Shown piece after piece: positions 1 through 64,000 of a stretch of 64,000 bases of DNA. Below the pieces are notes generated by a model. The model was given only the letters and a program-made list of their open reading frames with translations. It did not search any database and had not been told where the DNA came from. The translations under genes were made by a program, and so were the position numbers. Each line of letters opens with the position of its first letter. Within the stretch, counting starts at the first letter, position 1. The DNA comes from Hyphomicrobium sp. CS1BSMeth3 (GTDB lineage Bacteria; Pseudomonadota; Alphaproteobacteria; Rhizobiales; Hyphomicrobiaceae). The stretch spans positions 2,232,001 through 2,296,000 of the forward strand of contig NZ_FPEI01000006.1 of NCBI RefSeq assembly GCF_900117415.1, in the 5' to 3' direction.

Positions 1-1739
1 GGCAGAAGCCAAGCAACGGCATACCATGAGAGCGAGGCCGCCGCGCCAGCGAGCAAGACACCCACAGCTACATGAACGACGTGAAACCTCAGGGCATCCG
101 TCAATGAGATGATGCTGCCTTGGCGCTTCTGCGGCTTCCAGCCGGCGTCCTGGCGCAAGAGAATCTGAATGAGCGCCCTTGCGTGGTTGAGCATCGTCAC
201 TGGTGCCACAAGCACGCTATGAACGAGCTCGACCATCCAAAGAGACAAGAGCGAGCCAACACGCCCGAGCGGCTGACGATCACGACTTAGTTGTCCAAGC
301 GCCAGTGTAAGACCCAGAAACTTCGGGAGGAGCACGACGGCCATCGTAGCAAGCAGCAGACGCAAGGCCGCGACCGGATCGTAGATCGGCCAATTCGGAA
401 ACAGCGACTTCGTGCTGTCGAAGTAGCTAACGACGCGCTGCTGCTCGATCCAGATCAGCCAGAGGCCCAGCAATATCACCAGCAACCACAGAGCGGACGA
501 CACATAGCTTGCAATGCCCATGCCCAAGTGAAGCCGGCTGACCGCCGTGAGCCCACGGGCACCAAGGATGCGTGCGTGCTGAAGGTTGCCCTGCATCCAT
601 CTGCGATCGCGTACGGCCATTTCGACAAACGTCGGTGGGCTTTGCTCGTGCGTGCCATCGAGACTCGTCAGCAGCGCGACCCGCCATCCAGCCCGCCTCA
701 GCAACGCAGCCTCAACGAAGTCGTGGCTCTGGATATGTCCGCCCCAAGGGGCATTTCCTGGCAACACGGGCAGGCCCGCGTTCTCGGCGAACGCGCGCGT
801 TCGTATGATCGCGTTGTGGCCCCAGTAGTTACCAGACGCGCCTTGCCAAGCGGCCAGTCCGGCGGCACTCATGGGGCCGAGGGTATTGTTCGCGAAGGCT
901 TGCAGTCGAGAGAATTTGGTGTGGCCAGGGGAGAGGCGTGGCACTGTCTGGATAAGGGCCGTATCCGGATGGGCCTGCATGGTGCAGACCAGCTGCATGA
1001 GTGTCTCGGCGGACATGACACTGTCTGCGTCGAACACAACGAAGTGGTCGTAGCCGCCTCCGTGGGTACGAATCCAGTCAGCAATGTTCCCGGCCTTCTT
1101 GCCGACGTTGTGAGCGCGATTGCGATAAGCGAATGTAACCTTTCCGCCGATCTCGCGCGAAAGCGACCTGAAGATATCGCGTTCGGCCGTCCTGTCTTCC
1201 TGCGTTTGACTATCGCTCACGACGAAGAAGGCGAATGCTTCGATCGCACCCTTGTCTTCGAGGTCGCGGACGAGATCGCGAATGGCGGCGGCGATCTGGC
1301 GCGCATCTTCGTGATAGACCGGAAACAGTAGAGCTGTACGTGATCCAGTGGGAGCTTCCGCCGGCGCCGGCACAATGGAATTGCCGTCGGTACCGGCAAG
1401 CAGGCAGCACGCGCCAAGGAAGGCATTGGCTGCGCCGAAGGCCACCCAGGCAAATGCGAGCGTCGACAAGCCAAGAAACAGATAGTGCAAAGGCGTTCCG
1501 CCGTTGTGCAGGGCCAAGGCGTTGTAAAGTGCAGACGCGAACGCGAAGGTCGTGAGAATGGTAGTTAGCAGCAGCGCGACGCCCATGATCCGCGACATCA
1601 GCGGATCATGAACATTCGGTCTGTTGTCCTGCTGCAGCTCGCCATCGTACCAGAGCTCCTGCGCGTTCATCTCAGTTGGCTGAGCTTTCAGCGGGGGCCG
1701 AGCCAGCCATCTATCCTTGGCTCCGGCGTTCTCTGTCAT
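1..1739 (-). CDS. opgH: Glucan glucosyltransferase OpgH (MdoH), 3' end cut by window edge
   Basis: Inner-membrane family-2 glycosyltransferase that elongates the beta-glucan backbone of osmoregulated periplasmic glucans from UDP-glucose. Translating the minus strand from an ATG at 1739 gives an open frame of 579 codons that runs out of the window with no stop. Visible family marks are the acceptor/metal motif FDADS, the segment GNYWGHNAIIR, and the product-binding motif DRRWMQGN (R..RW type). Several hydrophobic helices follow toward the C-terminus, the last beginning VLLAGAAASLSWYAVAW. The start overlaps the opgG stop by four bases (ATGA, 1736-1739), so the two are translationally coupled. 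The C-terminal end is missing only because the window stops. Confidence 0.93.
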   Translation of the reverse strand, partial: MTENAGAKDRWLARPPLKAQPTEMNAQELWYDGELQQDNRPNVHDPLMSRIMGVALLLTTILTTFAFASALYNALALHNGGTPLHYLFLGLSTLAFAWVAFGAANAFLGACCLLAGTDGNSIVPAPAEAPTGSRTALLFPVYHEDARQIAAAIRDLVRDLEDKGAIEAFAFFVVSDSQTQEDRTAERDIFRSLSREIGGKVTFAYRNRAHNVGKKAGNIADWIRTHGGGYDHFVVFDADSVMSAETLMQLVCTMQAHPDTALIQTVPRLSPGHTKFSRLQAFANNTLGPMSAAGLAAWQGASGNYWGHNAIIRTRAFAENAGLPVLPGNAPWGGHIQSHDFVEAALLRRAGWRVALLTSLDGTHEQSPPTFVEMAVRDRRWMQGNLQHARILGARGLTAVSRLHLGMGIASYVSSALWLLVILLGLWLIWIEQQRVVSYFDSTKSLFPNWPIYDPVAALRLLLATMAVVLLPKFLGLTLALGQLSRDRQPLGRVGSLLSLWMVELVHSVLVAPVTMLNHARALIQILLRQDAGWKPQKRQGSIISLTDALRFHVVHVAVGVLLAGAAASLSWYAVAWLL

Positions 1740-3370
1740 TGACTATTTGTCCATCGGTAGAGCCACGTCTCGGGCACGCGACCATTCCAGTCGCTCAGGT
1801 TTACGCGCAGCTCGGCCAAATCCTTTCCTTGTGGATCGAAGATCAGACTGACGCGCAGGCCTCCCGTCTCTGGATTGGGTTGAACGACCAGATTGCGAAT
1901 CTCGCCAACCGAGGTTGTGGCTTGCACCTTTGGTAGTTCCTTCTCGCCGAAGCGCTCCTGATCCAGGTAGTCGATTACGAAATGGATGCTTCCAGCAGCA
2001 GCTTCGTGATAGGCGCGGCCGATCCGAGTGTCGGATATCCACGGTCCGACGAAGCGGGTGGGTGTTTCATCGCGCCAACGAAGGCGATAGCTGAGTTGAT
2101 ACTCGCGACCTTTTTCGAGGTGCTGCGTAGGGCGCCAGAACGCGACGATATTGTCGTGGATCTCTTCCTCTGTCGGAAGCTCAACGAGAAAGACGCTGCC
2201 GGAGCCTGGACCGCGCATGAACTCCACCCACGCGCTCGGGCGACGCTCGTACCGCGCCTCCAAGTCCTCATAGTCGGCGAACTCGCGCCGCCGCTGGATC
2301 AGGCCGAAGCCGCGCGGATTGTTGTCGACAAAGGCACTCACCTGCAACTTGCGGGGATTGGTGAGGGGGCGCCAGATGCGCTCGCCGCTGCCGTTAAGAA
2401 TGGCGAGCCCATCGGAATCGTGCACGCGCGGGCGGAAGTCCTGCACCCGCGTTGAATTGACCGGACCGACGAGGAACATGCTCGTCAAAGGCGCGATGCC
2501 GATTTCACCGAGGGCTTGGCGCGGGTAGAGCGTCGCGTTTACGTCGACGATCGTCTCGGCGCCCGGATGCACCGTGAACGTGTACGCGCCGCTTGCCGAG
2601 GGGCTGTCGAGCAGAGCATGGATCGTAACGACGTTCGCATCGTCGGAAGGCTTCTCTACCCAGAACTTTCGAAACGAGGGGAATTCCTCACCCTTGGTGC
2701 TTGCCGTCCCTACGGCGAGCCCCCGCGCGGACAGTCCATAGACATGTCCCCGACCGAGAGCGCGGAAATAGCTCGCGCCCTGAAAGACGATGATCTCGTC
2801 CGCCTTGTCGGCACCGTTGAGCGGGCCGCTGATGCGAAAGCCAGAAAGGGGCATCTCGACTGCTTTCAAGCGGTCGTCCATGGCGCCCTCGCGTTCGTCG
2901 AGAAAATCCGCTCCCGTGAACTTCACCGGCTGTGACCTCCCGTTTTCGATCGCAAGGAGTTCGATGGGGTGCTTGAAGAGCCAGCCGAGCGGCAGCCCAT
3001 GAAGTTCGAGAGCTGGAGGTCGGCGATACCAGAGAGCACTCTTGGGCTGGAACCGCAGACGTCTGTAGTCATCATAATTCGCAGGTGCGGCCGACTTCAC
3101 TTCGGCAGCGGCCTTGTAGGGGGTAAACGAGAGTTCCTGCGCCTCTTTGCGTACCGTCTCGGCAATGTTCGGCTGCGCAATCGCAGATTCGCTCTGCGTG
3201 ATATCGGGGGCGCCCGAATCTCGGACGGGTTCGCCGACAGACGAGCTGATTGAGCCTGTGATGCAACACATACCGGCGATCGCAGCGGCGATCCGCCGGG
3301 TGCGCCGCCTTTCGACGTCCTCCGACAGCACGCACGCTGCTCCGCCAAGCCATTTCTTCATATCCTTCAT
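1736..3370 (-). CDS. opgG: Periplasmic glucan biosynthesis protein OpgG (MdoG)
   Basis: Exported protein needed for branching and release of osmoregulated periplasmic glucans, working with OpgH. From the start chosen here it has 544 residues, near the usual OpgG length. A basic N-terminus and a short hydrophobic run (IAAAIAGMCCITG) look like a signal peptide. The family core is recognisable in segments such as FQPKSALWYRRPPALELHG and FREIFQ-free beta-rich repeats ending LYRWTNSQ. The frame is open up to 3550, but an EcfG-type promoter at 3402-3426 lies inside that extension, so the start must be downstream. The candidates are ATG at 3379, 3370 and 3361. I prefer 3370 because GGAG precedes it closely. 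The exact codon is uncertain. It is the first gene of an opgG-opgH operon. Confidence 0.9.
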   Translation of the reverse strand: MKDMKKWLGGAACVLSEDVERRRTRRIAAAIAGMCCITGSISSSVGEPVRDSGAPDITQSESAIAQPNIAETVRKEAQELSFTPYKAAAEVKSAAPANYDDYRRLRFQPKSALWYRRPPALELHGLPLGWLFKHPIELLAIENGRSQPVKFTGADFLDEREGAMDDRLKAVEMPLSGFRISGPLNGADKADEIIVFQGASYFRALGRGHVYGLSARGLAVGTASTKGEEFPSFRKFWVEKPSDDANVVTIHALLDSPSASGAYTFTVHPGAETIVDVNATLYPRQALGEIGIAPLTSMFLVGPVNSTRVQDFRPRVHDSDGLAILNGSGERIWRPLTNPRKLQVSAFVDNNPRGFGLIQRRREFADYEDLEARYERRPSAWVEFMRGPGSGSVFLVELPTEEEIHDNIVAFWRPTQHLEKGREYQLSYRLRWRDETPTRFVGPWISDTRIGRAYHEAAAGSIHFVIDYLDQERFGEKELPKVQATTSVGEIRNLVVQPNPETGGLRVSLIFDPQGKDLAELRVNLSDWNGRVPETWLYRWTNSQ

Positions 3371-3401
3371 GCGCTCCATCCGGGCTGCAAGTAGGGGAAC
3401 G

Positions 3402-3426
3402 AACGCGGCCTGTTGTATTTCGTTCC
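3402..3426 (-). promoter_or_regulatory. EcfG-type (general stress) promoter of opgGH
   Basis: Read on the minus strand, GGAAC (3426-3422), 16 bases, then CGTT (3405-3402). This matches the GGAAC-N16/17-CGTT consensus of alphaproteobacterial EcfG sigma factors exactly. It lies 23-41 bases before the candidate opgG start codons. The match is seen in the sequence. Its use by EcfG is inference. Confidence 0.6.
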
Positions 3427-3595
3427 CGCTCTGCTGCGTGACGAAGCGCACCAGGGCCGACCCGGTCGGCAAGCGGTGAGCGGCGATTGCGCGGCGCTCG
3501 TCGGCAGTTATTCGAGCACAACGACAGCCGTGCCGACGGTCACGAGGCACGCTGGATCGACGGCCTCATCTGGTGCTTGTGGCCGCGTCGGAAAA

Positions 3596-3633
3596 GCCCG
3601 CAAGCGTGAGAAGCCCGTTGCGGGCTTCTCACG
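3596..3633 (-). terminator. Double hairpin with T-run after the SH3 gene
   Basis: A perfect 13-bp stem (3605-3617 with 3621-3633, loop of 3) starts 23 bases after the stop of the SH3 gene. A second, mutually exclusive stem pairs 3618-3625 with 3596-3603 and is followed on minus by TTTTCC. The second form is a classic intrinsic terminator. The first would disrupt it. It probably ends the SH3 transcript before opgG. Confidence 0.6.
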
Positions 3634-3655
3634 GAATTCTGGCGAGCCTACGAGA

Positions 3656-4378
3656 CTAGTTATCTCGCGCGCGACCGCCACGGTCGAGCCGCTGAGAGCG
3701 GTCACCAATTTCATTCGGTCGTGGCGCGCCGCGATCCTCCATGCGGAATTGCCGCATTTGATCTCGTGAGCGATCTACTCGACCGTCACCGCGGTCCACA
3801 CGCGGGCCCTGGCGCTCGACTCGGCGTACCTGCACGGCTTCGCGCCGATCCGCGCGGCGTTCGGCGCGATCGACACCGCGGTCGCCACGGTCCTCGAAGC
3901 GGTACACCCGGCGCTCTCTCCAACCATCCGCTCGATCATCGCGGCGGTCCCACCGATAGTCCCTCCAATTGACCTCCCAGCGGTCGCTCCAACGCGAGCG
4001 CTCCACGTACCAAGGTCTGTTTCGGTAGTAGGAGTCCCAATAGGGTCCGACCGAGAACGTCACAATCGGCACATCAATCTCAGAGATGTACTCGACGAGC
4101 GGAACATATCCTCCTTCAGCTGCGTAGCTCAAATAGGCTGAATAGACCCATCCGCGGCCGCCCTCGGTGCTCACGTCGCACCAACTGTATCCAGCAAGGC
4201 AGCCGTGGATATCGACCGGCGTATTACCTGGAAGTACATCGACGACGGGAAACTCGGGTGAAGGTCCTGCGCGCATATTCAAGTCCATCGTCACGATTGC
4301 ATCCTGCGCAAGCGCGGCAGTGGGAGCGGCGAGCGTGCCGATGAAGGCCGCCGCGAGAGGAGGTAGATAGCGTCTCAT
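3656..4378 (-). CDS. Exported SH3-domain protein with Arg/Asp-rich tail
   Basis: A 240-residue secreted protein of unknown role. Residues 1-24 are a clear Sec signal peptide ending ALAQ. Residues about 26-85 form a bacterial SH3 (SH3b type 3) domain, with the typical LNMRAGPSPEFPVVDVLP start and a GRGWVYSAYL end. From about residue 115 the chain becomes very rich in tryptophan, tyrosine, arginine and aspartate (YRNRPWY, then many DR and RR pairs). That is a low-complexity tail often seen in alphaproteobacterial SH3 proteins. An AGGA sequence stands before the ATG. SH3b domains usually bind peptidoglycan or protein ligands, so a periplasmic or cell-wall role is likely, but nothing more specific can be said. 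A strong hairpin follows the stop. Confidence 0.75.
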   Translation of the reverse strand: MRRYLPPLAAAFIGTLAAPTAALAQDAIVTMDLNMRAGPSPEFPVVDVLPGNTPVDIHGCLAGYSWCDVSTEGGRGWVYSAYLSYAAEGGYVPLVEYISEIDVPIVTFSVGPYWDSYYRNRPWYVERSRWSDRWEVNWRDYRWDRRDDRADGWRERRVYRFEDRGDRGVDRAERRADRREAVQVRRVERQGPRVDRGDGRVDRSRDQMRQFRMEDRGAPRPNEIGDRSQRLDRGGRARDN

Positions 4379-4761
4379 GAGCGTGTCCTTTCGAACGCAT
4401 AGCTTTGCATGGCCGCAAGCTTCTGTTGGAAGGAACAGCTCGACGACACGTTTGTTCCTCTAGTGAATGCAGTTTGCAAATGGGCTCGCCCGCTACCGGG
4501 CGATATCGACCGTTCACGCACATCCGTCCGACTTCACTGTTATGCGCATGGAGCTATCGATGGAATGCCGGCGGGTAGGAGAACGCGACCACGGATTTCG
4601 GCCGGCGACACGAAGCGCACCCGAGCAAAGATGATCCAAGTCATCGCATCGACGCGCTACGGCAATCTCTCGGCCCAACCCGGTTTGCGCCGTGCCGAGG
4701 AGGCTCAGTTGCGTGTTCTAGATGAAACAGCCGACGGCCGAGACAATGGCGCGCGCTACGA
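4379..4761. other. Gene-free stretch between the SH3 gene and the HWE kinase
   Basis: 383 bases between two minus-strand genes. It must hold the promoter of the SH3 gene and the 3' end of the kinase transcript. I see no convincing EcfG-type promoter, terminator with T-run or RNA gene here. A short open frame on plus (4409-4765) has no recognisable features. Confidence 0.5.
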
Positions 4762-6618
4762 CTAGCGGAGGCTTTGTAGGAGAGTGCTGATGGAGCTCGC
4801 ATTGTACGGCTTGCTGAGCCTGGGAGCGCCCTCGAACACATGGTCCATTGGGTGCTGCCCATCGAACCCAGTTGTCAATGCGAAGGGAATATCCTTTTCG
4901 CGGAGTAGACTAGCGATGGGGCTGCTTGTGGCGTCCCCAAGCCTGACGTCGATCAGGGCGCAATCAATGCCGCCCTCTCGCACAAGTTCGATACCTTGCT
5001 CGATCGTGCACGCGGGCCCGATGACGCAATAGCCCTGATCCTCGAGGTCTTGGCTCAGTTGCAGACCAACCAGAAGCTCGTCCTCGACCACGAGCACACG
5101 CCGGAAAACCGTCGCATCGTGCTCCACTTTGGGATCTGGCTCTGGCTCCTGCCTGATCCGAAATGGTGTATTGCTCGTCGGAACGAGTGACCTCTCGAAG
5201 TCGAAGCGAATGCCGTCAGCTTCGAAGTTCAGGCTCGCGCTGCCTCCCATCTCCGATGCTGCGGATCTCAAGACTGTGAGACCGAAGCCGCGCTGCACTG
5301 GCTCAACGACGGGCGGCCCGCCCGTTTCTTTCCAGGAAAGTGAGAAGCGAGGCACGTCGCCGGCGGCTTCAATGGCGTGCCAGGAAATGGAGACTTGCCC
5401 ATGAGCCGAGGATAGGGCTCCGTGCTTGACGGCATTGGTCGTCAGCTCATGAAGAACGAGCGCAAGCGACTGCGCCGTCCGTGCGGGCAACATGACTGTG
5501 TCACCCTCGGTCGAGATATTTGCCGCATTTGCGCTGAAAGGTCCCAAGGTGACGGAGACCAATTGACGGAGATCAGCCCCTCGCCAGTCGCATTGGCGCA
5601 GAAGATCGTGTGCTGCACTCATCGATTGAAGGCGCCCCTGCAGCGCCGCAACATATGCAGCTACCGATGTTGCGCCGGCACTCGACAGCCTCGTGATTGC
5701 GAGAACATTGGCCAGGACATTCTTGACGCGGTGATCCAGCTCGCCCATGAGCAAAGTCTGGTGCTCCTCCGCCTGTTTGCGCATCGAAATGTCGAGAAGC
5801 GTCCCGACAATGCGTTGGGGCTCTCCTGCGCTATTGCCGACCAGCTTGCCCCTGTCCAACAGCCAAAGGCCCTGGGATGCGGCGTCCGCCGCGACCCTGA
5901 ATTCCATCTCGAGGGGCTGCTCGTCATCGTGAGTTCTGGTGAAGCGCTGCAGTAAGCTCCTTCGATCGGCCGGATGGACAATCTTCAGGACGCCTTCGAG
6001 AGAACCGAGATCGCTCGAGGGGGCGCGGAGCAAGTTGCAGACATTCTGCGACCACTGAAATCGCTGCTGAGCAACGTCAAATTCATAGCTGGCGAACTGC
6101 GCGGCGTCGGCGGCGAGCCTGAGGCGTTCCTCACTCCGGCCCAACATCTCGTTCGTCGCCTCGAGCTGCCGCGTGCGCTCCGCGACACGCGTTTCAAGCT
6201 CCTCGTTGATGCCTCTCAGAAGTTTTGTCTTGCGATGGAGGTCGACAAATACTCTGACTTTGGCCTTCAGGATTTCCGGCTCGACGGGCACGGGAACGTA
6301 GTCCACCGCACCGATCTTGTAGCCCTTCACGAGATCCTCTTGGCTAAGCCGAACGCCGGATACGATAATGATCGCCGTCTTCTCGTGCCGAGGATGCTGC
6401 CTGATCATCGCCGCGAGCTCGAAGCCGTCGATATCGGGAAGGCAAACGTCCATCAAGATGACGGCGACTTCCGTCTTGACGAGTACGGCCAGAGCTTCTT
6501 GCGCCGAACCCGCCGAGATCAAGGTCTCGCCAAGGCTCTCCAAGATCGCATGATAAGTCAGAATCTTCCCGGGCTGGTCGTCGACCAGGAGAATGGCGTC
6601 GCGCTGCTGAATACTCAT
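4762..6618 (-). CDS. Hybrid sensor kinase: receiver - PAS - HWE kinase - receiver
   Basis: A 618-residue soluble signalling protein. Residues 8-125 are a receiver domain with DD and phosphoacceptor D57 (ILMDVCLPD). The conserved receiver lysine appears to be replaced by valine (DYVPVPVEP). A coiled coil (130-165) leads to a PAS-like domain (about 168-285). The kinase core has the HWE-family phosphoacceptor H297 (GELDHRVKN), the N-box HELTTNAVKHG and the diagnostic W-x-E as WKE near 429-431. A second receiver (about 507-615) carries D557 (ALIDVRLGD). The gene starts four bases after the stop of the HAMP-array kinase with AGGTGA as ribosome site, so the two are surely co-transcribed. HWE kinases often feed stress-response regulators in Hyphomicrobiales. 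A phosphorelay with the upstream kinase is inferred from context only. Confidence 0.9.
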   Translation of the reverse strand: MSIQQRDAILLVDDQPGKILTYHAILESLGETLISAGSAQEALAVLVKTEVAVILMDVCLPDIDGFELAAMIRQHPRHEKTAIIIVSGVRLSQEDLVKGYKIGAVDYVPVPVEPEILKAKVRVFVDLHRKTKLLRGINEELETRVAERTRQLEATNEMLGRSEERLRLAADAAQFASYEFDVAQQRFQWSQNVCNLLRAPSSDLGSLEGVLKIVHPADRRSLLQRFTRTHDDEQPLEMEFRVAADAASQGLWLLDRGKLVGNSAGEPQRIVGTLLDISMRKQAEEHQTLLMGELDHRVKNVLANVLAITRLSSAGATSVAAYVAALQGRLQSMSAAHDLLRQCDWRGADLRQLVSVTLGPFSANAANISTEGDTVMLPARTAQSLALVLHELTTNAVKHGALSSAHGQVSISWHAIEAAGDVPRFSLSWKETGGPPVVEPVQRGFGLTVLRSAASEMGGSASLNFEADGIRFDFERSLVPTSNTPFRIRQEPEPDPKVEHDATVFRRVLVVEDELLVGLQLSQDLEDQGYCVIGPACTIEQGIELVREGGIDCALIDVRLGDATSSPIASLLREKDIPFALTTGFDGQHPMDHVFEGAPRLSKPYNASSISTLLQSLR

Positions 6619-6622
6619 TCAG

Positions 6623-12883
<6,261 letters not shown>

Positions 12884-12959
12884 AAAATTCCCCCTCCAAT
12901 GGCGTACGGCGGGCTTCTGCGGAGCCCCAAGCTGGGCCCGCATCCCTACGCAGCGATTG

Positions 12960-12985
12960 AACGCACGCGGGAGTTGGATGGTTCC
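12960..12985 (-). promoter_or_regulatory. EcfG-type promoter of the HAMP-array kinase
   Basis: On minus, GGAAC (12985-12981), 17 bases, CGTT (12963-12960): an exact match to the general-stress consensus. It lies about 77 bases before the kinase ATG, in the 107-base gap after the DUF5985-type gene. The kinase pair can therefore be transcribed apart from the three small genes upstream. Confidence 0.6.
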
Positions 12986-12990
12986 GACGC

Positions 12991-13254
12991 TCAGTCGATC
13001 TTTTGTGAGCCGTTCTTGTTGCTCACGGCCGCAATGATGAGGCCGAACGTGAGCAGGCGCGTCAGATAGGCATAGGGCTCAAAATCCTCGGCAGCGCCGA
13101 TGAGTGCGAGTGCAAACCGCCCCGCGCTGTCTATGGCGAAGGCCAAAGAAAACATCATGAAGAAGCGATCGCGCGTCTGGTGCCAATACTTCAAGAAGAA
13201 TAGCGCCGCGACTGCCGACGCCATTGCCACCGCCCCTGAAATCACCGCTGTCAT
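12991..13254 (-). CDS. Small membrane protein, DUF5985 type (second copy)
   Basis: An 87-residue membrane protein with about three hydrophobic helices: residues 3-22, a middle segment around [21 protein letters not shown], and [11 protein letters not shown] near the C-terminus. A conserved-looking basic turn ([11 protein letters not shown]) follows the first helix. This matches what I know of DUF5985 proteins, which have no known function. Its ATG follows directly on the stop of the preceding gene (TGAATG), showing tight coupling. The two neighbours resemble each other in helix pattern but are not close copies, so they may form a heteromeric membrane complex. Confidence 0.75.
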
Positions 13255-13512
13255 TCACTCGGAATCCCAGACAAGGCCATAGATAAGAACCGCCATCGCC
13301 ACAAATGCAGATGCTGCGCGGGCCGGAACGAAGTCGATGTCCGGAAAGACCAGCTTGTCAGCGATCAGCAGGACATTGTTCAACGTCAGGCCGACAAAGC
13401 AGAGCCCACTCCACAGCAGCAACCGATACTGGCTGCGCCGGTAAGCCCGCAACAAGAGACAAGCACACGTGAAGGCAGTGAGAGCGCAGAGACTGTAGAT
13501 GAGCACCGCCAT
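13255..13512 (-). CDS. Small membrane protein, DUF5985 type (first copy)
   Basis: An 85-residue membrane protein with three predicted helices: residues 2-20 (IYSLCALTAFTCACLLL), 31-50 (LLWSGLCFVGLTLNNVLL) and 64-80 (ASAFVAMAVLIYGL). A basic loop RAYRRSQYRLL follows helix one, as in its neighbour. It starts two bases after the stop of the winged-helix-like gene, and its own stop touches the start of the next gene. Function is unknown. The position points to a membrane component of the sensory locus. Confidence 0.75.
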   Translation of the reverse strand: MAVLIYSLCALTAFTCACLLLRAYRRSQYRLLLWSGLCFVGLTLNNVLLIADKLVFPDIDFVPARAASAFVAMAVLIYGLVWDSE

Positions 13513-13514
13513 TC

Positions 13515-13892
13515 TTACGGGTCTCTCCGAAACCTGAAGGCGTCTGCAAAACGTCTAATTTTGCGACCATGCTCGTGAATAAGCTTAGTCACCGGAATGA
13601 GCTGGCGCGCATGAACTTCCGCGGTCTTCGCGACTATCGCGTCGAGTTCCGAGGAGGAGCAATGATAGCTGTATCCCTCAGCATCCTTATTGAGGAAGCC
13701 CAGGCTCATCAAAGTACGAAGCACATGCTCCGCTTCCGTCGATGAGACATACAGTCTCTGCGCCAAGGCATCTGCGCTCCAACTAGCAGTCTCGCGGCGC
13801 ATCAGTAGGAGCGCCTCGAGCTCCGCAATCGACGCGATCGTTCTCAGCAGGAAATCAGTGACGTCCCGCGGTATGGGCTCGTTCGCTGCCAT
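13515..13892 (-). CDS. Small winged-helix-like protein heading the sensory operon
   Basis: A 125-residue cytosolic protein that I cannot assign to a named family. Residues about 15-75 read like a winged helix: two helices (DFLLRTIASIAELEALLLM), then WSADALAQRLYVSSTEAEHVLRTLMSLGFL with a helix-turn-helix rhythm, then a hydrophobic wing (GYSYHC). The C-terminal 40 residues are helical and end basic (HGRKIRRFADAFRFRRDP). AGGGAAGG precedes the ATG. It is the first of three overlapping or abutting genes and sits under a near-perfect palindrome at 13902-13929. It may be a regulator of the operon or an adaptor for the membrane proteins. Both are inference. Confidence 0.7.
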   Translation of the reverse strand: MAANEPIPRDVTDFLLRTIASIAELEALLLMRRETASWSADALAQRLYVSSTEAEHVLRTLMSLGFLNKDAEGYSYHCSSSELDAIVAKTAEVHARQLIPVTKLIHEHGRKIRRFADAFRFRRDP

Positions 13893-13901
13893 CCTTCCCT
13901 C

Positions 13902-13929
13902 AGCTCAGTTCGTCAATAACGACTGAGCT
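13902..13929. promoter_or_regulatory. Inverted repeat before the winged-helix-like gene
   Basis: AGCTCAGT (13902-13909) and ACTGAGCT (13922-13929) are perfect inverted repeats. The stem extends inward to CGT/ACG with one bulged T. It begins nine bases upstream of the start codon. It could be an operator for the encoded protein or an mRNA hairpin near the ribosome site. Confidence 0.4.
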
Positions 13930-14173
13930 AGACGCTGGCAACCCTCGGCCATATGGCCCGGAGTTTTGGGTACGCGACAAGTAATGGTGCGCGCGAGCGG
14001 GAGTCGAAAGACGAGCAAGCCCCCATGAGCCGCTTCTCCGCGGCCGGATCTCAGTGTGCTCAGAAACTCGACGTGGCGTACGGATCGTTGGGCCTCAACC
14101 TATGGGTACTCGTGCCGGCCTTCGCCAGCGTTGGTCTTATCGCACGCCATCCACGCCAAGGGTATTGGACATC

Positions 14174-14929
14174 TCAGGCGCCAAGCATGGACAAAAGTCG
14201 CCGAGCGTCCTTGGGTGCGGCGCTCTTCTGGTCGTTATCGAAATAGACGAATACCTCACGACCGCGCCGTCGCCAGCGTCGGATGTGATCCGCCCAAGAG
14301 TTCAACGTCGTCTCGGGATAGCGGCCCTTGTAGCTTCCAGCCGGCCCATGGCCACGCACGTACACGTGGCGCGCCGTCACTTTCCATGGCGCCGGGGCTT
14401 GATGGTGATCCGACAGGCATAGCGCAGCATTGTGCTCACGGAGCAGCGCGAGAATTTTCGCCGCATACCAGCTCTCGTGCCGAAACTCGAAGACATAGCG
14501 GTGCTTGCTGGGCAGCATCGCGAGGAAGTGCTCGAGACGACTGGCGTCCGCGTCGAAGTTCGCAGGAAGCTGAAACAGCACCGGCCCGAGCTTGCTGCCC
14601 AGCGCACGCAACCTCGTGTTCATCAGCCTGAGCGAACTCGGGCATGTCTCGCCGAGGCGTTTCCAGTGCGTGATGTACTTCGATGCCTTCCAGGCAAATA
14701 GGAAATCATCCGGTGTTTCGTCCCGCCACCGATGGACCGTCGCCAGGGAGGGCGTTCGATAGAAGGATCCATTGATCTCGGTCGTCGCGAACTGAGTAGC
14801 GTACCAAGCAAGCCACCGCTTCTTGGCCACATCGCGTGGATAGAATGGGCCGCGCCAGCCGTCATAGGCCCAACCGGACGTTCCGATCCAGATATGGCGA
14901 ACGGCTGTCCTTCTCAGCGTCGCGGCCAT
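14174..14929 (-). CDS. DUF72 family protein (YecE-like)
   Basis: A 251-residue soluble protein of the DUF72 family, which has a TIM-barrel-like fold and no settled activity. Family marks are the start IWIGTSGWAYDGWRGPFYP, the segment EINGSFYRTP, SKYITHWKRL, LPANFDAD, FEFRHESWY and the end FVYFDNDQKSAAPKDARRL. The same frame is open back to 15370, but the first 147 codons of that extension are a broken TetR start plus an out-of-frame stretch, so the ATG at 14929 is chosen. It has only a weak ribosome site. The gene has no obvious functional link to its neighbours. Confidence 0.88.
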   Translation of the reverse strand: MAATLRRTAVRHIWIGTSGWAYDGWRGPFYPRDVAKKRWLAWYATQFATTEINGSFYRTPSLATVHRWRDETPDDFLFAWKASKYITHWKRLGETCPSSLRLMNTRLRALGSKLGPVLFQLPANFDADASRLEHFLAMLPSKHRYVFEFRHESWYAAKILALLREHNAALCLSDHHQAPAPWKVTARHVYVRGHGPAGSYKGRYPETTLNSWADHIRRWRRRGREVFVYFDNDQKSAAPKDARRLLSMLGA

Positions 14930-15033
14930 AGCTTGATCTTCATGGCACACTCCAACATCTGCACGAATGCGCTCTCCCGCCGACCTGACACGGCCGACAG
15001 TGCGATAACGATCATCGATCCGCCAGGGATCCG

Positions 15034-15370
15034 CTACTTCTTGCGGCGAGCCCGGGTCCGCGCCGCCTTCTTTGCAGCCATCTTGCGGCCCGCGGCTCCC
15101 TTCGTGCGTGCTGCCTTGCGGGCAGCCTCCGAACGATCGGCCGGAGAGCGTCGTGCGGCCGGTGCTCGACAGCCTGCGCCGAAGATATGAGGCTTGCATC
15201 GAGATCGTGCCCGTGGCCAAGCCTGCCTTGGCGGCGACGGCCGCCACCTGCGTGTGCCGCCAACCGTCCTCGGCGACGAGATCGCGGGCGGCCTTGAGAA
15301 TGCGCGCGCGATTATCCTCCAGCCGGACGACCACGGCAGGCGTGCGGCGATAGACCACGGCGCGCCTCAA
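15034..15370 (-). pseudogene. Truncated TetR regulator joined to a Lys/Ala-rich gene tail
   Basis: From a TTG at 15370 the first 56 codons encode a normal TetR DNA-binding start (RILKAARDLVAEDGW ... VAAVAAKAGLATGTI). The expected continuation (a Y-x-F-x-S-K motif and the ligand-binding domain) is absent. At about 15203 the frame enters sequence that makes sense only in another frame. There it encodes a basic tail (KAARTKGAAGRKMAAKKAAR, then TRARRKK and a TAG at 15034). Such tails occur at the C-terminus of Ku and histone-like proteins in this order. The structure is best read as a deletion scar joining two genes. The upstream operators survive. Confidence 0.6.
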
Positions 15371-15373
15371 GAA

Positions 15374-15410
15374 ATGAACTTAGGTTCATCGCAAGTGAAC
15401 TACAATTCAT
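15374..15410. promoter_or_regulatory. Tandem TetR-type operators
   Basis: Two palindromes of the form RTGAAC-N4-RTTCAT: ATGAAC/GTTCAT at 15374-15389 (perfect) and GTGAAC/ATTCAT at 15395-15410 (imperfect). Their centres are 21 bp apart, two helical turns, as expected for cooperative binding. They sit just upstream of the broken tetR gene. Confidence 0.5.
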
Positions 15411-15637
15411 TCTTTGAGCCCAGCAGGCGGGCGAGCGTGATTGCGGCCCGCGGAGCAGCCTCACCTTCCTTAACGATCAGGGCCGGTGATCTGGTCAATG
15501 CGGACCTTCGCCGATCTTTGCTACGGAGGAGATGATGGTAGCCAGACCGAAGTTGAGCTACGACTCCCTGCCCCGTGCGGTCGAAGCCGTCCGGCGGCTC
15601 GTCAGGACGCCATCGGCAGGGTTGGAGCAAACCGCAA

Positions 15638-15973
15638 ATGACAGACGTAACCGTCTATTCGCTGGTCGCGGGAATCGCCGCTTTGCTGGGAATGATTGCC
15701 GGGCGCGTATTTGCGATAGAATGCGGCAAAGGGCTCACATCCATTTTCGCCGCGGCGTATATCGCGGCGGGTGTAGGCCTGATGAGCTCCATCATGATCG
15801 GACCGATACTCGCTTTGGTGGCGCAATATCTCAGTAGTGGGACCACCACTTGGTTTAATGCTCTGGAAGTTGCGGGCACTTCACTGCTGTGGGGCACGGC
15901 GGCAGGTGCGGCCGGCGGCATGGCAATCGGCATGGTAATTGCGGTGCTGCCGTCGAGATGGTTCGCGCGGTAG
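15638..15973 (+). CDS. Small hypothetical membrane protein
   Basis: A 111-residue protein, start chosen at the ATG at 15638 (MTDVTVYSLVAGIAALLG) with GGAG some 12 bases before. It is almost wholly hydrophobic, with about three membrane helices: residues 7-25, 32-58 and 78-105. Glycine and alanine are common in the last (LLWGTAAGAAGGMAIGMVIAV). No family is recognised. It is convergent with the ABC permease that ends at 16037. A second open frame starts at 15532 (ATGATG with a perfect GGAGGAG) and overlaps it out of frame. That frame may be a remnant of an upstream cistron. Confidence 0.55.
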   Translation: MTDVTVYSLVAGIAALLGMIAGRVFAIECGKGLTSIFAAAYIAAGVGLMSSIMIGPILALVAQYLSSGTTTWFNALEVAGTSLLWGTAAGAAGGMAIGMVIAVLPSRWFAR

Positions 15974-16036
15974 CTTATTGCACTCGGGACGTGCGGCTCC
16001 GGCAGCTTGCCCGCACGAGGGCGTCGGCAGCTCAAG

Positions 16037-16915
16037 TCAGACTTGCATGCCCCAGCGCTGGACAGTGCTGCGCTCCACGAGACGGAACACAACGTTTTCG
16101 ACCAGCAGACCGAAGATGATCACGGTCAGCAGGCCTGCGAATACGCCAGGGATATCGAGCTGGTTCTTGTGCTGGAAAATGAACCAGCCAAGCCCGCCAT
16201 CACCGCCGCTCGCGCCGAAGACAAGCTCCGCCGCAATCAATGTGCGCCACGCAAATGCCCAGCCGATCTTGAGGCCGGTGAGGATGCTTGGAAACGCACC
16301 TGGAATGAGAATTCGGGCGACGTAGCCGACTTTACTGAGGCCGTAGTTCTGTCCCACCATGCGCCACGTGGGGCTGACCGCGCGGAAGCCGGCATGTGTA
16401 TTGAGCGCCACCGACCACAACACAGCGTGGATGAGAACGAAGACGATGCTCGGATTGCCGAGGCCGAACCAGATCATGGCCAGCGGCAGAAGGGCGATCG
16501 ATGGCAACGGATTGAACATCGAGGTCAGAGTTTCGAGGAGATCAGCGCCGATGCGCGTCGCGCTCGCAAAGGCAGTGAATACAGCAGCGAGCACAAGGCC
16601 GATCACATAGCCCTGAAGCAGCAGCTTGATGCTGAACCACGTGGATCGCGCGAGCTCGCCGGAAGCAAGCCCCGCGATCAGGGCGGAGACCGTATCGAGG
16701 AAGGTCGGAAAGAGCAGACTATTGCCGAGCCAGCGGGCATAGAGCTCCCAGGCCAGCGCGATCAGCACGAGCAGGATCGACTTGCGCACGGCGGCAAAGC
16801 CGATCAGACGCTCCCACACGCCAAGCGGCTGCTGGACGACACCGAGACCCGAGGTCGACACGGTATTGAAGATTTCGGGCCGCGAGGACACCGTGCCGGA
16901 AGTGGCATCAGACAT
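16037..16915 (-). CDS. ABC transporter permease, SsuC/TauC/NrtB type
   Basis: A 292-residue inner-membrane permease of a nitrate/sulfonate/taurine-type importer. After a short soluble N-terminus there are about six membrane helices, starting with SILLVLIALAWELYARW. The EAA-like cytoplasmic loop is visible as YVARILIPGAFPSILTGLKIGWAFAWRTLIAAEL, which contacts the ATPase. The start at 16915 overlaps the end of the ATPase gene by eight bases, and AGGAG lies about eight bases before it. An in-frame upstream start would reach into the ATPase gene and is less likely. It is the last gene of the SBP-ATPase-permease operon. Confidence 0.9.
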   Translation of the reverse strand: MSDATSGTVSSRPEIFNTVSTSGLGVVQQPLGVWERLIGFAAVRKSILLVLIALAWELYARWLGNSLLFPTFLDTVSALIAGLASGELARSTWFSIKLLLQGYVIGLVLAAVFTAFASATRIGADLLETLTSMFNPLPSIALLPLAMIWFGLGNPSIVFVLIHAVLWSVALNTHAGFRAVSPTWRMVGQNYGLSKVGYVARILIPGAFPSILTGLKIGWAFAWRTLIAAELVFGASGGDGGLGWFIFQHKNQLDIPGVFAGLLTVIIFGLLVENVVFRLVERSTVQRWGMQV

Positions 16916-17702
16916 GGGTGGCACTCCTCTGGCTCGCCGGGGCGTCGAACAGCAAATCCTCGATCTTTTGGACAAGCGGCTTGCCGCTCGCGTCCAAAGT
17001 GTCCGCGCCGGAGCTGTTCATCTCGGCTTTCACCTGCCCGGGATGGGCACTCAACAGCAGGATGCGGCTGCCGATGCGCACAGCTTCGGGAATGGAGTGG
17101 GTGACGAAGAGGACGGTGAACTTGGTGTCGTCCCACAACTGAAGCAGCTCCTCCTGCATCTTACCGCGTGTGAGCGCGTCGAGTGCTGCAAACGGCTCGT
17201 CCATAAGAAGGATTTCCGGCTCCATGGCCATGCCGCGCGCGATGGCAACGCGCTGCTTCATGCCGCCGGAGAGCGTGTGCGGATAGCTGTCGGCAAAGCT
17301 GGTCAGATTCACCTTGGCGATGTAATGCATGGCGCGCTCCTCCGCCTCACGGCTCCCCATGCGGCCGCTCGCCGTGAGCGCGAACATGATGTTCTGCTTC
17401 ACTGTCTTCCACGGGAGGAGCTGGTCGAACTCCTGGAACACGAGAACGCGGTCCGGTCCGGGCTTGGTGATCGGGGCGCCGTTCAGACGGATCTCGCCTT
17501 CGACGGGGCGGATATAGCCGCCGACCGCCTTGAGCAGTGTCGATTTTCCGCATCCCGAGGGGCCGACGATCACGAACCGGTCCGAGCGATGGACGTCGAA
17601 GCTCACGCGGTAGGTTGCGGTGACCAGATGATCGCGCGTGCGATACTGCAGCGTCACGCCCTGCACCGTGAGCAGAGATTCACTGCCAAGTCTGTCGTGC
17701 AT
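16908..17702 (-). CDS. ABC transporter ATPase, SsuB/TauB/NrtD type
   Basis: A 264-residue ATP-binding subunit that powers the neighbouring permease. Walker A is GPSGCGKST (near residue 48), the Q-loop is VFQEFDQLLPW, the signature is LSGGMKQRVAIARG, Walker B is ILLMDEPFAALD and the switch histidine is in FVTHSIPEA. All nucleotide-binding residues are present. The VFQE-LLPW Q-loop is typical of the taurine/sulfonate/nitrate subgroup. The gene lies 90 bases downstream of the binding-protein gene and overlaps the permease by eight bases. Subgroup membership does not fix the substrate. Confidence 0.93.
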   Translation of the reverse strand: MHDRLGSESLLTVQGVTLQYRTRDHLVTATYRVSFDVHRSDRFVIVGPSGCGKSTLLKAVGGYIRPVEGEIRLNGAPITKPGPDRVLVFQEFDQLLPWKTVKQNIMFALTASGRMGSREAEERAMHYIAKVNLTSFADSYPHTLSGGMKQRVAIARGMAMEPEILLMDEPFAALDALTRGKMQEELLQLWDDTKFTVLFVTHSIPEAVRIGSRILLLSAHPGQVKAEMNSSGADTLDASGKPLVQKIEDLLFDAPASQRSATHV

Positions 17703-17792
17703 GGAGGCGCCTAGTGAGAAAGCTGAGGCGGGCGTCGGCGGCCCGCCTAGGTGAAATGCACTTGAGATGCACGAGATACGTCGCGACAGACG

Positions 17793-18800
17793 TCAGTTTC
17801 CGTCCTGATTGTGCATCTCGGGAAAGAACATCTCCTTCCACGATGCCGGCTTGTTCTTGAGCGTGCCGATGCCGTGCATGAATTCGGCATACTTCATCAG
17901 GTTTTCGGATGCGGTCGTGTACTTGATGTCTTTGTCATTGAGAATTGCGACGAGCTCGTCGATTTCCCAGCCCTTGCCGCCCATAGAGGCGAGCAGGACT
18001 TTGGCGGCGCCCGGCTTGTCGGCGGCGATCATCTGCATGGATTCCTTCAGCGCCGCGAGGAAAGCGCTGAAGACCTTCGGATTGGCCTTTTGGAATCGCT
18101 CGGTGGTCGAGATCATGGTGAAGGTGGTCGATCCGCCCATGACGTCGCTCGTGGTCTGGATGGTCCGAATATTCTTTTCCTTGATCTCGCGGTGATGAAA
18201 CGGCGGCGAGGTGTAGTGCGCGGTGATCTGCTTGTTGCCGGTGAGCATGGCGATCACGCCATCGGGGTGCGTCATGGAGACGGTATTGCGGTCGAAGCGA
18301 AAGGCTTCGGCCTTTCCGTACTTCGCGAGCGCATGCATCTGCATGATGATCGAGGGGATCGAGACCTTTACGGCAGTGACGGCGATCTTGTCCTCGGGCT
18401 TGATGTCGTCGAGGGATTTCAGATGCTCGGCGCTCGTATTGAGGTACATCGGCATCGAGCTCATGCCGGCGGCAGCCTTCACCTCGATGGGCGTACCCTT
18501 GGTGCGATCCCAGAGCGTGAGGAACGCTGGAGGGCCGGCCGAGATGAAGTCCGCCGAGCCTGAGAGAAGGGCCTCGTTCATCACCGAGGGGCCGCCGATG
18601 TTGGCCCAGTTCACTGTGACGGGCACCCCGGCTGTGGCGGAATGCTTCTCGATGAGCTTGTGCTCTTTCATCATGTGGAGCGGCAAGAAGCCGAAGCCGC
18701 CGGCGCCCATCGGTATGCGCAGTTCCGTCACTTCTGCCTGGGCAGCCATCGGCACGGCGGCGATCATGGCGGCAAAGATGAGGCTGCAAATGCGTTTCAT
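17793..18800 (-). CDS. Periplasmic substrate-binding protein, NMT1/THI5-like
   Basis: A 335-residue exported solute-binding protein. The ATG at 18800 is preceded by GGGAG and opens a clean signal peptide (MKRICSLIFAAMIAAVPMAAQA). The mature part has the NMT1/THI5 and SsuA-like layout: GFGFLPLHMMKEHKLIEKH, then VNWANIGGPSVMNEALLSGSADF, and later TSDVMGGSTTFTMIS. Relatives bind sulfonates, taurine, nitrate, pyrimidine precursors or aromatic acids, so the ligand is open. It is the first gene of its ABC operon and is divergent from the MmgE/PrpD gene at 19031, across a 230-base gap that probably holds both promoters. Confidence 0.9.
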   Translation of the reverse strand: MKRICSLIFAAMIAAVPMAAQAEVTELRIPMGAGGFGFLPLHMMKEHKLIEKHSATAGVPVTVNWANIGGPSVMNEALLSGSADFISAGPPAFLTLWDRTKGTPIEVKAAAGMSSMPMYLNTSAEHLKSLDDIKPEDKIAVTAVKVSIPSIIMQMHALAKYGKAEAFRFDRNTVSMTHPDGVIAMLTGNKQITAHYTSPPFHHREIKEKNIRTIQTTSDVMGGSTTFTMISTTERFQKANPKVFSAFLAALKESMQMIAADKPGAAKVLLASMGGKGWEIDELVAILNDKDIKYTTASENLMKYAEFMHGIGTLKNKPASWKEMFFPEMHNQDGN

Positions 18801-19030
18801 TTGTTTCGCTCCCTGGAACCCGTTTTGATTGGCGCTGTCTTGGGACAGCTGCGCAGCTTGGCCGGCTTTATCGCACGATCTGATCCCCGTTCGGTACTTC
18901 ATTTCTGCATACAGCCCTCGAGGACAATGCTGATATAGGTCCAATCCGGTCAGAGCGCGCGCCGAGCGGCGTGGCCCGGACCTCCGAGGCTCCTTGTTGA
19001 AGCTCCCACACACAGCGGCTACTGCGCGCC

Positions 19031-20386
19031 ATGACCCGTCCCTCAGGCATCTCGAGAACCTTCGCCGAGCTCATTGTCGACACGACATGGGAACGACTTC
19101 CGGAGCGCGTCCGGCACGAGGCCAAACGCTCTATTCTCAACTTCATGGCGACGGCGCTCGCCGGATGCCGCGAGGATGCGGTGGAGCATACACTCGCCTC
19201 CCTCGCCGCGTTCTCGGGAGTGGAACAGGCGACCGTCATCGGACGCACGGAGAGGCTCGACGCGCTCAGCGCGGCATTCCTCAACGCGGCGAGCGGCAAT
19301 GTCTTCGATTTCGACGACACGCACCTGCGCACGGTCATCCATCCGACTGCGCCGATCTTGCCTGCGCTTTTCGCCCTTGCCGAGCTGCGATCCGTGTCCG
19401 GACGCGAGCTCCTTCTTGCCTTTGCGCTCGGCGTGGAGATCGAATGCCGGGTCGGCAATGCCATTTCACCGGAGCACTACGCGCGCGGATGGCACATTAC
19501 GTCCACCTGCGGCTGTCTCGGAGCGGCGGCTGCGGCTGGGAAGCTGCTTTCACTCGATGCAGATCAATTGATCTGGTCGCTGGGCTCGGCTGCGACACAG
19601 ACCGGCGGCCTCGTCGAGTGTCTCGGCACCCCGGCGAAGAGCCTGAGCGTCGGCAATGCCGCGCGCAATGGATTGTGGTCCGCACTCCTCGCAGAGCGCG
19701 GCTTTCGCGGACCACCTGCGCCGCTCGAGGGGAAGCAGGGCTATTTCAATGCTCTCGCCCCCTCTGCCCCCGACTGGTCGGCTCTAACGCGGGAGTTGGG
19801 AGAGACCTGGGAGCTTCTTCAGAACACTTACAAGCCATATCCAGCGGGCATCGTCGTCCATCCTGTCATCGATGCAGTGTTGGCACTCCGTCAAGAGCAC
19901 GTGCTCGCGCCCGACAATATCGAGCGCATCGTGGTTCGCGGCCATCCCCTGCTCGCAGCGCGGACGGACCGCCCGCACGTGACATCGGGACGCGAAGCCC
20001 AGGTGAGCGTTCAGCACAGCGTGGCGGCCGCACTCTTGTTCGGAGAGGCATGTCTGGCGCAATATACGGATACATGCGTACGCGATCCTGCAGCCCTAGC
20101 CCTGCGAGCGAAAGTCCAAGTCGAACGGGATGCGGGCATTGCCGTAGAGGCAGCCGCTCTGCGGATCGAGATGAAGGATGGGACGGTGCACGCCCTTGCG
20201 GTGCCGGCCGCTCGGGGCAGCCTGGCTCGTCCTCTGAGCGATAGTGAAATCGAGGAAAAGTTGCACAGGCTCGCGGCCGGTTGGTGCCCCACCCATGATG
20301 TGCAGCCGCTCATTGACGCCGTCTGGGCGTTGGATCGCGCGGCGGATGCTGCGGCAGTTCCTCGCCTCACTGTGCCGACAATATAA
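19031..20386 (+). CDS. MmgE/PrpD family protein
   Basis: A 451-residue cytosolic protein of the MmgE/PrpD family, whose characterised members are 2-methylcitrate dehydratase, cis-aconitate decarboxylase and immune-responsive gene 1 type enzymes. Visible family features are the N-terminal helical domain (RHEAKRSILNFMATALAG), NVFDFDDTHLRTVIHPTAPI, GVEIECRVGNA, the GWHITSTCGCLGAAAAAGKLL segment and YKPYPAGIVVHPVIDA. There is no prpB/prpC context, so methylcitrate metabolism is unlikely. The divergent ABC importer suggests that it acts on an imported small acid or cyclic compound. This is inference only. Confidence 0.85.
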   Translation: MTRPSGISRTFAELIVDTTWERLPERVRHEAKRSILNFMATALAGCREDAVEHTLASLAAFSGVEQATVIGRTERLDALSAAFLNAASGNVFDFDDTHLRTVIHPTAPILPALFALAELRSVSGRELLLAFALGVEIECRVGNAISPEHYARGWHITSTCGCLGAAAAAGKLLSLDADQLIWSLGSAATQTGGLVECLGTPAKSLSVGNAARNGLWSALLAERGFRGPPAPLEGKQGYFNALAPSAPDWSALTRELGETWELLQNTYKPYPAGIVVHPVIDAVLALRQEHVLAPDNIERIVVRGHPLLAARTDRPHVTSGREAQVSVQHSVAAALLFGEACLAQYTDTCVRDPAALALRAKVQVERDAGIAVEAAALRIEMKDGTVHALAVPAARGSLARPLSDSEIEEKLHRLAAGWCPTHDVQPLIDAVWALDRAADAAAVPRLTVPTI

Positions 20387-20773
20387 GCTCTGCCATTTTT
20401 ATGCTGCCCTAAAAATCCCGCATCGCGGTGCGAAGGCCTGCGCGTTATTGACGCCTCGATAATGCCCGAGATCACAATCAGCGAACCGGACGCGGCCTCG
20501 CTCATGATCGGATTGCGCGCTTCGAAGTTCGCGACAACTCTGCCCTCCAGATATTCGCGGCGGCAGTAAGCCTGAACGCTTCCGCCGTAAGCATCCACTC
20601 GTCTGGAAAGAGGCGGCCCTCCTGCCCCATTCTTCTCAAGCGTCCGCGCTAAAGTGCTTCTGCCTGAGCCGGGCATCCGCAGATGAGATGAAGCGTCGCC
20701 ATGAAGGTCGGACTATCATGGAGGCCGGGCGCGGCTCCATCACCGCATCCGATCCGGCATGGGAACTTGAGGA
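20387..20773. other. Gene-free stretch
   Basis: 387 bases between the MmgE/PrpD gene and the methyltransferase-like gene. A minus-strand frame crosses it, but I recognise nothing in its translation and it runs on antisense into the MmgE/PrpD gene. No terminator with T-run or strong promoter was found. Confidence 0.4.
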
Positions 20774-21472
20774 ATGAGCGTCAGCGAGCCCGAACCTATG
20801 CCCCGCGGCGCCGCGCTCGCCTACGCGATCGGTCTGCCGCTGGCGTTGCTTGCGCTCGTTTTCGGACCCGTCGGCCGTCTCGACTGGCCGCCCGGATGGG
20901 TCTTCATAGCCTTCGTGGTCGTGGCTTTTGCCGTGTCGGCTCTCATTTTGTGGCGCATCAATCCCATCATCTATCGGGCACGCAGCCGCTTCCAGCCCGG
21001 CACGAAGCACTGGGACAAGATCCTGCTTTGGCTAATGCTGCCCGCCATGGTCGCCGAGATTCCCCTCGCCACCCTCGACGCCGGCAGACTGTTCTGGTCG
21101 GCCGTACCGTTCCCGATTGTCGTCCTCGGCTACGCTCTGCTTGGCGCGGGTATCGCGCTTAGCACCTGGGCGCAGGCGGTCAACCGTTTCTTCGAGCCCG
21201 GCGTGCGCATCCAGCGCGAGCGCGGCCAGCACGTGATCACGTCCGGACCCTATGCGATCGTGCGCCACCCTGGCTATGTTGGCGCGCTCATGATCTTTGC
21301 CGGCCTCGCGCTCGCCCTGGCGTCGTGGTGGGCGTTGGTCCCGGCTGCCTGGGCGAGCGCGCTTCTGATCCTGCGGACCCACTGGGAGGATGCACTGCTG
21401 CACGCCGAGCTCGAGGGCTACGCCAACTATGTGCGACGCACGCGATTTCGGCTGGTGCCAGGCATTTGGTGA
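20774..21472 (+). CDS. Isoprenylcysteine carboxyl methyltransferase (ICMT)-like membrane protein
   Basis: A 232-residue integral membrane protein with five or six helices. The C-terminal half carries the ICMT/PEMT S-adenosylmethionine-binding signature GPYAIVRHPGYVG (about residues 155-167) and a family-type end (EDALLHAELEGYANYVRRTRFRLVPGIW, given here in shortened sense as the EGYANYVRRTR segment). Bacterial members are mostly uncharacterised. Isoprenylcysteine substrates are not expected, so a small-molecule or lipid methyltransferase is more likely. The gene stands alone and is followed by an intrinsic terminator at 21613. Confidence 0.8.
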   Translation: MSVSEPEPMPRGAALAYAIGLPLALLALVFGPVGRLDWPPGWVFIAFVVVAFAVSALILWRINPIIYRARSRFQPGTKHWDKILLWLMLPAMVAEIPLATLDAGRLFWSAVPFPIVVLGYALLGAGIALSTWAQAVNRFFEPGVRIQRERGQHVITSGPYAIVRHPGYVGALMIFAGLALALASWWALVPAAWASALLILRTHWEDALLHAELEGYANYVRRTRFRLVPGIW

Positions 21473-21612
21473 ACGCCTAGCGACCGCACTCCCCGACGGG
21501 TTGAGATGGGATGAGGGCCCCGTCTAATGTCTCCAGGTTCGACACTTGATAGCTCTGCAGGAGATCATGGTGCCGGATCGTCAGATTCGGCATAGCCAAT
21601 ATTGTAAGCTCG

Positions 21613-21635
21613 GCCGGCAGCCCTCGCCGGCTTTT
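21613..21635 (+). terminator. Intrinsic terminator after the ICMT-like gene
   Basis: GCCGGC (21613-21618), seven-base loop, GCCGGC (21626-21631), then TTTT. It lies about 140 bases after the stop of the ICMT-like gene. Confidence 0.5.
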
Positions 21636-21843
21636 GGTTGGACCTCCTAGAAGATCGTACTTTCCGAGCCCGGTGGGGCGTTTCGCCACGCTTTCGATCG
21701 ACACCGTCATCCGCTTCCAGTCGCCCGCCGACCGCGCCGCCTTCACAGCCGATCTCGCCAGCGCCGTCCCAGCGCTCGCCGCACGCTATCACGACGGAAG
21801 CGCGCCGCGCGGACGGTCGCATCGGCTCGTCGTCGCGTCCTAG
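21634..21843 (+). pseudogene. C-terminal remnant of a probable transcription regulator
   Basis: An open frame of 69 codons without a plausible start of its own. The segment TLSIDTVIRFQSPADRAAF and the following LAARYHDGSAPRGRSHRL resemble, from memory, the C-terminal end of small helix-turn-helix regulators of Hyphomicrobiales. No DNA-binding domain is encoded upstream, and an intrinsic terminator sits at its 5' side. I read it as the tail of a gene whose front was lost. The family call is weak. Confidence 0.3.
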
Positions 21844-21991
21844 CCCGCGCTGGCCGACGCCAAATCCCGAAAGGATATCTCTCTTGCCTCATCAAGAAGG
21901 GCGAAAGCGGCAAGCGCTGGATCGAATAGGACACTACGCTCAAGAACGGCGAGATGGCTGCCGGAAAGCAGCGGATGCGAGTATCGTATGA

Positions 21992-22789
21992 TTAAATCGT
22001 CGTCATTCGCTTCAGACCGACCAGCCTGTCGCAAACGATCAGAGCCACGATTGTCGCCATGATCAAAAGAGCTGACGTTGCAGCAACCGTCGGATCAGGC
22101 GACATCTCCAGCTGGTTCAGGAGTTGGATGGGCAGTGTCTTCGTGTGCACATCGACCAGGAAGATCGAGATCGGATAGTTGTCGAATGAGGCGATAAAGG
22201 CGAACAGCGCGCCCGACATCACGCCCGGCAGAATGTTCGGCACGAGCACGCGCCATAGCGCCCTGGGATATGAGCATCCCAGCATCCGCGCGGCATCCAC
22301 CATCGAGAAATCGAACATGGACAGGCTGGCGAGCACTGTCCGCATGATGAATGGCATCGTCAGCACGATGTGTGCGATGAGCAGGGTCGCGTAGGCATCA
22401 TTCAGGCCGATAAGGCGCGCGGACTGCAGGAATGCGATGCCTAGGACCAATCCGGGGATCATCAGCGGCGACGCCATGAATGTTGCGATGGCGTCACCGC
22501 CGGGGACCATCCGGCGGACGACAGCGATAGCGCAGAGCGTTCCCAGAACAAGCGAAATGAGAGTCGAGATGAAGGCGACCTGCGCGGAGAGCCACGCCGA
22601 TGCGAGAAGCCCGTCGGCGTTGCGGATCGAATAGTACCACTTGAGGGAGAAGCCCTGCGGCGGAAACGAGAAGACGGCCGACTCCGTGAAGGACACCGCC
22701 ACAACGATCACGATCGGCGTGAAGAGAAACATGAGTACGAGGCCCAGCATGACCCAGCACAGCGCGAATGAGATGCGAGGTATCATCAT
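21992..22789 (-). CDS. ABC transporter permease, PotC type
   Basis: A 265-residue inner-membrane permease of the polyamine/opine/iron class. It has six helices, beginning SFALCWVMLGLVLMFLFTPIVIVV. The cytoplasmic EAA loop is AARMLGCSYPRALWRVLVPNILPGVMSGALFAF. The start overlaps the stop of the PotB-type gene by four bases (22786-22789), so the two permeases are coupled and probably form a heterodimer. It is the last gene of the hydantoinase-SBP-ATPase-permease-permease run on the minus strand. Confidence 0.9.
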   Translation of the reverse strand: MMIPRISFALCWVMLGLVLMFLFTPIVIVVAVSFTESAVFSFPPQGFSLKWYYSIRNADGLLASAWLSAQVAFISTLISLVLGTLCAIAVVRRMVPGGDAIATFMASPLMIPGLVLGIAFLQSARLIGLNDAYATLLIAHIVLTMPFIMRTVLASLSMFDFSMVDAARMLGCSYPRALWRVLVPNILPGVMSGALFAFIASFDNYPISIFLVDVHTKTLPIQLLNQLEMSPDPTVAATSALLIMATIVALIVCDRLVGLKRMTTI

Positions 22790-23673
22790 CCCTTGCGCCC
22801 TCTGCGGCTCGCGGGCTCGGCGAAGTAGGTCGACGTGAATACGATCGTGACGGCGACGACGAGCATGACAACGGCCATGCTGGCACCCAGATTGAAGTCA
22901 CGGATGTTGAGGTACGCCTTGGCCATGACCTGCGACATCGTCATGAAGCGATCGCCGATGAGCAGGCCCGGCGTCACGTACGCAGCCACCGAAATAGAGA
23001 ACACGAGGGAAATTCCAGCAACGACGCCGGGCATCGTCAGTGGCAGCGTGACCCTCAAAAATGTCGTTACCGGCCCCGCGCCGAGAGAAGCCGCAGCGTC
23101 AGTGAGCCGGGGATCGAGCTGACGCATGACGGAATAGATCGGCAGGATCATCAATGGCAGAAACACATTGATCATGCCGAAGTAGAGCGCGAACTCGGTG
23201 AACACTAGCCGCATCGGGCGCTCGATAAAGCCCAAGTTGAGCAGCAGCCAATTCAGGATTCCATCTCTTCGCATCATGATCGCGAGACCGAACGTCTTGA
23301 CGATGATGCTGACGGTCAGGGGTAGGAAGATGAGGGCGAAGAGAAGGACCTGAAGCCGAGCAGGCGCTCGCGAAAGCGCGAACGCAGCGGGATAACCGAT
23401 CAGCAAGCTTCCGATCGTAGTGATCAGACCGAGCTGCAGGGAATTCCATATGATCCCGATGTAGTAGGGATCGCCGAGCACTTTCCGATATCCTGCCAGG
23501 CTGAGCCCGCTGGCGTCGCGGAAACTGTCAGCGACCAGAATGAGGACCGGGATTGCGAATGCCACGACCATGAACACGAGCCCGGGTAGCACCATGATTG
23601 CTGGCGCGTCGAGCTGGAGTAACCGGCGGCGCGGTGGCGCGGTGACCTGGGTCTCCATTCCAATCGTCGTCAT
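22786..23673 (-). CDS. ABC transporter permease, PotB type
   Basis: A 295-residue inner-membrane permease paired with the PotC-type subunit. The start is the ATG at 23673, which overlaps the ATPase stop by four bases (ATGA). A longer frame upstream is only the antisense of the ATPase end. The protein shows a short cytoplasmic N-terminus, a first helix (IMVLPGLVFMVVAFAIPVLILV), five more helices and an EAA loop (DAAASLGAGPVTTFLRVTLPLTMPGVVAG). The pair of distinct permeases, as against one, sets this importer apart from the one at 16037-18800. Confidence 0.9.
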   Translation of the reverse strand: MTTIGMETQVTAPPRRRLLQLDAPAIMVLPGLVFMVVAFAIPVLILVADSFRDASGLSLAGYRKVLGDPYYIGIIWNSLQLGLITTIGSLLIGYPAAFALSRAPARLQVLLFALIFLPLTVSIIVKTFGLAIMMRRDGILNWLLLNLGFIERPMRLVFTEFALYFGMINVFLPLMILPIYSVMRQLDPRLTDAAASLGAGPVTTFLRVTLPLTMPGVVAGISLVFSISVAAYVTPGLLIGDRFMTMSQVMAKAYLNIRDFNLGASMAVVMLVVAVTIVFTSTYFAEPASRRGRKG

Positions 23674-24794
23674 GGCGTTGGGTACACCATTGTTTCGGCA
23701 ATCGGCCAATGCAGCTTGAGCGCGGCACCCGGAGCGACGCCCGAAGGAAGGCGCGCGACTTCTACTTGAATGCGATCCTCCATTGCCGGAGGCTTGAAAT
23801 GCAGAGCCGTCTTGGATCCGAAAAAGACGATATCGGCGAGCTCTGCTGTGATCTCGTTGAAGTCGGCGCCGGGCCGCTCGCCGAGAGCAATGCATTCAGG
23901 GCGAATGCCAACAACGACTTTCCCGGTCGGGCCACTATTCCTGCGCATTGACGCGCGGATCTGGCCGATGGGTGTCTCAATGCCGACATCGCCGCCTTGG
24001 CCCGAAGCGCTGGCAGTTCCGCCAATACGTGTCGACTGGCCGACGAACTCGAGCACGTGCAGGCTTGCCGGCGAGCTATAGACTTCGTCCGGCGTCCCAA
24101 GCTGCTCGATGCGTCCTTCGTTCATCACGGCAATGCGGTCGCTCATGACGAGCGCCTCATCCTGGTCATGCGTCACGAAGATGGATGTGATCTCGAGGTC
24201 TCTCAGAAGGTGTCGCAGCTCGATCTGCATCGTCTCGCGCAGTTTTCGATCGAGCGCGCTGAACGGTTCGTCGAGCAGCAGGAGTGACGGCTTGACGACG
24301 AGCGCACGGGCCACCGCTACGCGCTGCTGCTGCCCGCCTGAAAGCGCGGAAATGCGCCTTTCCGCGAAGGCCTGCATGCGCACGAGGGCGAGCGCGTTTT
24401 GCACGCGCCCCCCGATCTCTGCCTTGAGCGTTCTCTGCGCCTCGAGCCCGAAGGCGACGTTCTGCTCGACGCTCAGATGCGGAAACAGGGCGTAGTTCTG
24501 GAACACGACGCCGATGTTTCGCTTGTGCGCCGGAACCTGCGTCAGATCGTTGCCACCGATCGCAATCCGGCCCCCATCAGGCTTCATGAGGCCGGCGATC
24601 AATCGCAACAACGTGGTCTTGCCGCACCCCGAAGGGCCGAGCAGGGAGATGAATTCGGAGCGGGCGACGCTGATGTCGAGATCCTTCAGGACCGTCGCCG
24701 CCCCGAACCGCTTCGTGACAGCGGCCACGTCGAGATAGCGGTCGCTTCTGGGCGTCGCCCGTGCGTGTGCAGCTTCGCGTGCTACGACGTTCAC
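23670..24794 (-). CDS. ABC transporter ATPase, PotA type
   Basis: 374 residues from a GTG start at 24794 that overlaps the binding-protein stop (GTGA, 24791-24794) with GGGAGG upstream. The frame is open much further, but that extension is the out-of-frame binding-protein gene. Walker A GPSGCGKTT, Q-loop VFQNYALFP, signature LSGGQQQRVAVARAL, Walker B LLLLDEPFSALD and switch FVTHDQDEAL are all intact. A C-terminal TOBE-like regulatory domain follows (about residues 265-370, with VVVGIRPECIAL), typical of the PotA/FbpC/UgpC group. Confidence 0.93.
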   Translation of the reverse strand: MNVVAREAAHARATPRSDRYLDVAAVTKRFGAATVLKDLDISVARSEFISLLGPSGCGKTTLLRLIAGLMKPDGGRIAIGGNDLTQVPAHKRNIGVVFQNYALFPHLSVEQNVAFGLEAQRTLKAEIGGRVQNALALVRMQAFAERRISALSGGQQQRVAVARALVVKPSLLLLDEPFSALDRKLRETMQIELRHLLRDLEITSIFVTHDQDEALVMSDRIAVMNEGRIEQLGTPDEVYSSPASLHVLEFVGQSTRIGGTASASGQGGDVGIETPIGQIRASMRRNSGPTGKVVVGIRPECIALGERPGADFNEITAELADIVFFGSKTALHFKPPAMEDRIQVEVARLPSGVAPGAALKLHWPIAETMVYPTP

Positions 24795-25825
24795 CTTGCG
24801 GAGACCTCCCGCTCGAAGCGCTCGATCATGGCGTTGCGATTGTCGGCGAAATACTCCCAATCCAGCGCGACGAGGTCGGGGAACGAGAGATCCGCAGGGA
24901 GTACCGTCTTGCTGTTCGTGGGCTTCGAGAAGAAGGTCTTGGCGATGTAAGCCTGGATGTCGGGGCTCAGCATCTCGTTCAGGAACTGGATGCCGATGTC
25001 CTGGTTCGGTCCACCTTCGACGAGCGCGATGCCGGCCGGCATCGCAAGGATGCCCTCCTTCGGCTTGCCTTGATCGACCGGCGCGCCCTTCGACTTGCGC
25101 TGCAGTGTCGTGCGCGAGTCGGGCGCCATGTAGAGATCGCACTCGCCGGTTTCGAGGAGCTGCTGGGCCTGCGGTGCGTTCGTCGACACCTGGATGATAT
25201 TGGGCTTGAGCTGCTTCATGCGCTCGATGCCCTGCTGCCAGTCTGGCATGCACTGATCGAGCGGTTTCTTGGTGACGTGGTGCGTGGCAGCGAGCAGTGG
25301 GGCGATGGCCTGCGTAATGCGCATCGAGATGATGATGATGCGCTCCTTGAATTTCGGATCCCAGGCCTCAGCATAGGAGTCCAGGCCCTTCGGCAGCGAT
25401 TGGGTATTGTAGGAGAAGCTGCACAGGGGCTGGCACCAATTGGCCCACATGGCATCGCGCGGCTTGGCCCCGGCCGGAAGATCTGCGAGATTCGTGACGT
25501 CGGCCGGCAGCTTCTTGATCACCTTCTCACGCTCGGCGAGGATGAGGACCGGGTCGTCCATCATGGTCAGCGTCATCGTTGGACGCGCCTTGTTCGAGCG
25601 GATCTTCTCGAGGTTGATGAGCGAGTTCGTGCCCTCGTAGAGCACCTTCACATTGAGCTTCTTCTCGATCAGCGGGAAGAGGCCGTCAGTAAGGCCCGGC
25701 GTGGCGGGGCCGCCGATGAAGATCTCTCGCGTCTGGGCGCGAACGATATTGGGAAAACCGACAACGCCTACTGCCGAAGCGCCAGCAAGAACCTGACGCC
25801 GCGAGAATGTGGTCTTCTTGCTCAT
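24791..25825 (-). CDS. Tat-exported substrate-binding protein, PotD/PotF-like
   Basis: A 344-residue periplasmic binding protein of the extracellular family 1 type. The ATG at 25825 has GGAG nine bases before it and opens a twin-arginine signal (SRRQVLAGASAVGVVGFPNIVRAQ, with the SRRQVLAG core at residues 8-15). The mature part has the two-lobe pattern of polyamine/opine-like binding proteins: IGGPATPGLTDGLFPLIEKK, YEGTNSLINLEKI, and near the end ALDWEYFADNRNAMIERFEREV. It lies 130 bases downstream of the hydantoinase gene on the same strand. The ligand is therefore likely a compound on the hydantoinase/amidase route, not a polyamine. That is inference from context. Confidence 0.88.
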   Translation of the reverse strand: MSKKTTFSRRQVLAGASAVGVVGFPNIVRAQTREIFIGGPATPGLTDGLFPLIEKKLNVKVLYEGTNSLINLEKIRSNKARPTMTLTMMDDPVLILAEREKVIKKLPADVTNLADLPAGAKPRDAMWANWCQPLCSFSYNTQSLPKGLDSYAEAWDPKFKERIIIISMRITQAIAPLLAATHHVTKKPLDQCMPDWQQGIERMKQLKPNIIQVSTNAPQAQQLLETGECDLYMAPDSRTTLQRKSKGAPVDQGKPKEGILAMPAGIALVEGGPNQDIGIQFLNEMLSPDIQAYIAKTFFSKPTNSKTVLPADLSFPDLVALDWEYFADNRNAMIERFEREVSAR

Positions 25826-25955
25826 GGGGATGTTCTCCTGTGATCCGAGATGCCATTTAGCGTTCGGTAGATCGCTGACAGGACGCACTCATCTGTGGGG
25901 ATTCTGCGACGACCGGCTAAGTGTCATCGCCATTGAGACGTGAGAGCCCGGTCGA

Positions 25956-27404
25956 TCAGACGATTTTGCGATCGACAGGGTTGAATGGCGTGGGGAAGCG
26001 ACCGAGTGGTGTGATCTTTGCGTAAGGCGCGCGCGGAAGGTAGCTGCCGTGTCCCGCCTTCCCGACGACCTTGCCGTCATCGAAGACCGTAACGCCACGA
26101 ACGAGCACGCGGACCGGATATCCAGTTGCCTGATATCCCTCGTAAGGCGTGTAGTCTCCGCCGTGATGCATTCGCTCGTTGGTCAGCGTCACGGATTTCG
26201 CGGGATCCCAGATGACGACATCGGCGTCGCTGCTCGGCGCGATCGCGCCCTTCTTGGGATGCAACCCGACGAGCTTGGCCGGATTAGTCGAGACGAGACG
26301 AACGAATGTCGGCGGATCGATGCGCCCCTTCGTGACGCCCTCGGTGAACAATACCGGCAGGCGCGCGGCGAGGCCTGGGATGCCGTTCGGTATTTGGGTG
26401 AACGGCCCATCCTCGCCCGCAAACTTCTTGCCCTTCGGATCATCGTAGCGCGTCGGCGCGTGATCTGATGAGATAACCTCGATGATGCCGCGGCGCATGT
26501 AGTCCCAAAGCGCTTCTTGGTCGGCCTTCGTGCGCGCGGGTGGCCCAAACACCAGCTTTGCGCCCTCGAAACCGGGCCGATCGAGATCCTCGGCGACGAG
26601 CGTCAGGTAGTGTACGCACGTCTCGCCCCAGACTTTAAGGCCCCGTGCCTGGGCACGCGCGATTTCCTCAGCAGATTGCGCACCTGATACGTGGAAAACC
26701 TGGATCGGCACATCCAACGCTTCTGCCAGCGCGACGATCCGATTCACCGCCTCGCGCTCTGCGATCATCGGCTTGCCCCAAGGGTGATACTTGGGCGCTG
26801 TAAGGCCAGCCGCGACGAGCTGCTCTCCCATCCAGGAAATGAGATCATGATGCTCCGCGTGGACGCAGACGAGCGCTTTGTTGCGTCGGGCGGCAGCCAG
26901 CACACGAATGACGGCCGCATCGTCCAGGCGAACACCGTCATACGTCATGAAGATCTTGATCGAACGATTGCCCTCTTCGACCAGCGAAGGCAGCTCCTGA
27001 TCCAGGACTGCAGGCGTTGCATCCGTGATCGTCAGGTGGAATGCGTAGTCCACCATCGATTGGCGCGCACGCTGATGGTAGTCCTTCACCACCTCAGCGA
27101 GCGACTCGCCCTTGCCTTGCCAAGCAAAGCAAACGACCGTCGTCGTTCCACCTGCCGCGGCAGATGCGCTGCCCGTGCGGAAGTCATCGCACATCTCGGG
27201 ACCGCGCGAGCGCTGAGCAAGGTGGACATGCGTGTCGACGCCGCCAGGCATGACGAGCATCCCGCTCGCGTCGATCACTTCGCGCGCACTTCCGCCGAGC
27301 GCGCCAACCGCTACGACTTGACCGCCGGAAATGGCGACATCAGCCTTGGCCATGTCCTGCGCCGAGACCACTGTGCCGCCACGTATGAGGAGATCGTAGT
27401 CCAC
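25956..27404 (-). CDS. Dihydropyrimidinase / D-hydantoinase
   Basis: A 482-residue cytosolic cyclic amidohydrolase that opens six-membered dihydropyrimidine or five-membered hydantoin rings. The two-metal site is complete: H59 and H61 (VDTHVHL), carboxylated K150 (SIKIFMTYDG), H182 (VHAEHH), H238 (FHVSG) and D314 (SSDHAPTRY). Y155, which binds the substrate carbonyl in D-hydantoinases, is also present. Length and motif spacing match the family. It heads the minus-strand run with a Pot-type importer and is divergent from the NHL-amidase-racemase run. A dihydropyrimidinase of pyrimidine breakdown cannot be excluded, but no dihydropyrimidine dehydrogenase or beta-ureidopropionase is nearby. Confidence 0.92.
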   Translation of the reverse strand: MDYDLLIRGGTVVSAQDMAKADVAISGGQVVAVGALGGSAREVIDASGMLVMPGGVDTHVHLAQRSRGPEMCDDFRTGSASAAAGGTTTVVCFAWQGKGESLAEVVKDYHQRARQSMVDYAFHLTITDATPAVLDQELPSLVEEGNRSIKIFMTYDGVRLDDAAVIRVLAAARRNKALVCVHAEHHDLISWMGEQLVAAGLTAPKYHPWGKPMIAEREAVNRIVALAEALDVPIQVFHVSGAQSAEEIARAQARGLKVWGETCVHYLTLVAEDLDRPGFEGAKLVFGPPARTKADQEALWDYMRRGIIEVISSDHAPTRYDDPKGKKFAGEDGPFTQIPNGIPGLAARLPVLFTEGVTKGRIDPPTFVRLVSTNPAKLVGLHPKKGAIAPSSDADVVIWDPAKSVTLTNERMHHGGDYTPYEGYQATGYPVRVLVRGVTVFDDGKVVGKAGHGSYLPRAPYAKITPLGRFPTPFNPVDRKIV

Positions 27405-27504
27405 CGCGTCTTCCCCCTTTCGGTGTGGCTATTCCGACTGCATTATGAGCATCTAACACGTGCCTAAGCAACGGGCACGCACGAAAGGTATGCAGGAGGC
27501 TGCT

Positions 27505-28350
27505 ATGCGAACAGGCACTCTCGTGGTCGCTCTCGGGGAGAGGCGCTATCGCGTCGAGCGGCCTTGGGGTGACCTTCCCGCTGGACCAGTTAGCGACGTG
27601 ACGGTCGACTCGCGTGGCCACGTGTTCGTGATCCTACGTTGGGATCCGCTCTCCGATACGACGAGCCCGCGCGTTATCGAGCTCTCGCCGGAAGGGGAGC
27701 GGCTTGGCGCCTGGGGCGAGAAGCTCATTGCGGACTCTCATATGCTCGCGGCGGCGCCCGACGATCGCCTGTTCATTGTCGATCGTGATGTCCACGAGGT
27801 GGTCATCTGTCGATCCAACGGCGAGCGCATCGGCGGCCTCGGCAAGCGATATGCGCCGCTGGAGCCTTTCAACCATCCAACGGACGTGGCGATCACGCCG
27901 AAGGGCGAAATCTATGTCTCCGACGGTTATGCCGGCCATAGCGTGCATCGCTTTTCGCCAGACGGAAGGTTGCTGCGATCGTGGGGCAGCCTCGGCGAGG
28001 AGCCGGGGCAATTCGTGAATCCGCATGCTGTCTGGGTCATGAGCGACGGCAGAGTTGTCATCGTCGATCGAGAAAACAATCGCCTGCAGGTGTTCACGCC
28101 GGATGGAGATCTGCTCGACGTGTGGACGGGGTTCCGCAAGCCCATGGATGTTTGGGGTGATGCCGACGACAATCTCTACGTGACGGATCTCGTTCCGACG
28201 CTCGCCATGCTTGCGCCCGATGGTCGTCGGCTTGGACGTTGCCGGCCAGTCCTAAACGGTGCTCACGGCATCTGGGGCGACAAGCAGGGCCGGCTCTACC
28301 TTGCCGAGCCCAATCCCAGCAGGCTCACGAGGCTAACGCCTATCGATTAG
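27505..28350 (+). CDS. NHL-repeat beta-propeller protein
   Basis: A 281-residue protein built of NHL repeats (about six blades). Typical blade cores are DVTVDSRGHVFVI, DVAITPKGEIYVSDGYAGHSVHRFSPDG, WVMSDGRVVIVDRENNRLQVFTPDG and DVWGDADDNLYVTDL. The start at 27505 has AGGAGG six bases before it. Earlier in-frame starts lack such a site. There is no signal peptide, so it appears cytosolic. Relatives are sometimes annotated as peptidyl-amidating lyase-like or as lactonase/hydrolase-like propellers, and the true activity is unknown. It lies divergent from the hydantoinase and ahead of the amidase, so it may act on an intermediate of this route. Confidence 0.8.
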   Translation: MRTGTLVVALGERRYRVERPWGDLPAGPVSDVTVDSRGHVFVILRWDPLSDTTSPRVIELSPEGERLGAWGEKLIADSHMLAAAPDDRLFIVDRDVHEVVICRSNGERIGGLGKRYAPLEPFNHPTDVAITPKGEIYVSDGYAGHSVHRFSPDGRLLRSWGSLGEEPGQFVNPHAVWVMSDGRVVIVDRENNRLQVFTPDGDLLDVWTGFRKPMDVWGDADDNLYVTDLVPTLAMLAPDGRRLGRCRPVLNGAHGIWGDKQGRLYLAEPNPSRLTRLTPID

Positions 28351-28421
28351 AGCCGTACTGTCGCTCGTCAAATGTGTCTGGATGGGCGTCACCCATATGA
28401 AGTGCTGCTGAGGACTATTCG

Positions 28422-29810
28422 ATGCTTCGCAAGAGTGCGCGAGAAATTGCGGCTGCGGTAAACGGCAAGGCGGCTGACCCGGTGGAGGTCACTGACGTAT
28501 TTGTCGCCCGTATTCTGGAAAGAAATCCGAGCCTAAATGCTCTCGTGCGCTTCGATCCGCAGATCGCCCGCGGCGAAGCGCTGGACGTACGCCGACGAAT
28601 GCAGGCCGGTGAAACCATGCCTCTGGCGGGCGTGCCTGTCATCGTCAAAGACAACATTTGGGCGGCCGGGCGAAGAATTTCGCAGGGATCGCGGCTCTTC
28701 GCCGACCATGTCGCGCCAGAGGACGCCATCGCTGTCGCGCGCTTGCGCCAGGCCGGTGCCGTCATCATTGGAATCGGCAATTCTCCCGAGTTCGCCTGCA
28801 AAGGCGTGACCAACAGCCCACTACATGGGCCGACACACCACCCGTTGAACGTAACCCTGACACCGGGCGGCTCTTCCGGTGGCAATGCCGCGGCGCTTGC
28901 CGCTGATTTTGCTCCGATTGCACTTGGGACAGACGGCGGCGGCTCCGGCAGGCGGCCGCTTGCGCATACTGGAACCGTCGGCTTCAAACCTTCGTTCGGG
29001 GCAATTCCCTATGGCCCCGGTTTTCCAGAACCTTTCTGGGGAATCTCGGTTTTGGCGCCCATGGGGCGTTCAGTTGCCGACGTCGCGGCCCTATTCGATG
29101 TGGTGGTGGGTGCCGATGCGCGCGATGTTGAGAGCGCGGCCATTGAGGCTCGCTCAGCCCCCGAGCCCCGGCAGTTGCGCGCTGCATTCTGTCGAGACCT
29201 GGGCCTCGGTGCGCCAATCGATAGCGATGTCGAAGCCGCAATTGCAGATGGTGTAGATCGCTTGGCAAAGGCTGGCTGGAAAATCGAGCACACTGAAGTT
29301 CAATGGCCGACCGGGATCGGCGAAGCCTCCATCATGCCCTTGCAAGCTGCAGGCCTCGCAGCTATTCACGGTGAGACTTGGCGACGAACGCCGGATCTAT
29401 TCGATCCCGATATTGCCGTGCAGATCGAGCGCGGAATGTCACTGACCGGCGCCGATGTGGGCCGCGCCCTCGAGGCGAGCGCCGCGATCAAACGCACGGT
29501 CGCGCAGTTCTTCGCGGGTTATGACCTGCTGCTCTGTCCGACTGCGCCCTGTGTGGCGTGGCCGCTGACCGAACTCGGCCCCAAGCAAATTGGCGGTGTG
29601 GATGTGCCCCCGCGCGGGCACGCCGTGTTCACGCCGCTCTTCAATCACGCGCTTGTGCCCGCGATCTCGATACCATGCGGTCGTGGGCGCGACGGCTTGC
29701 CGGTCGGGATGCAAATCGCGAGCCGGCGCGGGCGTGATCGAACGGTACTTGCGGCTGCGACGGAAGCTGAGCGCATTCTCGCGCCGATCAATGACTATGC
29801 GAGGTGCTAG
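28422..29810 (+). CDS. Amidase, amidase-signature family
   Basis: A 462-residue amidase-signature hydrolase. The Ser-cisSer-Lys triad is intact: K76 (VPVIVKDN), S151 (TPGGSSGG) and S175 (GTDGGGSGR). The distance of 24 residues between the serines is the usual one. Family ends such as HALVPAISIPCG and GLPVGMQI are present. No membrane segment or signal is seen. Members hydrolyse a wide range of amides, including carbamoyl and half-amide compounds. Placement next to a hydantoinase and an importer suggests that it cleaves the opened-ring product or a related amide. The next gene begins two bases after its stop. Confidence 0.92.
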   Translation: MLRKSAREIAAAVNGKAADPVEVTDVFVARILERNPSLNALVRFDPQIARGEALDVRRRMQAGETMPLAGVPVIVKDNIWAAGRRISQGSRLFADHVAPEDAIAVARLRQAGAVIIGIGNSPEFACKGVTNSPLHGPTHHPLNVTLTPGGSSGGNAAALAADFAPIALGTDGGGSGRRPLAHTGTVGFKPSFGAIPYGPGFPEPFWGISVLAPMGRSVADVAALFDVVVGADARDVESAAIEARSAPEPRQLRAAFCRDLGLGAPIDSDVEAAIADGVDRLAKAGWKIEHTEVQWPTGIGEASIMPLQAAGLAAIHGETWRRTPDLFDPDIAVQIERGMSLTGADVGRALEASAAIKRTVAQFFAGYDLLLCPTAPCVAWPLTELGPKQIGGVDVPPRGHAVFTPLFNHALVPAISIPCGRGRDGLPVGMQIASRRGRDRTVLAAATEAERILAPINDYARC

Positions 29811-29812
29811 AG

Positions 29813-30559
29813 ATGCGAATTCTGATGCTGAACCCGAATACCACGCCTGCCATCACGGACCGGCTCTACCAAGCAGCGGTCGAAGTCACCGCGCCTGACA
29901 CGGTGCTCATTCCTCTGACGGCATCACGCGGCGTGCCCTATATCGCAACACGCGCGGAGGCACAGATCGGCGGCGCGGTCGCCTTGGAAATGCTCGCTGA
30001 GCAGCATCGCAATGTCGATGCAGCGATCATTGCCGCTTTCGGAGATCCTGGATTGTTGGCGGCGCGTGAGCTCTTCGACATCCCCGTCATCGGGATGGCC
30101 GAGGCGGCGATGCTGGCTGCCTGTATGCTCGGACGTTCCTTCGCGATTGTCACCTTCGCGAGTGCACTTGGTCCTTGGTACCGCGAGTGCGTGGAAATGC
30201 ACGGCCTCACGGGGCGCTGCGCTGGCATCCGCATGCTCGACGGTGCCTTCCGGTCGATCTCCGACGTGCAGGAGGAGAAGGAAGAGCTACTCGTTGAATT
30301 GGCCAATCGCGCAGTCACGGAGCTCGAGGCCGATGTCGTCATCCTCGCGGGCGCGCCACTTGCGGGACTTGCGAAGAAAGTGAAGTCCCGCATCCCTGTT
30401 CCGGTCGTAGATCAAGTGCAGGCTGCCGTGAAGCTGGCGGAATCTGTGCTGGCCCTAGGTACGAGCAAGGCGACAGCAGGTACCTTTCGCCGGCCTGCAG
30501 CCAAGCCGACAATCGGCCTGGCGAGCGAACTTCAGCGCCGCATCGAGCACACCGACTAA
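29813..30559 (+). CDS. Hydantoin racemase-like protein lacking both catalytic cysteines
   Basis: A 248-residue member of the Asp/Glu/hydantoin racemase superfamily. The start MRILMLNPNTTPAITD is typical of hydantoin racemases. A GTG nine bases earlier is possible. Active racemases of this family use two cysteines, one in a C-F-G-D-P-G context and one in a G-C-A-G context. Here the first site reads IIAAFGDPGL and the second VVILAGAPLAGL, so both cysteines are replaced (alanine at the first, and no cysteine around the second). The fold seems otherwise whole and the gene is not frameshifted. A racemase by the usual two-base mechanism is therefore unlikely. A binding, decarboxylating or changed role is possible. 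It is translationally close to the amidase gene. Confidence 0.8.
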   Translation: MRILMLNPNTTPAITDRLYQAAVEVTAPDTVLIPLTASRGVPYIATRAEAQIGGAVALEMLAEQHRNVDAAIIAAFGDPGLLAARELFDIPVIGMAEAAMLAACMLGRSFAIVTFASALGPWYRECVEMHGLTGRCAGIRMLDGAFRSISDVQEEKEELLVELANRAVTELEADVVILAGAPLAGLAKKVKSRIPVPVVDQVQAAVKLAESVLALGTSKATAGTFRRPAAKPTIGLASELQRRIEHTD

Positions 30560-30710
30560 GCCGAATGGCAAGGCAGCGTGGACTTGGGTGCTCGACTACT
30601 GACCGAAATGGATCTCAACAGTATCTGGATTGAGAGGTGCGGATAAGTATTTGAAAGGGCAGTGGAGAGATGTTAGCGCGGGTGTAAGTTCCTTTTCGAG
30701 AGGGCTGACA

Positions 30711-31859
30711 ATGTCCCCAAAGCGCATCATCTTCGGCACCCCTTCTATCGGTGATGAAGAGATCGAAGAGGTCATCGACACTCTCAGGTCGGGGTGGATA
30801 GGAACTGGCCCACGGGTGGCGCGCTTCGAGCGGGAATTTGCCGCGCACAAACGATCTCCGTATGCTGTTGCCGTCAACTCCTGCACTGCTGCATTGCATC
30901 TCTCATTGGTCGCGGCCGGGATCGGCGAAGGCGATGAGGTCATCACAACGCCCCTGACATTCTGCGCAACCGTGAACGCGATCATTCATGCGGGCGCGCG
31001 GCCAGTGCTGGCGGACATCGATCCGCGCACGATGAACATCGACCCTGAGCAGATTGAGCGCAAGCTCACGCCACGCACGAAGGCCCTTCTGCCCGTGCAC
31101 TTCGCCGGACTACCCTGTGAAATGGATGCCATCGGCAGAATCGCGACGCAGCATAATCTCAAGGTGATCGAAGATTGTGCGCACGCAATCGAGACGGAGT
31201 ATCGGGGCCAGCCAGCCGGATGCATTGGCGACTTTGGTTGCTTCAGCTTCTATCCCAACAAGAATATGACCACCGGCGAAGGCGGCATTATCCTGACGCG
31301 CAGCGAGGCCGACGCCGAGCGATTGAGATCCTTGGCCCTGCACGGCATGTCCAAGGATGCCTGGAAGAGGTTCATTGACCCGAGGTTCCGGCACTACCTG
31401 GTCACGGAGGTCGGCTACAAATACAACATGACGGATCTGAATGCAGCGATCGGTCTGCACCAGATCCGACGCCTCGATGACTTCTGGCGCCGACGCACGG
31501 AGATATGGAACACATACGACCGCGCTTTTGAGGATCTGCCGCTCGTGCTGCCGACGCGCGCGGCTGAGGGCGTGAAACACGCGCGTCACCTGTATACCGT
31601 GCTTGTGGATCGCGATCGCGCCGGCATCGATCGCGAGGACTTCATCGAGAGCCTCAATCGCAGACTGGTCGGCACCGGCGTCCACTATCTATGCCTTGCC
31701 GAGCATCCCGTGTACCAAAGCCTCTTCGGCTGGCGGGCATCGGACTTTCCTCATGCCAGCCGCATCGGACGCCAGACCGTGAGCCTGCCGATCTCGCCGT
31801 CCCTATCCGACAGCGAGGTGTCCACGATCATTTCTGCCGTACGTGAGAGCGTTGCTTAG
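30711..31859 (+). CDS. DegT/DnrJ/EryC1-type PLP sugar aminotransferase
   Basis: A 382-residue aminotransferase that puts an amino group on a nucleotide-linked keto-sugar with pyridoxal phosphate. The start at 30711 has GAGAGGG seven bases before it. Family marks are WIGTGPRVARFEREFA, VNSCTAALHLSL, the aspartate in VIEDCAHA and the PLP lysine in FYPNKNMTTGEGG, followed by YKYNMTDLNAAIG. The RmlA gene follows 88 bases later. Together they suggest synthesis of a dTDP-amino sugar, but the 4,6-dehydratase (RmlB type) is not in the window, so the sugar is unknown. Confidence 0.9.
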   Translation: MSPKRIIFGTPSIGDEEIEEVIDTLRSGWIGTGPRVARFEREFAAHKRSPYAVAVNSCTAALHLSLVAAGIGEGDEVITTPLTFCATVNAIIHAGARPVLADIDPRTMNIDPEQIERKLTPRTKALLPVHFAGLPCEMDAIGRIATQHNLKVIEDCAHAIETEYRGQPAGCIGDFGCFSFYPNKNMTTGEGGIILTRSEADAERLRSLALHGMSKDAWKRFIDPRFRHYLVTEVGYKYNMTDLNAAIGLHQIRRLDDFWRRRTEIWNTYDRAFEDLPLVLPTRAAEGVKHARHLYTVLVDRDRAGIDREDFIESLNRRLVGTGVHYLCLAEHPVYQSLFGWRASDFPHASRIGRQTVSLPISPSLSDSEVSTIISAVRESVA

Positions 31860-31946
31860 GTACGACGGCAACTCACGCTGGAAGAAGCGCATTCACTAGC
31901 AAGCACCGCGCAGTACCCACGCGAGTTTTCTTTGGGAGGAGGAGCA

Positions 31947-32816
31947 TTGAAGGGCATTATCCTCGCCGGTGGGAGAGGCACGCGACTTCACCCGTCAACG
32001 CTTGTGGTATCGAAGCAGCTCCTGCCGATCTACGACAAGCCCATGATCTACTATCCCCTGACAACGCTCATGCTTGCCGGGGTTCGCGAGGTTCTGGTCA
32101 TTTCAGCACCTGGAGACCTGCCCCTTTTCCAACGTCTCCTCGGCGACGGAACCAAGTGGGGGATGCGGCTCAGCTACGCTCCGCAGCCACAGCCGGGGGG
32201 GATAGCACAAGCCTACGTGATCGGGCGCGAGTTCGTTCAAGGCAATCGCTCAGCGCTCATACTTGGTGACAACGTCTACTTCGGCAATGGATTGGGAGGC
32301 ATTCTGCAGCGCGCAGCATCGCGCGACGTAGGTGCCACAGTGTTTGCGTACGCTGTTAGTGATCCTGCTCGCTACGGCATCGTTGAATTCGGCGCGAATG
32401 GCGCTCCGCTCTCCATCGAGGAGAAACCGGAAGTTCCGAGATCACGATGGGCCGTTACCGGTCTCTATTTCTACGATCAGCGCGTTGTCGATATTGCCGC
32501 AACCCTGAAACCATCGTCCCGTGGCGAGCTGGAGATCACCGACATCAATCGCACCTACCTCGAGCTTGGCGCGCTGCATGTCCAGAAACTCGGACGCGGC
32601 TATGCTTGGCTTGATACCGGCACACCCGATGCGCTTTGCGAAGCGTCCGATTTTGTGCGCGTCCTCGAGAGGCGGCAAGGTTTCCGCATTGCCTGCCCCG
32701 AGGAGATCGCCTTCCGCATGGGTTTCATCGATCGCGCACAGTTGGCCAATCTGGCCATGGAGCTCGGAACCTGCTCGTACGGGCAGTATCTGATGAGCAT
32801 AGCGCGGGAGCCCTGA
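31947..32816 (+). CDS. rmlA: Glucose-1-phosphate thymidylyltransferase
   Basis: Makes dTDP-glucose from dTTP and glucose-1-phosphate, the entry to dTDP-deoxysugars. 289 residues, the usual length, when read from a TTG at 31947, which has GGAGGAGGA just upstream. No ATG lies near the conserved N-terminus. Catalytic and binding motifs are complete: [62 protein letters not shown] and the C-terminal [12 protein letters not shown]. It sits between the DegT aminotransferase and the convergent acyltransferase, in a nucleotide-sugar cluster. Confidence 0.93.
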
Positions 32817-32877
32817 CAGTCGCACGGCGCGCCATTCTTCTGAGCGGCACTGACCGCGAGGCTGTCGCGGCTTATTG

Positions 32878-33528
32878 CTATCTGCCGTCGACGCCCTCTT
32901 TCTTGATCCGTGCGGGAGAGCCCATGACCTGCACGTTCTCGGGAACATCTCGCGTGACCAAGGAGCCTGCCGCGATCACACTGCCCCTCCCCACCCGCCG
33001 ACCGTCCAGCACGATGGCGCCCATGGCAACGTAGCATCCGTCCTCGATGACACACTTGCCGGCAATGTTGGCGCCCGGAGAAACGGTGACGTATCGCCCG
33101 ATCCGCGTGTGATGCCCGATCAAGACGCCGCGGTTCAAGATCGTATGCGAGCCGATCTCCGATTGCGCAGCGACAATGACGCCCGCGCTGACGATGGCGC
33201 CAACTCCGATCGGACTTGTCGAAGATATGCGGGCACTTGGATGCACGAGCGTGGCGAACGGCAAGCCGAACGGCTCAACTTGCTCGATATAGCTCTGCCG
33301 CTTCGTTGTGCCGATCGCACAGATCAGATGGTGCCCGCGACCAATCGTGCCAAGGTCGTCCACCCAATAGATCGGTTTGCCATGGAGCTTCGTCCCGCAA
33401 CGGCTGCGGTCGAGATTCTCGACAAAGCCGGCCGTCCGCCACTCCCTAGTTTCCGACATGAGATCATCCACTTCCTCTGCGAAGGCGTACGAGCCGAGGA
33501 TCAGTACAGGCAGACGCGGATCATCCAT
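32878..33528 (-). CDS. Sugar O/N-acyltransferase, PglD/NeuD type
   Basis: A 216-residue acyltransferase. The N-terminal 90 residues are the small Rossmann-like domain of the PglD/NeuD group (LPVLILGSYAFAEEVDDL, CAIGTTKRQ). The rest is a left-handed beta helix of hexapeptide repeats (IGVGAIVSAGVIVAAQSEIG, ILNRGVLIGHHTRIGRYV, VIEDGCYVAMGAIVLDG), with the catalytic-type histidine in GHHTRIG. The start at 33528 has GAGGT five bases before it and overlaps the glycosyltransferase stop by eight bases. It likely acetylates an amino sugar made by the convergent DegT-RmlA pair. The acyl donor would be acetyl-CoA. Confidence 0.87.
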   Translation of the reverse strand: MDDPRLPVLILGSYAFAEEVDDLMSETREWRTAGFVENLDRSRCGTKLHGKPIYWVDDLGTIGRGHHLICAIGTTKRQSYIEQVEPFGLPFATLVHPSARISSTSPIGVGAIVSAGVIVAAQSEIGSHTILNRGVLIGHHTRIGRYVTVSPGANIAGKCVIEDGCYVAMGAIVLDGRRVGRGSVIAAGSLVTRDVPENVQVMGSPARIKKEGVDGR

Positions 33529-34756
33529 TTCTGACCTCGGCCGCCGATGCATAAGCTATCGGTGCGAGCGCGTTCGACAGCAAGGACGCGAGCGTAAAGC
33601 TCTCGGTGACAAACCTGTGCGCCTCATCAACGATACGCGAACGCTCTTCGTCCCTCTCAAGATACGTGACTAGAGCTTCACCGAGTTCCGACGCATCGCG
33701 GACAATCGCGTGCCGGCCCTCAAGAAACGGACCAGGATCGCTGGCACGCTCCGAAACGACAAGCGTTTTACAGCCCATGGCCATCAAGAGACGGATAACC
33801 GGGAACTCCCAAGGAAACTTCTGCAGGTTGAGGATGATCTTCGACCGGTTCAGCAGACGATTGCGCTCCTCACCATAACAGTCGCGATCGACCACGTGGA
33901 TGGTTCGCTTATGGCGTCGCAAGTGTGATCGAATTGCATGGAGCAGGTCGCGCCGCCGCTCGCTGATCTGCCCGAGAAAAAGCACGTCCACGTCGCGATC
34001 GATGCCCGGTATGATTGATCCAAACTCTGGCAGATATCCAACGGGGACGACTTGGCTCGGAATGCCGTGCTGTGCCAGAAGCACCTTGCGCGGTGGAACG
34101 CTGACCAGAATGTGGTCCAAGAGACCATCCCGCCAAAGCTGAACAACATCTCGGACCTGTTTCAGAGGATAGCTCAGGAGCTTGCGCATACTGCGCACAG
34201 ATGGGTCAACTTGTGGCGAGCCTCGCAGAGAGACTGCAAAAGCTCTTGCCAATGCTGAGGCAACAACGGAACGTCCCGTTCGGCTGAGAGCAGACTCGGG
34301 CTCGGAGAGACTGCTCAGATTGCGCAGGTCAGCTTGAAGGATGCGCTTAGGCAGTCCTTCCACAGGAGGTGGAAGCGGCTCCAATTGCCACAACACACGC
34401 TTTACTCCCCGGGCTCCAGCGGCTTGGAGGCATTGCACGACCTCGTGACGCGCCCAGCGTCCCGTACCTATGATGAGAAGGATGTCTCCAGCGGAAAGCG
34501 CCTGGTCTGGAAGCCCCACAGCGGCTAGCGGAAATCTGGCGCTCAAGGCGCTGGCTATTTGGTGCGCCGGGAGGATGTTGCCGGCACCGACTGCATCAAG
34601 CACCGAGATACGGACGGATCGACAGATATCCTGCATGAAATGGCTGCTCGCGGGATGCTTACCAAACGAATGGGCGAGCCGGTTTGGTCCACAGGTACTG
34701 CCCGCTTCGCACTGCGGGCTCAGAAAAGCAAGACCAGGGCGACGCGTCGCTCGCAT
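33521..34756 (-). CDS. Glycosyltransferase, family-1-like (CgeB-like)
   Basis: Up to 411 residues; the start is uncertain (ATG at 34756 or at 34636, neither with a good ribosome site). The C-terminal half has the layout of CgeB/glycosyltransferase-1-like proteins: VPVGYLPEFG, VLFLGQISERRRDLLHAI, NRSKIILNLQKFPWEFPVIRLLMAMGCKTLVVSE, and a GRHAIVRDASELGEALVTYL donor-binding end. The N-terminal half has a weaker Rossmann pattern (ILLIIGTGRWARHEVVQCL). It is coupled to the acyltransferase gene and likely transfers the modified sugar to a surface glycan. Acceptor and linkage are unknown. Confidence 0.78.
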   Translation of the reverse strand: MRATRRPGLAFLSPQCEAGSTCGPNRLAHSFGKHPASSHFMQDICRSVRISVLDAVGAGNILPAHQIASALSARFPLAAVGLPDQALSAGDILLIIGTGRWARHEVVQCLQAAGARGVKRVLWQLEPLPPPVEGLPKRILQADLRNLSSLSEPESALSRTGRSVVASALARAFAVSLRGSPQVDPSVRSMRKLLSYPLKQVRDVVQLWRDGLLDHILVSVPPRKVLLAQHGIPSQVVPVGYLPEFGSIIPGIDRDVDVLFLGQISERRRDLLHAIRSHLRRHKRTIHVVDRDCYGEERNRLLNRSKIILNLQKFPWEFPVIRLLMAMGCKTLVVSERASDPGPFLEGRHAIVRDASELGEALVTYLERDEERSRIVDEAHRFVTESFTLASLLSNALAPIAYASAAEVRNG

Positions 34757-35257
34757 CTAGACGCTTCTGCTTCTGACCCGGACTTGCCATGACGAGCGTC
34801 GACACGCCGAACGCTTCGTCTAGGACGCGCAAGAGGCTCTCTATGATTAGCCCGCATGATGGATAGCAGGGCCTCGCCCCCTGCTCCTCTTGCGGAGCTC
34901 GGTCAGCGAGAGGAGTCGAACCCTACCACCGTGTGAGGAGTAAGCTGATTCCCGGGCTGTCGCAGCCAGCAGGATGGGACTGCCCCATCCGAGAGTCGAG
35001 TACGGAGGTTTGGATGAAAATCTCGACGCCTGCTGCTTTCGAAGCGTCGATCAGCTTGCGTCCCGTTCTCACCTAGCTTTCATCTTCGGCCGGAAGCGGC
35101 GCGGCTCTCGTGAAGCGTACCGAACAGCAGCGGAGCTCTGCTGCCCGCAAGCGCCGGCAGCTCATCGAAGAGAACGAAACAGCGCCGAAAGTCGGAATAG
35201 ATGGCCAGACGAAAAGTCGGAATGAGCGGCGAAGGGCGTCTAATCTATTGATTTCAT
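34757..35257. other. Gene-free stretch between the glycosyltransferase and tRNA-Glu
   Basis: 501 bases with no supported gene. On the minus strand around 34905-34940 there is a T-arm-like GGTTCGACTCC with an anticodon-like TCACACG upstream, but no D-arm or acceptor stem. Inverted repeats CTCCTCT/AGAGGAG and GCAGGG/CCCTGC lie nearby. It may be a decayed tRNA or a structured leader. An open frame over the tRNA translates to the familiar artefact LALPTGVEPVFSD. Confidence 0.4.
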
Positions 35258-35332
35258 TGGCGCTCCCTACGGGAGTCGAACCCGTCTTTTCAGATTGAAA
35301 ATCTGACGTCCTAACCGATAGACGAAGGGAGC
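35258..35332 (-). tRNA. tRNA-Glu (anticodon UUC)
   Basis: 75 bases including an encoded CCA. The acceptor stem is GCTCCCT with AGGGAGC, the anticodon stem is TCAGA/TCTGA around loop TTTTCAA (anticodon TTC), and the T-arm is ACGGGTTCGACTCCCGT. All arms pair. It stands alone, downstream of two intrinsic terminators on the same strand. Confidence 0.95.
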
Positions 35333-35434
35333 GCACAGGCCTGCGATGGGAAGATTCCCGTCGACCGCCGGCCTTGTAACAGGTCACTCGCAAGCGGGCA
35401 AACATCTACGCAGCCCATCTGCCATGGTGCGACC

Positions 35435-35476
35435 AAAAAAATGCGGCCGTAGGCGCCCCCCGGGGCGGGGCCGCAT
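35435..35476 (-). terminator. Strong intrinsic terminator (second)
   Basis: On minus, ATGCGGCC (35476-35469) pairs with GGCCGCAT (35448-35441) and a run of seven T follows. It lies about 100 bases upstream of tRNA-Glu and may end a small RNA or back up the first terminator. Confidence 0.7.
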
Positions 35477-35572
35477 CGAGCGCTGCGACGGCCCGCCCTC
35501 CCGGAATGCCGGACGGGCCTCACCGACCGCCAGCGCCACACTCGGCGATGCAGGTCCGATCGCGAAGGTCCC

Positions 35573-35607
35573 AAAAAAGAAATGGGCCGAACCTAATGGT
35601 CCGGCCC
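35573..35607 (-). terminator. Intrinsic terminator of the glnB-glnA transcript
   Basis: On minus, a 10-bp stem with one mismatch (35607-35598 with 35593-35584, loop of four) is followed by CATTTCTTTTTT. It is about 280 bases after the glnA stop. Confidence 0.65.
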
Positions 35608-35657
35608 CCTCGCAGGGCTTGTCGCCAAGCCCATCCCCCGAGGCGCCCGCTAATGCG

Positions 35658-35714
35658 TGGACCTCAAATGCGCCCCACGGTTAAGGCCGGGCTCAATGTT
35701 GCATTTGAGGTCCA
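35658..35714. repeat. Long perfect inverted repeat downstream of glnA
   Basis: TGGACCTCAAATGC (35658-35671) and GCATTTGAGGTCCA (35701-35714) pair perfectly over 14 bases around a 29-base loop. The left arm runs into CGCCCCACG, which recurs beside the second inverted repeat. Confidence 0.7.
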
Positions 35715-35753
35715 AAGACGCTTGGGACTTGATGCGTTCCAAAGCAACTTTGA

Positions 35754-35802
35754 ACTTGAAATTCGCCCCACGCCCGCGATCGAGGTCAGGCGAGTTTCAA
35801 GT
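35754..35802. repeat. Second inverted repeat, related to the first
   Basis: ACTTGAAATTCGCC (35754-35767) and GGCGAGTTTCAAGT (35789-35802) pair with one mismatch, loop of 21. The left arm also runs into CGCCCCACG. The shared layout suggests two copies of one element. Confidence 0.65.
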
Positions 35803-35886
35803 CCGTTGCTCTAGCGTCGCGTCATGCAAGCAGGAGCCGCGCCCGCGCCGGCATCGCGGCGTTGGGCGACGCTCCCGGTCATCACA

Positions 35887-37299
35887 TCAGACCGAGTAGT
35901 ACATGTCGAACTCGACCGGGTGCGGCGTCATCTCCACGCGCTCGACCTCGGCCATCTTGAGCTCGATGTAGGCGTCGATCATGTCGTCGGTGAACACGCC
36001 GCCCATCTTGAGGAAGCCGCGATCGCTGTCGAGGCTCGTCATCGCCTCGCGGAGCGAGCCGCAGACCGTCGGGATCTTGGCGAGCTCGGCCGGCGGCAGG
36101 TCGTAGAGGTTCTTGTCCATGGCATCGCCGGGATGCAGCTTGTTCTGGATGCCATCCAGGCCCGCCATGAGCATGGCAGCGAACGCGAGGTAGGGGTTCG
36201 CGCCGGGATCGGGGAAGCGAACCTCGACGCGCTTTGCCTTCGGGCTCGTCACGTGCGGAATGCGGCAGGAAGCCGAGCGGTTGCGCGCCGAGTAGGCGAG
36301 CAGCACCGGCGCCTCGTAGCCCGGCACCAGACGCTTGTAGGAGTTGGTGGTCGGGTTCGTGAAGGCGTTGATGGCCTTCGCATGCTTCAGGATGCCGGCG
36401 ATGTAGCTGAGGCAGGTGTCCGAGAGATCCGCGTACTTGTTGCCGGCAAACGTCGGCTCGCCCTTGTTCCAGATCGACTGGTGGCAGTGCATGCCCGAGC
36501 CGTTGTCGCCGAAGACGGGCTTCGGCATGAACGTCGCGGTCTTGCCGTAGGCCTGCGCGACCTGATGGATGACGTACTTGTAGATCTGCATATGGTCGGC
36601 CATCGTGATCATCGGGCCGAACTTGATGCCGAGCTCATGCTGAGCCGAGGCAACTTCGTGGTGATGCTTCTCGACGACGACGCCCATCTCCGCCATCACC
36701 GAGAGCATCTCGGAGCGCATGTCCTGAGCGCTGTCGATCGGCGGGACCGGGAAGTAGCCGCCCTTCGTGCGCGGACGATGGCCGAGGTTGCCCGTCTCGT
36801 ACTTCGTGCCCATGTTCGAGGGCAGCTCGGCGCCGTCGAGCACGAAGCCCGTGTTGTAGGGATCCGAAGTGAAACGGACGTCGTCGAAAATGAAGAACTC
36901 GGCCTCGGGACCGAAGTAGATGGCGTCGCCCACGCCCGTGCTCTTCATATAGGCTTCGGCCTTCTTGGCGATGCCGCGCGGATCGCGCTCATAGAGCTCA
37001 CCTGTCGAGGGCTCGATGACGTCGCAGAAGATCGCCATCGTGCTCTGGGCGAAGAACGGGTCCATGTGCGCCGAGCCGGGATCGAGCATCAGCGTCATGT
37101 CCGAGGCCTCGATGCCTTTCCAGCCGGCGATCGAGGAGCCGTCGAAAGCGTAGCCGTCGGCGAACATCGCCTCGTCAACGCAGGAGGCGTCGGCAGTGAC
37201 GTGCTGCATCTTGCCTTTGGTGTCGGTGAACCGCAGATCAAGGAATTTGACCTCCTTGTCCTTGATCGTCTTGATCACGTCGGCAGCAGTCTTGGACAT
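35887..37299 (-). CDS. glnA: Glutamine synthetase type I
   Basis: ATP-dependent synthesis of glutamine from glutamate and ammonia, the core of nitrogen assimilation; a dodecamer in the cytosol. 470 residues, the standard GSI-beta length. Visible motifs are [27 protein letters not shown], the ammonia/glutamate loop [17 protein letters not shown], the ATP segment [16 protein letters not shown] and the adenylylation-site tyrosine in [10 protein letters not shown]. It lies 101 bases downstream of glnB on the same strand, the usual rhizobial pair. Activity is likely tuned by adenylylation and by PII. Confidence 0.98.
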
Positions 37300-37400
37300 G
37301 CTAAGTTTCCCCAGTTTGTGATTGGCGAAGTGTCAAAGGGTTGGGAAGGGCGGTCCCCGCGGCATGAGCGCCGGCCGAGGACCGAAACAGGCGGGAAGTG

Positions 37401-37859
<459 letters not shown>

Positions 37860-38016
37860 CTATCAGTGCCGGATTTTAAGGCGGGAAGTTAGAGCAATTC
37901 CGGCCTGAATGATGGGCAATATGCCTGAAAATTAGGCTGATGCGACCCGTAAGTCAGGCAAACGGGATCCCTGGCCGACAGGGCCGGCCAGGAGGCTCGA
38001 ACGGGAAGCGCAGGGA

Positions 38017-40254
38017 TCAGCCCACCTGCTGCAGGTGGGGCGTTGCGGCAGGCGCGACCGGTCCCGAAGGCTGCGGCGCCAGCAGGCCGACCCACTCCTC
38101 ATGGAAGCGCTTGAGCGTGCGCCGCGCGAGATCAGCATGGGCGGTGGCCCCTTCGGCCTCGAAGACCTCGAGCGCCGGCACCATGGCTCCGGCGGCAGCA
38201 AGCCAGTTGTTGCGCTTGTCCTCCTGCTCGCCGAGGCGGATCAGCGTCGAGCCGAGGTTCATGCTCGCCGTCGCCCACGTGATCGGCGTCGCGGCGCGAT
38301 CGACCACTTCGAGCACACGCCGATATGTGGCAATGGCCTGATGCAGGCGCGCAGGATTCGAGCGCTCCGCCTCGCCCAGCGCTGAGAGGGCATCGGCGAG
38401 CGTCATGCTCGCATTGACCCAGATGTCGCGGTGGCTGTCCGGCGTCATCACTTCGATCGCGCCGCTCAGCGCCGCGATCGCCGCCATGAGGCGCTCCGTG
38501 TCGGGTCCCGTCTCGCGACGAGCCTCGGCGAGAGCGAGCAGCGCGCTGCCGAAGTTGTAGCTCGCCTCGGCCCAGATCTCCGGCGCATCCGCACGCGACA
38601 GAAGAACGAGGGCATCGCTGTAGGCTGCGACCGCCCCCTCGAGCACGTCTGCAGACTTGTCGAACTCGGCAAGCTCCAAGAGTGCCGTGCCGAGACCAAG
38701 ATTGAGCTCGAGCCGGTTCTGGGCGGGGACTTCGTCCGTCGCCGCGGCGAGGGCCGTCCGGTAGATTTCGACGGCCTCGCGGAAGGGCGGCGCTTGACGC
38801 GAGCGCTGCGCGGAAAGCACGAGACTGCGCCCGAGCCCGCCTTGGGCTTCGCACCAAAGTACCGGCGCATCATCCGCCGAGATCTGCGACAGCGCTTTGC
38901 GGAAGGCGGCAACAGCATCGGCGAGGCGGCCGGTCCCGGCGGCCGTCTCGGCCTGTCGATGGAGCGCACGGCCGAGCCCGACATTAGCGCGCGCGGCGCC
39001 GCGGGTATTCGAGCCGTCGGCAAGCAGCCTCAGGACACTGCCGTAGCCGGCCAGAGCCTCGCCTAGCGCGACGTCGTCATTCTCCTCTTCGGCCTTGCGG
39101 AAGAGCGCGTCGGCACGGGCCAGATGATAGCGCCAGGCTTCCTCGCGCGCGCTCTTCGGCAGGCAGTCCGCAGCCTCGATGAAGAGGTCGGCCGCCGCGA
39201 GGTAGTCGCGCCGGGCGACAGCAAGCTCGGCGAGGCGGGCCGCAGCACGCGCCTCCTCGGTCATCTGGGCCTTGAGGGCCGCGACCTCGTCCTCGAGGCG
39301 CGCCTCTATCCGGCGGCGGCCGTCGCGCAGCTCGCGGCGGATATGCTTCAGCGTCTCCATGGCGAGCGCGAGATCGCCCGCCGCGAGCGCATCGGCGGCG
39401 CGCATCTTGAGCTTGCGCAGATCGCCGTCGTCGTTGGTCGGGCGGATGAGCTGCGCGCGCGCTTCCTGCAGCCAACGCGCAAGCGCCTCGAAGCGAGCGA
39501 GACGCGTCGCGCCCGTCGCGCCCTGGCCCTCGATCAGCTCCATGAGGCGTGCCTCGGCGGCCTCCGAGATGCCATAGTGCGCCCGGATGCGGGCGCGCTC
39601 TTCCATTTCGGTCGGCGGTTCGGGCATCCGGGCCGCAGCGGGGGGCGCTCGCTGTGCCTCGGGCGGCGGCGCAGAAGGGGCGGCCGGGGGCGGAGCGGAG
39701 CTGGCAACCACCGGCGATGGCTCAGGCGTCGGTTGGGGCGCGGATGCCGGCGGCGGGCCGAGAAATTCGCGCAGCATGGGCGCGAGAGCCGTGATCCGCT
39801 GGCGCTCGCGCACGAGCCGGGCGAAGCTGCGCTCGAGCACGAACATCGCGACGTCGTCGGACAGCTTGCGCGCCGCGAGCACGCCGTCGCCGCGCGCCTT
39901 GAGAAAGAGATCGAGCGCAATACGGCGCCCGCGATCGCCGCCGGCCGAGGACGAAAGCGCGCCGTCGAGGCACGCACTGTCGATCTCGTAGGCCGCGATG
40001 ATCTCCGCAAGGTCGGAGAAGTGCCCCTCGAGGGCTTCCTGCGGCAGGCTGCGCGTCTCGGCGCCGACCCAGATTTCGCGCGTCAACTCACCGACGTAGC
40101 CATCAACCAGATCACCGGCCCCGCGTGCACGCAGCGCCACGACCAGATCCACACCTCGGCCACGGTGCGCAGCGGGAACGACGATGCCCGCCGCTGGCGC
40201 GAGCGCGAGCAACGCGGCACCCGCTAGCCGCTCCATGGCCTCGAAAATGGACAT
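38017..40254 (-). CDS. Large TPR protein with a unique N-terminal domain
   Basis: A 745-residue protein. The start at 40254 has GGAGG eight bases before it. Residues about 1-165 form an alpha/beta domain that I do not recognise (APAAGIVVPAAHRGRGVDLVVALRAR region). A proline/alanine-rich linker follows (about 170-220), then a helical region with a coiled coil, then tetratricopeptide repeats to about residue 715. These include WRYHLARADALFRKAEEE, EAVEIYRTALAAATDEVPAQ and QAIATYRRVLEVVDRAATP. The TPRs resemble the FDKA/'equals one complete data set' type found in alphaproteobacterial scaffolds. A protein-binding scaffold role is likely; the partner is unknown. It is divergent from sorA. Confidence 0.75.
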   Translation of the reverse strand: MSIFEAMERLAGAALLALAPAAGIVVPAAHRGRGVDLVVALRARGAGDLVDGYVGELTREIWVGAETRSLPQEALEGHFSDLAEIIAAYEIDSACLDGALSSSAGGDRGRRIALDLFLKARGDGVLAARKLSDDVAMFVLERSFARLVRERQRITALAPMLREFLGPPPASAPQPTPEPSPVVASSAPPPAAPSAPPPEAQRAPPAAARMPEPPTEMEERARIRAHYGISEAAEARLMELIEGQGATGATRLARFEALARWLQEARAQLIRPTNDDGDLRKLKMRAADALAAGDLALAMETLKHIRRELRDGRRRIEARLEDEVAALKAQMTEEARAAARLAELAVARRDYLAAADLFIEAADCLPKSAREEAWRYHLARADALFRKAEEENDDVALGEALAGYGSVLRLLADGSNTRGAARANVGLGRALHRQAETAAGTGRLADAVAAFRKALSQISADDAPVLWCEAQGGLGRSLVLSAQRSRQAPPFREAVEIYRTALAAATDEVPAQNRLELNLGLGTALLELAEFDKSADVLEGAVAAYSDALVLLSRADAPEIWAEASYNFGSALLALAEARRETGPDTERLMAAIAALSGAIEVMTPDSHRDIWVNASMTLADALSALGEAERSNPARLHQAIATYRRVLEVVDRAATPITWATASMNLGSTLIRLGEQEDKRNNWLAAAGAMVPALEVFEAEGATAHADLARRTLKRFHEEWVGLLAPQPSGPVAPAATPHLQQVG

Positions 40255-40489
40255 CGCACTGGCCTCCACAGATTCCCAACTCGTGGCAGTTGCTTCGAAA
40301 ACCGATCGATTCGCAACGTGCCCAGGGCGGAAAGCGGTGGAGCACTCGGCGGGCGACCGGGCACCGTCACTTCGATGCACGTCCTGAAAGTCGGCCGAGT
40401 ATTGGCAGGGGGTCCGCCGAATTGTATCATAATATTCGGATGTATTCATATGGATATATCGGGCCTCGCGACCAAGGGAGGAAACAAGC

Positions 40490-41845
40490 ATGGCCAGGAA
40501 GCGCGAACGATCGATCGACGAGATCTATGCCGCCGACCCGGAGCGTGCCGACGCGATCGCCTTTGGCAGAACAACGGGCGTCTCGCGCCGCGGCTTTCTA
40601 AATGGCGCCGGCCTCGCGGCCATGAGCGCTGCCGTCGGCGGAACGATCGTCCACAGCGCGACCATGCCCGGCGGGCTCATTCCCGCGGCCCTGGCGCAGG
40701 AGGCCAAGAAGGCCCCGGAGACGGCCGCCGCCGCGAAGGCCCCCCAGCCCTTCAGCTTCCCCGGCAAGGATCCCGGTCTGACCCTTCTCGGCGACCGGCC
40801 GCTGGTGGCCGAAACGCCCGAGCACCTGCTCGATGACGAGACGACGCCCTTCTCGAAGTTTTTCATCCGTAACAACGGCCAGATCCCCGACCCGCCGTCG
40901 CAGCCGGACTCCTGGGAGCTGACGATCGATGGCGAGGTGAACACGCCGCTCAAGCTCACGCTCGGCGAGCTGAAGAAGCGCTTTGCTGAGAAATCCGTCT
41001 TTGCCGTGCTCGAATGCGGCGGCAACGGCCGGTCCTTCTATTCACCACCCGCACGCGGCAATCAGTGGACGAATGGCGGCGCCGGCTGCGCGAAGTGGAC
41101 AGGTGTGTCCCTCGCCGAGGTGCTGAAGGCAGCCGGCCCGAAATCGAGCGCCGTCTACACCGCGCACTACGGCACGGACCAGCACCTGTCCGGTGATCCC
41201 AAGCAGCTCACGCTCTCGCGCGGCGTGCCGATCCCCAAGGCCATGGAAGCCGAGGCCTTGCTCGTGTGGGCCATGAACGACGCGCCCCTGCAGAACATCC
41301 ACGGCGGGCCGCTGCGGCTCATGATCCCAGGCTGGCCGGGCTCGGCCTCGCACAAGTGGCTCAGCAAGATCACGCTGCGCGACAAGGAGCATGACGGGCC
41401 CGGCATGACCGGCACGAGCTATCGCGTACCGATCCAGCCTATGGTTCCGGGCAGCAAACCCGATCCGAAGAACTTCAAGATCCTCGAGTCCATGCCCGTG
41501 CGCGGCATCATCACCAATCCCGCCAACGGAACGAAGCTCGCGGCGGGGACGCGCGAGGTCGCACTGCGCGGCGCGGCCTGGGCAGGCGATCTGACGGTCA
41601 AGGCCGTGCATGTCTCGACGGATTTCGGGGCGACGTGGCAGCAAACGCAGCTCGGCGCGCCGCGCAATCGCTTCGACTGGCAGCGCTGGACGGCGAGCGT
41701 GAAACTCCCGAGCGACGGCTACTACGAGATCTGGGTGCGCGCGACCGACAGTCAGGATCGCGCTCAGCCGCATGTCGCTGCGAACTGGAATCCGCAGGGC
41801 TATGGCGGCAATCCCATGCACCGCGTCGCCGTGCTGGTCGGGTAG
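40490..41845 (+). CDS. Sulfite dehydrogenase molybdopterin subunit, SorA-like
   Basis: A 451-residue periplasmic sulfite oxidase family enzyme that would oxidise sulfite to sulfate and pass electrons to a c-type cytochrome. A twin-arginine signal (VSRRGFLNGAG, residues 31-41) ends near ALAQ70. The molybdenum-ligand cysteine is C176 (VLECGGNGR). The Moco domain continues with GVSLAEVLKAAG and HGGPLRLMIPGWPGSASHKWL. A C-terminal dimerisation domain (about 335-450, VHVSTDFGATWQQ) is present. It starts with AUG after GGGAGG. The cytochrome gene follows by 11 bases, the sorAB order. Other members act on other sulfoxides or nitrate, so the substrate is probable but not proven. Confidence 0.88.
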   Translation: MARKRERSIDEIYAADPERADAIAFGRTTGVSRRGFLNGAGLAAMSAAVGGTIVHSATMPGGLIPAALAQEAKKAPETAAAAKAPQPFSFPGKDPGLTLLGDRPLVAETPEHLLDDETTPFSKFFIRNNGQIPDPPSQPDSWELTIDGEVNTPLKLTLGELKKRFAEKSVFAVLECGGNGRSFYSPPARGNQWTNGGAGCAKWTGVSLAEVLKAAGPKSSAVYTAHYGTDQHLSGDPKQLTLSRGVPIPKAMEAEALLVWAMNDAPLQNIHGGPLRLMIPGWPGSASHKWLSKITLRDKEHDGPGMTGTSYRVPIQPMVPGSKPDPKNFKILESMPVRGIITNPANGTKLAAGTREVALRGAAWAGDLTVKAVHVSTDFGATWQQTQLGAPRNRFDWQRWTASVKLPSDGYYEIWVRATDSQDRAQPHVAANWNPQGYGGNPMHRVAVLVG

Positions 41846-41856
41846 ATCGACACACG

Positions 41857-42213
41857 ATGCGAAAGCTCATTCTCGCCTTGCTCATGGGGAGTGCGCTGGC
41901 GGTATCGCCAGCGCACGCGCAGCAACAGCCGCCGGCCTTCGAGCCGCGCGACGAAACTCCCGAGATGTATCCCGACGCGCCCAATCGCGAGGACACCTTC
42001 TACTTCTGCATTGCCTGCCATTCATTCAAAATCGTGGCGCAGCAGGGGCTCAGCCGACAGCGGTGGGATGAAGTGCTCTCGTGGATGACGGAGCGGCACA
42101 AAATGCCGGACGTGCAGGGCGAGGATCGCGAGAAGATCCTCGACTATCTCTCGACCGCGTTTCCCGAGCGCCAGCAGCAGCGCGGCTGGAAGAACCCGTT
42201 CGCGCCACAATAG
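41857..42213 (+). CDS. Exported c-type cytochrome, SorB-like
   Basis: A 118-residue monohaem cytochrome c. Residues 1-22 are a signal peptide (MRKLILALLMGSALAVSPAHA). The haem site is CIACH, and a methionine (HKMPD) about 37 residues later is the likely sixth ligand. It is 11 bases downstream of the sulfite dehydrogenase gene and is its probable electron acceptor. The ORF is open upstream, but the signal peptide fixes the start at 41857. Confidence 0.85.
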   Translation: MRKLILALLMGSALAVSPAHAQQQPPAFEPRDETPEMYPDAPNREDTFYFCIACHSFKIVAQQGLSRQRWDEVLSWMTERHKMPDVQGEDREKILDYLSTAFPERQQQRGWKNPFAPQ

Positions 42214-42243
42214 ACGCACCGAAGCGCGACGAGCCGAGCGAGA

Positions 42244-43347
42244 TCACGCCTTGCTCAGCACGCCGCCGGTGAGCGGGACACGCACGCCGGTCGTGCCGGG
42301 GAAGGTGATGGGCCGCAGGTCGAGCGCGCGCACGGCAAGATAGGCCCAGGCCTCGGCCTCGACCGCATCGCCGTCGAAACCGAGTGCTTCGACCGGCACC
42401 ACGGCCGCGTGCACCAAACCCGCGAGCATCGACATGAGCGTGCGGTTGCGCCGACCACCGCCGGAAACGATCCACATGCGCGGCTCCTCCGGCACGTGCT
42501 CGCGCGCACGCGCGATCGCCGAGGCCGTAAAGGCAGTCAGAGTTGCCGCGCCATCCTCTGTTGAAAGCGGCTCCACGAGCGCGACATCGAAAGCATTGCG
42601 GTCGAGCGACTTCGGAACCGACGCCGCGAAGTGATTGTGCCGCAGATAGGCGGACACATAGTCCTCTTGCACCGTCCCGCGTGCGGCGAGCGCGCCATCC
42701 TCGTCGCGCGGCGCGCCGGTCCGCTTCATGATCCAATCGTCGATCATGGCATTGCCCGGGCCGGTATCGAAGGCGATCAGCGAGCCGTTGGCGCCGATCC
42801 AGGTGATGTTCGCGACGCCGCCGATATTGACGAAGGCCACTGGCCGTTCGGGCGCCTTCGCCGCCATGGCGCGATGGTAGACGGGTGCGAGCGGCGCGCC
42901 CTGCCCACCTGCCGCGCAATCGGCGGCCCTCAGATCGTGCATGACGTCGATGCCTGTCGCCGCCGCGAGCGCCGATCCGTCACCGATCTGGACAGTCAGC
43001 CCCTTGTCGGGCTCGTGCAGCACCGTCTGGCCATGAAAGCCGATCACGTCGATGGCCGAGGGCTGCAGCATCCGGTCGCCGATGAAGCGCAGGACGGCCT
43101 CGGCATGGAGCCTGGTCAGCTCGGCCTCGACGCCGGCGAGCTCTCCGGGCCTTTCCTCCCGCTTCTTGATGGCCGTGGCATCGCCGAGCGCACCCCGCAA
43201 GCGCTGCCGGAAGACCGGGTCGTAGTCCACGCCTCCCGCGGCCAGGCGGCGCACGTGGTCCTCCCCGTCGGTCTCGATGAGGGCAATGTCAATGCCGTCC
43301 ATCGACGTGCCGCTCATCAGTCCCAGCGCGCGCCTGATCTTGCCCAT
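42244..43347 (-). CDS. anmK: Anhydro-N-acetylmuramic acid kinase
   Basis: Recycles cell-wall sugar by converting 1,6-anhydro-MurNAc and ATP to MurNAc-6-phosphate. 367 residues from the ATG at 43347, which has AGGAAGG upstream. Motifs: [12 protein letters not shown] (phosphate 1), [25 protein letters not shown], the catalytic-type aspartate in [15 protein letters not shown] and [13 protein letters not shown]. It is divergent from tyrS, the common order in this bacterial class. Confidence 0.95.
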
Positions 43348-43433
43348 GGCGGCCTTCCTGTGCAATTTGCCCCGACCCTGCTATCCCCCTGCCGCGTCGA
43401 TGCGGCGTGGATGCGACCGAAAGCCCGACGATC

Positions 43434-44690
43434 ATGGCAAAGCACACATCCGATTTCCTCAACATACTGGCCGAGCGTGGCTTTATCCACCAGTGCTCGG
43501 ACTTCGAGGGGCTCGATGCCCTCGCCGCCAAGGGCGAGATCGTGTCGTACGTCGGCTACGACTGCACGGCGCCCTCGCTGCACATCGGGCACCTGCTCTC
43601 CATCATGATGCTGCACTGGCTCCAGAAGAGCGGGGGCGGCCGGCCCATCACGCTCATGGGCGGCGGCACGACGCGGGTCGGCGATCCCTCGGGCCGCGAC
43701 GAGACGCGGCGCATTCTGCCCATCGAGCAGATCGAGGCGAACAAGGACAGCATCAAGAAGGTCTTCGCCAAGTTCCTCTCGTTCGGCGACGCGCGCCACG
43801 ATGCGGTGATGGCGGACAATGCCGAGTGGCTGGCGCCGCTGAACTACATCGAGTTCCTGCGCGATGTCGGCCGCCACTTCTCCGTGAACCGGATGCTGTC
43901 GATGGACTCGGCGCGCATGCGCCTCGAGCGCGAGCAGGAGCTCTCTTTCATCGAGTTCAACTACATGCTGCTCCAGTCCTACGACTACGTGGAGCTCGCG
44001 CGGCGCTACAAATGCAATCTGCAGATGGGCGGGTCCGACCAGTGGGGCAATATCGTCTCCGGCATCGATCTCGGCCGACGCATGGGCACACATCAGTTGT
44101 ACGCGCTCACCTGTCCGCTGCTGACGACCGCGTCCGGCGCGAAGATGGGCAAGACGGCCGCGGGCGCCGTCTGGCTCAACGAGGACCAGCTTCCGGTCTA
44201 CGACTACTGGCAGATGTGGCGGAACACCGAGGATGCGGACGTCAGCCGCTTCCTGAAGCTCTTCACGCTGCTCCCGATGAGCGAGATCGCGAAGCTCGCA
44301 GGGCTCGGCGGCGCGGAGATCAACGAGGCGAAGAAGACGCTCGCCACGGAGGCAACCGCGCTCCTGCACGGGCGCGAGAAGGCCGAAGCCGCCGCGGAGA
44401 CGGCGCGGCGCACCTTCGAGCAGGGCGAGACGGCCGAAGGCCTGCCGACCATCGAGGTGCCGGTCGCAGATATCGAGAACGAGCTCGGCATTCTCGCCGC
44501 GTTCGTCACGGCCGGTCTCGTGAAGTCGAACAGCGAAGCGCGCCGCCAGATCCAAGCCGGCGGCCTGCGCGTGAACGATGCCGTAGTCAGCGACGAGAAG
44601 GCGAAGCTGCGCTTGGGTGATGTTTCCGCCGACGGCGTGATCAAGCTGAGCCTCGGCCGCAAAAAGCACGTGCTACTGCGGCCGGTATAG
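43434..44690 (+). CDS. tyrS: Tyrosyl-tRNA synthetase
   Basis: Charges tRNA-Tyr with tyrosine. 418 residues from the ATG at 43434; an earlier in-frame start lacks support. Class I motifs: SLHIGHL (HIGH), the tyrosine-binding region with YDY and GGSDQWGNI, and the flexible loop [14 protein letters not shown], a KMSKS variant. A C-terminal S4 RNA-binding domain is visible ([18 protein letters not shown]). It is convergent with the large AsmA-type gene, only ten bases away. Confidence 0.97.
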
Positions 44691-44700
44691 GCGCGAGGCA

Positions 44701-47700
44701 TCAATTCCGCTGAGGCGTGCTGGCGCGCGGGTCCGTCGTCGCAGTCCAGCCATCGGTGATCTCCGGCGTCACGCTCTTCGGGCGGGGACGTGCCTTCGGC
44801 GCAGCCTTCGCAGCGCTGGCATCCGGCGATGACGACTGTTCGGGACCGGTTGCGGGCGGACTTGCCATCGTCTGCGGCTGAGGTGCCCGGCGCGTCTGCG
44901 AGGGCGCGCGCCCGGGCGACACGGTCGGGTTGTTCGGCGCCATCTGGAAGATTTCGCGGAAGATGCCCGGTGTCATCAGTGACAGCGGGTTGGGGATGAA
45001 CTGCGGGTTGCTCATCGGGCCCTGGATCGCGAACGTCATCGCAAGAATGCCCTCGCGCCTCGGACCGGTGAGCACTTCGCCGAAAAGCGGCACACCGGAG
45101 AGCGCGCGATTGAGCCCGGAGAGCGGCGTATAGGTGCCGCCGAGGTGGACCTGCTCGGTGCGATAGTCGAGCTTACCGCGCAGCGTCGCGCCGAGCATGG
45201 GCCCGAGCACTTCCATATCCTCGATCACGAGCTGGCCGTTGCCGGTCGCGAAGGCCGCCCGCAGGCGGTCGAACTCGATCTGCTCCCGCACGACCTGCTG
45301 GTTGCGCGCGCCCTGCTTGATGGCCGGCTGGCCACCGTCGTTGTAGGCGGAGGCCATGTCGCTCACGACCGGATCGCCCATGACGCGGAAGCGGCGCACC
45401 CGCATGACACCGCGCCGCTCGGCCGCGCCGGCACCATCGAGATTGATCTCGAGCCGCCCTTCGCCGCCCTGCATGCTCCGGTAGATGCCAATGAGCTTCA
45501 GCGCCTCGCCCGTGTCCTCCGCATCGACGGTGAAAAGTCGCGGCGCGCCGTTCGTGCTCTTCATCGAGGCGCGTAGCGCACGGCCGTTGTCATGGCGGCC
45601 GCTGAATTGGATCTCGCGCACCTCGTGGCTGCGCGAACTGAAGCGCAGGCTCACGCCGCGGAGGCGCGGATCGGGATTGGTGGGGACATAGACATCCGGC
45701 ACACCCGTGACGGTGTCGATCTTGGCATCGAGATCGACACCGAGGGATTGGTTCTGCGACGCATTTTCGAGCGGCCGCTGGCCCGAGTTGACGCTGAGGA
45801 AGCCGCGGAAGATATTGCGGGCATCGAAACGTGCCCCCGTGGCCTTGATGTCCCATATGCGGTCGGGCCGCAGAACGCCTTTGACGCTGAGACTGCTCAC
45901 GGTATTGAGCGAGAAATCCGTAAAGAGATACTCGATGGGCCGGCTATCGGCGCCGAGCGCGACCCAGCCGTTGACACCGATGGTATCGCCATCCAGGCGG
46001 AAATTCTGCAGGACGACATTGCCGTCGCGCCGCTTGCCGATGTCGAACTTGAGCTCGGCGCGCTGTCCGGGCGGCTTTGTCCACGAGATGTCGCTCAGGT
46101 GAATCTCGGCAGGCGTGAGATCCGCCGAGACGCGGATGACCGGGCCATCGTCCTCACCCGGCCGTACCGTCAGATCGACGTCAACATCACCGCTGATGAG
46201 ATCACCGAGGCTGAGACCAAGCTGCGCCCGCTCGCTGTTGCCGAGCCTTGCGCGAAGGCGAAGTCCCTGCGCGTCGAGCTGCCCATTGCCCGCAAGCGCA
46301 TAGCGCCAGTTGAGCTTGGCGAGCACGCCATCGAGCAGCGCCTCACCCGCGACATCGACGATATTGTCGCGCGCTTCAGCACGGATCGAGGCACCCGAGA
46401 TGCTGTAGCGCCCGCCCAGCTTCCGCGCGTGTCCCTCGACGACAGTGGCCTTGCCCTCGACGATCTGCACATCCTGCATCGAGAGCCCCTGATGCAGGGG
46501 GAAGGCGAGGCTGAAGCGCGTATCGAGCTTGCCGTCGAAAGCGGCGCCTTCGAGCCAGCCGGAGCGCAGCAGTCCTACAGGGGGACGCGCGAGAAGATCG
46601 CCGAGCGCTCCCGCCGGCCCTGCCACACGCACATCGAGGCGCGCCTGCGGGCGTTCCTGATCGACACCGCTGACAACCAGGGCGCTGTCCTGAACCTGAA
46701 GCTGCTGGGTTGGCGATGCCCGGATGACGCCGTTGGGAATTTTGAGCGTCGCAGTCGTGCCCTCGACGCTCAGACGCGCCTCCCGGGCATCGAGCGGCGG
46801 CATCCCGTTGAGGTATTCGATCCCGATCTGCTCGGCGTCCAGGGTGAGGGACAGGGCGCGCTCGCGGAAGGAGGCTGGATCACGCCGGTCGATCCGATCG
46901 CGCCGCTCGTTCGTCATGCTGAAGGCGCCGCCACTGAGGCGGCCGGTCACGAGGTGGCCCGCGACCCACTTGCGCGTCTGCGGCGCCAGGCTCTGCGGCC
47001 ACATGGTCTTGAGCGCATCGAGCGACATCGGTCCGATGCGCCCATCCAATCGGGCGACGCGCGCGCTGCCCGAGGCGGCGACCCCGCCGACCATCGCAAC
47101 CTTAGCCTCGCCGGCCGTCATCTGGAACTCGGAGATCTCGACGTGGCCGCTCGCGGGAAAGGCCGTGCCGCGCAGGATCAGGGAAGAGAGCGGCAGCGGC
47201 GCCGCGCCAAGATCGTCGGCCCTCAGCAGACCGTCGACGCCATGCGCCTCGAAGCGCCAACCCGGAACGCCGTCGCTGCCAGCAACCTGCGAGATCTCTC
47301 CCTTGAGCGTCGCGTGGCTCTGCCGCCAGCGCAATGTCGAGGGCGCAATGACGAGCTTGCGCTCAGCGCCCCCTTCGTAGCTCGCCTTGATCTCGCCGCC
47401 GGCAAGATCGAGCGGCACCTTGCCGAGCCAAGGCAGATGCACGAGCCCCTCACCGAGCGCGACGTCGAATGTGCCGCCGATCACGTCGCCCTGGCGTGAA
47501 AGCTCGATCGTGCCGGAGCCCTTGAGCGGCAGGTCGATCCCCTCGAGAAGCTCGAGACCGGACTGGCCGAGCGCCACGCTCCGCGGGACCAGCTCATCGA
47601 CCTCGACCTTCATGGTCAGACGGTCGCGGCTTTCGGAGTCTTCCATGCGGAAGTTGTATTTGAAGGCTGTCCCCGTCCCCGCCATCGTGCCGGTGCCCGA

Positions 47701-48555
47701 AATGACGCTGCGCTGCGAGCGGTGACGCAGCGAAAGCTCGAGGCTCGGAAGCTGGAAGAGCCGCTGCTGGCGATCGTCGGAGACAATGAGCGAGGCGTCC
47801 TTGAGGCCGAGCGTCTCGAGGAAGGATGCAGCCCCCTTGCGCCGCCGCATTTCGCCCGCGAGCTCCGCCACGCGGCGCGCCACGTCGATGCGATCGCGCA
47901 TGATCGTGACGGTCTTGGCGACTTCGGTTTCCTGCGGCGCCGCCTTGCCCGGCTGGCCAGCCGGCCCTGGAGGCATCGTGAGCGTGCGGCCCTGAAGATC
48001 ATGGCCATAGCCGAGCATGTAGGAGGGCCGGTCGGCAGCAAACAGCACGACGCGCGGCTGGAGGAGATCGATGCGCGCCGGCGCGATCCGCCCCGTCCTC
48101 AGGGCGCGGAGGCTGAGCTGCACGGAGGCGCGCGAGGCGAGCGCCACGACGCTGCCGGTATCCTCCGTAAGGCGGACGCTCGTCAGGCGAAACTCGACGG
48201 CCCCCTCGGGCGTGAGCTGGACAATGGCGTCCTCGACGCGGAACTGGACGCCGGGCATCTCGTCGTTGAGCCCACGCTGAATAGGCTCGACGAGGAAGGA
48301 GACCGAGATCGGGCCATTCAACAGGCGCAGATACAGGAGCCCGACAGCAAGCAGGCACAGCGGCACCACGACGGCCGCCGTCATCGCCGCAGCGCGACTA
48401 CAACCTTTGAGCCAGGGTGGCGCCGTGCGCTTACGGCGCGCACCCGGCGGCACCTCAGAGCGAATCGATTCGGGGGCGGAGGCAGCAGCGGGCGCCTGCG
48501 GGCCGGGCGCGGCGCCGCCGGTCTCACCATTCGCTTGGCCGAGCGGGCCATGCAT
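44701..48555 (-). CDS. Large AsmA/YhdP-type inner-membrane protein
   Basis: A 1284-residue protein. The first 52 residues are cytosolic and proline/alanine-rich. One membrane helix follows (AAAMTAAVVVPLCLLAVGLLYLRLL). The rest is a long periplasmic beta-rich part. It matches the DUF3971/AsmA_2 layout of YhdP and its relatives, which bridge inner and outer membrane and move phospholipid. C-terminal AsmA-like segments include YTPLSGLNRALSGVPLFGEVLTGPRREGILAMTF and NPLSLMTPGIFREIF. The tail is proline-rich and low complexity. GGGGAAG precedes the ATG. A very long open frame on the opposite strand is a codon-bias shadow. Confidence 0.88.
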   Translation of the reverse strand: MHGPLGQANGETGGAAPGPQAPAAASAPESIRSEVPPGARRKRTAPPWLKGCSRAAAMTAAVVVPLCLLAVGLLYLRLLNGPISVSFLVEPIQRGLNDEMPGVQFRVEDAIVQLTPEGAVEFRLTSVRLTEDTGSVVALASRASVQLSLRALRTGRIAPARIDLLQPRVVLFAADRPSYMLGYGHDLQGRTLTMPPGPAGQPGKAAPQETEVAKTVTIMRDRIDVARRVAELAGEMRRRKGAASFLETLGLKDASLIVSDDRQQRLFQLPSLELSLRHRSQRSVISGTGTMAGTGTAFKYNFRMEDSESRDRLTMKVEVDELVPRSVALGQSGLELLEGIDLPLKGSGTIELSRQGDVIGGTFDVALGEGLVHLPWLGKVPLDLAGGEIKASYEGGAERKLVIAPSTLRWRQSHATLKGEISQVAGSDGVPGWRFEAHGVDGLLRADDLGAAPLPLSSLILRGTAFPASGHVEISEFQMTAGEAKVAMVGGVAASGSARVARLDGRIGPMSLDALKTMWPQSLAPQTRKWVAGHLVTGRLSGGAFSMTNERRDRIDRRDPASFRERALSLTLDAEQIGIEYLNGMPPLDAREARLSVEGTTATLKIPNGVIRASPTQQLQVQDSALVVSGVDQERPQARLDVRVAGPAGALGDLLARPPVGLLRSGWLEGAAFDGKLDTRFSLAFPLHQGLSMQDVQIVEGKATVVEGHARKLGGRYSISGASIRAEARDNIVDVAGEALLDGVLAKLNWRYALAGNGQLDAQGLRLRARLGNSERAQLGLSLGDLISGDVDVDLTVRPGEDDGPVIRVSADLTPAEIHLSDISWTKPPGQRAELKFDIGKRRDGNVVLQNFRLDGDTIGVNGWVALGADSRPIEYLFTDFSLNTVSSLSVKGVLRPDRIWDIKATGARFDARNIFRGFLSVNSGQRPLENASQNQSLGVDLDAKIDTVTGVPDVYVPTNPDPRLRGVSLRFSSRSHEVREIQFSGRHDNGRALRASMKSTNGAPRLFTVDAEDTGEALKLIGIYRSMQGGEGRLEINLDGAGAAERRGVMRVRRFRVMGDPVVSDMASAYNDGGQPAIKQGARNQQVVREQIEFDRLRAAFATGNGQLVIEDMEVLGPMLGATLRGKLDYRTEQVHLGGTYTPLSGLNRALSGVPLFGEVLTGPRREGILAMTFAIQGPMSNPQFIPNPLSLMTPGIFREIFQMAPNNPTVSPGRAPSQTRRAPQPQTMASPPATGPEQSSSPDASAAKAAPKARPRPKSVTPEITDGWTATTDPRASTPQRN

Positions 48556-48900
48556 CGCCGACTTCCCCTAACCCGTTGACCGATCACGCATCTCATCGGC
48601 CCGAGCCAGCGCCGCGCGTAGCAGCGCAATCTGTGGGCGGCGAGATCCGGGACCCAGCACGTCGGTTTGCCCCCCAGGGCGTCTCACTGGAAATGACCCG
48701 AGCAATGCGACTTTATTGCGTCGCGACAACTGCTTGGCCTCGCCAGCCGGACACGTCGTAGTCCTGGATGACCGCGCTGCACATCCTTGGCATCGTCACC
48801 ACGATTCGGTACGAGAGATCTTAACGCCCGAGGACCGGGCGCACGTGATCCTCAGCGCACGATCGGACTAGAAAAACGACCGAACGAGGGCATTTCCCCG
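48556..48900. other. Intergenic stretch with divergent promoters
   Basis: 345 bases between the AsmA-type gene (minus) and bcp (plus). It should hold both promoters. A small hairpin (GCGAC/GTCGC around 48715-48730) is the only structure noticed. No consensus promoter stands out. Confidence 0.4.
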
Positions 48901-49383
48901 ATGAACACATCCCCGGTCGAAAAAGGTGACAAAGTACCAGCGTTCAAACTGCCGACGGACGACGGCGACACCGTCAGTCCAGCAGATCTCGCGGGAAGCC
49001 CCGCCGTCATCTACTTCTATCCGAAGGACGACACCCCCGGCTGCACGACAGAGGCCAAGGACTTCACGCGACTTGCCCGCGAGTTCCGAAAGGCCGGTGT
49101 CGCGGTGGTCGGCATCTCGCCGGACAGCGTGAAGAAGCACCAGAAGTTCCGCGAGAAGCACGAGCTCGACGTGCGCCTTGCCGCCGACGAGGACCATTCG
49201 GTCGCCGAAAAGTTCGGCGTCTGGATCGAGAAATCCATGTACGGGCGCAAGTACATGGGCGTCGACCGCGCGACCTTCCTGATCGATGCCAAGGGGCGCA
49301 TCGCGGAGGCTTGGCGCAAGGTCAAGGTGCCGGGACACGCGGAGGAAGTTCTGGAAGCGGCACGGCGGTTGAGCAAGGGATAG
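48901..49383 (+). CDS. bcp: Peroxiredoxin of the Bcp/PrxQ type, one-cysteine form
   Basis: A 160-residue thiol peroxidase that reduces hydroperoxides. The peroxidatic cysteine is in DDTPGCTTEAKDF. It is the only cysteine in the protein: the resolving cysteine five residues later in E. coli Bcp is absent, so this is a one-cysteine form that would need an outside thiol partner. The start at 48901 has GAGGG about 10 bases upstream, and the family N-terminus (GDKVPAFKLPTDDG) follows at once. Confidence 0.93.
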   Translation: MNTSPVEKGDKVPAFKLPTDDGDTVSPADLAGSPAVIYFYPKDDTPGCTTEAKDFTRLAREFRKAGVAVVGISPDSVKKHQKFREKHELDVRLAADEDHSVAEKFGVWIEKSMYGRKYMGVDRATFLIDAKGRIAEAWRKVKVPGHAEEVLEAARRLSKG

Positions 49384-49456
49384 CGGCTCGACGATTCGTC
49401 ACACCGTCCGCGCTGCGATGCTGGCGGGATTGTGACAGATTTCACGTTCGTTCGCA

Positions 49457-49481
49457 GGAACTTATTTGCACGGCAAGCATT
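49457..49481 (+). promoter_or_regulatory. Imperfect EcfG-like promoter of the PRC-barrel gene
   Basis: GGAAC (49457-49461), 16 bases, CATT. The -35 is perfect, while the -10 differs from CGTT at one base. It lies about 110 bases before the start codon. Confidence 0.25.
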
Positions 49482-49591
49482 GTTGGAATCGCGCCGACAC
49501 ACCAAATAGGGCGGGTCTGACCGCCCTCGATCTGATGGTCGGACGAGCGCGCCATAGGACGCGTTCAGATGTGAAGAAGGACACTCGTGTG

Positions 49592-50197
49592 ATGCGACGC
49601 CTCTCCCTTGCTCTTGTTGCAGCTTCCGTCATCGCGGCCGGCGCGCCGGCCATTGCCCAGCAGCAGAGCCCGGCTCCTGCGACCGCGCCTCAGACTGAAG
49701 TGTCGATCCCCCGCGGCGTATTTTTCCGCGGTCAGGTCGATGGGCAAATCCTCTCGAGCGACAACCTGATCGGCGGAAAGATTTATGCGCCCGACGGCAA
49801 GATCATTGCCGACATCGAGGAGCTGATCCTGACGTCCGATCTCCGCGTCGAAGGTGTGGTCGTCAAGACGGGTGGTTTCCTCGGCGCGGGCCAGAAGCGG
49901 CTCGGCCTGCGCTTCTCCGCGCTTCGCTTTGGTCCCGACGGCAAGATCACGGTGCCGGAGCTGACCAAGGAAGTGATCGCGGCGCTCCCGGCCTATGAGC
50001 GCAAGACGCCGCGCAAGACTTTGCTCGAGCGGGCGGCCGAGAACGCGCGCTCGATCGCCGATCGCAGCATGGAGACTGCCAAGCCGGCCATCGATCAGGC
50101 TTCCGAGGCGGCGAAGGACGCCTATGAGAAGGCCAAGGAAGCCACCAAGGAAGCTTACGATAAGGCCAAGGAATCCGTGCAGCAGCCGAAGCAGTAA
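49592..50197 (+). CDS. Exported PRC-barrel protein with LEA-like helical tail
   Basis: A 201-residue secreted protein. Residues 1-24 are a signal peptide (RRLSLALVAASVIAAGAPAIAQ). Residues about 45-115 form a PRC-barrel (ILSSDNLIGGKIYAPDGKIIADIEELIL). The last 50 residues are an amphipathic helix of repeated 11-residue type (EAAKDAYEKAKEATKEAYDKAKE), like late-embryogenesis-abundant or apolipoprotein repeats. Such proteins are often tied to envelope stress or drying. A strong terminator follows 27 bases after the stop, so it is a single-gene unit. Confidence 0.75.
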   Translation: MRRLSLALVAASVIAAGAPAIAQQQSPAPATAPQTEVSIPRGVFFRGQVDGQILSSDNLIGGKIYAPDGKIIADIEELILTSDLRVEGVVVKTGGFLGAGQKRLGLRFSALRFGPDGKITVPELTKEVIAALPAYERKTPRKTLLERAAENARSIADRSMETAKPAIDQASEAAKDAYEKAKEATKEAYDKAKESVQQPKQ

Positions 50198-50223
50198 GGC
50201 GCGAATTCACGCTGAGAACAGGG

Positions 50224-50256
50224 CGGGCGTCGGCATCGGCTGGCGCCCGTTTTTTT
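50224..50256 (+). terminator. Intrinsic terminator after the PRC-barrel gene
   Basis: CGGGCG (50224-50229) and CGCCCG (50244-50249) with a 14-base loop, followed directly by seven T. Confidence 0.8.
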
Positions 50257-50286
50257 GCTCTGGAGTGTGTGGCAGGCGGCTGCGCG

Positions 50287-51570
50287 TCAGGCCCGCGCGC
50301 TCTCCATGATGGCCGCGACGCCCATACCACCGGCCGTACAGATCGAGATGAGCCCGCGCCCGCCATTCTCGCCGAGAAGCTTCGCGAGCAGCGCCGCGAT
50401 CCGCCCGCCGGTTGCCGCAAAGGGATGGCCGACGGCCAGCGACGAGCCCTTCACGTTCATTCTCGTGCGGTCGATGCTTCCGAGCGGCACATCCTTGCCG
50501 AGCCGCGCCTTGCAGTAGGCCGGGTCTTCCCAGGCCTTCAGCGTTGCGAGCACCTGCGCGGCAAACGCCTCGTGGATCTCGTAGAATTCGAAGTCCTGCA
50601 ATGTCATGCCCGTGCGATCCAGAAGCCGCGAGACGGCAACGGTCGGCGCCATCAGCAGCCCTTCGCCGGCGACGAAATCGACAGCCGCGGTCTGCGCCGC
50701 CGTGAAATACGCAAGGATGGGCAGACCACGCGCCCGCGCCCACTCCTCGGAAGCGAGCAGCACCGCGGATGCGCCATCCGTGAGCGGCGTCGAGTTGCCG
50801 GCCGTGAGCGTGCCGCGCTCGGACTTGTCGAAGGCCGGTTTCAATGAGGCCAGCCGATCGATGCTGATGTCGGGACGCAGGTTGTTGTCGCGGAAGACGC
50901 CTGCGCACGGCACGATCAGGTCATCGAAGTAGCCGGTGCGATAGGCTTCCGCCGCCTTGATGTGGCTCTCGTAGGCGAGCTGGTCCTGGTCCTGGCGCGC
51001 GATCTTCCAGTGCTGGGCCATCAGCTCCGTGTGCTGGCCCATGGAGAGGCCGGTGCGCGGCTCCGCAACCGAAGGCGGCAGCGGCGCCAACTCGCGCGGC
51101 GAGAATCCTTTGAAGGCCCCGAGCTTCTCGCCGAACGAGCGGCCTTGCTGGGCAGCCACCAGCCGCTTCGCGAGCGGCTTCGATACGACGATCGGCGCGT
51201 CCGAGGTCGTGTCGGAACCGCACGCGATCCCCGACTCGATCTCGCCGATGGCGATCTTGGCCGCGATGCCCATGGCGGCCTGCAGGCCGGTGCCGCAGGC
51301 CTGGATCAATGTGATGCCCGGCGTGGTCGGCGCGAGCTTGGTGCCGAGGACGGCCTCGCGCGCAAGGTTCCAGTCCCGAGAGTGTGAGACGACCGCGCCG
51401 CCGACCACCTCGTCGATATGGACGCCCGCGAGGTTGTAGCGGTCGACAAGGCCGCTCAGCGCGGCCGTCAGCATGTCGAGGTTGCCGAGATCAGCGTACA
51501 GCGTGTTCGAGCGGCAAAAGGGAATGCGCGTGCCGCCGACGACGGCCACCTTCCGTGTGGATTGTTGCAT
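50287..51570 (-). CDS. Acetyl-CoA C-acyltransferase (thiolase), FadI-like
   Basis: A 427-residue thiolase for the last step of fatty-acid beta-oxidation or for the reverse condensation. The acyl-carrying cysteine is C92 (IQACGTGLQ). Other active-site residues are the histidines in EIHEAFA and GHPFAATGGR and the second cysteine in SICTAGGMG. The length is above that of PhaA-type enzymes (about 390) and close to FadI (about 430), which favours a degradative acyltransferase. It is a single gene, convergent with the PRC-barrel gene. Confidence 0.9.
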   Translation of the reverse strand: MQQSTRKVAVVGGTRIPFCRSNTLYADLGNLDMLTAALSGLVDRYNLAGVHIDEVVGGAVVSHSRDWNLAREAVLGTKLAPTTPGITLIQACGTGLQAAMGIAAKIAIGEIESGIACGSDTTSDAPIVVSKPLAKRLVAAQQGRSFGEKLGAFKGFSPRELAPLPPSVAEPRTGLSMGQHTELMAQHWKIARQDQDQLAYESHIKAAEAYRTGYFDDLIVPCAGVFRDNNLRPDISIDRLASLKPAFDKSERGTLTAGNSTPLTDGASAVLLASEEWARARGLPILAYFTAAQTAAVDFVAGEGLLMAPTVAVSRLLDRTGMTLQDFEFYEIHEAFAAQVLATLKAWEDPAYCKARLGKDVPLGSIDRTRMNVKGSSLAVGHPFAATGGRIAALLAKLLGENGGRGLISICTAGGMGVAAIMESARA

Positions 51571-51963
51571 GATCCAGTCCTGCTCTGCCGTCCTGGCGCT
51601 TCATGTAGCTGGAATCGCCAGAGAGCGCCACGACGACCCTATTGCTCTCTGAACACCTATCCAATGAGCTCGGTTTCCATGCCGTACGCCCCTTGAACGG
51701 GCACTGACGGACTGGCGTGACTCGTTTGCATCATGGTCCCAGCAAGCGACGTCGGCAGGGGGCTCAGGTCTTCCAATTTCCTCCCAACTCCCGCATTAAC
51801 AATCTGTGGCGACATTGAGGCAAGCCTGTCCGCAGGCCTGCAGTTGGGGTCGAGATGCGCCACGTCCATGCGCAAATGCATCGACCGGAGCAAGGCGAAG
51901 ATTTGCCTGCCAATCTTCGCCCTGGGCTTTCATGTGCAAAAAACAAAAGCAGCGGATGCGGCG
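51571..51963. other. Intergenic stretch upstream of the L,D-transpeptidase
   Basis: 393 bases between two divergent genes. The transpeptidase frame is open through its second half, but the translation has no conserved features before the signal peptide. No clear promoter was identified. Confidence 0.4.
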
Positions 51964-53283
51964 ATGATCGGTTTGACCAAGGATCGTAGCGCGGGAGAGG
52001 CCCTCGCGCACATAGGATTGCTTGCGCGCGGCCTTGCCGTTGCGCTCGCCGTGGCAGCGCCGCTGGCGCCGGCCGGCGCATCGGAGGGCAATAGCTGGGC
52101 CAATAATGCGTGGGCCAACGGCAATTATGTCGGAAGCTACACCCCGCCGCCTGCCTTCGATCATTCATTCGCGCGCCAGTGGGAGGCCAATCCTCCGAAG
52201 GGCTTTCCGACGCTCTCGCCCGAGAACATCGCGGCGCTAAAGGAGGCCATCAAGCGCTATGCCGATGTCGTCGCGCGCGGGGGCTGGCAGCCGATCCCCG
52301 ATGCGCAGCTTCAGCCGGGCGCGAGCGGCTCCGCCGTGGCCCTGCTCCGCCAGCGTCTCACCATGTCGGGCGATCTGCGCGACAGCGATGACTACGGCAC
52401 CGCCTTCTTCGACGGCTCCGTCGAGCGCGCCGTGCGCCGCTTCCAGGCATCGAACGGCCTCACGCCGACCGGCATCGTCGACAAGCGTACGATCGCGGCA
52501 CTGAACGTGTCCGCAGCCGCACGCCTGCGCCAGCTCAAGACAAATCTCACCCGCCTCACGGAGATGGCGCGCTCGCTGCCGAAGCGCTACATCGTCGTCA
52601 ACATCCCGGCGGCGCAGATTGAGGCCGTCGAGAACGACAAGGTCGTTTCGCGCCACGCCGGCGTCGTCGGCAAGACCGATCGCCAGACGCCCATCCTGCG
52701 TTCACACATCCACGAGCTGAACTTCAATCCCGTCTGGCATCTGCCGCCGACCGTGATCCAGAAGGACCTCATCCCGAACGGCCGCGCGATGGCCGCAAAG
52801 GGCCAGGACGTGCTCGCCAAGTTCGGCATCGATGTCTACGGCGGCGACGGCCGCAAGCTCGACAGCACGAAGATCAACTGGGGCAACGCTTCGACGGCGG
52901 GCCTGACCTTCCGCCAGAAGCCGGGCCCCGAGAACCCGCTCGGCTTCGTGAAGATCAACTTCCACAACAGCCACTCGGTCTACATGCACGACACGCCGTC
53001 GGACCGCATGTTCGGCCGCAATTTCCGCGCCGCGAGCTCCGGCTGCGTGCGTGTGCAGGGCATCGAGCACCTGGCTGCGTGGCTCATGGCCGACCAGGGC
53101 TGGGACGAGGGACGCGTGCTCGCGATGAAGAAGTCGGGCGAGCGGCTGGACGTGCGCCTGAAGAAGCCGATGCCGCTCTTCTTCGTCTACATGACGGCGT
53201 GGGCGACCGAAGATGGCGTGATCCAGTTCCGCCGTGATCTCTACCAGCGCGATGGCGTCGGCGAGACGGCCTCGGCTTATTGA
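51964..53283 (+). CDS. L,D-transpeptidase with peptidoglycan-binding domain
   Basis: A 439-residue periplasmic enzyme that crosslinks or decorates peptidoglycan through L,D bonds. The start at 51964 is chosen because it opens a signal peptide (GLLARGLAVALAVAAPLAPAGAS). Residues about 110-185 form a peptidoglycan-binding domain (SGSAVALLRQRLTMSGD ... AVRRFQASNGLTPTGIVDKRTIAALN). The YkuD catalytic domain follows, with the histidine in HNSHSVYMHDTPSD and the catalytic cysteine in SSGCVRV. All key residues are present. Layout and length resemble YcbB/LdtD-type enzymes without their N-terminal extension. Confidence 0.92.
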   Translation: MIGLTKDRSAGEALAHIGLLARGLAVALAVAAPLAPAGASEGNSWANNAWANGNYVGSYTPPPAFDHSFARQWEANPPKGFPTLSPENIAALKEAIKRYADVVARGGWQPIPDAQLQPGASGSAVALLRQRLTMSGDLRDSDDYGTAFFDGSVERAVRRFQASNGLTPTGIVDKRTIAALNVSAAARLRQLKTNLTRLTEMARSLPKRYIVVNIPAAQIEAVENDKVVSRHAGVVGKTDRQTPILRSHIHELNFNPVWHLPPTVIQKDLIPNGRAMAAKGQDVLAKFGIDVYGGDGRKLDSTKINWGNASTAGLTFRQKPGPENPLGFVKINFHNSHSVYMHDTPSDRMFGRNFRAASSGCVRVQGIEHLAAWLMADQGWDEGRVLAMKKSGERLDVRLKKPMPLFFVYMTAWATEDGVIQFRRDLYQRDGVGETASAY

Positions 53284-53403
53284 TTGAGTGCCGCGGGCTG
53301 CTGGGAAGGGGTGCTGCCGCCTTCTTCCGCGGTGCCATGCCCGCGGCGGCCATAGCGACAGCTTCGTGTTTGATGCCGCGGGCTGCTGGGAGGAGTGACC
53401 ATC

Positions 53404-53443
53404 CCCTCTCCCCGTCCTTCACGGGGAGAGGGTTAGGGTGAGG
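53404..53443. repeat. REP-like palindromic element, first unit
   Basis: CCCTCTCCCCGT and ACGGGGAGAGGG (53404-53415, 53421-53432) form a perfect 12-bp stem with a five-base loop, followed by TTAGGGTGAGGGG. It lies between convergent genes. Confidence 0.7.
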
Positions 53444-53480
53444 GGCGGCGGCAAACGCGAACGTCGCGCAAGTTCCCGCC

Positions 53481-53521
53481 CCTCATCCCGGCCTTCTCCC
53501 CGTAAGCACGGGGAGAAGGGG
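53481..53521. repeat. REP-like palindromic element, second unit, opposite orientation
   Basis: CCTTCTCCCCGT (53492-53503) and ACGGGGAGAAGG (53508-53519) form a 12-bp stem; the conserved flank CCCCTCATCCCGG lies on the other side. Together with the first unit it forms an inverted pair that could stop transcription from both sides. Confidence 0.7.
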
Positions 53522-53530
53522 AAGTGTCCC

Positions 53531-54448
53531 TCAATCCGGCAGCGGGATGAACTCCTCGGCATCGCCGGGCACGGGACCGAAGCGCTTCGCCTTCCAATCG
53601 GCCTTGGCGGCGTTGATGCGATCCTGCGAGGACGACACGAAGTTCCACCAGATATGGCGCGGACCATCCATGGGCTCGCCACCGAGCAGCATGAGCCGCG
53701 CATTGCTGAGCGCCAGGATCGAAATGCGATCGCCGGGCCGGAAGACAAGCAGGCGGCCCGCCTCGAAGCGATCACCCGCAATGTCGATCTCGCCGGAGAC
53801 AATATAGACGGCGCGCTCGTCGTAATCGGGATCGAGGGGCAGCACGGCCCCTGGCGCCAGCACCGCCTCGGCACAGAAGCTCGGATGCGGGAACTCGACG
53901 GGCGAGCGCTGGCCGTAGAGCTCGCCCATGACGAGGCGCACGCGCTTGCCTTCGCCCGTGATGCGCGGCAACTCGTCGACGCCATGATGCGCGAACGTCG
54001 GCGCCCCCTCCTCGTGCGATTTCGGCAGCGCGGCCCAGGCCTGGATGCCGTACAGCTCGTGCTGATGGGCGCGCACTTCCGCGCTCGTGCGCTCGGAATG
54101 GACGATGCCGGAGCCGGCCGACATCAAATTCAGCTCGCCCGGCCGGATCGGCAGTGACGAGCCGAGGCTGTCGCGATGCCAGATCTCGCCCTGGAAGAGG
54201 TACGTCACCGTGGCGAGGCCGATGTGCGGATGCGGGCGCACGTCCATGCCCGTGCCAAGCAGGAACTCGGCCGGGCCCATCTGGTCGAAAAAGATGAACG
54301 GGCCGACCATCTGCTTGCGGGCCGACGGCAGTGCGCGGCGCACCTCGAAGCCGCCGATGTCGCGGGCTCGCGGAACGATCACGTGCTCGATCGCATCACA
54401 GGAAAAGGCATCGCCGGGAATGGGATCGTGGTCAGGGAGTTTGCTCAT
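53531..54448 (-). CDS. Pirin family protein
   Basis: A 305-residue cupin-type protein. The pirin N-terminal domain is clear: [10 protein letters not shown], the metal-binding set in [25 protein letters not shown] and the later HSE ([11 protein letters not shown]) and [11 protein letters not shown]. The C-terminal pirin domain starts near residue 190. Metal-binding His and Glu are conserved. Bacterial pirins include quercetin 2,3-dioxygenases and regulators of pyruvate dehydrogenase; the role here is not known. It is divergent from hrcA. Confidence 0.9.
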
Positions 54449-54631
54449 ATCAACCTCCTCGAGGGGGCGCGCCTCCTGGGGCGCTTGTCCGTTGCATCAG
54501 CATAGGCGCGGCGGCGCACAGGACAAGGCATTGAAATCAAGCTATGCCGCACCCGTTTGACGAACCATCGGGGCATTTCTAACATGATCAACCGCCCTGG
54601 CGCTCAGGACCTGCGCCCCCGGAGGTGAGCA

Positions 54632-55702
54632 TTGGACCGTCCTACGAAGGAAACCGCGAGCGGGCTCATCCAGCTCAATGAGCGCACGCGCGAAATTTTC
54701 CGCCACATCGTCGAATCCTATCTCGCGACCGGCGAGCCCGTCGGCTCGCGCAATCTCTCGCGCCATCTGCCGATGACGCTCTCGCCGGCCTCCGTGCGCA
54801 ACGTGATGTCGGACCTCGAGCATCTGGGCCTCATCTACGCGCCGCACACGTCTGCCGGGCGCCTGCCGACCCAGACCGGCCTGCGCCTCTTCGTCGACGG
54901 CCTCCTCGAGATCGGCAATCTCACGGATGAAGAGCGCCGCCGGATCGAGACCCAGATCAAAGTGAAGCAGCAGCAGTCGGTGGATCAGGTGCTGGCCGAG
55001 GCCGGCGACATGATCTCCGGCCTCTCGCACTGCGCCGGCCTCGTCATCAGCGAGAAGCGCGACGGCCATTTGAAGCATATCGAGTTCGTGCCGCTCGAAC
55101 CCGGCAAAGCCCTCGTCATACTCGTCGGCGAGGATCAGTCGGTCGAGAACCGCGTCATCAATATCCCGCGCGGCCTGCCGCCGTCCGCGCTCGTCGAGGC
55201 AACGAACTATCTGAACGCACACATCCGCGGGCTCAATCTCGTGGAGGCCAGGACGACCATCGAGCGCCAGCTCGCGACGGCCAAGGCCGAGCTGGACGTA
55301 CTGACGAAGAAGGTGATCGAAGCGGGGCTCGCAACGTGGTCGGGCTCGGGGGACGAGCGCAAGAGCCTGATCGTGCGCGGACAGGGCAACCTCCTCAAGG
55401 ACCTGACCGCCATCGAGGATCTCGAGCGCATTCGCCAGCTCTTCGACGATCTCGAAGCGAAGCGCGAGCTCGTCCAGCTCCTCGGCCTCGCCGAAAAGGG
55501 CGACGGCGTACATATCTTCATAGGCTCGGAGAACCAGCTCTTCTCGCTCTCGGGCTCCTCGCTGATCGTGTCGCCGTTCCGCGATTCCTCGCGCAAGATC
55601 GTCGGCGTCCTCGGCGTGATCGGCCCGACCCGCCTGAATTATGCCCGCATCATTCCGATGGTCGACTACACTGCACGCCTGATCAGCCGCACTTTGACTT
55701 GA
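54632..55702 (+). CDS. hrcA: Heat-inducible transcription repressor HrcA
   Basis: A 356-residue repressor of chaperone operons that binds CIRCE operators. The start is a TTG at 54632, decided by GGAGGTGAG four bases upstream; no ATG is near the conserved N-terminus. The winged helix ([66 protein letters not shown]) and the C-terminal GAF-like dimer domain ending [22 protein letters not shown] are intact. It heads the hrcA-grpE-dnaK-dnaJ block. No CIRCE was seen upstream of any gene in the block, so the HrcA target is probably groESL elsewhere. Confidence 0.95.
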
Positions 55703-55724
55703 TTTTGTTGCCCCGGGGCATGAT
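55698..55724 (+). promoter_or_regulatory. Possible heat-shock sigma-32 promoter of grpE
   Basis: CTTGAT (55698-55703), 15 bases, CATGAT (55719-55724), like alphaproteobacterial RpoH promoters of the CTTG/CAT type. It overlaps the end of hrcA. The match is partial. Confidence 0.3.
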
Positions 55725-55832
55725 ATGCGAGGGTCGGGCGCGACAGCCTGCCGGACGCTCGACCCCGGCGGCTTTCGATGCATTTGTCGCGCGCCATATA
55801 GGCCCGATTCACTGGGACGAGCACGAGGACAC

Positions 55833-56573
55833 ATGAGCAACCAGACCCACGACCCCCAGGCGCCGGGGCATGGCGCCGGGGCGCCTGAGCCTGATTCAAC
55901 CACCCCCGGCAACGCCCAGCGCGCAGCCGCCGAATACAGCCAGCAGGCCGGCGAAGCCGGACAGGCCCCTCCGCAGGAGGCCGAGGCTTCGCAAGTTCAG
56001 GCACTCCAGGCGGAAGTCCGCGACCTGAAGGATCAGGTCCTGCGCGCCTATGCCGAGATGGACAACATCCGCAAGCGGGCCGAGCGCGAGCGCCTCGACA
56101 CGCAGAAATATGCCGTTTCCAAGTTCGCGCGCGACCTGCTCTCGGTCGCCGACAATCTGGAGCGGGCGCTGGCAGCCGTCCCGACGGACACCGCCGATCC
56201 GATCGTCAAGGGCCTCCTCGACGGCGTGACGGTGACCGAGCGCGGCCTCGTCGGCATCCTCGAGCGCTACGGCATCAAGCGCATTCCCGCCGAGGGCGCG
56301 CCCTTCGATCCCCATCAGCATCAGGCCGTCATGGAGCACCATGATCCGAAGGTACCGCACGGCTCGGTCGTGCGCGTGTTCGAGGCCGGCTACACGATCG
56401 AGGATCGCGTGCTGCGCCCGGCTTCGGTCGTGGTGGCCAAAGGCGGTCCCAAGCCCGAGAAGGCGCCCCCATCTCAGGGTGCAGCGGCAACGGGTTTCGG
56501 AGCCGAGGGGCCCGAAGCCGGAAATGACAATGCCGCAAACGGCGGGCCGTCGGAGCCCTCCTCCGGGACATGA
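55833..56573 (+). CDS. grpE: Nucleotide exchange factor GrpE
   Basis: Co-chaperone that releases ADP from DnaK. 246 residues from the ATG at 55833 with GAGGA before it. The N-terminal 60 residues are disordered and rich in Gln, Ala and Pro. A long coiled coil follows (ALQAEVRDLKDQVLRAYAEMDNIRKRAERE), then the beta-wing with HQAVMEHHDPKVPHGSVVRVFEAGYTIEDRVLRPASVVVAKG. The tail after residue 205 is Gly/Pro/Ala-rich and longer than in E. coli (197 residues in total there). Confidence 0.95.
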   Translation: MSNQTHDPQAPGHGAGAPEPDSTTPGNAQRAAAEYSQQAGEAGQAPPQEAEASQVQALQAEVRDLKDQVLRAYAEMDNIRKRAERERLDTQKYAVSKFARDLLSVADNLERALAAVPTDTADPIVKGLLDGVTVTERGLVGILERYGIKRIPAEGAPFDPHQHQAVMEHHDPKVPHGSVVRVFEAGYTIEDRVLRPASVVVAKGGPKPEKAPPSQGAAATGFGAEGPEAGNDNAANGGPSEPSSGT

Positions 56574-56651
56574 GAAATGGGCATCGGAATTGGCATAAGC
56601 CTCATGCAATCGGCGGATGCAAAATTGTCACAACACGGTTGGTTGCGGGCG

Positions 56652-56680
56652 TTGCAGGGCTTCCGGGGCACTCCTATATA
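56652..56680 (+). promoter_or_regulatory. Promoter of dnaK
   Basis: TTGCAG (56652-56657), 17 bases, TATATA (56675-56680), about 120 bases before the dnaK start. It fits a housekeeping promoter, and CTCCTATATA is also compatible with heat-shock sigma-32 promoters of this class. Confidence 0.45.
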
Positions 56681-56799
56681 CCGGTGAGCCAAATCACCAA
56701 CTCCAGGGAACCGGAGCCTCCGCCCACCGCGGGTTAAAGCACTATCGGGTGCCGTAGCGGACCCGGCCGGTTTGCCGCAACGAGAGGATTGAGAAGAAA

Positions 56800-58743
<1,944 letters not shown>

Positions 58744-58765
58744 CCTCGGAGCCGAGCAATGCAGA

Positions 58766-58845
58766 CCCCTGACCGCCGCGACGCCACCGAGATGTCCTGC
58801 GGGACCATCTCCGGTGCGCCGCCGGCCGGCCGGTCAGGGGCATTT
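58766..58845 (+). terminator. Long imperfect hairpin between dnaK and dnaJ
   Basis: CCCCTGACCG (58766-58775) pairs with CGGTCAGGGG (58831-58840). The inside is also self-complementary (ACCGAGATG against CATCTCCGGT, and GC-rich stretches). CATTTT follows. It may stop part of the dnaK transcripts and so keep DnaJ lower than DnaK. Confidence 0.45.
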
Positions 58846-58922
58846 TCATGCCTGGAGCGACGCAATGCCCATGGGGGCCTATTGGGGGCCTGACTCGGCG
58901 GGCGGGATTGGATCACGTTCTC

Positions 58923-60062
58923 ATGGCCAAGCGCGACTACTACGACGTTCTCGGCATCAAGCGGGGCGCCGGCGATTCGGACATCAAGTCCGCCTTCCGC
59001 CGCCTCGCCAAGGAGCATCACCCGGACCGCAATCCGGGTGACGCGAGCGCCGAGCAGAAATTCAAGGAGATCAACGAGGCCTACGAGGTCCTGAAGGACG
59101 AGCAGAAGCGCGCGGCCTACGACCAGTTCGGCCATGCCGCCTTCGAGGGCGGCGGGCGCGGCCCCGGCGGCTTCGGCCCGGACTTCTCCTCGTCCATGTC
59201 CGACATCTTCGACGACCTCTTCGGCGAGTTCATGGGCGGACGGCGCGGTGGCCGCCAGCGCTCGGCGCGCGAGCGCGGCGCGGACCTGCGCTACAACATG
59301 GAGATCACGCTCGCTGAAGCCTTCGTCGGCAAGCAGGCGCAGATCCGCGTGCCGACCAGTGTCACGTGCGAGACCTGCTCCGGCTCGGGTGCCCGCGCGG
59401 GCTCGCGGCCGACCACCTGCCAGACCTGCGGCGGCGCCGGCAAAGTGCGCGCGAGCCAGGGCTTTTTCACCATCGAGCGCACGTGCCCCGCCTGCCAGGG
59501 CCGCGGCGAGACGATCGACGATCCCTGCCCCGCCTGCCACGGCCATGGCCGCGTCACGAAGGAGCGCACGCTCGCGGTGTCCATTCCGCCGGGCGTCGAG
59601 GACGGCACGCGCATCCGTCTTGCCGGCGAAGGCGAGGCCGGCCAGCGCGGCGGACCGACGGGCGATCTCTACATTTTCCTCTCCATCAAGCCGCACGAGT
59701 TCTTCCAGCGCGATGGCGCCGACATCTTCTGCCGCGTGCCGATCGCGATGACGACGGCAGCGCTCGGCGGCAACGTCGATGTGCCGACGGTCGAGGGCAA
59801 TCGCGTGCGGATGCCGGTGCCCTCAGGGACCGAGAACGGCAAGCAGTTCCGCCTCAAGGGCAAGGGCATGCCGGTGCTGCGCTCGAAGGTGCACGGCGAC
59901 ATGTACATTCAGGTCGAGGTGGAGACGCCGAAGAACCTCTCGCGCAAGCAGCGCGAGCTGCTGGAGGAGTTCGAGCGCGAGTCGAACAAGGAGACGAACC
60001 CCGCGTCGAGCGGGTTCTTCGCCCGCGTGAAGGAGTTCTTCGATCCGGGGAAGGGTGGGTGA
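58923..60062 (+). CDS. dnaJ: Co-chaperone DnaJ (Hsp40)
   Basis: Delivers substrates to DnaK and stimulates its ATPase. 379 residues from the ATG at 58923. The J domain has the HPD motif ([10 protein letters not shown]), followed by a Gly/Phe-rich linker ([15 protein letters not shown]). The zinc region has four CxxCxGxG-type repeats ([32 protein letters not shown]) and the C-terminal substrate domains end with FFDPGKGG. The ribosome site is weak. It lies 179 bases after dnaK behind a long hairpin. Confidence 0.97.
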
Positions 60063-60223
60063 GGGGGCATCCTATTACAAGCGGCGGTCTCCCTCTAGTC
60101 ATTGCGCTGGCACGCGTTTGATTTTCCTCAGCGGTGAAGAACTCAACAAGATAGTTGCGAGCTCGGATTGGGCCTCATCTTCCCATGGCGTAAGATATCG
60201 CCATTTCCAATCGGGAGGTTTAG

Positions 60224-61519
60224 GTGGCCAAATTTCGCATCCCCAAGCAAACCGATCGCTCGTTGCTTATGGCGCTTTTCAGCATCCGCGACGACATCAA
60301 TTCCCTAAGTGCGGAGCATCGGATTCTGGCCCGAACTTTCGAAGGCCACGGATCGGCTGAGCTGGAAATCAATAGCCTCCAAGAGCCGCCCGAGCTCGCG
60401 GGCGAGATCCTTGCACAGGAATCGGAGGTCATGTCCGTCTTTTGGCTTCGGAGCGCCAGCAATCACAATGGATTGGTCATTCATCGCAAAGGGACGGAAA
60501 TAACCGATGAAGTCGAGATCGCAGCTAACAACGAGTGGTACAACAATCTCAACCTCAAAGACGAACGAAGGAAGTTGCTCGTTATCAGGTTAATTAGCTC
60601 CGCTCGAAAGCACCTTCGCGCAATTAGTGCCGACGCTAGCATGCTGGGGGAAGGTGACGCCGAATGGGCACGCTATCGCGCTTCTCAGGGAGCAATCCTG
60701 AACAGCCTCCAAGAGACGCAGCGCACCATATTATCTGATTTCACGCGCAGATCGCTTGAAATGGAGGCCGCCGCAAAGGCACGCATTGACGCACGCGAGG
60801 CGGAACTTGAGGCGCACTATAACACGCTGAGGGAGCAGCTCGAGCATGAGCGGCAATCGGATAAAGAACGGTTGACGGCACGTGAGCAGGCAATTGAGGA
60901 GCGAGAGAATAGCTTCAATACAAAGGAAGCTCGATACGTCGCTCGACGTGGTCAGGAGCAACAGATCGCGCAGATTAAAGAATGGCTGAATGATTGGAGC
61001 CTAACAAAGGGAACACATTCAAAGAGGCGCGTAATTATTGCAGCCTACGTAATAGGGGCCGCCACCACCGGATTTGCCGCATACTGGTTCAGCACGGAAA
61101 GCATGGAGATACTTCATGCCTCCGCACCCCAACTAGCCTGGTGGCAGTGGTTGCTACTCTCTATCAAATCTATATTCCCGTTTGCAGCGTTCGTTGCAAT
61201 CATCATTGCATTCATACGATGGTCATCTGATTGGGCGAAGCAGCACGCCGATGAAGAGTTTAGGAACCGCGCTCGTATCCTAGATATCGGTCGCACATCT
61301 TGGCTGCTGGAAGCGGTGCGCGATGCGCAAGACAACAGCAAAGAATTACCCCCTGATCTGGTCAAGGAACTGTCGCGCAATCTGTTTGCGTATTCGCCGA
61401 CGGATACGAGCGAACTTCATCCTCAGGCAGTCAGCGATATGCTGATGCAAGGGCTAAATTCGCTGAGAGTTAAAGGTCCTGACGGTAGTGAGATCGAAGC
61501 GAAGCGCGGAAAGGCTTAG
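60224..61519 (+). CDS. Unrecognised membrane and coiled-coil protein
   Basis: 431 residues from a GTG at 60224 with GGGAGG before it. I recognise no family. Residues 1-130 look like a soluble alpha/beta domain (WLRSASNHNGLVIHRKGTEI). Residues about 150-250 are a long charged coiled coil (AAAKARIDAREAELEAHYNT ... ERLTAREQAIEERENSF). Two membrane helices follow (about 266-285, IIAAYVIGAATTGFAAYWF, and about 306-330, SIKSIFPFAAFVAIIIAFI). A cytosolic C-terminal domain ends the chain. GC content and codon use are visibly lower than in the neighbours (AAT, ATA, TTA codons), which suggests recent transfer. It stands alone between dnaJ and selD. Confidence 0.7.
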   Translation: MAKFRIPKQTDRSLLMALFSIRDDINSLSAEHRILARTFEGHGSAELEINSLQEPPELAGEILAQESEVMSVFWLRSASNHNGLVIHRKGTEITDEVEIAANNEWYNNLNLKDERRKLLVIRLISSARKHLRAISADASMLGEGDAEWARYRASQGAILNSLQETQRTILSDFTRRSLEMEAAAKARIDAREAELEAHYNTLREQLEHERQSDKERLTAREQAIEERENSFNTKEARYVARRGQEQQIAQIKEWLNDWSLTKGTHSKRRVIIAAYVIGAATTGFAAYWFSTESMEILHASAPQLAWWQWLLLSIKSIFPFAAFVAIIIAFIRWSSDWAKQHADEEFRNRARILDIGRTSWLLEAVRDAQDNSKELPPDLVKELSRNLFAYSPTDTSELHPQAVSDMLMQGLNSLRVKGPDGSEIEAKRGKA

Positions 61520-61542
61520 TCGTTAGTTCCTAGCGCGTGCCC

Positions 61543-62589
61543 CTACCCCACCCTCACCCTCGCTTCTCCCGCCTCCGCATTCCCCACAACCCGCGCCGCT
61601 GGATACCCCGCGGCCTTGATCTTTGCGACGAGGTCAGCCGCGCGCCCCGGAGCACACGCCACGAGCAAGCCGCCTGAGGTCTGCGGGTCCGTCAGCAGAT
61701 GGCGGCGCCAGTCGGGAATGCCCTCAGGCAGCACGACACCCGCGCTGTAGCTCGCCCAGTTGCGGTGCGAGGCGCCCGTGACAAAACCTTCCTGCGCGAG
61801 CTTCTCGGCTTGGGCGAGCAGCGGCACCTCGCTCGCCTTGATGTTCAGCGTTAGCCCTGAGCCGCGCGCCATCTCGAGCCCGTGGCCGAGAATGCCGAAG
61901 CCCGTCACGTCCGTGATCGCGTGGACGTCCTTATCCTCAGCGAGCTCCGCGCCGACCTTGTTGAGCAGCGTCGTCGTCGCGATCATCTCCGTGTAGCCGG
62001 CGGGCGGCAGCACGCCCTTCTTAATGGCCGCCGAATAAATGCCGACGCCGATCGGCTTGGTCAGAATGAGCGCATCGCCCGCCTTGGCATCGGCATTGCG
62101 GCGCACCTGCTCGGGCCGGGCGACGCCGATCACGGCGAGGCCGTACACCGGCTCGGGACAGTCGATGGAATGGCCGCCCGCAACGGGAATGCCGGCCTTG
62201 GCGCACACGCTCGCGCCGCCCTTCAGGATCTCGCGCACCATCTCGATGGGGATCTTGTCGACCGGCATGCCCAGCACGGCGAGCGCCATGACCGGCTTGC
62301 CGCCCATGGCATAGACGTCCGAGATCGCGTTGGTCGCCGCGATGCGCCCGAAGTCGAAAGGATCATCGACCATGGGCATGAAGAAGTCGGTCGTCGCGAT
62401 GATGCAGGTGTTCTCGTCGTGCTGCCAGACGGCGGCGTCATCAGCCGTATCCGTGCCGACGAGGAGCTGCTTGTAGGCCGCCATGGCCGGCTGATCGGCG
62501 AGCAACTGCTGCAGCACATTGGGCGCGAGCTTGCAGCCGCAGCCGCCGCCATGCGCAAGACTGGTGAGACGTACCTGTGGGGCGTTCAT
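61543..62589 (-). CDS. selD: Selenide, water dikinase
   Basis: Makes selenophosphate from selenide and ATP for selenocysteine or 2-selenouridine in tRNA. 348 residues, the standard length. The active-site loop is HGGGCGCK with catalytic C17 and K20. ATP-binding glycine/aspartate motifs include [38 protein letters not shown] and [14 protein letters not shown]. No selA, selB, selC or selU is seen in the window, so the use of the product is not shown here. It precedes no co-oriented partner at close range. Confidence 0.96.
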
Positions 62590-62697
62590 CGGATTTCCTT
62601 CCCTGCCTCGTAACTCGAGAGCCCTGGCGCCTAGTGCCGCCAGTTACACCCGGATACTGGACAGAAGGAGGAGCGATGACAAGCAGCGTCGGGCATC

Positions 62698-62720
62698 CCC
62701 CTCCCCCTTGTGGGGAGGGG
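62698..62720. repeat. REP-like palindrome, first unit of a second pair
   Basis: CCCCTCCCC (62698-62706) and GGGGAGGGG (62712-62720) form a 9-bp stem; TCAGGGGTGGGGGG follows, as in the element at 53404. It lies between selD and pyrF. Confidence 0.55.
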
Positions 62721-62760
62721 TCAGGGGTGGGGGGAATCCTTACTGCCAGCGTTCTGCGAT

Positions 62761-62795
62761 CCCCCCCTCCTAACCTCCCCCACAAGGGGGGGAGG
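62761..62795. repeat. REP-like palindrome, second unit in opposite orientation
   Basis: CCCCCCCTCCTAA flank, then CCTCCCCC (62774-62781) paired with GGGGGAGG (62788-62795). With the first unit it repeats the inverted-pair layout found at 53404-53521. Confidence 0.55.
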
Positions 62796-62817
62796 AACGA
62801 GTGCGGCGCAGCCGAGG

Positions 62818-63534
62818 CTAGCTCTTGAGCGCCGCCTCGATCTCGGCGACGAAGGCGGCCGCGGCGGCGCGCGGATCAGCAGCTTCCGTGATGGGGCGTC
62901 CGACCACGAGGCAATCCGCGCCGGCGGCAATGGCCTTGCCCGGCGTCATGACGCGCACCTGATCGCCCGCCGCACCACCCGCAAGACGAATGCCCGGCGT
63001 CACGATCAGCACATCCGGGCCGACCGCGGCGCGGATCATCGTCGCTTCCTGCGCCGATGCGACAATGCCATCGACGCCGGCGTCCTTGGCGAGGCGCGCG
63101 CGGTGCACGACGAGATCGGCAGGTGACATGCCCTTGATGCCCTGCTGCTCGATGTCCGCCTGTTCGAGGCTCGTGAGCACGGTCACGGCAAGCAGCTTGA
63201 GCGTACTCGCGCCGCGCCCGCGCACGGCGGCTTCGACGGTCTTCGTGTCCGTGCCGTGGATGGTCAGATAATCGAGCCCGAGGCTCGCGATGTTCGCCGC
63301 TGCCTTCTCGACGGTGTTGGCGATGTCGAGGAGCTTCATGTCGAGGAACACGGTCTTGCCGGCCGCCTTGAGGCCCTGCGCGAACTCGAGCCCGCCGCCG
63401 AACAGCAGCTCGAGCCCGACCTTGTAGCAGGAGACCGTATCGCCGAGCTCCGTCACCAGCACGCGCGCACGATCGACGCTCGCGACATCGAGGGCGACGA
63501 AGAGGCGCTCGCGCGCGGCAAGGCTTCGGCTCAT
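62818..63534 (-). CDS. pyrF: Orotidine 5'-phosphate decarboxylase
   Basis: Last step of UMP synthesis: decarboxylates OMP without a cofactor. 238 residues, TIM barrel. The charged catalytic set is D65-K67-D70 in FLDMKLLDI. Other marks are FVALDVAS, YKVGLELLFG, VTPGIRLAGG and VVGRPITEA. The start overlaps the stop of the upstream FMN reductase gene by four bases (ATGA, 63531-63534), so the two are translated together. Confidence 0.97.
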   Translation of the reverse strand: MSRSLAARERLFVALDVASVDRARVLVTELGDTVSCYKVGLELLFGGGLEFAQGLKAAGKTVFLDMKLLDIANTVEKAAANIASLGLDYLTIHGTDTKTVEAAVRGRGASTLKLLAVTVLTSLEQADIEQQGIKGMSPADLVVHRARLAKDAGVDGIVASAQEATMIRAAVGPDVLIVTPGIRLAGGAAGDQVRVMTPGKAIAAGADCLVVGRPITEAADPRAAAAAFVAEIEAALKS

Positions 63535-64000
63535 GATCTGGCAAACTCCCCGCGCATGATGAGCGCCGCCCGAGCTAGTTTCTCGATCGTGCTCTTGTAG
63601 AGCTCCATGGACTTCTTGTCCGAGAGATGCCCGTTCTCGGCAAAAGCCTTGTCCGCACGCGATACTGAAAACTGATCGGGCAGTACGAGCGCGCCGGTGC
63701 CGATCTCCAGCGTCTGGCGCAGCACCGTGAGACCGCGACTGCCGCCGTACATGCCCGGCGAGGCCGAGCCGATCGCGAAGACGCGCGTCTTGTACACCGC
63801 GAGCGGCGGCTCGTCGCGATCGCGGATTCGGCTCACCCAGTCAAGGGCGTTCTTGAGCAGCGGCGGGATCGAGGCGTTGTACTCGGGCGAGATGATGAAA
63901 ATGCCGTGGTGGACCTCGAACAGCGCCTTGAGCTTGCGCGCGTTCTCCGGCGGGCCTTCCGCGGCTTCGAGGTCGCCATCGTAGATGGGCATGGGGTAGT
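63531..64000 (-). CDS. NADPH-dependent FMN reductase family protein, 5' end cut by window edge
   Basis: The visible 156 codons are the C-terminal part of a flavodoxin-like reductase (ChrR/ArsH/YieF type). Marks are YPMPIYDGDLEA, then FIISPEYNASIPPLLKNALDW (substrate/flavin loop) and SASPGMYGGSRGLTVLRQTL. The start codon lies beyond the right edge, and the frame is still open at base 64000. Family members reduce quinones, chromate or azo dyes using FMN. It overlaps pyrF by four bases, which has no evident functional reason. Confidence 0.85.
   Translation of the reverse strand, partial: YPMPIYDGDLEAAEGPPENARKLKALFEVHHGIFIISPEYNASIPPLLKNALDWVSRIRDRDEPPLAVYKTRVFAIGSASPGMYGGSRGLTVLRQTLEIGTGALVLPDQFSVSRADKAFAENGHLSDKKSMELYKSTIEKLARAALIMRGEFARS

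Follow-up and report, generated by a model that had tools for sequence, protein, structure and literature searches.

The gene at positions 29813 to 30559 (plus strand) of the window, the 64,000-nucleotide stretch of Hyphomicrobium sp. CS1BSMeth3 DNA analysed here, was found to encode a 248-aa hydantoin-racemase-like protein of a conserved clade that lacks both catalytic cysteines (AG type). With a probability of roughly one half (0.48), this Cys-free clade no longer racemises and is most likely a different enzyme in a pathway for the uptake and ring opening of cyclic ureides or imides. By fold and sequence the protein is a member of the allantoin/hydantoin racemase branch, minus the catalytic pair of that branch, and its usual racemase label is probably wrong.

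PF01177 was the sole Pfam match of the product at E 1e-3 (E 1.3e-46), and the NCBIfam scan returned 0 matching models. The AlphaFold2 model, obtained with 32 aligned sequences as input, reached a mean pLDDT of 95.3, and its closest solved structures were 3qvk (Z 33.8, rmsd 1.8, 240 aligned) and 5lg5 (Z 33.6). The allantoin racemases of Klebsiella pneumoniae (3qvj/3qvk) and Pseudomonas fluorescens (5lg5) share the fold, 32-36% identity and the NPN motif with the window protein, and the FGDPG loop is also present in 3qvj. The same fold was matched in the hydantoin racemase of Pyrococcus horikoshii (2eq5, Z 25.7, 18% identity), and the superfamily fold in maleate isomerase (2xed, 4fq5; Z 18.2, 13-15% identity). 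Maleate isomerase uses two catalytic cysteines, whereas A75 and G180 are found in the Cys-less protein.

The first-pass annotation of this DNA had reported the open reading frame and its two altered motifs, and both were read from the sequence at the same coordinates, as A75-F-G-D-P-G and A179-G180-A181-P182. In the phmmer alignment with the Klebsiella allantoin racemase 3qvj, in which both motif cysteines are present, A75 and G180 stood opposite those cysteines. The A75 codon (GCT, 30035..30037, plus strand) lies opposite the first catalytic cysteine (Cys79 in KpAllR), and G180 (GGC, 30350-30352), the first of the G180-A181-P182 codons (30350..30358, plus strand), replaces the second (Cys184 in KpAllR). 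A75, G180 and P182 were each present in 50/50 thinned clade members, which exceeds chance and bears out the claim that both catalytic cysteines are gone. Compared to the allantoin racemases, the protein further differed by P182 after the second site, by F115 in place of Thr119, and by Y43, R47, E49, W122 and Y123, which differ from the two-Cys relatives.

Rescue by another cysteine was considered and rejected, as C104, C126 and C136 occurred in only 35/50, 32/50 and 28/50 members, and no alignment column held Cys in at least 80% of the 50 clade rows. Neighbouring cysteines acting in catalysis, which the first-pass annotation had named as evidence against its own reading, are therefore disfavoured by the sequences, none being conserved. 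With both sites changed, P182 gained and no remaining cysteine conserved, the loss of the two-base racemase mechanism is well supported at the level of sequence, and the “new activity or binding role” proposed at first pass may follow.

Other superfamily members compared here retain at least part of the catalytic pair. OpaE epimerase (fold match Z 22.7) comes from the same allantoin-hydantoin racemase branch and has a pocket re-lined for a new substrate, according to the available part of PMC12661438, but it keeps Cys90 and Cys199 as its catalytic pair, both of which are missing here. The L-Asp/Glu-specific racemase EcL-DER carries the pair Thr83/Cys197 in the same partial source (PMC12661438), against A75/G180 in the Cys-less protein. 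Arylmalonate decarboxylase (AMDase, PF17645; Z 18.5) belongs to the same superfamily and likewise departs from the two-Cys plan; it keeps one cysteine (Gly74/Cys188), whereas the Cys-less protein has neither and gave no PF17645 match at E 1e-3.

Homologues were drawn from the window and from 261 retrieved loci, many of which overlap, one locus collection being the best 80 of 86 loci. After fragments shorter than 170 aa had been left out, 188 distinct homologues remained. They comprised 126 AGm proteins (the Cys-less type of the window, at least 40% identity to the window protein), 13 AGr (a more distant Cys-less type), 21 CG (first cysteine only), 19 CC (both cysteines) and 9 others, proportions which do not represent natural frequencies because homologues had been collected through their resemblance to the window protein and a handful of relatives. 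P182 was present and internal stops were absent in all 126 AGm proteins, in agreement with the earlier statement that the gene is otherwise intact. Thinning to below 80% identity, with loci of less than 8 kb total flank left out, gave 50 AGm, 13 AGr, 19 CG, 15 CC and 8 other rows (105 rows).

The unrooted maximum-likelihood tree was calculated from 98 of the 105 rows, after seven long-branch rows had been dropped and with columns 75, 180 and 182 omitted. The AGm rows occupied one side of a branch with bootstrap/SH-aLRT support of 100/95, so that the Cys-less form is a clade, the point on which the first-pass annotation had advised an alignment of close homologues. The CC branch was supported at 100/99, the CG branch weakly at 71/29, and AGr did not form one group. 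A quick tree of all 105 rows, with the same columns omitted, again separated AGm from the other rows by a single branch (SH-aLRT 98). On the tree, one change between Cys and non-Cys sufficed at position 180, and two or more were needed at position 75. With the root placed beside the two-Cys rows, there was a single loss of the second cysteine. For the first cysteine, parsimony fitted equally well one loss with regain in CG or several separate losses; separate losses from a one-Cys ancestor seem the more plausible course, and stepwise loss would fit the existence of relatives that retain the first cysteine alone. For a correlation between the loss of Cys75 and changes at residues 47, 49 or 123, the tree offered one independent pair on starred branches and two in all, too few to draw on.

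Several other arrangements were observed in the collection. Another small group missing both cysteines, in which Val or Met occupies the first site and Gly the second, was represented by L233, L234, L235, L147, L158 and L240. An AGr paralogue was located in the same stretch as the main Cys-less gene at L084 (5957-6613) and likewise at L199, L218, L246, L261, L155, L182 and L077. At L228, CG and CC homologues (7962 and 11220) were separated by about 3 kb, in the vicinity of a hydantoinase and a PuuE-like gene. A two-Cys homologue with the motifs ACFDDT and GCAGMA is encoded at another place in the host genome (L002), so the copy at 29813-30559 need not be the racemase of the host. One further locus, L183, contained a two-Cys gene and an AGr gene in a single 12-kb stretch, the latter near a hydantoinase; together with L002 this indicated that a Cys-less form does not simply stand in for a Cys-bearing one.

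The occurrence of the family was patchy, with hits in 12/103 genomes at E 1e-30 or better in the family search, all types pooled, and in 22/385 genomes at 1e-35 in the class search. Plasmid records of an Arthrobacter and of proteobacteria (alpha, beta and gamma classes) contained AGm members as well. Of 20 such records, 9 were examined, 2 of which have no annotation in the relevant stretch.

A decaying hydantoin racemase copy, or a sequencing error, would explain the missing cysteines, which are the only observation that speaks for it. Between the window gene and its nearest relative, L018, dN was 0.051 and dS 0.739 (dN/dS about 0.07), and for the neighbouring genes dN and dS were 0.071 and 0.702 (amidase) and 0.023 and 0.827 (hydantoinase). 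By this sequence comparison, purifying selection on the window copy is strong. Together with clade-wide fixation on the 100/95 branch, the absence of internal stops in 126/126 members and the high-confidence fold, this led to the rejection of decay, whose probability we regard as negligible; gene decay, too, had been named at first pass as grounds against its reading, and the sequence evidence goes the other way.

The residues that were near-invariant in the clade (at least 47/50 AGm) and absent from the 15 CC rows were A37, Y43, R47, E49, A75, W122, Y123, G180, P182 and L183. The codons for Y43 to E49 lie at 29939..29959 (plus strand), Y43, R47 and E49 each occurring in 48/50 clade rows and in 0/15 two-Cys relatives, and those for the clade-specific aromatic pair W122-Y123 at 30176..30181 (plus strand; 49/50 and 47/50, with 0/15 CC and 0/19 CG). 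The exceptions included F at residue 123 in 3/50 and D at residue 49 in 2/50 thinned rows. Among CG rows, R47 was found in 19/19 and Y43 in 17/19, with E49 in 1/19 and W122 and Y123 in 0/19 each, and the eight “other” rows, which also lack both cysteines, had R47 in 8/8, E49 in 7/8 and Y123 in 7/8. AGr proteins were mostly without these residues (P at 47 in 8/13, I at 123 in 11/13, E49 in 3/13), so R47, Y123 and E49 are no general substitute for the cysteines.

The substrate contacts of KpAllR are Asn12, Thr118 and Thr119 in the accessible portion of PMC12661438, and by alignment offset these correspond to N9, T114 and F115 of the window protein. N9 was present in 50/50 thinned AGm rows, as were N7 and P8; T114 was retained in most rows (T 36, S 8, A 6) and F115 occurred in 44/50. 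These counts suggested a mostly conserved substrate anchor in a pocket with a new lining. By analogy with loop A of OpaE, Y43, R47 and E49 would lie near the pocket, and the new clade residues probably face the cleft.

Given an acidic residue at 49 in 50/50 rows and Y or F at 123 in 50/50, the protein could in principle still be a racemase or epimerase that attacks an acidic C-H of its substrate through other bases such as E49 and Y123; non-Cys bases are used by other racemases, as the consulted part of PMC8142540 states. Against this, P182 alters the second half-site, three of the 50 rows have F123, and in OpaE the C90S change keeps 4.8% activity while C199S and the double change leave at most 0.3% (PMC12661438, partial text). 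We regard continued racemisation as distinctly unlikely.

The genes around the Cys-less gene were consistent with a pathway context. Directly upstream, an amidase-signature gene (28422..29810, plus strand; PF01425 E 3.2e-89) has Lys-Ser-Ser motifs recognised by pattern, which we take to be catalytic. Its stop codon (29808-29810) ends two bases before the ATG. This same-strand adjacency fits the co-transcription claimed at first pass. A divergent dihydropyrimidinase/D-hydantoinase gene (25956..27404, minus strand; TIGR02033 518.5 bits, cut-off 393.25) carries motifs, again by pattern, that are presumably its metal ligands. Between them lies an NHL-repeat gene (27460..28350, plus strand; PF01436 E 9.1e-18), which was found within 8 kb in 1/50 thinned clade loci, the window itself, and also in the near-identical L018 neighbourhood. 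Transport genes follow on the minus strand: a periplasmic solute-binding protein with an uncertain start (24791..25888; PF13416 E 4.3e-15), an ABC transporter ATPase (23670..24794; PF00005 E 1.6e-38, scanned as a longer same-frame ORF) and two likely ABC permeases with approximate ends (21992..23700), recognised as ORFs with homologues near 60/94 clade loci before thinning; a comparable cluster carries an annotated “ABC transporter permease”. A scan of 27300-30800 gave 0 sigma-70-type promoters and 4 terminator-like sites, against 2.1 in shuffles, and was uninformative. Downstream, at 30630-33552, the ORF translations look like sugar-nucleotide or polysaccharide genes, presumably a DegT-like aminotransferase, a nucleotidyltransferase and an acyltransferase-like protein. 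An MmgE/PrpD-family gene was noticed at 19031-20386, about 9 kb upstream of the racemase-like gene, and on contig C3 of the same genome a distant racemase-like homologue (L238), in which Asn takes the first Cys site, adjoins a distant MmgE/PrpD relative.

Neighbours were then counted within 8 kb across the thinned loci, with self-set thresholds and with reference proteins taken from AG clusters, which favours matches there. Compared to the CG, CC and other loci, the AGm loci more often contained a dihydropyrimidinase (22/50 vs 4/42, Fisher p 3.7e-4; the loci are non-independent, L228 alone giving 2 of the 4), an amidase (20/50 vs 0/42, p 8e-7) and an Amdase-like gene with Gly and Cys at the two sites (18/50 vs 1/42, p 5e-5). 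None of the three was present within 8 kb in 17/50 AGm loci, and a dihydropyrimidinase was absent by the set thresholds in 28/50, of which at least one, L215, has one by annotation. The amidase was directly adjacent on the same strand in 15/50 thinned loci (13 upstream, 2 downstream), so the same-strand adjacency pointed out at first pass is real and recurrent. Among the 13 AGr loci, dihydropyrimidinase was found in 5, amidase in 6 and a PuuE-like gene in 10. PuuE-like neighbours were rejected as a mark of the clade, occurring in 14/50 AGm and 13/42 comparison loci. De novo clustering of neighbour ORFs, crowded by antisense ORFs, yielded nothing firm beyond the reference-based counts.

A second superfamily gene was present near 23/50 AGm loci (18 Amdase-like and 5 with another hydantoin-branch homologue). 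Such a possible partner, together with the loss of both acid/base residues, the proline gained in the second half-site and the ligand-anchoring N7/P8/N9 in 50/50 rows, would also suit a non-catalytic binding or regulatory protein which has kept its ligand cleft merely to sense or carry an intermediate of the pathway, or which stabilises a partner enzyme. However, the 27/50 loci without a second superfamily gene argue against an obligate partner encoded next door, which was rejected on that count, though a partner may be encoded elsewhere, and a GntR regulator gene is already near 26/50 thinned loci. A binding role is the main rival to the different enzyme and seems unlikely on the whole. The DMSP lyase Alma1 represents an earlier change of chemistry on this fold, with two cysteines kept, in the part of PMC10349084 available, and by this analogy a different enzymatic step would be favoured over loss of function.

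The Amdase-like neighbours had Gly at site 1 and Cys at site 2 wherever their motifs were printed. In clusters like those of Paraburkholderia (L220) and Methylobacterium nodulans (L212) the second superfamily gene lay beside the hydantoinase or the Cys-less gene. Three of these neighbours scored 71, 76 and 65 bits against PF17645 (cut-off 25.9), and both of those scanned with the NCBIfam models for EutA and arylmalonate decarboxylase scored under the cut-offs. In the L220 protein, G-T-S and Cys matched the G-T-S and Cys of AMDase, and the Gly74/Cys188 arrangement is that of decarboxylases in the accessible text of PMC4996985. The no-Cys and one-Cys relatives were paired in 18/50 clusters, 13 of which also had a dihydropyrimidinase by the set thresholds, and the genome of the window held only a distant match to the Amdase-like neighbour (26%). 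Amdase/EutA-like single-Cys genes (L220 6832-7557, L212 8213-8992 and others) were also observed near or next to dihydropyrimidinase genes in Bradyrhizobium, Cupriavidus, Paraburkholderia and others.

As the superfamily contains a cofactor-free decarboxylase and Amdase-family neighbours are common, an arylmalonate-type decarboxylase acting on a malonate-like ring-opening product was weighed for the Cys-less protein itself. Cys188 is the sole proton donor in AMDase according to the available part of PMC4996985, the clade has Gly there, and the neighbouring Gly/Cys gene fits that role better, which makes decarboxylation by the clade very unlikely. The linkage to dihydropyrimidinase gives a hint, from gene context, of what Amdase-family proteins do in nature. 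Little is known of the metabolic function of these proteins (PMC4996985, in part), and the natural function of hydantoinases has been called unclear (PMC3546935, in part); the clusters described here supply genomic context for both.

In the pathway that we favour, with the Cys-less protein as a different enzyme, the transporter would import a cyclic ureide or imide, the dihydropyrimidinase would open the ring, the amidase would free ammonia, and the Cys-less protein would perform a further step on the ring or the ring-opened carboxylate. R47 may hold the carboxylate, and E49, Y123, W122 or the substrate itself may supply the chemistry, which would be elimination or hydrolysis and not 1,1-proton transfer. 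We infer both that the protein is an enzyme and that the steps run in this order. In nicotinate breakdown of Aspergillus, the PuuE-related cyclic imidase HxnM is followed by the amide hydrolase HxnN, as far as the consulted portion of PMC9304392 goes, and by analogy ring opening followed by amide hydrolysis would be a reasonable frame for these clusters. A more specific proposal, possible but rather doubtful as a whole, is that a Cys-free enzyme class arose from a two-Cys racemase by loss of the second cysteine and then the first, and that a new R47/E49/W122/Y123 site performs a non-racemase step on a ring-opened carboxylate, often beside a single-Cys Amdase-like partner, in an undescribed cyclic ureide/imide pathway.

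In the open PMC subset, no description of a Cys-less hydantoin racemase clade was found in the titles and abstract openings among the matches listed, which is weak evidence of absence. The clade represents a widespread, well-conserved bacterial family within a known superfamily, and the variant itself is new as far as found. Named plasmid records label clade proteins “aspartate/glutamate racemase family protein” or “Asp/Glu/hydantoin racemase”, and pathway models that rely on these labels may therefore include a non-existent racemase. If the clade is catalytic, it would perform Cys-free chemistry on a fold whose literature members compared here need at least one cysteine.
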